The translations under genes and the position numbers were made by a program. Below the pieces are notes generated by a model. That model did no database searches. It was not told the origin of the DNA and saw only the letters and a program-made list of their open reading frames with translations. 24,905 bases of DNA from a virus. Shown here piece after piece: positions 1 to 24,905 of the stretch (positions within the stretch are counted from its first letter, which is position 1; each line of letters begins with the position of its first letter). The stretch spans positions 1-24,905 of IMG/VR virus record IMGVR_UViG_3300041409_000594, one strand, 5' to 3'.

Positions 1-72
1 GCGCGCCAGCAAAACCCGCCGCCCGTGCTGGAACGCGAGTACGTGCCACGAACCCACCGATTCATGACCTGA
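1..72 (+). CDS. C-terminal end of an upstream gene (partial)
   Basis: Reading frame 1 is open from the window edge and closes with TGA at 70-72, giving a 23-residue tail rich in Pro, Arg and Gln that ends RTHRFMT. The next gene starts 12 bases later behind a GAGG ribosome-binding site, which fits the tight packing seen downstream. The piece is too short to recognise, and a chance open frame is possible. Confidence 0.35.
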   Translation, partial: ARQQNPPPVLEREYVPRTHRFMT

Positions 73-84
73 CGAGGCAAACGC

Positions 85-441
85 ATGGACCGCTTTCTGA
101 AGAACGCCCGCTTGGTGTTCATGACACTCGTCTGCGTCGCCGCCGCCGCTTCGATCAGTGCGCTGGTCATGCTGTTGCATCACGGCGCAACGTTCAACCC
201 GCCCGTGTCCATCGACGGCCGCGACTGGTACGCGATGAATCCACAGCCGCCGTTCCCGCGCGATGGGCATCGCGCGACGATCGGCAAAGCGGTCTGGCTG
301 CGGACCGTGCACGGCGAACGCTGGCTGCGCGATTTCAACGAATGGGCCTCGGCCGGCTACCCCGGCTGGAATGGCCCGGGCTCGATTGGATCGCCGCCCA
401 CAGGTTCGATGCCATTGGGCGCCGCCGCTCCGCAGGAGTAG
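85..441 (+). CDS. Small membrane-anchored protein, unknown function
   Basis: The product is 118 residues. A basic N-terminus (MDRFLKNAR) is followed by a hydrophobic segment at about residues 10-32, so this is an N-terminal signal anchor or uncleaved signal peptide with the rest outside the cytoplasm. The remainder is rich in Trp, Gly and Pro (GYPGWNGPGS), contains no Cys and matches no family I know. The ATG at 85 has GAGG about eight bases upstream. It is the first complete member of a run of small phage accessory genes, several of which also carry one N-terminal hydrophobic segment. A role in the host envelope or lysis is a guess from that context only. Confidence 0.7.
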   Translation: MDRFLKNARLVFMTLVCVAAAASISALVMLLHHGATFNPPVSIDGRDWYAMNPQPPFPRDGHRATIGKAVWLRTVHGERWLRDFNEWASAGYPGWNGPGSIGSPPTGSMPLGAAAPQE

Positions 442-493
442 CGGCCGTCTCACGACAGGGGCACTTCGTTTCATTCACCAGAGGAATCGTCTC

Positions 494-694
494 ATGTTCA
501 AGCCATTTGTAGTGTGCTTCGTGTGTGACGCCGGCGAAAACGCCGGCAAGCATCTCACCGCCCTCGCCGTGAGCGAGAACGACGGCGGCACGAAGAACCT
601 GGTTGTGCACGGCGTCGGCACGTCGACGTTCTTTCGCTCGAGCGTGCGCGAGTGCCCCGAGAAGACGCCTGGCACCTATCACCTGCCGGAATGA
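494..694 (+). CDS. Small hypothetical protein (66 aa)
   Basis: I chose the ATG at 494 because AGAGGAA lies about ten bases upstream; the frame stays open further upstream, but that part overlaps the preceding gene. The 66-residue product starts MFKPFVVCFVCDAGENAG and looks like a small globular beta-rich protein with three Cys. There is no signal peptide or membrane span beyond a short hydrophobic start. I do not recognise it. It stands alone between two other small genes in the accessory block. Confidence 0.6.
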   Translation: MFKPFVVCFVCDAGENAGKHLTALAVSENDGGTKNLVVHGVGTSTFFRSSVRECPEKTPGTYHLPE

Positions 695-751
695 CGTCCG
701 TCGGGTTGGTGGCCATCGGCGATGCAACACTGCTCAGTTGAAATCAGGACC

Positions 752-1015
752 ATGAAGCAGCTCAGTCTTTTTCGAGTGACGGTAGCGGGGGCAGGCAGCT
801 CGGCGGTCCCGGCGCGGACCGCCGGCGCTGCCGCCCGCAAGGCGTTTCGCCGGCTCATCGCCGACAAGGCGATGCAGCGACAGCCGCCGACGTCGCCCGA
901 GGGCGGTTTCAAAGGCGTGTCGATCGAGGTGCGACCGCCAAAGGTTCGCGCCGTCCCGCTCATACGGCCCCAGGGCCGAAGCGAGTTCGCCGCGATGTTC
1001 AACTCTCAACGGTAA
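752..1015 (+). CDS. Small basic hypothetical protein
   Basis: With the ATG at 752, preceded by CAGGA, the product is 87 residues; an ATG at 722 would add ten residues but has a poorer ribosome-binding site. The protein is strongly basic, with an Ala/Arg-rich middle (ARTAGAAARKAFRRLIADKAM) and a Pro/Arg-rich C-terminus. Its N-terminus, FRVTVAGAGSSAVPARTAG, resembles a strand-turn-helix of a small nucleic-acid-binding domain, but that is only an impression. No named family is recognised. The reverse strand is also open here (734-1288), but that frame overlaps two plausible plus-strand genes and I treat it as a shadow. Confidence 0.55.
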   Translation: MKQLSLFRVTVAGAGSSAVPARTAGAAARKAFRRLIADKAMQRQPPTSPEGGFKGVSIEVRPPKVRAVPLIRPQGRSEFAAMFNSQR

Positions 1016-1048
1016 CCGGCCCGCGGGCCCCAGATAGTGAGGTGTAAC

Positions 1049-1324
1049 GTGGACTGGACGAAAGGAGCGATGTTGCTCTTGCTGGTAGGCCTCGCAGCGT
1101 ACATCGCCTGGCCGATGATCAAGAAAGCGCTCGACAAGGCCGGCATCAAATTGCCGGTGTTTTTGGGCGGCGGCACGGCTGAGGACCCGCTCGTCAGTCA
1201 TTTCGTGAATTTGCGGGCCATCGCTGCCAAGGCGCTGACGCCGGCGGCACGCAAGGCCTTCAACGTCCTCATCGATGAGACGTTCCATCTGCCCGAGCAG
1301 GATTCCACCCCACCCCAGGTTTGA
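1049..1324 (+). CDS. Small single-span membrane protein
   Basis: The product is 91 residues from the GTG at 1049. I prefer this start to the GTG at 1037 because GAGG sits about seven bases before it. Residues 7-25 (MLLLLVGLAAYIAWPMIKK) form one clear transmembrane helix with positive charges after it. The C-terminal half is amphipathic and helical (NLRAIAAKALTPAARKAFNVLIDE). The size and single span would suit a phage holin, anti-holin or membrane anchor, but no motif decides this. Its stop at 1322-1324 almost touches the next start at 1327, indicating co-translation with the downstream signal-bearing gene. Confidence 0.65.
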   Translation: MDWTKGAMLLLLVGLAAYIAWPMIKKALDKAGIKLPVFLGGGTAEDPLVSHFVNLRAIAAKALTPAARKAFNVLIDETFHLPEQDSTPPQV

Positions 1325-1326
1325 GC

Positions 1327-1749
1327 ATGACCCCAGCTCGACGTATCGCGGCGCTTGCGCTCATTGCGCTCGCGCTTTACACCGTCCACAACGGTGGCAT
1401 CGGCGGCATCGGGCACGCGCCGGATGGGCCGCGAGGCATCGCCATCGTCCGCGAATCCAGCGAAGACACGTCGGACTTCGCCCGGATATTGATCGGTCTG
1501 CGGTCGGGCGACTCCGACAAGTATCTGCGCGAACACAAGCATCAACTTGTCGTGTTCGACAAGGATGATTCCGACGAAAACGGCAATCGTGTTCCTGAGC
1601 TGAAGGCGATGGAACCCGTGCTGAAAGACGTCGAGCAGCCGGCGCTTGTGGTGACCGAGCTGTCGAGCGGCAAGGTGTTGCACGCAGGCAAATGTCCGAC
1701 GACGTCTCCGGCCGCGGTGCTCGACGTCGTGAAAGGCACGGGTGGCTGA
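1327..1749 (+). CDS. Exported or membrane-anchored protein, possibly thioredoxin-fold
   Basis: The product is 140 residues. Residues 4-19 (ARRIAALALIALALYT) are a signal peptide or signal anchor, so the rest lies outside the cytoplasm. The segment QPALVVTELSSGKVLHAGK followed by a C-terminal helix resembles the strand-strand-helix end of a thioredoxin fold (a Pro before the strand, then GKVL..G). No CxxC motif is present, so redox activity is not supported. The stop overlaps the ATG of the next gene (TGATG at 1747-1751), so translation is coupled to the papain-like peptidase. That coupling suggests the two exported or periplasmic functions work together, which is inference. Confidence 0.65.
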   Translation: MTPARRIAALALIALALYTVHNGGIGGIGHAPDGPRGIAIVRESSEDTSDFARILIGLRSGDSDKYLREHKHQLVVFDKDDSDENGNRVPELKAMEPVLKDVEQPALVVTELSSGKVLHAGKCPTTSPAAVLDVVKGTGG

Positions 1750-2558
1750 TGAGCCTCGACTTCGATACACAGTTCCTCGACACGGATTTCAGGAAGTGGC
1801 CGCAGTTCGTTTTCGGCATGCATCCTGAACGACCTGCCTCGCTGAATCTGTTCAAGCGATACAGTGCGGCCACGCCCGTAATGTCGCGCGAGCAGGTGCA
1901 TGCCGCAATCGAGAAGATCGACGCCGACGGCGGCGGCGCCGAACGGCTCGTCACGCGGATTTTCAACCAAACCCAAGAAGGATCGTGCGTCGGCAATGCC
2001 ACCACGCAGCTGCTCGAGTGCGGCCAGGCGCTGCAGGTCGGCAAGGCGAACGTCATTCCGATGTCCGCGATCAGCCTCTACCAGCTGATTGCCGGCGGTC
2101 CGATGACGGGCGCCCAGGTGAGCGATGCGCTGCATGCCCTTTGCACCAAAGGCGTCATGCCGCTCGACACGCCGAAGAACCGCGAACTCTTCGGCGACCA
2201 GGTGATGCCGCACACCGGCTATTACACGAAGCGCCCTGCCGGCTGGGAGAAGACCGCGGCCTTGTTCAAGGGTCACGAGTTCCTCGTCATCCGATCGATG
2301 GACGAGATGCTGACGGCCCTTTGCCGGCAGCAACCGGTCGTCGTCGGGCGCGAGGGGCACTCGATCTTGTATCTGCGGGCGTTCTTCAAGAACGGCCGCC
2401 TCTATTTCCTTTACGTCAATTCGTGGGGTAAGTGGGGCATAGCCGCCAGCGATCTGCCCTATGGCTTCGGCGTCGACTCGGAGAGCCAGGGGCTCAAGTC
2501 CGCGCAATGGGCCTTCACCGTTCGATCGTTCGTGTTCCCCTCGCGGCGAGCTGCATGA
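1749..2558 (+). CDS. Papain-like (C1 family) cysteine peptidase 1
   Basis: The product is 269 residues. Papain-family active-site features appear in order: Gln74 (oxyanion hole) six residues before Cys80 in QTQEGSCVGNA, the same spacing as in papain; His204 in REGHSILYLR; and Asn224 in FLYVNSWGKWG, the classic NSWG..WG motif. Residues 1-70 could act as a short propeptide or substrate-binding region. No signal peptide is visible. C1 peptidases cleave peptide bonds; whether the target here is the peptidoglycan stem peptide, a virion protein or a host protein is unknown. It overlaps the preceding gene by one base and the following 36-residue membrane gene by four (ATGA), so it belongs to a coupled operon. 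A second C1 peptidase lies 2.1 kb downstream. Confidence 0.85.
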   Translation: MSLDFDTQFLDTDFRKWPQFVFGMHPERPASLNLFKRYSAATPVMSREQVHAAIEKIDADGGGAERLVTRIFNQTQEGSCVGNATTQLLECGQALQVGKANVIPMSAISLYQLIAGGPMTGAQVSDALHALCTKGVMPLDTPKNRELFGDQVMPHTGYYTKRPAGWEKTAALFKGHEFLVIRSMDEMLTALCRQQPVVVGREGHSILYLRAFFKNGRLYFLYVNSWGKWGIAASDLPYGFGVDSESQGLKSAQWAFTVRSFVFPSRRAA

Positions 2559-2665
2559 AAACGTTGATCGTCGCCGTCGTCAGTTTTGCCGCCGGCTTTA
2601 CCACGGGTGTGCTGTGGCTGCTGTACGACGCGGCCAGCTACGGAAGCCCTCAAACGACCTGGTAG
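2555..2665 (+). CDS. 36-residue membrane microprotein
   Basis: The ATG at 2555 overlaps the peptidase stop in the arrangement ATGA. The product is MKTLIVAVVSFAAGFTTGV followed by a short tail ending PQTTW: one transmembrane helix at about residues 3-24 with almost nothing else. The overlap and the clean hydrophobic pattern argue for a real gene although it is very short. Likely roles are a small holin-like, anti-holin or toxin-like peptide; the sequence alone does not decide. Confidence 0.6.
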   Translation: MKTLIVAVVSFAAGFTTGVLWLLYDAASYGSPQTTW

Positions 2666-2672
2666 GTGCCCG

Positions 2673-3212
2673 ATGCTGCGTGCAATTGCAATCGCGTTCT
2701 TCGTGATGATCGCCGCGGTCTCACAATGCAACGTCTCAGTCCTGTCGCCGCCGCCCGAGCGCCCGAAGCCTGGAGTCGTAAAACGGATCCTCGATTGGTT
2801 CAAATCGTCGCCGTCGGCGTCGTCGGGTGACGTGACGGTCAATTTGAGAGCGCCCGTGGCTCCGACGTCCGACGTCGAAACGAAGCCCGCGGCCGTCGAT
2901 GGGCTTGTCTATGATCCCTCCCGGCCCGTTCGATTCTTCTACGGTCCTAAGCCGGCTGACGTCCCTGGCCATGTCTGGCGACCGCAGGACTATCGCTTGA
3001 ACAGTTGGGTGCTCTACAAGCTGACGCCCAAGCCCTTCCAGGGCGCTGGCGACTGGTGGTATCGCGACACCGATCGCGGCCGCGAAGTCTACACGAGCTG
3101 GGGCTGGCAGCCAGGCTCGAGCCCGCCGGCCCAGCAGGCGACGCGGGGCATGAGCTCGAGCGGCTTCCAAGACGGCTATTGCGGTCGCCGGCCGCTGTTC
3201 GGAGGCTCGTGA
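2673..3212 (+). CDS. Secreted or membrane-anchored Trp/Pro-rich protein
   Basis: The product is 179 residues from the ATG at 2673. Residues 3-17 (RAIAIAFFVMIAAVS) form a signal sequence followed by QC; VSQC is only a poor lipobox because of the Gln before Cys, so lipoprotein processing is doubtful. The mature region is Pro-rich, then contains aromatic segments such as FFYGPKPADVPGHVWRPQD, AGDWWYRDTD and YTSWGWQPGS, suggesting a compact extracytoplasmic domain. No family is recognised. The stop overlaps the start of the CarF-like desaturase (TGATG), so the two are translated together. Confidence 0.65.
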   Translation: MLRAIAIAFFVMIAAVSQCNVSVLSPPPERPKPGVVKRILDWFKSSPSASSGDVTVNLRAPVAPTSDVETKPAAVDGLVYDPSRPVRFFYGPKPADVPGHVWRPQDYRLNSWVLYKLTPKPFQGAGDWWYRDTDRGREVYTSWGWQPGSSPPAQQATRGMSSSGFQDGYCGRRPLFGGS

Positions 3213-3664
3213 TGGCCACCATTGGCACCGCGGTGCTATTCGCTTACATCGCCGCTGATGCGCTGTCAGCCCTCTACCATCTTTTCACCGATCGCGGCTG
3301 GAACATCTCCAGTCAGCGATCGTTTTTCGAGAACCACCACCGTCGACCGTGGACCATGACCTTCGATCTGCAGCCGCTCGCTGTGGGTCTGCCGATCGCA
3401 ACGTTTGGTTATCTCTTCGAATCTTGGTTCTTGTTGTTGCTCGGCATGTTCCTTTCGGTCGCGCAGTTGCCGCACTACTGGGCCCACTTTCCCGCCCCAT
3501 GGCCAGTCCGAGTATTGCAGCTCGCCCGCATCATCCTTCCACCCGCAAAGCACGCTTCCCATCACCAGGGCGATTTTGATCGAGACTTTTGTGTGCTTTC
3601 GGGCTGGAACAACTTCTGGATCAACTGGTTCGCGTCGTTCGTGCCCCAAAGGAAGCTTGCATGA
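3212..3664 (+). CDS. CarF/TMEM189-like lipid (plasmanylethanolamine) desaturase
   Basis: The product is a 150-residue integral membrane protein. It has exactly eight histidines, all in the motif positions of the TMEM189/CarF (PEDS1, Pfam Lipid_desat) family: His23 in DALSALYHLFTDRGW, His42-43 in ENHHRRP, His88 and His92 in LPHYWAH, and His114, His117-118 in ILPPAKHASHH. The tail FCVLSGWNN matches the family's FC..tGW.N. In characterised members these histidines bind a di-iron centre that desaturates the ether-linked chain of plasmanylethanolamine to make the vinyl ether of plasmalogens. Hydrophobic segments lie at residues 5-22 and 55-86. The protein is shorter than CarF or human TMEM189, mainly at the N-terminus. 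A strong GGAGG precedes the ATG. The substrate is unproven; another lipid desaturation is possible. Confidence 0.82.
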   Translation: MATIGTAVLFAYIAADALSALYHLFTDRGWNISSQRSFFENHHRRPWTMTFDLQPLAVGLPIATFGYLFESWFLLLLGMFLSVAQLPHYWAHFPAPWPVRVLQLARIILPPAKHASHHQGDFDRDFCVLSGWNNFWINWFASFVPQRKLA

Positions 3665-3688
3665 CGGACAGTTGTTCGGAGGCCCGTG

Positions 3689-4222
3689 ATGGCTGACATT
3701 CGTGCCGTCTTCTTTGACTGGAATGGCACCTGCTCGGACTTGCGTGCGATGACGCCGCAAATGCGACAGCGCTTCGATCTGCGCGGCAACTATGTCGCCA
3801 TGCACCGCCGGCTCGATTGGGAGGTCGTGAGTGCGTTGGTCGAGGCTAGGCCGTGGTTGGACGTTGACTGTCTGAAGCGATGGGAAACGACAACCGTCTG
3901 TCTGACGAACTGCTCGCGACGAATGATCGAGCGGATGGGCATCGACGAGTTGTTCACGGTCATCCACAGCAGCGACGATTCGCTCTGTTACAAGCCCGAC
4001 CGCCGGATGTATTTGGACGCCGCGTATCGCCTCGGTCTGTCGCCTGTCGAATGCCTGATGGTCGCGGCACACAACTTCGACCTGAACGCTGCGGCCTCGC
4101 TTGGAATGCACACCGCTTTCGTTCAACGGCCCGGCGAGGATGAGAAGGCAGACGGGCATGCGACGATCGAGACCTTCAAAGAACTGCCTGCGTTCGCCGG
4201 CTTCGAGGTCCGTGATGACTGA
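3689..4222 (+). CDS. HAD-superfamily hydrolase (haloacid dehalogenase-like)
   Basis: The product is 177 residues with the four HAD motifs: motif I FFDWNGTCSD (nucleophile Asp10, Thr14; the usual second Asp is Asn12), motif II CLTNCS, motif III Lys in CYKPDRRMY, and motif IV in MVAAHNFDLNAAASLGMHT followed by AFVQRPGE. The VAAH..DL.AA..lG..TAFV.RP.E pattern is typical of type II haloacid dehalogenase-like proteins, whose nucleophile Asp attacks the substrate; many relatives act on phosphoesters. Asn in place of the second motif I Asp removes the usual phosphatase acid/base, though DWNGT is also common in annotated phosphatases. The CGGAGG ribosome-binding site lies 24 bases after the desaturase gene and repeats its initiation region nearly base for base. 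The cytoplasmic substrate is unknown. Confidence 0.8.
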   Translation: MADIRAVFFDWNGTCSDLRAMTPQMRQRFDLRGNYVAMHRRLDWEVVSALVEARPWLDVDCLKRWETTTVCLTNCSRRMIERMGIDELFTVIHSSDDSLCYKPDRRMYLDAAYRLGLSPVECLMVAAHNFDLNAAASLGMHTAFVQRPGEDEKADGHATIETFKELPAFAGFEVRDD

Positions 4223-4469
4223 GACACCAGACACCAAGTCCGCGGGCTCGCAACGCTTTGCCCTGTGCCAGGCGGACCTGAAGAAGGTCGGCAAGGGTGC
4301 GATCGCCACGACGTCGACGGCGATGCTCACCTACGCCGCCAACGCCATGACGGCCGAGGGGGCTGGCTGCTGGACGATCGCGTTCGCTGTCGGGGTGATG
4401 GCGTTCGGTCACGTCTTAGCCTTGTTCTGCAGCGACACCAACGCAACCCAGCAACCGCCGAGCGTGTGA
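4215..4469 (+). CDS. Small holin-like membrane protein
   Basis: The product is 84 residues from the ATG at 4215, overlapping the HAD gene end by eight bases. A charged N-terminus (residues 1-26) is followed by a moderately hydrophobic segment at about 28-47 and a strong one at 52-72 (CWTIAFAVGVMAFGHVLAL), then a short polar tail. Two spans in a protein of this size next to another small membrane gene and a peptidase fit a holin, which would permeabilise the inner membrane at lysis. This rests on topology and position, not on a sequence motif. Confidence 0.6.
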   Translation: MTETPDTKSAGSQRFALCQADLKKVGKGAIATTSTAMLTYAANAMTAEGAGCWTIAFAVGVMAFGHVLALFCSDTNATQQPPSV

Positions 4470-4678
4470 TGGCCGAGTTGATTAATAATATCGCGGACCT
4501 GTTCACGATCATCGGCGGCGTGGGTGGCTTGCTGCTGATCTTCATGCGACTCGGCGGCATGCGGACCGACCTTCGCTCGACGTTGTCGAAACTGCGCAGG
4601 ACCGATCGCCGTCACGACGAGTGGCTGCGAGATCACGAACTCCGCATCACTACGATCGAGCGACGAGACTCTACCTGA
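4469..4678 (+). CDS. Small membrane protein with coiled-coil tail, holin/XhlA-like
   Basis: The product is 69 residues; its ATG overlaps the preceding stop (TGATG at 4467-4471). Residues 8-28 (IADLFTIIGGVGGLLLIFMRL) form one transmembrane helix. The C-terminal 40 residues are highly charged and helical (LRSTLSKLRRTDRRHDEWL), likely a short coiled coil. This one-span plus charged-helix plan recalls haemolysin XhlA-like and class III holin accessory proteins, although XhlA usually has the helix first. It lies eight bases before the second papain-like peptidase, so a holin, accessory and peptidase lysis cassette is a reasonable inference. Confidence 0.6.
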   Translation: MAELINNIADLFTIIGGVGGLLLIFMRLGGMRTDLRSTLSKLRRTDRRHDEWLRDHELRITTIERRDST

Positions 4679-4685
4679 GGACGCT

Positions 4686-5486
4686 ATGAAACGCACCTAT
4701 GGCTGGCTTCGTCAGCCTCACGATGACCGCGACCTACGTTACGTCGTACCGACTCGGCTGACGGCCGTGTTGCCGACGTCGATCGACCTTGCCCCGCACA
4801 TGGGTCCGCAGCTCGATCAGCAGGACCTGGGGGCGTGCGGTCCAAATACGGCCGACGAGTGCATCGAGTTCGATCAGGCGGCCGAAGGTGAGCCGATCGT
4901 CAGCGCGTCGCGGCTGTTCATCTATTACGCCACTCGCATGTTGATGGGCACGGTTGGCGAGGACAGCGGCGTCGACAATCGAACGCTGCTGAAGGCGCTC
5001 AACAAATACGGCTTTTGCGCTGAATCCCTCTGGCCGTACGTAACATCGAAGTTCACCGTCAAACCCCCGAAAGCGTGCTTCACCGCGGCACTCAAGAATT
5101 GCATCCGCAATTACGCGGCAGTCGCCCAGACCCATTCGCAGATGTGTGGCACGCTGACCACCGGTCGACCATTCGTGTTCGGGTTCGATTGCTTTGCAGC
5201 CCTCGAGTCCGACTCCGTCGCGGCGACGGGCATCCTGCCGACGCCCCGCGCGGGCCAGACGCCGATCGGCGGTCATGACGTGACGATCTGCGGCTTCACG
5301 ACGATCGATCGCCCGGGCATCAAGAAGGGCAACAAGTGGCCGAAGAATACGTACCGAGCCCGAAATCACTGGGTGCTCGACGACGGAACGCCCCATGGTG
5401 ACGGTGGCTATCTCTACGTTCCGTTTGCGTACGCGGAGAACGCGAAGTACGCGAGCGATTTCTGGGTCGTGAACGCGATTCCGTAG
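4686..5486 (+). CDS. Papain-like (C1 family) cysteine peptidase 2
   Basis: The product is 266 residues. It opens with YGWLRQPHDDRDLRY, a start common in bacterial C1 peptidases. Gln45 lies six residues before Cys51 in LDQQDLGACGPN, His197 is in GGHDVTICGF, and the Asn is most likely Asn227 in ARNHWVLDDG, followed by HGDGGY. The usual NSWG..WGd.GY is therefore altered to NHWV with a longer connector. Several extra Cys (residues 59, 111, 131, 139, 154 and others) could form disulphides. No signal peptide is seen, so export would need a holin. AGGACGCT precedes the ATG. Its place directly after two small membrane genes makes it the best endolysin candidate in the window; a virion or host-directed protease is the alternative. 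Confidence 0.85.
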   Translation: MKRTYGWLRQPHDDRDLRYVVPTRLTAVLPTSIDLAPHMGPQLDQQDLGACGPNTADECIEFDQAAEGEPIVSASRLFIYYATRMLMGTVGEDSGVDNRTLLKALNKYGFCAESLWPYVTSKFTVKPPKACFTAALKNCIRNYAAVAQTHSQMCGTLTTGRPFVFGFDCFAALESDSVAATGILPTPRAGQTPIGGHDVTICGFTTIDRPGIKKGNKWPKNTYRARNHWVLDDGTPHGDGGYLYVPFAYAENAKYASDFWVVNAIP

Positions 5487-5496
5487 CTCAAAAGTC

Positions 5497-5530
5497 GGGC
5501 GGCCGCCAAGCGCGAACTCGGCGACCGCCC
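5497..5530 (+). terminator. GC-rich hairpin closing the accessory block
   Basis: Eleven bases after the peptidase stop, GGGCGGCCGCC (5497-5507) pairs with GGCGACCGCCC (5520-5530): ten base pairs with one mismatch around a 12-base loop. No T-run follows (TAAACACG), so it is not a classical intrinsic terminator. It may act as a Rho-dependent pause, an mRNA 3'-end stabiliser or a weak terminator. The only sizeable intergenic gap nearby lies here, which supports a transcription-unit boundary. Confidence 0.4.
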
Positions 5531-5589
5531 TAAACACGACGAGGTAACAGACCCCTCGCCACGTCTAGGCAACCCTAGGTCATGGCGAA

Positions 5590-6402
5590 ATGGACAAGCA
5601 CGAAACCCCGGCCCAAATCCGCGACCGGATACGAGGCCTTCGCCGCGTTCGGCCCTCCGAACTTCGGCGCAATCCGCAAGCCTGGAAGAAACACACCCCG
5701 CGACAACGCAAGGCGCTGAAGGACGTGATGACCGAGATCGGCTTCGCCGATGCCCTCCTGGCCCGCGAACTTGAAGACGGCTCGCTCGAGCTGATCGACG
5801 GCGAACTGCGCGCCGGCATCGCGGATGACCAGGTTGTGCCCGTCATCGTTCTGGATGTCGCCGCGCCCGCGGGCCCGCAGATGCTGCAGTTCGCGCTCGT
5901 GCTCTCGAAGCTGGGCATCTGGCGTCAGACGCTCGTCTGGGTCAAAGACGCATTCGTGCTCGGGCGGAGCGATTATCACTACCGCCACGAGGTTGTGTTC
6001 GCCGGTGCGATCACGGCCGACGACGTCGACGGCAAGTCGCACGAGCTGGTCCTCTATGGCTGGCGGCCCGGGGCGAAGCACACCGCGCCCGAAGACCGCA
6101 CCTGGTCGACCGTGCTCGAGTACGCCAGGCCCAAGGCCAATCGCCTGCATCCCACCATGAAGCCGGTCGACCTGTGGGGCGACCTCATGCGCAACGGCAG
6201 CATCGCCGGCGACATCGTGCTCGATTTGTTCGGCGGCGCCGGCGTCACGGCCATCGTGGCTGAGCAGCTCGGCCGACGTGCACGCCTGGTCGAACTCGAT
6301 CCGCGGTTCTGCGATGTGATCGTGCAGCGCTGGCAAACGCTCACGGGCCTGGAGGCCGTACGCGAATCGGACGGCGTCGCGTTCGACGAGGTGTCGGCAT
6401 GA
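5590..6402 (+). CDS. ParB-like domain fused to a truncated N4/N6 DNA methylase
   Basis: The product is 270 residues. Residues 18-92 are a ParB/sulfiredoxin-like domain (RPSELRRNP, LELIDGELRAGIA, VVPVIVLDV). From about residue 99 it reads like the second half of a phage ParB-methylase: GIWRQTLVWVKDAFVLGRSDYHYRHE, LYGWRPGAKH, HPTMKPVDLW (187-196), then the AdoMet-binding DLFGGAGVT (212-220) and the acidic ELDPRFCD (235-242). The segment normally between these halves, with the catalytic DPPY (motif IV), is absent, and about 18 extra residues separate two HE-x-V-x-x-G copies (residues 133-158). It could bind DNA or AdoMet but probably cannot methylate alone. It overlaps the small terminase start, suggesting a packaging or DNA-marking role. 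Confidence 0.75.
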   Translation: MDKHETPAQIRDRIRGLRRVRPSELRRNPQAWKKHTPRQRKALKDVMTEIGFADALLARELEDGSLELIDGELRAGIADDQVVPVIVLDVAAPAGPQMLQFALVLSKLGIWRQTLVWVKDAFVLGRSDYHYRHEVVFAGAITADDVDGKSHELVLYGWRPGAKHTAPEDRTWSTVLEYARPKANRLHPTMKPVDLWGDLMRNGSIAGDIVLDLFGGAGVTAIVAEQLGRRARLVELDPRFCDVIVQRWQTLTGLEAVRESDGVAFDEVSA

Positions 6403-6740
6403 AACCCACGCCTAAATGCCCAAGAAACCTCGATGCATGCGGCCGTAGGACCTGGCGAAGGCTTTGTTCGCAACTCGTCGAAGAAGGCACGGTCGACGAG
6501 ATCGACAAGCTGCAGCTGGTCATGGTCTGCCAGCTCTGGAGCAGGCTGATCAAGGCCGAAGCGGGCATCGCGCAGTTTGGATCGATCATCGCGACGCGAC
6601 AGTCGCCAATCCCGAAGCGCAGCCCTTATGTCGCGGTCGCGAATGAGTGCGTGCGGCAATTGAGTCCCCTGCTGGCAAGGCTGCGACCGAGCACGCGTTC
6701 ACCGCGCCGGCCGAGTCCGGCGAAAACAAACAGGAGTTGA
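6399..6740 (+). CDS. Phage terminase small subunit (P27 family-like)
   Basis: The product is 113 residues. It follows the plan of the P27/Phage_terminase_4 family: an N-terminal LDACGRRTWRRLCSQLVEEG, then TVDEIDKLQLVMVCQLWSRL and helix IKAEAGIAQFGSII, an NP-like region replaced by SPYVAVANECVRQLSPLLARL, and a C-terminal RPSTRSPRR that corresponds to the family's LGLTPssR ending. Small terminases bind the viral packaging site and hand the DNA to the large subunit. Its ATG overlaps the methylase stop (ATGA). The large subunit lies 1.2 kb downstream, separated by an unusual extra gene. Confidence 0.75.
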   Translation: MKPTPKCPRNLDACGRRTWRRLCSQLVEEGTVDEIDKLQLVMVCQLWSRLIKAEAGIAQFGSIIATRQSPIPKRSPYVAVANECVRQLSPLLARLRPSTRSPRRPSPAKTNRS

Positions 6741-6747
6741 AGGCGAC

Positions 6748-7851
6748 ATGGCCAACACGATCTTTCATCTCGCCTTCAGCGCCTCAGCCGCTTCCGACGG
6801 CGGTGGTGTTCGCGTCCGCTGCGGGCTGCAGAGTGTTGAGCTTCGGCCATCACTCAGCAACGCGGCGAACAAGGCCCTGCTAGAGTCGCTCACGGGCATC
6901 GGCAGCGGTAACGTCGACCTGACCGGCGACTGGGTCAACGGCGGCGGGCACGGGCTCGACATCACGCTCAAGGGCGACTTCGCCAACAGCAACGCGCCGC
7001 TGCTCGGGTTCGAGAGCACGCTGGGGGCAACGAGCGTATCGCTGACGCGCGGCACGACTTCGGTCTGGTATCAGTTCCCAGCCGCTTCGATGGGGATGCC
7101 GTTCACCGAAAACTCGGTATTCGTTGACGAAAGCGCGCCTGACGCAGGCGATGGCACGCCTGAGAATCTTACTTGCATCATTCCGAAGATCACGACGCCG
7201 GGCGCTACGTTCATCATCAGCAACGGTTCGGGCGCCACCGACCCATTGACGTTTGCGGCGCACAATGCCGGGGCGATGGAAGCGGCCGGCATCACAGCGA
7301 TGCTGGGTAACTGGTCGACCGGTGGCGTCGTCGACAACGGCAACGGCACATTGACGGTTACGCTCGAGTACAACGCGGTGTTGGATTCAACACTCGGTGT
7401 TGGTGGCTTTGTAGCACCCGATCAGCAGAGTTCGCCGGGCGAGATCGAATGCAACCTGCTCACGCTCACTGTCATCAACGCGACCAGCGGCAGCGGTTCG
7501 CTGTACGACGCGGGCAACAACATCGGCCTGACGTTCGCCGATGACGTCACGCCGAGCGATCTAGGGCAGGCCATGATTGACGCCAGCTTCACGGCCTTGC
7601 CTGTCAACAGCGATCTATCGACCGTGTCCGTCGTCGGAACTACGCGACGCAGGACGTTCAGCATCCCGGTTGCGGCCTCGCTCACGGCCGGCCTACTGCC
7701 TGTCGCTGCGCTCAACAGCCTGGACGGCGGCAGCACGATCAACGCCACGGCCAGCGTGAGCCAGGTCGGCAGCATCGCCACGCTTTCGCCATCAACGCCC
7801 GCCGTGCTGGGTGGTGGCAACAATGACTACTGGCGCAGTGGAAGGCCGTGA
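6748..7851 (+). CDS. Unrecognised beta-rich phage protein between terminase genes
   Basis: The product is 367 residues with AGGAG and GAAGG upstream of the ATG. Composition is low in Lys and rich in Gly, Ser, Thr, Asn and Ala, with alternating beta-strand-like segments such as TLTVTLEYNAVLDSTLG and FSIPVAASLTAGLLPVAAL; there are no membrane spans or signal peptide. Such composition is common in virion surface, decoration and fibre proteins. The C-terminus ends GGGNNDYWRSGRP. No family is recognised. It sits where the terminase subunits are usually adjacent, so it is probably a lineage-specific structural insertion. A role in packaging is also possible but unsupported by motifs. Confidence 0.7.
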   Translation: MANTIFHLAFSASAASDGGGVRVRCGLQSVELRPSLSNAANKALLESLTGIGSGNVDLTGDWVNGGGHGLDITLKGDFANSNAPLLGFESTLGATSVSLTRGTTSVWYQFPAASMGMPFTENSVFVDESAPDAGDGTPENLTCIIPKITTPGATFIISNGSGATDPLTFAAHNAGAMEAAGITAMLGNWSTGGVVDNGNGTLTVTLEYNAVLDSTLGVGGFVAPDQQSSPGEIECNLLTLTVINATSGSGSLYDAGNNIGLTFADDVTPSDLGQAMIDASFTALPVNSDLSTVSVVGTTRRRTFSIPVAASLTAGLLPVAALNSLDGGSTINATASVSQVGSIATLSPSTPAVLGGGNNDYWRSGRP

Positions 7852-7888
7852 TCTTATTTCATGGGTCCTTCCGGGCCTTTCCAGCGAA

Positions 7889-7904
7889 CGCCGTTTCAAC
7901 GGCG
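7889..7904 (+). terminator. Short hairpin before the large terminase
   Basis: CGCCGT and ACGGCG pair perfectly around TTCA in the 100-base gap between the unrecognised gene and the large terminase. There is no T-run after it. It may be a weak terminator or an mRNA-processing hairpin that separates expression of the two genes; the function is not established by sequence. Confidence 0.3.
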
Positions 7905-7952
7905 GGCATTCGGCTCTGACACACAGTCCGTCCGTCCATTAGGACAAGAGAG

Positions 7953-10046
7953 TTGGTGATTGAAGGGGCAAGCGACGACGATCGGCGGCGCGACGCCGAT
8001 CGCAAGCGACAGAGCCGGCTCAAAGCCAAGCTCGTCGTCATTCCGAAATGCGCGAATCGCGCGCGCCGCAAGCGACTCGAGCGCGACGATATCGCTTGGC
8101 TCATGCACTACTTCGGTGCAGCCTCCGCGGTCCGGGATCCGTTCACGCGACCGTTCACCGAACAGCAACGCGAAATGATTACGGCCATCCGTAACGCCAT
8201 CATGACCGGCGGCGACCAGGCGATCGCCGCCACCCGCGGCGAAGGCAAGTCGACTCTGTTCGAACGCATGCTAATTAAGTACACGCTGACGGGCGTGCTC
8301 ACGTTCAGTGTGCTGTTTCAGGCGTCGGGCGGTCTGGCGGAGAACTCGCTCGACTCGATCAAGACGGCGTTCGAAGAGAACCCCCTGCTGCTGGAGGATT
8401 ATCCTGAAGTCTGCGTCCCGGTTGTCGCTCTCGATAACACGCCTCAGCGGGCACACACCCAGGTCGTGTCGGGGAATCGGCATGACAACGGCAAGCCCTT
8501 CAAGCCGGTCAGCAGCCGCTTCAAGTGGTGTGGCAAAGAGATCATCCTGCCGGACGTGCCAGGTTCGCCGTCGGCCGGAGCGATCATCGCCGCCCGCGGC
8601 CTCGACGGCGCCGTCCGCGGTCTGAAGAAAAAAGGCAAGCGCCCCCAGGTTGCCGGCATTGATGATCCCGACACCGAGGAGAGCGCGCGCAGCGAGGCCC
8701 AGGCGAAGAAGCTCGACGCTCGAATCGAGAAGGCCATCGGTGGGCTCGGCGGTCAGCAGCGTGGCATCGCACGAGTGATGCTCACAACGATTCAGAGCCG
8801 CACGTCCGTTTCGTATCGCTTCACCGACCCCACGCAGAAACCCAGCTGGCGCGGGAAACGGTTTCGCTTTCTCGTTCATCCACCCGAGCGGACGGACCTT
8901 TGGGAGGAGTATGTCGCGCTCCGCCGCGCGGACTGGATCAATGATCTCGACGGCAAGTCGACAACTCACGCGCACGACTTCTACGTGCAGAACCGCGAAG
9001 CGATGGACGCAGGGGCGGTCGTTGCGAATGCCTACCGGATGCTCGAAGGCGAATTGTCCCCGCTGCAGCACTATTACAACGAAGTCGCGCGGAAAGGGCC
9101 CGAGGCGGTTGCCACCGAGTACGACAACGACCCGCCCGTGGAAGCCGGGCCGATCGAGTCGGGCATCACCCCCCATCGCATTCAACGCCAGGTCAGCGGC
9201 TACGACCGTCTGATCGTTCCGCCAGGTTGCACGGTGCTGACTCAGGGCATCGACGTCCGCAAGACCGCGCTGCACTGGGTCGTCCGCGCCTGGCAGCCCG
9301 GCGCCACTGGATTCACGATCGACAAAGGTGTGCACGAAGTTCGCGGTACTAAGTACGGCAGCGACGAGGGCGTCGAGACCGCGATCTACAACGCGATCCT
9401 CGAGCGGATCGAAGCGTCGAAGCAAACGGATTACCTCACTGCGGGCGGCGAGGTCCTGTCGATCAATCGCGCGCTCGTCGACGCGGGCTGGAAGACAGAC
9501 GCGGTTTATGCCGCCTGCATCGCCGCTGGCCTCGGTGTCATGCCGGTCATGGGGTTCGGCAAGTCGGCTGGCTGCGTGGAAGCGAGCTTCAGTGACGTGC
9601 AACGACGCACGAAGGATCGCAAGCCAGGCGACGGCTGGTTCCTTTCGCGAAAAGGCAACTTGTGGCTCGTCTGCGCGGACGCCGATCGCTGGAAAGCTTG
9701 GGAGCACGAGCGCTGGATGACGTCGCCCGGCAAGCCGGGCTGCATGCAAATCTACGGCGTCGGCAGCGGCATCGACCGCATGAGCGACGACGAGAAGTCG
9801 CACCACGCCTACGCGCGGCATATCTGCAACGAGATCGAGGTTGAAGAACCGCACAACGGTGCGATGCGGCGACGGTTCAAGGCCAAGAGCGACAACACTC
9901 ACTGGCTCGATGCGAGCTACTACTGCGATGTCGCCGCCAACATGGAGGGCATCCGCCTGCAGGCCTCGTCCGCGACGGCCGCCGCCGACGCTAAGCCGCC
10001 AGAAGCGACGAGTCAGGGATGGTTCGCCCAGCAGAAAAAGAGATGA
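7953..10046 (+). CDS. Phage terminase large subunit (lambda gpA type)
   Basis: The product is 697 residues. It is the packaging motor: an ATPase that pumps DNA into the prohead and a nuclease that cuts concatemers. Walker A is ATRGEGKST (93-101), Walker B the acidic pair in VAGIDDPDTEE (237-238). The C-terminal nuclease region shows LTQGIDVRKTALHWVVRAW and later NRALVDAGWKTDAVYAAC, matching the metal-binding Asp positions of GpA nucleases. Length matches the 600-700 of the family. The start is uncertain: TTG at 7953 or GTG at 7956, both behind AGGACAAGAG. A very basic N-terminus (residues 8-45) could bind the small subunit. The stop overlaps the next gene (ATGA). Confidence 0.92.
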   Translation: MVIEGASDDDRRRDADRKRQSRLKAKLVVIPKCANRARRKRLERDDIAWLMHYFGAASAVRDPFTRPFTEQQREMITAIRNAIMTGGDQAIAATRGEGKSTLFERMLIKYTLTGVLTFSVLFQASGGLAENSLDSIKTAFEENPLLLEDYPEVCVPVVALDNTPQRAHTQVVSGNRHDNGKPFKPVSSRFKWCGKEIILPDVPGSPSAGAIIAARGLDGAVRGLKKKGKRPQVAGIDDPDTEESARSEAQAKKLDARIEKAIGGLGGQQRGIARVMLTTIQSRTSVSYRFTDPTQKPSWRGKRFRFLVHPPERTDLWEEYVALRRADWINDLDGKSTTHAHDFYVQNREAMDAGAVVANAYRMLEGELSPLQHYYNEVARKGPEAVATEYDNDPPVEAGPIESGITPHRIQRQVSGYDRLIVPPGCTVLTQGIDVRKTALHWVVRAWQPGATGFTIDKGVHEVRGTKYGSDEGVETAIYNAILERIEASKQTDYLTAGGEVLSINRALVDAGWKTDAVYAACIAAGLGVMPVMGFGKSAGCVEASFSDVQRRTKDRKPGDGWFLSRKGNLWLVCADADRWKAWEHERWMTSPGKPGCMQIYGVGSGIDRMSDDEKSHHAYARHICNEIEVEEPHNGAMRRRFKAKSDNTHWLDASYYCDVAANMEGIRLQASSATAAADAKPPEATSQGWFAQQKKR

Positions 10047-10405
10047 GCATGCGTTCGATCGACTGCACACGTTGCGGCTGCAATGACACAACCGTGATCA
10101 CCGAACCGAGCGAGGTTCAGGCGACGCGCGGCGGTGTGGTTCGCAGCGACGTGCCGGCGTGGGAGCAACCTGGCCGCGCGAAGTGCAATCACTGCGGCTT
10201 GGAGTTTTCGTACAGGGACGAGCCGGAGCGTACGCCGCGTGCTTCCGGTTACGAGATCCATTGTCCCGAGTGCAACTCGATCGATACGTACGTCTCAAGC
10301 AGTCCTCTGCCCAAAGGCGGCGTCAAAAAGAGATTCATGAAATGCCGCTCATGCCAGCACAGTTTTAAGACCAACGACCCCGTCGCAAATGGTTCACCCG
10401 CTTAA
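10043..10405 (+). CDS. Double zinc-ribbon protein
   Basis: I chose the ATG at 10043 because it overlaps the terminase stop (ATGA); an earlier in-frame start at 10019 lies inside the terminase. The 120-residue product has four CxxC knuckles: CTRC (8-11), CNHC (44-47), then CPEC and CRSC in the C-terminal half, giving two zinc ribbons. The second (CPECNSIDT ... KRFMKCRSCQHSFKT) resembles ribbons of transcription regulators such as NrdR and phage late activators, with an aromatic after the last knuckle. It probably binds nucleic acid. Coupling to terminase suggests a role in packaging or late transcription, which is inference. Confidence 0.75.
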   Translation: MSMRSIDCTRCGCNDTTVITEPSEVQATRGGVVRSDVPAWEQPGRAKCNHCGLEFSYRDEPERTPRASGYEIHCPECNSIDTYVSSSPLPKGGVKKRFMKCRSCQHSFKTNDPVANGSPA

Positions 10406-10430
10406 CCTTCGAACTCGATTGGAGATCACG

Positions 10431-10787
10431 ATGGCCAGAAGGAACGAAACGGCAGCCCTGACAACTCACGACGAAATGCCCGAAGTGTTGGAGGCCAGGC
10501 GAGAAGAGAGGCGAGCCGAAGCTGGCATCCTCCCCGCCGAAACGCCCATTCAGCCCTGCCCTCAGTTCGTGTCGACGTCGCACATTGCCGGCATCATCGA
10601 TCGGCCGCGGCCGTGGGTGCAAGCTCGGATCGACGAGCTGAAGATCAGGCCGGCGATCAGCCTCGACGAGGCCGAGTACTTCCAAGCCGACGTCCTCGAT
10701 CGCGTGCGGGAACTGAGCGAGGATTTCGCCGCGCGCAACACGCGGGCCCGGCGGGAGGCCGCGGCCGTCGAGCGGGATATTTCCTGA
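10431..10787 (+). CDS. Possible helix-turn-helix protein in packaging module
   Basis: The ATG at 10431 has GGAG about seven bases upstream and gives 118 residues. The N-terminal 45 residues are charged and helical (EVLEARREERRAEAG). Residues 55-95 (FVSTSHIAGIIDRPRPWVQA followed by RIDELKIRPAI) look like a winged-helix or MerR-like helix-turn-helix: an IA helix, a turn, then a V..RI..L recognition-like helix and the AISLDEAEYFQADVLDRV wing and helix found in phage excisionase/Nu1-like domains. The C-terminus is a charged helix. It may bind DNA for packaging or regulation. The assignment to a specific family is not secure. Confidence 0.6.
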   Translation: MARRNETAALTTHDEMPEVLEARREERRAEAGILPAETPIQPCPQFVSTSHIAGIIDRPRPWVQARIDELKIRPAISLDEAEYFQADVLDRVRELSEDFAARNTRARREAAAVERDIS

Positions 10788-10790
10788 GTT

Positions 10791-10949
10791 ATGAGCCGGC
10801 CGCCAAAACCAAAGCCGCCAGCCGTACAGAAGCTTTGCGACTGCTGCTATCGACCGTGGGGAACATGCCATTGTCGCATGTGGTTAACGCTCTGCGCGGC
10901 TTCGCTCACCGTCATCGCTTTGCTCACCGTCGTGTTCAGCCTCGCCTGA
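10791..10949 (+). CDS. 52-residue Cys-cluster plus transmembrane microprotein
   Basis: Three bases after the preceding stop, an ATG opens a 52-codon frame. It has three parts: a Pro/Lys-rich N-terminus (SRPPKPKPPA), a compact metal-binding-like cluster CDCCYRPWGTCHC (residues 16-28: Cys16, 18, 19, 26, 28 and His27), and a C-terminal hydrophobic helix at about 31-52 ending at the stop. It would be a tail-anchored membrane microprotein with a cytoplasmic metal site. Such order is unlikely by chance. There is no clear ribosome-binding site, so translation probably depends on coupling to the upstream gene. Function unknown. Confidence 0.6.
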   Translation: MSRPPKPKPPAVQKLCDCCYRPWGTCHCRMWLTLCAASLTVIALLTVVFSLA

Positions 10950-10956
10950 AAAACTT

Positions 10957-10989
10957 CGGGGTTGTTTACAGATCCTGTAAACGACCCCG
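10957..10989. promoter_or_regulatory. Strong 15-bp stem-loop between packaging genes
   Basis: CGGGGTTGTTTACAG (10957-10971) and CTGTAAACGACCCCG (10975-10989) form 15 pairs, 14 Watson-Crick and one G-T wobble, around the loop ATC. AAAAA lies just upstream at 10949-10953, so on the minus strand the stem is followed by TTTTT, like an intrinsic terminator for transcription from the right. On the plus strand there is no T-run; it could be an mRNA stability element or operator. The right arm CCCC can also pair with the GGGG at 10992-10995, a competing small hairpin. Confidence 0.6.
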
Positions 10990-11024
10990 CCGGGGACGAG
11001 CCAGTGCGCGCGTAGCCTTGAGAT

Positions 11025-11333
11025 ATGAGCGATGTGAGCTACGCCGACATCACCACCGCCATGAACGCAGCCGTCGCCGCGCTCACGGCCGGCGACTATG
11101 GCCTGGCTCGCGACAAGGCGCTCGCGGCGCAAGCCCTTTCGTCCGTTTTGCCCGACACCAGTCGTCAGATCGGTGCCGGCGGATCGGAGGGGCTCACGTG
11201 GGATCGTGTTGCCATCAGCACCTTCCTCGATCGCATGCAGCGCATCGCCAACAGCGCCGTCGGCGTTCAGTCGAGCAGGGTCGTGATTTGCCCCGTCAGG
11301 AACGGCGGGGTCTCGCAGTTGGGGATTTGGTAA
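11025..11333 (+). CDS. Small protein in the gpW (head-completion) position
   Basis: The product is 102 residues. The first half is helical with a repeat-like DITTAMNAAVAALTAGDYGL then ARDKALAAQALSSVLPD, followed by LTWDRVAISTFLDRMQRIANS. It lies immediately before the portal; its TAA at 11331-11333 abuts the portal GTG. In lambda this slot is filled by gpW, a small head-completion protein that closes the portal after packaging. The sequence does not show the gpW motif clearly, so the assignment rests on position and size. The 75-base gap upstream holds the strong hairpin at 10957-10989. Confidence 0.6.
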   Translation: MSDVSYADITTAMNAAVAALTAGDYGLARDKALAAQALSSVLPDTSRQIGAGGSEGLTWDRVAISTFLDRMQRIANSAVGVQSSRVVICPVRNGGVSQLGIW

Positions 11334-12941
11334 GTGGGCATCACGTCGACCGTCCTTTCGGCCATCGATCGCTTGACCGGCGCGGACCGCCGCGCGCGTC
11401 GTCGCGTCGTCGAGCAGGTCGCGTCGAGCCCCAGCATCAGCCAGCGGCGTGCCGAATCCATCGCTGCACGCCTCGGCGAAGAGATTCCCGAAAGCCATCG
11501 ACGTTGGGAGAGCGCGAAGACAACTCGCCTGAATCACGGCCACTGGGCGAACGTCAATGGCCAGCCGATCAATGCCGAGCTATCGGGCTGGCTGAACGAC
11601 CTGCGCCATCGGAGCGAGTACGAAGTCGCGAACAACTCGCTCGTCGAAGGCATGATTCAGACTTACCAGCTCTGCGTTGTCGGCAGCAACGGCCCTCACC
11701 TGAGCGTGCTCAGCAGCGATAAGAAATACGCGGCGCAGCGGCAAGCCCTGTGGGAAAACTGGGCCCAGTCGCCGGCAACCAATCAGCAGCTCTCGCTCGT
11801 CGAGATCCTCGACCACTGGATTCGCTCGTGCTTCTCGAGCGGTGAGTTTTTCGACCAGATGGTCACAGTCCGCGACGTTACGGGGCCCGTGAAGATGCGG
11901 CTGCTGCCCATCCACAGCCGGCGCCTGATGACTCCACCGCAGTTCCTCGGTCGCCCGGACGTGGCGATGGGCGTCAGGCGTGACCTCGAGTTCCGTCGGC
12001 CGCTCGCCTACTTCATCTCTCAGCCGTACGTGATGGGATCGTTCGAGCTCTACACCGGCGAGTTCAAGGAAATCCCCTACGCCGATGCCCTGCACGGGTT
12101 TCGCATGATCGAAGAGGACCAGGTGCGTGGCGTGCCCTGGCTCGCGTCGTGCTTGGATCCGATCGCCGAATTGCGCGACTTCAAGATTGAGACGCTCGAT
12201 GCCGCACGCGCCGCCGCCGACCAGGCGGTGCTGCTGTACACGGAGCATGTCGACGCGCCGTTCATCCAGACGAACGAAAACGTTCGCATCGAGCGCCGTA
12301 CACAACGCAACCTTCCCCCCGGCTGGCGGGCCGAAATGGTTTCGCCCGCGCATCCCGGTCCGCAGTACGACAGCTTCTACGAGTCGCTGGCGCGTGAAAT
12401 CGGCGGTCCGATCTGCATGCCGCTGATGATGCTGCTGCTCGATTCAAGCAGCCACAACTACAGCTCTGCCCGATTTGACGGCCAGCTCTATTGGCGTGGC
12501 GTCGCGAAAACACAGGGCTGGCTCGGTCGCGTTCTCACGCGCATCGAATCGGCCGTGGCACGCGAAGCCGAACTCGCCGGCGAACTGCCGCCTCCGCCGA
12601 AGGACATGCGGCGCCGCTTCAATTGGCCGTCGGCACCGCACGTCGACCCCACGAAGGAACGCACCGCCGACCGGATGGGCCTGGAGAACGGTGACCTCAC
12701 CTACAGCGAGCTGTGTGCCGCCAGTGGCCGCCTTCGCGACGAAGTGATCGCCGAGCGCAAGGCCGACAACGAAGCACTGATCGCAGCGGGTTTGCCGCCC
12801 ATCCCAGGCATTGAAACGGGCAACGGCCAGCAGGTCGCCGCGGCGGCGTACGCCCACGACGACGAAGACGACCAGCCCAAGGGCAATCGTAAGAAGGCCG
12901 ACGCTGCTCGCATGTACGGGAGGGGCGTCAGTGTCAATTAA
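11334..12941 (+). CDS. Phage portal protein (lambda gpB type)
   Basis: The product is 535 residues from the GTG at 11334, directly after the previous stop. It matches the lambda portal family (Phage_portal_2): LRHRSEYEVANNSLVEGMI, the region around WIRSCFSSGEFFDQMV, LLPIHSRRLMTP, the IPYADALHGFRMIEEDQVRG and VPWLASCLDPIAELRDFK core helices, and DSSSHNYSSARFDGQLYWRG near the C-terminal domain. Twelve copies form the ring through which DNA enters the head and to which the tail joins. The C-terminal 35 residues are Asp/Lys-rich and flexible. The last eleven bases overlap the start of the capsid polyprotein. Confidence 0.92.
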   Translation: MGITSTVLSAIDRLTGADRRARRRVVEQVASSPSISQRRAESIAARLGEEIPESHRRWESAKTTRLNHGHWANVNGQPINAELSGWLNDLRHRSEYEVANNSLVEGMIQTYQLCVVGSNGPHLSVLSSDKKYAAQRQALWENWAQSPATNQQLSLVEILDHWIRSCFSSGEFFDQMVTVRDVTGPVKMRLLPIHSRRLMTPPQFLGRPDVAMGVRRDLEFRRPLAYFISQPYVMGSFELYTGEFKEIPYADALHGFRMIEEDQVRGVPWLASCLDPIAELRDFKIETLDAARAAADQAVLLYTEHVDAPFIQTNENVRIERRTQRNLPPGWRAEMVSPAHPGPQYDSFYESLAREIGGPICMPLMMLLLDSSSHNYSSARFDGQLYWRGVAKTQGWLGRVLTRIESAVAREAELAGELPPPPKDMRRRFNWPSAPHVDPTKERTADRMGLENGDLTYSELCAASGRLRDEVIAERKADNEALIAAGLPPIPGIETGNGQQVAAAAYAHDDEDDQPKGNRKKADAARMYGRGVSVN

Positions 12942-15282
12942 GCGCACCAGGCAAGAGCGCCACCGCGAACGCGAGATGTACCGCAAGTCGGCCGGCGTGC
13001 TGCATTGCCGGAGCATCGAACTCGCGCCCGACAGTTGGGACGACGAAACACGAACGGTTCGCGCGGTGTTTGCAACCGACGTCCCGGCCGTGTCGATCGA
13101 CTCCCGCACGGGCGAGGGCGTGCTCGAAGTCTGGCACATGGACGGCGCGGAATACGACGATCGCGCGCCGCTGTGCGACACCCACAACCGCTCCACCGTG
13201 AAAGCCGTCCTGGGCTCGATCTTGCCCGAGGGCGTCGAAGATCGCGAGGGCGGCGGCCGGCAGCTCGTCGGTCGCATCCAAATCTCGGAAGCCGAGCCGA
13301 AGATCGCGACGAAAGTTCGCGAGGGGCACATCCGCTCGGTCTCGGGCGGTGTGCAGACCCTCGAGTGCGAAATCGTGCCCAAGGGCCAGACCCGCAGCAT
13401 CAAGGGCGCGTCGTTCACCGCCCCCTCAGACCGTGACTTGTCCGTCGTCACTCGTTGGCGACTGCGTGAAGTTTCACTTGTACCCATCGGCGCTGATCCC
13501 AACGCCAAAATCCGTAGCGAAGGAACCACCATGAAAGCCTCGACTCGCAAGTACCTGCAAAGCCTCGGCCTGCGTTCGGACGCCACCGACGACCAGGCCA
13601 TCAAGTTCCTCGAGGCCTTGCCGGCCGAAACCCGCGCGCTCGCCGAGCGTGCCGAGGAGGGCGAGACCGAGGAGCAGCGCAAAAAGCGCGAGGACGCCGA
13701 AAAGGAAAAGGACAAGGAAAAGAAGGCCCGCGCCGAGGCCGACGAGAAGGAAGAGGCCGAGCGGAAGAAGCGCGAGGAAGAAGACAAGGGCGGCGAGCGC
13801 AAGAAGTCGGCTCCGGTGACCGAATCGGTCCGGGCCGAGATCGCCGCCACCGAACGCAAGCGTGTGGCCGAAATCCGCCGCCTCGGCGATGGGCAGTCCG
13901 ACGAGACGGTCCGCAAGGCGATCGAGGAGGACTGGACCGTCGAACGTGCATCGCGCGCGTTCCTCGAAACGATCCGCGATCGCACCGACCCCGCAGGCCC
14001 GGCAATCCACAGCCGCGGCCACGACAAGGACTGCACCGCCGCGGCGATGGGCATGGGCCTGGCGCTTCGCAATTGCGACGGAGAGAAGCTCCTGAAGTAC
14101 GGCGCCAGCTATGCGCCGGCCAAGGGCCAACCAGGCGGCATCGGCAGCGAATACCGGCTGCGACGTGCCGTCGATCGCGACACCTTCCGGAAGACCCTCG
14201 AGCGGATGCTCAACGATGGCGACCAATACCAGTCCATGTCGCTGCACGACATCTGCCGCGAAGCCTGCCGTCTCGACGGCAAGCCGGTGTCGCTACACCT
14301 GAGCGTCGAGGAGACGTTCCGTACCGCGATGAGCGGCTCGGCGCTGGCGAACATCTTCACGACGAACATCAACGCCGAGTTTCTGACCGGCTACATGGAC
14401 TACAGCGACAGCACCGTGGGCTGGGTCAGCGAGTCCGACAAGAACAACTTCCTGACGAACGAAGTTGCCACGATGGGCAAGTTCGGCCGGCTCAAGAAGG
14501 CTACCAGAGGCCGTCCCGCCGAGCACCTCGACACGAGTGACTCGAAGGAAAGCTACAAGCTCGTCCGCTATGCCGGCCAGTTCGTCGTCGACGAGCAGAG
14601 CATCATCGACGACCGCTTCGGCGCGATCGAGGCGGAAAGCCCTCGCGACATGGGTCTCACGGCCGCCCAGCTGCGTCCGAACCTGGTTTACGGGATCGTG
14701 CTCGAGAACGGCGTGCTCGACGTCGATGGCGTCGCTCTATTCGACAGCGCCACGCACGCCAACTACGCCGCCGGCGCCTCGGGCGCGGGTGGGCCGCTGG
14801 CTGTCGATTCGCTGCAGGCCGCCATCGTCGCGATGGGCAAGCAGCGCATCGGCGGGCGCGTGCTGAACATCAAGCCACGGTTCCTGATCGTTCCGCAGGA
14901 TGCGAAGTTCGACGCGGGCATTTTGCTCAAGTCGGCCGAGCGCGTCATCGCGTCGGCCAGCGGCGGTACTTACAACCCGCTGAAGGAACTCGAGATCAAC
15001 CTCGTCGTCGACGACCGCGTCGGCGTCGGTGGAGTGATCGACCCACGGACCGACGCCGCTCGCGTCGGCACGGCCACCAATTTCTTCCTCGCCGCCCGTC
15101 CGGGCGAAGAGGGTGCGAAGACGATCGAGGTCGGCTACCGCCGCGGCACCGGGCGTGCGCCGGTCATTCGCTCGTTCATCCTCGACAAGGGCCAGTGGGG
15201 CATGGGCTGGGACATCAACATGGACATCGGCGCCAAGGCGCTCGACTTCCGCGCGATGTACAAGGCCAAGGGCGCGGCGTAA
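12931..15282 (+). CDS. Prohead protease-scaffold-major capsid fusion protein
   Basis: The product is 783 residues. I chose the GTG at 12931, which overlaps the portal stop and follows GGGAGGGG; the frame is open further upstream only within the portal gene. Residues 16-190 are an S78-like (HK97-type) prohead serine protease: His85 in CDTHNRS and Ser138 in HIRSVSGGVQ are the likely catalytic pair, ending in LREVSLVPIGADPNAKI. Residues 240-292 are a highly charged Glu/Lys coiled coil like scaffold delta-domains. From about 330 the sequence is a major capsid protein of the gpT-like class (TTNINAEFLTGYMDYSD, LNIKPRFLIVPQDAKF, GQWGMGWDINMDIGAKALDFRA). Fused protease-capsid proteins are a known phage arrangement; the protease presumably frees the capsid subunit during maturation. 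Confidence 0.9.
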   Translation: MSIKRTRQERHREREMYRKSAGVLHCRSIELAPDSWDDETRTVRAVFATDVPAVSIDSRTGEGVLEVWHMDGAEYDDRAPLCDTHNRSTVKAVLGSILPEGVEDREGGGRQLVGRIQISEAEPKIATKVREGHIRSVSGGVQTLECEIVPKGQTRSIKGASFTAPSDRDLSVVTRWRLREVSLVPIGADPNAKIRSEGTTMKASTRKYLQSLGLRSDATDDQAIKFLEALPAETRALAERAEEGETEEQRKKREDAEKEKDKEKKARAEADEKEEAERKKREEEDKGGERKKSAPVTESVRAEIAATERKRVAEIRRLGDGQSDETVRKAIEEDWTVERASRAFLETIRDRTDPAGPAIHSRGHDKDCTAAAMGMGLALRNCDGEKLLKYGASYAPAKGQPGGIGSEYRLRRAVDRDTFRKTLERMLNDGDQYQSMSLHDICREACRLDGKPVSLHLSVEETFRTAMSGSALANIFTTNINAEFLTGYMDYSDSTVGWVSESDKNNFLTNEVATMGKFGRLKKATRGRPAEHLDTSDSKESYKLVRYAGQFVVDEQSIIDDRFGAIEAESPRDMGLTAAQLRPNLVYGIVLENGVLDVDGVALFDSATHANYAAGASGAGGPLAVDSLQAAIVAMGKQRIGGRVLNIKPRFLIVPQDAKFDAGILLKSAERVIASASGGTYNPLKELEINLVVDDRVGVGGVIDPRTDAARVGTATNFFLAARPGEEGAKTIEVGYRRGTGRAPVIRSFILDKGQWGMGWDINMDIGAKALDFRAMYKAKGAA
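13531..15282 (+). CDS. Nested scaffold-capsid product from an internal start
   Basis: An in-frame ATG at 13531 (codon 201 of the fusion) is preceded by GAAGGAACCACC, a good ribosome-binding site at normal spacing; the AGGAACC core is shared with the leaders of the genes at 15355 and 18019. Initiation here would yield a 583-residue scaffold plus capsid protein without the protease, as lambda Nu3 is made from inside gene C. The start falls at the end of the protease domain. Whether it is used is inference; it would explain how many capsid copies are made per protease. Confidence 0.5.
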   Translation: MKASTRKYLQSLGLRSDATDDQAIKFLEALPAETRALAERAEEGETEEQRKKREDAEKEKDKEKKARAEADEKEEAERKKREEEDKGGERKKSAPVTESVRAEIAATERKRVAEIRRLGDGQSDETVRKAIEEDWTVERASRAFLETIRDRTDPAGPAIHSRGHDKDCTAAAMGMGLALRNCDGEKLLKYGASYAPAKGQPGGIGSEYRLRRAVDRDTFRKTLERMLNDGDQYQSMSLHDICREACRLDGKPVSLHLSVEETFRTAMSGSALANIFTTNINAEFLTGYMDYSDSTVGWVSESDKNNFLTNEVATMGKFGRLKKATRGRPAEHLDTSDSKESYKLVRYAGQFVVDEQSIIDDRFGAIEAESPRDMGLTAAQLRPNLVYGIVLENGVLDVDGVALFDSATHANYAAGASGAGGPLAVDSLQAAIVAMGKQRIGGRVLNIKPRFLIVPQDAKFDAGILLKSAERVIASASGGTYNPLKELEINLVVDDRVGVGGVIDPRTDAARVGTATNFFLAARPGEEGAKTIEVGYRRGTGRAPVIRSFILDKGQWGMGWDINMDIGAKALDFRAMYKAKGAA

Positions 15283-15354
15283 CAACCCGCGGCTGCCAGG
15301 TCGCCCGCATTCCATTCACAGCGTCAATCAACTTTTCAAGCAGGAACCTCAGTC

Positions 15355-16149
15355 ATGTCAACCACGACAACCGTCCGTGCGATTCGGCGGAATGTTTTCG
15401 GCACCATTCCCGCCGTCTCGAGCGGCGGCAACACCCAGGGTGATGTTCTTTCCATCGCCGGCGGTCGTGTCGGCGTCGTCGAAGGCTCGGAATCGTTCGC
15501 CGATGGCGATCCGATGGCCCTGGCCGTCGCCGGCCAGTTCGACATCTTGAAGCAGGCCGCGAGCGACACGTACGCGGTCGACGCGCCGGTCTGGTACGAC
15601 CCGACCACGAAAAAGGCCTACACCGCCTATGCTGCCGGCTATCTGTACGCCGGTCGTTGCGTGAAGGCCTCGGCCAGCGGCGACGCCTATGTGTACACCG
15701 ACCTGAACGTCGGTCCGGGCAGCGCCGGCGCCGTTCCTCCGATCAGCCTCACGGGCGCCACGGTGACGCTCGATTCGAGCTACTTCGGCCGGACGATGAC
15801 CTTGAATCGCGCGGGTGGCATCGGCGCCACCCTGCCAGCAGCCACCGGCAGCGGCGCGAAGATGCGTTTCGTCGTCGGCACCGTTTCGACGACCGGATAC
15901 GTCCTTTCGTCGGCGCCCACCAGCGACATCTTCAAGGGTTCGATCCCGACGCTTTCGGACGGCGCCGCCGCCGTGCTGGCGTATGCCGCGTCGACCAACA
16001 GCAACGTCATCACGCTGAACGGCACCACGACCGGCGGCGTGAGCGTGGGTGACTACGTCGAACTCGAGGACGTCGCGGCCGGCGTCTGGGCCGTGCGCGG
16101 CTTTACCACCTCCAGCGGCACCGAGGCCACGCCCTACAGCCACGTTTAA
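15355..16149 (+). CDS. Capsid decoration-like protein with extra C-terminal domain
   Basis: The product is 264 residues directly after the capsid gene. Residues 1-125 show the pattern of DUF2190-type capsid cement or decoration proteins: small beta strands with GDVLSIAGGRVGVVEGSESF then ADGDPMALAVAGQFDI and VDAPVWYDPTTKKAYT. Residues 126-264 are a second Gly/Thr/Ser-rich beta domain (SLTGATVTLDSSYFGRTMTL) that may project from the capsid surface. Length exceeds the usual 110-130 residues of the family because of this second domain. The leader AGGAACCTCAGTC before the ATG is repeated before the gene at 18019. A role in stabilising the capsid is likely from position and composition. Confidence 0.7.
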   Translation: MSTTTTVRAIRRNVFGTIPAVSSGGNTQGDVLSIAGGRVGVVEGSESFADGDPMALAVAGQFDILKQAASDTYAVDAPVWYDPTTKKAYTAYAAGYLYAGRCVKASASGDAYVYTDLNVGPGSAGAVPPISLTGATVTLDSSYFGRTMTLNRAGGIGATLPAATGSGAKMRFVVGTVSTTGYVLSSAPTSDIFKGSIPTLSDGAAAVLAYAASTNSNVITLNGTTTGGVSVGDYVELEDVAAGVWAVRGFTTSSGTEATPYSHV

Positions 16150-16151
16150 GC

Positions 16152-16532
16152 ATGACCTCGATTGTCGACCAACTCTGGGAGGACGCCGGCGTACCGCTCA
16201 TCCAAGAGCTTTACGGCACCACGGTGTCCTTCCAGCGAGGCGAACAGACGACCGAGGACGTGCCCGCGATCGCCGATACGGTCGATTACCCCGTGTTCGA
16301 CGACAGCGGCTTTTTTCAGTCAGTCAGTTCTCGCGATTACACGCTGCCGGTCAGCGAAACCAAGATCGGCGGCGTCGCGGTGCAGCCGCAGCGCGGCGAC
16401 AAGATTCACGAAACGATCAACGGAGTTCTGCAGGTGTTCGAAGTCTCGTCCCCGGGCAAGCTGCCGGCGTGCACGCCTTCGCCCAGTGGGACGCAGTGGA
16501 TTGTTCATACGAAGCGAGTCGCAAGTGCCTGA
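16152..16532 (+). CDS. Head-tail connector protein
   Basis: The product is 126 residues. It starts MTSIVDQLWEDAGVPLIQEL and continues as beta-rich sequence (YTLPVSETKIGGVAVQPQRG then DKIHETINGVLQVFEV) ending in TQWIVHTKRV. This plan, an N-terminal helix and a small beta barrel, matches head-tail joining proteins (lambda FII/SPP1 gp16-like) by size and position after the capsid genes. Only two bases separate it from the upstream stop, so it is translated by coupling. Motif support is weak; the call depends mostly on order. Confidence 0.65.
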   Translation: MTSIVDQLWEDAGVPLIQELYGTTVSFQRGEQTTEDVPAIADTVDYPVFDDSGFFQSVSSRDYTLPVSETKIGGVAVQPQRGDKIHETINGVLQVFEVSSPGKLPACTPSPSGTQWIVHTKRVASA

Positions 16533-17025
16533 CCCAGCCGTATCGGTAGCCGTCGCCGACCAAGTGACCGCGATGCTCATCACTGCATCCGCGGGCCTCA
16601 GCCAGCTGATTGCGCCGGTGTGCAGCTACGCCGATTGGGAGTTGCAGCTGAAAGACGCCGACGTGCTCCACGTCGACGTGGTGGCCGTGACAACCGATCA
16701 GGCACTGGAGCTCGTCACGCGGGGCGGAAAGGTGCATTACACGATCCCCGTCGACATTGGGGTGCGAAAGCATTTTAGCGATGGCGATCACGAGTCAGAC
16801 GGCTCGATCAAGAAAGCGTCCGTCGATCCGCTCGTGCTGCTCGTTCAGGAGATCCACGAAACGTTCGCCGAAACGCGCATGGCGGACTTTGCGATCGCCA
16901 ACGCTTCAGCCACCTGGAAGGGGACCGACATTCTCATTAGTCCGCTCCGCAAGCACCTGCACGAATTTCAACAGTTCACCGGCATCGTTCGAGTCACGTT
17001 CGAGGTCTACAAGGCGCTGCGATGA
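16525..17025 (+). CDS. Neck or tail-terminator-like protein
   Basis: The GTG at 16525 overlaps the end of the preceding gene by eight bases, giving 166 residues. Helix VADQVTAMLITASAGL is followed by LKDADVLHVDVVAVTTDQAL, HYTIPVDIGVRKHFSDGD and DPLVLLVQEIHETFAETRMA, ending with FTGIVRVTFEVYKALR. The mix of helices and a central sheet ending in a beta strand resembles tail-terminator/neck proteins (lambda gpU-like or HK97 gp9-like fold), which cap the tail tube and bind the head. The family is not certain. It precedes a gp10-like protein, as expected for such a neck gene. Confidence 0.6.
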   Translation: MPDPAVSVAVADQVTAMLITASAGLSQLIAPVCSYADWELQLKDADVLHVDVVAVTTDQALELVTRGGKVHYTIPVDIGVRKHFSDGDHESDGSIKKASVDPLVLLVQEIHETFAETRMADFAIANASATWKGTDILISPLRKHLHEFQQFTGIVRVTFEVYKALR

Positions 17026-17504
17026 TCCAACCGTCCGTAAAAATCGAGCACAACGAGCAGCGCGTTGCGGCGGCGATCCAGACCACTGCCTGGGAGCGGC
17101 TGAAGGCCTCGGGCGAGCGGGCGCGAGACGACGTGCGCGCATCGTTCAAGAAGGCGGGCGACCCGAATCCGCCGCACTTTCCTCCGAGAAGCCCGAGCGG
17201 GATTCTCTCGAGGGCAGTCGGTTTCTTCATTGGATTGCTGGCGCCGTTCGGCCTCAAAACGCTCGCGAGCTATGCCGTCCGCCGCGGCGGCGAGATCGAA
17301 GCCAACACGCTCGGCGGACTTTCAGAGATTCAGGCGGTGCAGGTTCGCGCCGCGGGTGAAGTCATCAGTGAGATCGCCGGCGTGAACGAACTCGGCGGCC
17401 TATTCCGCGGAAGGCACTACCCCGCACGGTCGTTCGAGCGTCCGGCGCTGGAACGTGAAGCCCCAAGATACGCCGACAGTTTTCGCGGCAGCATCGGCGA
17501 GTGA
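17022..17504 (+). CDS. HK97 gp10/gpZ-like tail-completion protein
   Basis: The product is 160 residues with an ATGA overlap to the previous gene. The N-terminal region is basic and helical (WERLKASGERARDDVRASF). The C-terminal RHYPARSFERPALEREAPRY matches the conserved PArPFlrPAle ending of HK97 gp10-like neck and minor tail proteins. An internal hydrophobic stretch at about residues 63-85 (LSRAVGFFIGLLAPFGLKTL) is unusual for the family and may be a packing helix or a membrane-active segment. The role would be completing the head-tail junction. Confidence 0.7.
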   Translation: MIQPSVKIEHNEQRVAAAIQTTAWERLKASGERARDDVRASFKKAGDPNPPHFPPRSPSGILSRAVGFFIGLLAPFGLKTLASYAVRRGGEIEANTLGGLSEIQAVQVRAAGEVISEIAGVNELGGLFRGRHYPARSFERPALEREAPRYADSFRGSIGE

Positions 17505-17536
17505 TCAGCCAACAAACAACTGCAGGGAGATAGGTC

Positions 17537-17971
17537 ATGACAGTTTCAACGACACCGATGGGCTTCGAGGGGATTCTCAAATACGGCGCTCCCGGCTCGT
17601 CTGCCTCAACGCCGCTCGAGAACGCGCAGGACATCAAGGTCGACCGCGACAACGAGACGGCCGAGACGATCGTGCGCGGCGATAGCACCGAGCCTCCCAT
17701 GGCCACCGAGCAGACCGTGATCCGCAAACTGAACATCGAGTTCACGATGCTGGTCGACACCGGAGACACGGCGTTCGAAGCCTTGATGGACGCCGTGGCC
17801 AACGGTACCGGCGTCGCGCTCCGCGGCTTGGAGCACGCCACCGGCAAAGGTCCGGACGCCGACTTCTGCATTTCGGCCTCGCAGCCCTTCCCGCTCAAGG
17901 GCGCGCAAGCCGTCACGTTCACCGCCAAGGCGAGCCGCTCGTACGGGCGTGCACCGAAGTCTCGCATTTAG
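17537..17971 (+). CDS. Major tail (tube) protein
   Basis: The product is 144 residues with GGGAGATAGGTC before the ATG. STPLENAQDIKVDRDNETAE followed by RGDST, KLNIEFTMLVDTGDTAFEAL and MDAVANGTGVALRGLEHA match the TPL.N..D......AD.T.Rg and D.af..l..A pattern of phage tail tube proteins. About 140 residues is normal for them. Hexamers stack into the tube along which DNA passes. The short leader and strong ribosome-binding site suit high expression. It is followed by a second structural gene with a repeat of the decoration-protein leader. Confidence 0.8.
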   Translation: MTVSTTPMGFEGILKYGAPGSSASTPLENAQDIKVDRDNETAETIVRGDSTEPPMATEQTVIRKLNIEFTMLVDTGDTAFEALMDAVANGTGVALRGLEHATGKGPDADFCISASQPFPLKGAQAVTFTAKASRSYGRAPKSRI

Positions 17972-18018
17972 CGCGGCAGCCTGGCGTCCACACGGCCAAC
18001 TAACAAGGAACCTCAGTC

Positions 18019-18648
18019 ATGCCAACGATCAACATCGGAATCTCCGCCAGCGGGCTCGGCGAGAGTATCAGCCAATCGGTCGCCCGCACCGCCGACGGCG
18101 GCGATGTCCGCAAGCCGACGGTCCCGCACGGCTTCGCCGGCACGCTCACCACGCGCACCGACAACAACACCGGCACGATCACCCTGGCCGGCGGCCATGG
18201 CATCGTCACCGGCGATAAGGTCGACATCTATTTCGCCGACGGCGTTCAGTACAACGTCACGGTCGGCACGGTCAGCGGCAACTCGATGCCGTTCGACCTT
18301 GGAATCGGCACCAACCTGCCGATCGCCACCACGGCCGTCGTGGTCAGCAAACGCTTGCGAGTCGTTCTCACCATCGACATCGACAACCTGAGCGTTCTGG
18401 CGATGTTCTCGCGTCGCGCCGTGACCAACGACAGCGCCATGTCGCGAATCGATTTCCAAAATGCCTCGAGCGAGGTGCTCGCGAGCATCGACCTCGAAGA
18501 GAAAGGCCCGTATCTCCGCGACCTGAACGGCGCCGACCTGACGCCGTTCTTCGGGACCGGACCGGTGACCAAGGCTTACTGCAGTAACGGCTCGGCCACG
18601 AACGACGCTGTGCTGCAGATCCTGTGGTTGCAGGACAGCACCACGTAA
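18019..18648 (+). CDS. Tail-associated structural protein, unknown family
   Basis: The product is 209 residues. It is beta-rich; residues 40-110 carry TRTDNNTGTITLAGGHGIVT then GDKVDIYFADGVQYNVTVGTV and MPFDLGIGTNLPI, a repeat-like domain I associate from memory with planctomycete phage genes. The C-terminal part (IDFQNASSEVLASIDLEEKG) could oligomerise. It lies between the tube and chaperone genes, so it is probably a virion tail component, perhaps a tube decoration. The leader AGGAACCTCAGTC is identical to that of the capsid decoration gene, suggesting similar high translation. Confidence 0.65.
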   Translation: MPTINIGISASGLGESISQSVARTADGGDVRKPTVPHGFAGTLTTRTDNNTGTITLAGGHGIVTGDKVDIYFADGVQYNVTVGTVSGNSMPFDLGIGTNLPIATTAVVVSKRLRVVLTIDIDNLSVLAMFSRRAVTNDSAMSRIDFQNASSEVLASIDLEEKGPYLRDLNGADLTPFFGTGPVTKAYCSNGSATNDAVLQILWLQDSTT

Positions 18649-18656
18649 TCAAGAGG

Positions 18657-18687
18657 CCTTCGGAACCGAAGGTTCGAGGGTCGAGCC
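18657..18687 (+). terminator. Two overlapping hairpins between tail genes
   Basis: CCTTCGG pairs perfectly with CCGAAGG (18657-18663 and 18666-18672). The bases at 18671-18677, GGTTCGA, pair with TCGAGCC (18681-18687) across GGG with one wobble, followed by TTCTTAGTGTT. The two stems share bases 18671-18672, so they compete only slightly. The second, followed by pyrimidines, could be a weak terminator that lowers chaperone and tape-measure expression relative to the tube gene. Confidence 0.4.
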
Positions 18688-18718
18688 TTCTTAGTGTTCA
18701 TCGAAACCGAGAATCAAC

Positions 18719-19150
18719 ATGCAGAAGTTCGAAGATAAGACCGGTCAGGAATGGCCGTTCGAAATCACGATTGATGCGCTGCGCGACGTGCGGCGGCAGC
18801 TCGGCGTGAACCTGCTCGATCTGATGAGCGAGTCGGGGGTTGTGAGGCAATTCGCGTCCGACCCCGCCTTGGCGATCGACGCGTTCTACCTGGTCGCAAA
18901 GCCTGCGGTCGAGAAAGCCGGCCTCACTTCTCAGCAGTTTGGGGAGCGCTTCGACGGCGAGGCCCTGGACCGCGCGAGCTGGGCCCTGCTCGACGCGATC
19001 GCCGATTTTTTCCAGCGCAGCGAGAAGGGGCCGATGCTTCGCGCTCTTCTTGCGGGAACGAAACAAGCCCAAAGGGCGGCGTCGAAAGCTGCCCAGGAGG
19101 GGCTAGCGAAGCTCGAGGCGGAACTCTCAACGAGCGAACCTGGGAGCTGA
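18719..19150 (+). CDS. Tail assembly chaperone, short form (gpG-like)
   Basis: The product is 143 residues between the tail structural genes and the tape measure, the lambda gpG slot. It starts FEDKTGQEWPFEITIDALRD with helices VRRQLGVNLLDLM and FYLVAKPAVEKAGLTSQQF, a common layout for tail chaperone proteins, then ADFFQRSEKGPMLRALLAGTKQ. It has a slippery heptamer at 19006-19012, in phase. The short form would bind tape-measure protein during tail assembly and is not part of the virion. The C-terminal helix is Ala/Lys-rich. There is no strong ribosome-binding site, only GAG upstream of the ATG. Confidence 0.75.
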   Translation: MQKFEDKTGQEWPFEITIDALRDVRRQLGVNLLDLMSESGVVRQFASDPALAIDAFYLVAKPAVEKAGLTSQQFGERFDGEALDRASWALLDAIADFFQRSEKGPMLRALLAGTKQAQRAASKAAQEGLAKLEAELSTSEPGS

Positions 19151-19314
19151 TCAACGAGCTGACGGGCATCGTCGGTTTCGACCCCGGGAGGATGTCGCTG
19201 CGCGAGTTGGAAGTCGCCGCCAAGGCTCGCCAGCAAGCGGAATGGGACAGGGTTTCTAACATGATCGCCGCCATGCTCGGATTCTTCACCCTCGGCGGAG
19301 AGGCCAAGCAATGA
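18719..19314 (+). CDS. Tail assembly chaperone, -1 frameshift form (gpGT-like)
   Basis: A second frame, shifted by -1, is open across the end of the short form and runs to TGA at 19312-19314. Its last part reads ERTWELINELTGIVGFDPGR followed by MSLRELEVAAKARQQAEWDR and a hydrophobic helix ending FFTLGGEAKQ; the LREL..aA+....W pattern is typical of gpT-like chaperone tails. Slippage at TTTTTTC would join it to the N-terminal domain, about 198 residues in total. The stop overlaps the tape-measure start (ATGA). The alternative is separate initiation at the ATG at 19192, but no good ribosome-binding site is seen there. Confidence 0.6.
19006..19012 (+). promoter_or_regulatory. Slippery heptamer TTTTTTC for -1 frameshifting
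   Basis: The bases T TTT TTC are in the correct X XXY YYZ phase of the chaperone frame (GAT TTT TTC), so both Phe tRNAs can re-pair after slipping back one base. It is the only canonical heptamer in phase within the region where both frames are open. It lies about 140 bases before the zero-frame stop, further than in lambda, so the joined linker is low in complexity. Confidence 0.6.
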
Positions 19315-21503
19315 GTGACATCAATGCTGGAACTGCGTTTGTGTCGATGCAGCTCCGGGACGCGCAGGCGCGCGTCGGCCTGAAGAACTGGCAGGACAAC
19401 CTCGAGGCGTTCGCCGCCAAGGTGAAAGTGTTCGGGGCTGCGCTCGCAGGCGTTGGAGCGGCCATCGTCGGCCCGTTGACCCTGGCTGCCAACAAATTCC
19501 GCCAGCTCGGCGAGGAACAGGCCGACCTGATCAAGAAATCTGGCCTGGCGGCCGAGGCGATGAGCGCTTTCGGTTACGCCGCCCAGCAACGCGGTTCGGA
19601 CGCTGAGACGTTCGCGGCCGGCGCCGGGCACATGGCCGACGTGCTCACCAAGGCGAAGGACGGCATCGAGACCGGGACGAGCGCGTTGGACAAGCTCGGC
19701 CTGACGTTCGCTGACCTGGACGGCCTGGCTGGCGACGACCAATTCATGCGCATTGCCGAGCAGATCAGCGCCATCAAGGATCCGGCCGAGCAGACGTCGG
19801 CCGCGGTGGACATCTTCGGCGATAGCGCACTGAAGCTGATGCCGCTGCTGCGCGACGGATCGAAGGGTATCTCGGAGCTGACGCGCGAGGCGAAGGCCCT
19901 GGGCGTCACGATGAGCACCGAGGATGTCGTCGCCGCCAAGCAGCTCGGCGACTCGTTGAATCGGATGAAGGCTGCCCTGAACGGCCTGTGGGTGACGATT
20001 GGCTCGGCCGTCGCGCCCGCCTTGAAGACGTTCAACGACTGGATGGCGAAGCTCGCCGGCGCGGCCAATCACTGGCTCGAGGCGCATAAGCCGCTCATCG
20101 CGAACATCTTCCAGTTCGGCAAGGGGATGGCAGGGGCCGGCGCCGCGATGGCGGCGTTCGGGGCCGCCGTGGGCCCGGCCCTCAAGATCCTGGGGGCGCT
20201 CGGCGCGGGAATCGGGGCGTTGTTCTCGCCGCTGTTCATCGCGACGGCCGCGATCGCCGGGCTCGGTTACGCCCTGGTCAATTACACGAGCACGGGGGCC
20301 AAGGCGTTTGATTTCTTGAGAAATGCTCTCGGCGGACTGCTCGAGCGGGTCATGGAAGTCGTGGGCGGCGTGAAGGACGCCATCGCCGGCGGCGACATCG
20401 AGCTGGCCGTCAACATCATGTGGCTGGCGATCCAGCGGGAGTTCATCGCCGGCCGAGAGAAAGTGTTCGAGACGTGGAACGGCGTGCGCGAAGGGCTGAT
20501 TTCTAGTGCCGTCGATATGGTGGCCGGCGTGGTGGGCGCCTTCAGCGACGGCTGGGCGGCGGTGCAGTCGTCGTTTGTGTCGGCATGGGCGCCGATTCGA
20601 TCGATGTGGGAGTCCGCCTGGGATTCACTCGCTCCGGCGTTTGTCGACCGGTGGGCGAGCATTCAGTCGACGTTCGTGAACGTCACGGCCGGGCTGCAGT
20701 CGCTCTGGGAGCGATTCACCACGTACCTCGGCAACATTTGGGAACACTTCACGCGCGACGTGCTGATCGCGGCGTTCTCAACGGCAGCCGCTGCGATCGG
20801 AAACATTCTCGGCACGCTGGGTGGCGTTACCGGCCAGGCGATCGAGCTGGCCATCGACACCGCGATCGCGGCTGCGAAGGCCGCTGCGAAGAGCGGCGAC
20901 GCCACTGCCGACGATGCCGTCGCAAAGATCGTGGCCGATCGCGATCGGCAGCTGGCGGAAGTCGAGAAGACCAGGCAGCAGCGTCAGGACAACCTGGCCG
21001 CAGATCGCGCAGCACGCCCCGGGGACGGCGGCGACGCTCAGAAAGCACAGATCGATGCGGACGCAGCTGCCCGCCGCAAAGCCATCGAGCAGATGGCCGC
21101 GGACTGGAAGCAGAAGATCGGCGAAATGCTCCCCGCCGGCGGCAAGGGAGGCGAGGCGCTGGCCGCGGCCGAGAAGGCCCTGGCCGACGCTCGCAAGAAG
21201 GCGGCCGACCTGGCCGCGGCGGCGCCGAAGCCTCGGGAGTTCAACGCCGACGACCTGCGGCGAGACGTCCAGAAGAAGAAAGAGGAGGTCACCAGCGGGC
21301 CGGGCATCTTCGGCAGCTTCTCCGCCTCGGCCCTGCAAGCCGCCGGCCAGGGCGGCGACATGAAGTCGATCGCGAGCCGTCAGCTCAAGCAAAACGAGAT
21401 GCAGACGGCGCATCTCGGCGAGCTGAAGCGCATCGCTGAGGAAAATCGTCGCATTAACCGTGGCGCCGGCGGCGGCGCGAACCTGGCCTTATTCGGAGAG
21501 TAG
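19311..21503 (+). CDS. Tail tape measure protein
   Basis: The product is 730 residues. The N-terminal 230 residues resemble tape-measure proteins (QLGEEQADLIKKSGLAAEAM, SAFGYAAQQRGSDAETFAAG, DIFGDSALKLMPLL), including the siphophage DIFG..a..l..l motif. Hydrophobic Ala/Gly-rich segments at about 265-330 are probably membrane-active during DNA entry. The Trp-containing repeats DGWAAVQSSFVSAWAPIRSM and WESAWDSL/DRWASIQSTFV form an amphipathic array. The C-terminal 200 residues are a charged coiled coil. The protein sets tail length and is ejected into the host envelope. By the usual rule of about 1.5 A per residue it predicts a tail near 110 nm. ATGA overlaps the chaperone end. Confidence 0.9.
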   Translation: MSDINAGTAFVSMQLRDAQARVGLKNWQDNLEAFAAKVKVFGAALAGVGAAIVGPLTLAANKFRQLGEEQADLIKKSGLAAEAMSAFGYAAQQRGSDAETFAAGAGHMADVLTKAKDGIETGTSALDKLGLTFADLDGLAGDDQFMRIAEQISAIKDPAEQTSAAVDIFGDSALKLMPLLRDGSKGISELTREAKALGVTMSTEDVVAAKQLGDSLNRMKAALNGLWVTIGSAVAPALKTFNDWMAKLAGAANHWLEAHKPLIANIFQFGKGMAGAGAAMAAFGAAVGPALKILGALGAGIGALFSPLFIATAAIAGLGYALVNYTSTGAKAFDFLRNALGGLLERVMEVVGGVKDAIAGGDIELAVNIMWLAIQREFIAGREKVFETWNGVREGLISSAVDMVAGVVGAFSDGWAAVQSSFVSAWAPIRSMWESAWDSLAPAFVDRWASIQSTFVNVTAGLQSLWERFTTYLGNIWEHFTRDVLIAAFSTAAAAIGNILGTLGGVTGQAIELAIDTAIAAAKAAAKSGDATADDAVAKIVADRDRQLAEVEKTRQQRQDNLAADRAARPGDGGDAQKAQIDADAAARRKAIEQMAADWKQKIGEMLPAGGKGGEALAAAEKALADARKKAADLAAAAPKPREFNADDLRRDVQKKKEEVTSGPGIFGSFSASALQAAGQGGDMKSIASRQLKQNEMQTAHLGELKRIAEENRRINRGAGGGANLALFGE

Positions 21504-21506
21504 GCC

Positions 21507-22316
21507 ATGTCGATCACATCATTCGAAGAAACGCCGCTCTCGCGACAGAAGAAGAACAACCCGCTCGAGTACACCTATCAGTACACGGCGATCGGTGAGA
21601 CCGACAGCCTGATCGTCGAGGCTTTTGCCTACGGCGCGACCTATCCGATGATCGTTTGCAACGGCCAGACGCTTTCGCGGACCGATGTGCAGCTCACTCC
21701 CATCGGTTGGGGACTCTTCCTCGTCGACGTCCTCTACTCGAAGAAGAACAACGAGGTCGGCAGCTTCCAGTTCTCGTTCGACACCACCGGTGCGACGGTC
21801 CGCATCAAGGCCGCCAAGGAGCACATCGCCGAGTTTCCCCGATCGGGCGAAACCGCGACGGACCATAAGGGCGCCCTGAATGTTCGGGCCGACTTGGAAG
21901 TCGAAGGCACCGAGATCATTTCTCGAATGCTCAAGATGACCTACACCTTTCGGCACCCGACGGGCATCGTGAACGCCGCTAGAGCCAGGCTTTTGGCTCG
22001 CGCGACCGCGCATACGAATAGCGCGTCGTTCGATGTGTTCGAGGCCGGTGAGCTGCTTTTCTGCGGCGCGACGGGCCAGGACGGCACGGATACCGAGGCC
22101 GAGATTGCCTATCATTTCATCGCGGAAGGCAACGAGTCGAGCCTGACGATCGGCGACATCACGGGCATCGTCAAGAAGGGCCATCACCACGCCTGGATCG
22201 ATTTCAAGAAGACGAACGACACGGATGGTAATCCCGCCGCCATTCCTCGCTGCGTGTACATCGACCGCGTTTACGACGAGATGGATTTCGCCTCAGAGCT
22301 GGGGTGGTCGCCGTGA
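21507..22316 (+). CDS. Distal tail protein candidate
   Basis: The product is 269 residues with GGAGAG before the ATG. It is beta-rich without Cys clusters: TYQYTAIGETDSLIVEAFAY, VGSFQFSFDTTGATVRIKAA, MLKMTYTFRHPTGIVNAARA, and GHHHAWIDFKKTNDTDGN near the end. Its place just after the tape measure fits a distal tail (Dit-like) protein, which forms the hub connecting the tube to tip proteins. I do not see a decisive motif. The last three bases overlap the following gene's GTG. Confidence 0.6.
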   Translation: MSITSFEETPLSRQKKNNPLEYTYQYTAIGETDSLIVEAFAYGATYPMIVCNGQTLSRTDVQLTPIGWGLFLVDVLYSKKNNEVGSFQFSFDTTGATVRIKAAKEHIAEFPRSGETATDHKGALNVRADLEVEGTEIISRMLKMTYTFRHPTGIVNAARARLLARATAHTNSASFDVFEAGELLFCGATGQDGTDTEAEIAYHFIAEGNESSLTIGDITGIVKKGHHHAWIDFKKTNDTDGNPAAIPRCVYIDRVYDEMDFASELGWSP

Positions 22317-23170
22317 ATCAGCGGTCCCGAAATCTGACCGGCAAGGTGTCGCAAGGCCAGCCGCTCGGCACGCATCCGTTCACGAGTGCGCGTGCCGTCA
22401 ACGACTTGATGGACATCCGAAATGCCCATCGCGATGGCTTGCTCTCGCCTCGCCCGCATTCTGGCTATGGGCCTTCGACCGTCCGAATCAACATCAAGAA
22501 CATGACTGGCGGGAATCTTAAGCGCGGGCACGTCGTGCAGCTCGACGACGCGCTTGTCGTTGCCGCAGACGACGCATCCTTCAACCCAGACCTGCTGTGG
22601 TTCAAAGGGAAGAAGGTCGCGGGCGCCGTTTGGTCGAAGTTGGTCGTCGTTGCGCAGCCGATGCGCCATAACACCGACGAAGAACACCCCGATAACCAGG
22701 AGATTGGCCCCGCGGTCGTCGATGGCCTGTGCACGATCCGCGTGCGGATCGCGGATGAGAAGCACACGCACGCCTATCCGAAGGCTGACGACCTATTCCT
22801 TCGATCGTCGTATGCCGGACCGTTCGAGATTCTCTCGAAGCTGACCGAAGACGACGTTGACACTGAAGCCGACAAAGAGGTCGTGGCGCGGTTCGTCGCG
22901 CTCCCGCAGATTCTGCACGGCAAGATTACGTCGATCGTCAAGCGCAAGAATAGCGCCCCGGCCGACGGCAAGGGCAAGTTCCAACCGTACGACTACGAAG
23001 ATCCATCTGACCTGGCGTCGGCTCTCGTGAGCGTCGGCGATGAGCTTGAATGCTGGGCTGATTGGGTTGTCGAAGACGGCAAAGGCTGGGCGGTCGGCAA
23101 GGAAGGGCTTTTTCTGCCTGTCAGCCGAGGCTGGAAGATGCTCGGCGACTGCCCGGCCACACAGAGCTAA
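22313..23170 (+). CDS. Tail-tip-associated protein, unknown family
   Basis: With the GTG at 22313, which overlaps the previous stop (GTGA), the product is 285 residues; GTG at 22304 would add three. A polar N-terminal 60 residues lead to a beta-rich core: STVRINIKNMTGGNLKRGHV followed by VQLDDALVV, GPAVVDGLCTIRVRIADEKH, and a C-terminal KGKFQPYDYEDPSDL. The core resembles small barrel domains that decorate phage virions. No enzyme motif is visible. Location suggests a tail-tip or tail fibre attachment protein; the function is unproven. Confidence 0.6.
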   Translation: MNQRSRNLTGKVSQGQPLGTHPFTSARAVNDLMDIRNAHRDGLLSPRPHSGYGPSTVRINIKNMTGGNLKRGHVVQLDDALVVAADDASFNPDLLWFKGKKVAGAVWSKLVVVAQPMRHNTDEEHPDNQEIGPAVVDGLCTIRVRIADEKHTHAYPKADDLFLRSSYAGPFEILSKLTEDDVDTEADKEVVARFVALPQILHGKITSIVKRKNSAPADGKGKFQPYDYEDPSDLASALVSVGDELECWADWVVEDGKGWAVGKEGLFLPVSRGWKMLGDCPATQS

Positions 23171-23173
23171 ATC

Positions 23174-24211
23174 ATGGTTCCAGGGCTTTCGTGCTGCTGC
23201 ACCTGCATCATTAAGAACGGCACGGTTACGATCGATGAGACCGGGCTGTTCGTAATTCCTGTCGCGGATGGTTCACGCGAAGTCGGCCTAACGATCTCCC
23301 ACAATGCTGGCGATGGCGACACCGTGACGGCCATCATCTTTTGTGATGGGGACGGTAACGACGGCATCGAGCTATCGAACCTCGTCAACCTACTCATCAC
23401 CGATGGCGAGGCGTGCGACAACTGGACGTTGACCGGAGCACCTGGTCCCTGGACCGGCGACAGCATCGCGCAGGCGATGACCGTTGGGCGCATGGTCGAT
23501 GAGGATGAGGTGTCGAGCTACCGAACGAATGTCGGATGCGTTACGCCTGCCGACGATCCGCCAGCCGGCACGCATGCTGCGATTCGAGCGCCGGAAGGCA
23601 CGGTCATCACCTATTCTTTCTTCCGCGTCACCGAGGCTTGCACGCTGCCCGGTTGCAATTGCGATCCCTACTCGCCTTGCGGTGCGGACGTGTTCGGGAA
23701 CATTCTGTGGGGGTCGGCACTGGGTAGCTCCAGTGTCTACGGCTGGCAGCAGTCGGAGGACACAACTCCGCCGAACGACGGTGCCACGTACCCGAGCGGC
23801 ACGCTTTTCTCTGCTTCGTTGGTCATCCCGCTTAATGCTTTCGATACGGGATACAACCTTCTTCCGTCAGCAAGCGGCATCTTTTGGTTTCGGGTCGAGA
23901 CGTGTTGTGAGATCACGATCAACGTAACGGCGACGTGCGACCAAGATCCCGTTGAGCGGCCCGAAGCACTTACATACGCCGTAGGAAACGTGTTCCCTGT
24001 GTGCGTTCCAAATCAGACTTCATTTAATGGCGACCTAGGCACGCAAACATGGTCCGACGGAAGCACTACTGGGCCGGCAGTTATTACATGCCCTCCGGGA
24101 ATCTACGGAGCGTACTTTCAAGGTAGTCGCAACGGGGGCTTCTGGGACATTAGCGGCGCGGCAACATTCACCTTGTCGGGCGATGCGATCGTACTGGAGG
24201 CTTGTGAATGA
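23174..24211 (+). CDS. Cys-rich virion surface or tail-tip protein candidate
   Basis: The product is 345 residues with about 17 Cys, starting MVPGLSCCCTCIIKNGTVTI. Further Cys occur in LPGCNCDPYSPC and ETCCEITINVTATC. Strands such as SGIFWFRVETCCEITINVT and FSASLVIPLNAFDTGYNLL suggest stacked beta domains, perhaps stabilised by disulphides or metal. There is no signal peptide apart from a short hydrophobic start. Placed at the end of the tail genes, it could be the tip or adhesin that meets the host surface. Bases 23940-24120 are less GC-rich than their neighbours and encode the C-terminal FNGDLGTQTWSDGSTTGPAV domain, which may be acquired separately. The stop overlaps the next start (ATGA). 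Confidence 0.65.
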   Translation: MVPGLSCCCTCIIKNGTVTIDETGLFVIPVADGSREVGLTISHNAGDGDTVTAIIFCDGDGNDGIELSNLVNLLITDGEACDNWTLTGAPGPWTGDSIAQAMTVGRMVDEDEVSSYRTNVGCVTPADDPPAGTHAAIRAPEGTVITYSFFRVTEACTLPGCNCDPYSPCGADVFGNILWGSALGSSSVYGWQQSEDTTPPNDGATYPSGTLFSASLVIPLNAFDTGYNLLPSASGIFWFRVETCCEITINVTATCDQDPVERPEALTYAVGNVFPVCVPNQTSFNGDLGTQTWSDGSTTGPAVITCPPGIYGAYFQGSRNGGFWDISGAATFTLSGDAIVLEACE

Positions 24212-24480
24212 CCGCGTACCACAATGGTCGCAAGCTCGATGACGCCTACTTCACGATCAACCTGGCCAAGAAGTTCAGCATCGGTAAAGACAATCGCATT
24301 GACCTTTCCTGCGTTCACCGCGGCGACGTGCTGCGGCGCGTCGGGTGCGAGACGTGCAATGGCAACACCAATCTGAAGGTGTATGCTTGCGAGGTCCATG
24401 GCGAGTGCTCGTTCGCGCCGAAAGCGGGCGTCAAGGTGTGCGGAGCGAGGTGTGCGGAGCGGGCGCCAGCGTTGACGTGA
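24208..24480 (+). CDS. Small Cys-rich, zinc-ribbon-like protein
   Basis: The product is 90 residues. After an N-terminal half with NGRKLDDAYFTINLAKKFSI, it has CVHRGDVLRRVGCETCNGN then LKVYACEVHGECSFAP and VCGARC: a C..HRG....C..C.G...LKVyAC..HGEC....C..C pattern that I recall as common in planctomycete proteins, where related domains sit beside glycosyltransferases or in phage loci. The cysteines and His likely bind zinc. The ATG overlaps the previous stop. Its function in phage is unknown; it may assist the Cys-rich upstream protein. The recollection of taxonomic spread needs a search. Confidence 0.65.
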   Translation: MTAYHNGRKLDDAYFTINLAKKFSIGKDNRIDLSCVHRGDVLRRVGCETCNGNTNLKVYACEVHGECSFAPKAGVKVCGARCAERAPALT

Positions 24481-24501
24481 CGTTCACGCCGGGCTGATCG
24501 C

Positions 24502-24903
24502 TCATTTCTTCGTTGGCTTCTTGACCTTCGACTCCGGTCGATCTTTGAGAAACGGCCGCAACGCCGTGCCGTCGAACGGCCGCAGTACGAGCACGGTGCT
24601 GGTCGACCCGGCGACGGTCTTGTATTGCCGAGTTCCCGTTACTTCATAGACGGCACTCAGCGTAACGCGAGCACCATCGACGGCTTCGCTCGTATCGACG
24701 GCCTCAAACCAGAATCGCATGTTCCCGAATTTCGAAATAAAATTCGCCTTGTCGATGACCTGTAACACGCCGACGCTGCCGCCATTGGCCAGCAGTCCGA
24801 CATCGCCGACTGTCATCGAATCGAAATGCATTTCAGGGAACATCAAGAAGTCGGGGGCGTTCAGAGTCTCCTCGAGTTCCTTGAGGTCTTCGAGCTGCTT
24901 CAC
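24502..24903 (-). CDS. Minus-strand hypothetical protein (5' end beyond window)
   Basis: This is the only convincing minus-strand gene, converging on the tail operon with a 21-base gap. At least 133 codons lie in the window; the first available start (GTG at 24903) is at the edge, and the frame is open to the window end, so the true start is probably outside. The visible part begins KQLEDLKELEETLNAPDFLM and includes VGDVGLLANGGSVGVLQVID and RVTLSAVYEVTGTRQYKTVA, ending in a Lys-rich tail SKVKKPTKK. It is not recognised. It resembles host or phage hypothetical proteins; the change of strand may mark the end of the phage late operon. Confidence 0.65.
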   Translation of the reverse strand: MKQLEDLKELEETLNAPDFLMFPEMHFDSMTVGDVGLLANGGSVGVLQVIDKANFISKFGNMRFWFEAVDTSEAVDGARVTLSAVYEVTGTRQYKTVAGSTSTVLVLRPFDGTALRPFLKDRPESKVKKPTKK

Positions 24904-24905
24904 CA

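Follow-up and report, generated by a model that had tools for sequence, protein, structure and literature searches.

A compact phage-encoded protein of the PF10520 lipid desaturase family that lacks the ninth histidine of plasmalogen-forming enzymes

The window analysed here is an entire IMG/VR virus record of 24,905 bases that encodes a small membrane protein of the Pfam family PF10520 among the hallmark genes of a phage (Table 1). Downstream on the same strand as the desaturase gene are genes for a methylase, for both subunits of the terminase and for portal, capsid and head-tail joining proteins; the desaturase gene precedes that of the large terminase subunit by ~4.3 kb. The phage residence proposed in an earlier note on this DNA is borne out by the terminase, portal and capsid genes of the same record. 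Relatives of the window terminase were found only in other viral contigs, and its identity to annotated phages is only ~24-29%. A tRNA search of the window gave none, and no electron donor gene was recognised within it.

Table 1. Features of the window and of related viral contigs and phages (coordinates refer to the sequence named in the first column).
Sequence	Position	Strand	Feature	Evidence or remark
Window	1692..2558	+	Papain-like cysteine-peptidase-like protein	C, GH and NSWG..WG motifs; PHROG 'peptidase', E 3.9e-5
Window	2586..3212	+	Single-hydrophobic-helix protein with a Pro/Lys-rich segment	Directly upstream of desaturase; likely start near 2673
Window	3210..3214	+	TGATG stop/start overlap, upstream ORF to desaturase	Read directly; preceded by GGAGG
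Window	3212..3664	+	PF10520 (Lipid_desat) membrane lipid desaturase	150 aa; Pfam match
Window	3686..4222	+	HAD-superfamily hydrolase	PF13419, E 3.6e-10
Window	4215..4469	+	Small hydrophobic protein	Translation; no family match
Window	4470..4678	+	Small membrane protein with charged tail	Translation
Window	4686..5486	+	Second papain-like protein	Weak PHROG 'peptidase' match, E 0.006
Window	5590..6402	+	DNA methylase	PF01555, E 8e-15
Window	6399..6740	+	Terminase small subunit	PF05119, E 4e-13
Window	7953..10046	+	Terminase large subunit (GpA type)	PF20454, E 3e-20
Window	11334..12941	+	Portal protein	PF05136, E 1e-44
Window	12811..15282	+	Major capsid protein	PF25209, E 1e-26
L004, clade member, 77 kb contig	7069-7968		Papain-like protein	
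L006, clade member, 54 kb contig	6004-6462		Desaturase	
L021, clade member, 74 kb contig	9124-9954		Papain-like protein	
L022, clade member, 43 kb contig	4020-5030		Papain-like protein	
L077, clade member, 46 kb contig	5420-5998		Secreted protein of a different family	Cys/His/Asn pattern; directly upstream of desaturase
L002, huge phage LR756511.1	4983-5441		PF10520 protein, 152 aa	31-31.9% identity; ninth His kept
L005, isolated Erythrobacter phage vB_EliS-L02	2337-2873		8-His PF10520 gene, protein UIS25202.1	Hypothetical protein between PhoH and portal

Translation confirmed the open reading frame, its coordinates and its length as given in the earlier note, and the tight coupling described there is seen in the overlap of the desaturase ATG with the TGA of the upstream frame. 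Near-identical copies of TGTTCGGAGGCYCGTGATGG are found just before position 3212 (the desaturase gene) and just before position 3689 (the HAD gene), a repeat that perhaps arose by duplication of the start region. Small single-helix proteins surround the desaturase and its neighbours, and look-alikes of the protein encoded directly upstream, judged by eye, flank the desaturase in three related phage contigs (L004, L021 and L022). The first papain-like protein of the window gave a sub-threshold match to Pfam Peptidase_C1 (E 0.17), and its homologue adjoins the desaturase in L004 (pairwise E 1e-8). The papain-like assignment is based on the motifs and on the weak PHROG hit, because it found no support in a poor structural model (pLDDT 44.6) or in a fold search where cathepsins were prominent at non-significant scores.

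The desaturase frame is beyond doubt a real gene of the PF10520 family. The HMM check proposed in the earlier note gave 58.7 bits (E = 9.8e-16) over residues 13-138, the curated cut-off being 26.4 bits, and the eight histidines of the family are present as HH, HxxxH, HxxHH and a lone His. They occupy the positions noted before (His23, 42, 43, 88, 92, 114, 117 and 118), with no further histidine in the protein, and the predicted FC..sGW.N tail reads FCVLSGWNN. The protein is, as the earlier note suggested, a compact core of 150 residues, and this core begins at residue 1. D27 and F39 are the equivalents of D100 and F118 of mouse PEDS1, the non-histidine residues most needed in that enzyme, and are retained in all five members tested of the phage clade described below. 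These residues are not specific to PEDS1, because FAD4 conserves both (PMC8960569). No PHROG family matched the desaturase or the clade proteins, and a sequence search of the PDB with the desaturase gave no match.

Homologues in other phages, which the earlier note suggested looking for, were found, including one in an isolated complete phage. They came from alignment-led scans of viral contigs; single-protein scans of viral contigs (P0001; the huge-phage protein) returned no relatives, so alignments were needed. Five further phage relatives, 41-49% identical to the window protein, form with it a clade of six phages, in five of which all eight histidines are kept. The clade has a conserved signature of its own, consisting of YHxxxDxG, FD at positions 51-52, SGWN and short loops. 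In the L006 protein, Arg replaces the last His of HxxHH, and this enzyme may be inactive or altered. Genes for cysteine-peptidase-like proteins are found near the desaturase in five of the six members, with none in L006. Two of the contigs have other genes of note: L021 encodes a phage GroES-like co-chaperonin (6879-7253; PF00166, E 1.9e-14) three genes upstream of the desaturase, and L077 has a CsrA-like frame on the minus strand (4181-4402), recognised by eye from its translation.

Outside this clade, the family was found in the huge phage LR756511.1 and in the Erythrobacter phage vB_EliS-L02, whose published description makes no mention of 'desaturase' or 'lipid' (PMC9127768). Phage copies 74% identical to the vB_EliS-L02 protein are present in L009-L012, and L007 holds another, more distant one. 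Occurrence in six phage contigs, an isolated phage and a huge phage, together with an accessory distribution among relatives, agrees with the auxiliary gene envisaged in the earlier note. The desaturase region is considered accessory because the terminase relatives lack it: the gene is absent from the sequence examined of L049-L056, five of which lack the papain-like gene as well (by papain profile or tblastn), the other three being without the desaturase.

Enzymes of the CarF/TMEM189 type (PEDS1; NF045946, EC 1.14.19.77) share with the window protein the PF10520 family, the eight histidines, the D100/F118 equivalents and the HxxxH and HxxHH motifs. The earlier note took the eight histidines to identify a plasmanylethanolamine desaturase, which was an overstatement, since they mark the whole PF10520 family: PEDS1, CarF, FAD4 and alphaproteobacterial homologues all possess them, and each of the eight is essential (PMC9131029, PMC8960569). 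Plant and alphaproteobacterial homologues cannot replace CarF. PEDS1 and CarF are set apart from FAD4 and from these bacterial homologues by a ninth histidine (CarF H113, mouse H131), essential in CarF and, in the myxobacterial assay, in human TMEM189, and the loss of which strongly cuts the activity of the mouse enzyme (PMC9131029, PMC8960569). This residue is missing from the window protein, as already follows from the remark in the note that there are no other histidines. Mouse H131 lies 13 residues after F118, and the residue 13 positions after F39 of the window protein is Asp52; Asp occupies this position in all six clade members. Fourteen 9-His proteins of Planctomycetota and Acidobacteriota have FREHHVDPxAITRHDF or similar in the surrounding region, with His at this position; the window protein has FENHHRRPWTMTFDLQ. 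A gapped alignment alternatively places a ten-residue deletion at this site, and the histidine is missing either way.

The histidine spacings had been described as matching TMEM189 and CarF, which holds inside the motifs (HH, HxxxH, HxxHH) but not between them. The distances H23-H42/H43-H88/H88-H92/H92-H114/H114-H117 are 19/45/4/22/3 in the window protein. The corresponding values are 25/62-64/4/23/3 for the fourteen cellular proteins with nine histidines, and 25/53/4/25/3 is typical of cellular proteins in the 8-His clade. The inter-motif loops of the window protein are 6 and ~17 residues shorter than in the 9-His proteins. The published mouse positions agree, as H96 and F118 are 22 residues apart (PMC8960569) and their equivalents H23 and F39 only 16. 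In addition, the CarF/TMEM189 enzymes have an N-terminal extension with an extra helix that is absent from the window protein, and in place of the four transmembrane helices of PEDS1/CarF, hydropathy and the structural model of the window protein indicate one long helix and a hairpin. The score against the NCBIfam CarF equivalog NF045946 is 40.7 bits, whereas the cut-off is 500.

Other members of the family resemble the window protein in different ways. FAD4, the plant chloroplast phosphatidylglycerol delta-3-trans desaturase, is also a PF10520 protein with eight histidines and no ninth (PMC9131029), whereas its substrate is plastidial and, according to published descriptions, its ninth position is usually Arg rather than Asp. 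Eight histidines without a ninth are likewise found in the vB_EliS-L02 protein and in bacterial proteins from Verrucomicrobiota, Acidobacteriota, Planctomycetota and Bacteroidota (L013-L018), but these have Asn or Leu at the F39 site and longer loops (25/53) and belong to a separate clade. The LR756511.1 protein is phage-borne, of about 150 aa and devoid of an N-terminal extension, as is the window protein, but it keeps the ninth histidine, and its scores are 138 bits for PF10520 and 90.5 bits for the CarF model. As a candidate plasmalogen enzyme of a phage it is, judged by sequence, more convincing than the window protein.

The AlphaFold model of the window protein (pLDDT 85.6, pTM 0.79) places the eight histidines in or just after the long helix, in an amphipathic helix and in the stretch after the hairpin, an order consistent with location on one side of the membrane. 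They would cluster at a metal site, a possibility raised in the earlier note. Foldseek comparison of the model with the PDB gave no significant match, and the sole significant viral fold match was the Harvfovirus 'Lipid desaturase domain-containing' protein A0A3G5A308 (E 2e-5, TM 0.76), a protein of 220 aa from a giant virus of eukaryotes.

Among everything searched, the clade was found only in phages: no members were detected in ~930 sampled bacterial genomes of four phyla, and a pattern scan (A2) of 84,980 species genomes returned no relative. A genome-contig scan with A3 gave seven cellular relatives. The best cellular scorers against the phage model (L059 and L060) were of the usual 9-His and 8-His kinds and were ruled out as cellular clade members. 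Proteins of the 9-His PEDS1 type are encoded in many Planctomycetota and one Acidobacteriota genome (L023, L025-L028, L030-L037, L043; for example FREHHVDPREITRHDF), which suggests that plasmalogen synthesis may be possible in these phyla. The Planctomycetota genome G171 (L047, 4592-5473) encodes a divergent PF10520 protein whose first His motifs are separated by a long insert.

In the tree, which covers five clade members (L077 was found later and left out), the phage clade forms one branch (support 99/99 at first and 100/99 later) whose stem is long, at ~1.5 changes per site; the branch of a Legionella plasmid copy was too long to place. The Planctomycetota and Acidobacteriota 9-His proteins stand in for CarF and TMEM189 in the tree tests. 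Forcing the clade within the 9-His group was rejected (AU p = 0.002; p = 0.023 when near-9-His relatives are included); placing it together with the LR756511.1 protein beside the 9-His group (p = 0.45) or grouping it with the 8-His proteins (p = 0.15) was not. Uniting the clade with the Erythrobacter-type phage copies in one group was rejected (p = 0.0016), so phages have gained the PF10520 family at least twice. The vB_EliS-L02 and LR756511.1 copies are, as far as their sequences tell, independently acquired.

The explanation that we favour, and regard as fairly probable, is that the gene encodes a minimal PF10520 di-iron enzyme that is integral to the membrane, an acyl-lipid desaturase acting late in infection. 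Expressed late from an operon adjoining the terminase genes, such an enzyme would hold two irons with its eight cytosolic-side histidines and, using O2 and electrons from a host carrier, would abstract two hydrogens from a phospholipid acyl chain in the host membrane. The reaction would be acyl-chain desaturation as in FAD4 rather than vinyl-ether formation, and the altered bilayer could aid virion assembly, lysis or the stress tolerance of the infected cell. The plasmalogen synthesis expected in the earlier note is not supported, given the absence of the ninth histidine, the low equivalog score and the rejection of a strict 9-His clade. That the protein is a true plasmanylethanolamine desaturase of the CarF/PEDS1 type, making plasmalogens in the host membrane, thus appears quite improbable. 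This reading can draw on the common family and eight histidines, on the Phe at position 39, as in PEDS1-type proteins (mostly Asn in the 8-His cellular clade), on the weak NF045946 match and on the tree with the LR756511.1 protein beside the 9-His clade, which was not rejected, but it conflicts with the Asp52 equivalent in every clade member, the missing N-terminal helix and a score far below the equivalog cut-off. Another oxidative chemistry, acting on a lipid or its precursor by hydroxylation or a different C-H oxidation, would suit a deep, divergent clade with its own signature, short loops and Asp at a position where PEDS1 needs His, and the LR756511.1 protein weakly matches FA_hydroxylase, below its cut-off; we consider it unlikely, as the characterised PF10520 enzymes named in PMC8960569 are all desaturases.

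The neighbourhood bears on the further possibility, compatible with any chemistry, that the gene belongs to an envelope-remodelling or lysis module with its cysteine-peptidase-like and single-helix neighbours and is not a metabolic gene. Papain-like homologues lie nearby in the window, L004, L021 and L022, L077 has the secreted protein of another family, several small membrane proteins and the terminase genes are close, and the papain-like gene is likewise missing, in the sequence examined, from terminase relatives that have no desaturase. However, the genomes are few, the association fails in L006, the peptidase assignment is weak, and a position near the terminase is also usual for morons, and such a module therefore seems rather doubtful. 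Equally tentative is a broader proposal in which PF10520 proteins with Asp for the ninth histidine, cysteine-peptidase-like proteins and small membrane proteins would constitute a mobile envelope-remodelling cassette, spread among phages with unlike terminases and performing a lipid oxidation not yet known from cells. Capture of a host gene at a contig end or prophage boundary could be suspected from the left 5 kb, which contains no hallmark phage gene, but we reject it as highly improbable in view of the phage genes on the same strand of the record and of a clade found only in phage contigs, with no member in the ~930 sampled bacterial genomes or in the pattern scan of 84,980 species genomes.

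Phage lipid desaturases are already known. Fatty-acid desaturases from Arctic brine and Lake Baikal viruses, and the cyanophage ones cited there, share the idea of altering host membranes, but the former belong to the stearoyl-CoA/acyl-CoA family and not to PF10520 (PMC7300359, PMC7678222); of the eleven papers returned by a full-text literature search for PF10520, none concerned phages by title. The present results show that at least two phage lineages also took up the family of plasmalogen and chloroplast-lipid desaturases. The results also point to a trap in annotation, since eight histidines alone do not make a plasmalogen enzyme. One of these lineages has pared the protein to a 150-residue core, which could be useful for structural studies of this family, for which no structure has been solved. 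The desaturase probably rewires the host membrane during infection, and the copy in a cultured Erythrobacter phage makes a role of such lipid enzymes in infection testable now.

Follow-up and report, generated by a model that had tools for sequence, protein, structure and literature searches.

ParB-like proteins and DNA-modifying enzymes are frequent neighbours of phage terminase genes. The phage ParB-Tls locus is said to have been described originally by Iyer et al. in 2013. Enzymes of the N6/N4 methylase class require the DPPY motif. PMC6536676 places all 36 of its ParB-containing phage methylases upstream of terminase genes and, citing Iyer 2013, gives the proposal that ParB directs the modification machinery during packaging. 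In PMC5512222, the ParB domain of a ParB–methylase from Bacillus cereus is said to nick DNA non-specifically. A natural ParB–methylase keeping much of its structure and not its catalytic centre would separate the ParB and methylation jobs. Should such a protein remain important for packaging, ParB has an independent role in that process; should it be a relic, its phage can manage without methylation.

The locus described here lies in a stretch of 24,905 nucleotides (the window), which is an uncultivated virus record (IMGVR_UViG_3300041409_000594) and an incomplete fragment. Open reading frame P0001 (5590..6402, + strand) encodes 270 aa from ATG to TGA, as an earlier note made from the DNA alone had it, and joins a ParB half to the second half of a DNA methylase. 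The product of this chimera is most likely a catalytically dead, still folded ParB–pseudo-methylase.

Gene layout and terminase setting

The ParB-type domain occupies residues 9-90 (5614..5859, +; edges approximate) and ends at junction V90/A91 (5857..5862, +), where the ParB end 'VIVLDV' passes into methylase 'VAAPAG'. The rest (5860..6396, +) is left over from a beta-class N6/N4 DNA methylase and corresponds to its C-terminal part. It includes an in-frame insert of 18 residues at about 134-151 (5989..6042, +), the retained HPTMKP string at residues 187-192 (6148..6165, +), which we take to be motif X, and the AdoMet-loop motif I at residues 212-223 (6223..6258, +; DLFGGAGVTAIV). The frame shows none of the disruption expected of a pseudogene, with 270 codons free of stops and frameshifts, and codon-position GC is coding-like in every segment, the insert too. 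The fusion of the two halves, already proposed in the earlier note, is borne out by Pfam and fold matches for the methylase and by homologues and fold for ParB.

The small terminase subunit (Terminase_4; 6399..6740, +) has its ATG overlapping the stop codon of the chimera and the large subunit follows at 7953..10046 (+), which gives the arrangement of a ParB–terminase locus. An intact ParB–methylase stands upstream of the large terminase in all four of its relatives with enough upstream DNA (L082, L085, L088, L089); the stretches fetched for L083, L084, L086 and L087 gave no methylase match, and these four were left out of the counts below. Directly 3' of the large terminase, the window encodes a small protein with zinc-ribbon-like segments (10019-10402, +), whose matches are under the Pfam cut-offs. 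Elsewhere, a lipid-desaturase-domain protein (3212-3661, +; Pfam Lipid_desat, 9.8e-16), presumably of the plasmalogen-desaturase type, adjoins a HAD-type hydrolase (3686-4219). The window proteins scanned (a subset of the ORFs of this fragment) yielded no further recognisable DNA-modification enzyme, promoter and terminator scans gave nothing exceeding chance, and a tRNA scan found none.

The methylase half

Pfam N6_N4_Mtase matches residues 114-245 at 8.3e-15, over its cut-off, and covers model positions 77-220 of 221, whereas the match begins at model position 2-3 in the intact relatives L009 and L085. The fold of this half is close to those of CcrM (6pbd, Z 11.8) and M.BceJIV (9c3s, Z 11.5). 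The reported loss of DPPY was confirmed by a search for [DNSE]PP[YFW] over six frames of the whole window: the only such string is SPPW, in an unrelated minus-strand frame, and no catalytic (D/N/S)PP(Y/F/W) occurs in the chimera ORF or in any methylase-like frame of the window. Alignment to a full-length ParB-methylase, which had been suggested for mapping the deletion, was run with L009 (403 aa of the fetched frame). It leaves residues 82-245 of L009 (164 aa) without a counterpart in the chimera, so that the lesion is larger than the first guess of about 100-150 codons. The L009 model shows linker helices and two short strands in this stretch, as well as the strand bearing DPPY (190-195) and the one after it (238-246); with the latter two missing, the catalytic domain of the chimera is incomplete. 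Because the methylase class requires DPPY and two strands of the intact model are gone, it is close to certain that the chimera product would be unable to methylate. The predicted model of the chimera has a mean pLDDT of 80.6 and a pTM of 0.57, with low confidence at the junction (residues 90-93) and around the insert (128-132 and 134-146); the L009 control has 87.8 and 0.70. Input alignments for the models held 58 rows.

The DPPY segment is lost at V90/A91, slightly to the left of the residues 92-99 given earlier. The tract at about 5859-5879 is GC-rich as described; it is merely an imperfect palindrome and not repeat-like. On the ParB side, relatives read LD[VIL]-[DNTS]-[EDAQ]-x-E (n=94) where the chimera has A-A-P-A after aspartate-V/I/L. 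On the methylase side, the V90 position is I, V or A in 63/64 matches, and the overlap of residues compatible with both sides is about one codon long. At this point the nearest methylase sequences read YVAAPHGPMG (L001, L090) and YIAAPHGRM (L103). A DNA pattern specific for the junction had 0 matches in viral contigs, in a collection that may omit records very near the window.

The 18 extra residues, noticed earlier between two HE-x-V-x-x-G copies, appear as a pairwise gap of 18 in 145 of 164 relatives. The gap is 16 in 13 relatives and 4-7 in three, and none was seen in three others, of which two have alignments starting at or near the insert site and the third, L103, carries an insert of its own. 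Tandem duplication as the source was rejected at the DNA level, the two HE copies not being linked by a direct repeat. Translated searches for the source gave nothing convincing (best non-self window match, E 0.14).

Motif I reads GSG[ST]TLIA in relatives and GAGVTAIV in the chimera. F214, G216 and G218 of the F-x-G-x-G loop are kept, and S217A, S/T219V, L221A and A223V are changes absent in 181 relatives. Across 126 methylase columns compared with these relatives, A217, V219, A221 and V223 are the only novel residues. All four fall within motif I, which takes up 12 of these columns (hypergeometric 5e-5); the test is post hoc because the odd residues had been noticed beforehand. The result is the same with 58 non-redundant relatives, which have no private motif-I residue in 49 cases, one in eight and two in one; outside motif I, the methylase half has no residue absent from relatives. 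In a leave-one-out comparison of 37 rows the chimera has 5 private residues of 127 and ranks 30 of 37, so that the methylase half overall is not relaxed; general relaxation of this half was rejected on that rank and on the confinement of the novel residues to motif I. These private-residue counts dropped rows with too few aligned residues or above 75% or 85% identity. The earlier description of DLFGGAGVT as AdoMet-binding is doubtful, because the motif serine is Ser in 181/181 relatives and Ala in the chimera, and normal AdoMet binding is probably absent. AdoMet could still bind, and an active subfamily beyond the present sampling could use GAGVT. The pattern of private residues, though post hoc, argues against an assembly error as well as against general decay.

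ParB half and relatives

The ParB half is 43-59% identical to 13 homologous ParB domains, and its model has the ParB/sulfiredoxin fold (Z 11.2, rmsd 1.6 over 75 residues, against 7bnr). Solved ParB proteins match by sequence only marginally (E 0.004-0.006), Pfam missed the ParB domain in intact L009 and L085 as well, and the ParB half used alone as a query gave no match at 1e-5 in a phage collection. The chimera has lost 8/37 conserved positions; the 42 other rows, after removal of those with too few aligned residues or above 75% or 85% identity, have lost 1.4 on average (SD 2.1, maximum 10). Six of the eight are at least 98% conserved, a number exceeding every other row listed. The changes at conserved sites include N31A, R33K, P36T, L47M and H72E, and the subfamily motifs NWRxHP and DGHLR are replaced by AWKKHT and DGELR. 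R33, which is K in the chimera, corresponds in the alignment to the arginine of the Spo0J/Noc QPR stretch. Residue 72 is H in 95/95 relatives and E in the chimera; it aligns with the E of the GER stretch in Spo0J/Noc. These losses would fit either decay or a changed ligand.

Searches for relatives kept the best 80 of 503 and the best 80 of 204 matches, and the window itself (L081) was left out of every count. DPPx is in frame in 155/164 loci with the C-terminal methylase half. Of the nine exceptions, contig ends truncate five (L004, L042, L049, L109, L111); L080 and L115 have DPPY out of frame, and L117 and L118 are no more than short remnants. A further set comprised 96 loci of the ParB type (best 80 of 518 profile matches and earlier loci). 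Within it, 49 have DPPx, two of these being truncated where their contigs end, and in the other 47 both DPPx and motif I are lacking. Whether relatives share the lesion had been posed as a check: within that same set, 0/96 loci have motif I and lack DPPx, and a second phage with this lesion was not found among the surveyed relatives. Among the 47 is L237, a ParB–methylase fusion whose frame breaks off at a run of seven G (L237:3050-3075) immediately ahead of DPPY, which resumes in another frame; a sequencing error might account for this frameshift, or phase variation.

In a tree of the first 90 of 163 distinct rows, the closest neighbour of the chimera is intact L103 (support 87/94, long branches), which has a small-terminase-like frame and a large terminase downstream (labels read from translations). 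L103 and the four terminase relatives keep DPPY. The earlier note had named intact DPPY in relatives as a refuter; the result shows an in-frame loss specific to the chimera's phage lineage rather than a false observation. Searches of viral contigs with the small terminase, the portal and the upstream peptidase-like gene gave no relatives.

In none of the loci with the best-scoring methylase halves (L001, L003, L005, L090) is that half joined to a ParB of the chimera's type. In these viral and Planctomycetota contigs, two methylase genes in tandem follow the end of another methylase-like frame (about 4300-6150). A different methylase subfamily stands behind the same ParB type in L082, L088 and L089, and the methylase module has therefore been exchanged.

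About half of the ParB-type loci (L173-L252; best 80 of 518 and earlier loci) encode methylase-free ParB proteins with varied C-terminal tails, often near GNAT and ABC genes; the tails are zinc ribbons or a recurring 'FQVVVEC...YERL..EG..CRVLTL'. In 46 fused relatives the next large ORF is for the most part a terminase: TerL_ATPase in 21, GpA_nuclease in 17 and Terminase_6N in five (families overlap). In 46 methylase-free loci, L237 counted in, it is frequently of a modification type: GNAT in 16, ABC in 16, C5 methylase in five, Tet/JBP in two, ADDT in two and Mom in one.

Explanations and comparison with known systems

We favour, at roughly 0.6, a ParB–DNA methylase of the phage ParB–terminase locus, shortened in frame by about 160 codons, lengthened by 18 and still present as a folded pseudo-methylase attached to ParB. 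The deletion would have taken the linker, the strand with DPPY and the one after it, with the 18 codons gained elsewhere in the gene. In the methylase half the AdoMet loop alone has drifted, the rest having no more unique substitutions than intact enzymes, and several invariant residues are gone from the ParB half. ParB would contact DNA, possibly under nucleotide control, and may still touch DNA or the terminase. The methylase remnant would still present its recognition region, no methyl transfer following, and the open frame would also keep ribosomes moving into the overlapping small-terminase start. With the catalytic centre lost and the frame intact beside packaging genes, the gene is probably either maintained for a DNA-binding protein that no longer marks DNA or an early relic. 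A DNA-binding or packaging role, as the earlier note proposed, is plausible: methylase-free ParB in about half of the 96 loci (best 80 of 518 and earlier loci) and the constraint on the rest of the methylase count for a packaging role, the 8/37 ParB losses against it. More tentatively, and with doubt prevailing, the remnant, once excision had ended catalysis and the AdoMet loop had drifted, could be kept to read sequence and, together with ParB, to mark phage DNA or license it for the terminase with no chemical modification; the retained half likely includes the target-recognition region.

That the gene is instead a recent pseudogene, its methylase killed by the deletion, its remainder unselected and its frame open by chance or for the terminase start, is rather unlikely. 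Broken methylase genes do occur among relatives (L080 and L115, in another frame; the remnants L117 and L118; L237, with its frameshift before DPPY), and the ParB half has lost 8/37 conserved positions. The open frame counts for little here, because two changes that are both multiples of three would arise in about 1 in 9 unconstrained cases and the overlap with the terminase start favours openness anyway. Still, no stop or frameshift interrupts the 270 codons, codon-position GC is coding-like even in the insert, and the methylase half has nothing novel beyond motif I. The evidence leans towards a retained pseudo-enzyme over a young relic because the remaining methylase half shows no excess change; the relic reading stays alive because the ParB half is altered and a second example is lacking.

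The other readings are far less probable. Mis-assembly of an intact phage gene, which the earlier note named as a refuter, would suit an uncultivated metagenomic contig whose junction pattern had no match in the viral contigs searched. It is judged unlikely because the junction has almost no shared sequence and the AdoMet loop has drifted: a repeat collapse needs a shared word longer than about one codon, and mis-joining makes neither a second in-frame insert nor four novel loop residues. Even less weight goes to another origin of the same product, by joining of a ParB gene to a separate neighbouring methylase or by illegitimate recombination as one methylase replaced another. The unfused top-scoring methylase halves and the module exchange in L082, L088 and L089 would fit it, but the tree sets the chimera beside a fusion, L103, with terminase downstream (87/94, long branches). 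Least credible is a split methylase complemented in trans by a DPPY half encoded elsewhere. Such a half could fall outside the window, because the record is an incomplete fragment, but the window has no DPPY-bearing methylase ORF, no surveyed relative is split likewise, and a split enzyme that was active would not be expected to carry the changed AdoMet loop.

Among the literature titles found, none concerned a phage ParB–methylase that had lost its catalytic activity. The pseudo-methylase proposed here resembles the 'ParB-Tls' loci of Paracoccus prophages in having a ParB-methylase fusion directly upstream of terminase genes, and differs in lacking the DPPY segment, the prophage fusions being described as methylases (PMC6536676). 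Intact L009, L085 and L103 have the same domain order, with terminase genes downstream of L085 and L103, but possess the DPPY segment and a GSG[ST]T motif I and lack the chimera's 18-residue insert. Methylase-free ParB proteins (46 loci and frameshifted L237; best 80 of 518 and earlier loci) have the same ParB type and likewise no methylase catalytic centre. Unlike the chimera, they keep the stretch after the ParB domain and have no methylase remnant, and they often adjoin GNAT, ABC, C5-methylase, ADDT or Mom genes of phage base-modification loci. CcrM and M.BceJIV (6pbd, 9c3s) have the fold of the retained half in common with the chimera, and methylases of their class have DPPY and a full central sheet. 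The ParB–terminase locus is known; new is that the four novel residues of the retained methylase half all lie in the AdoMet loop.
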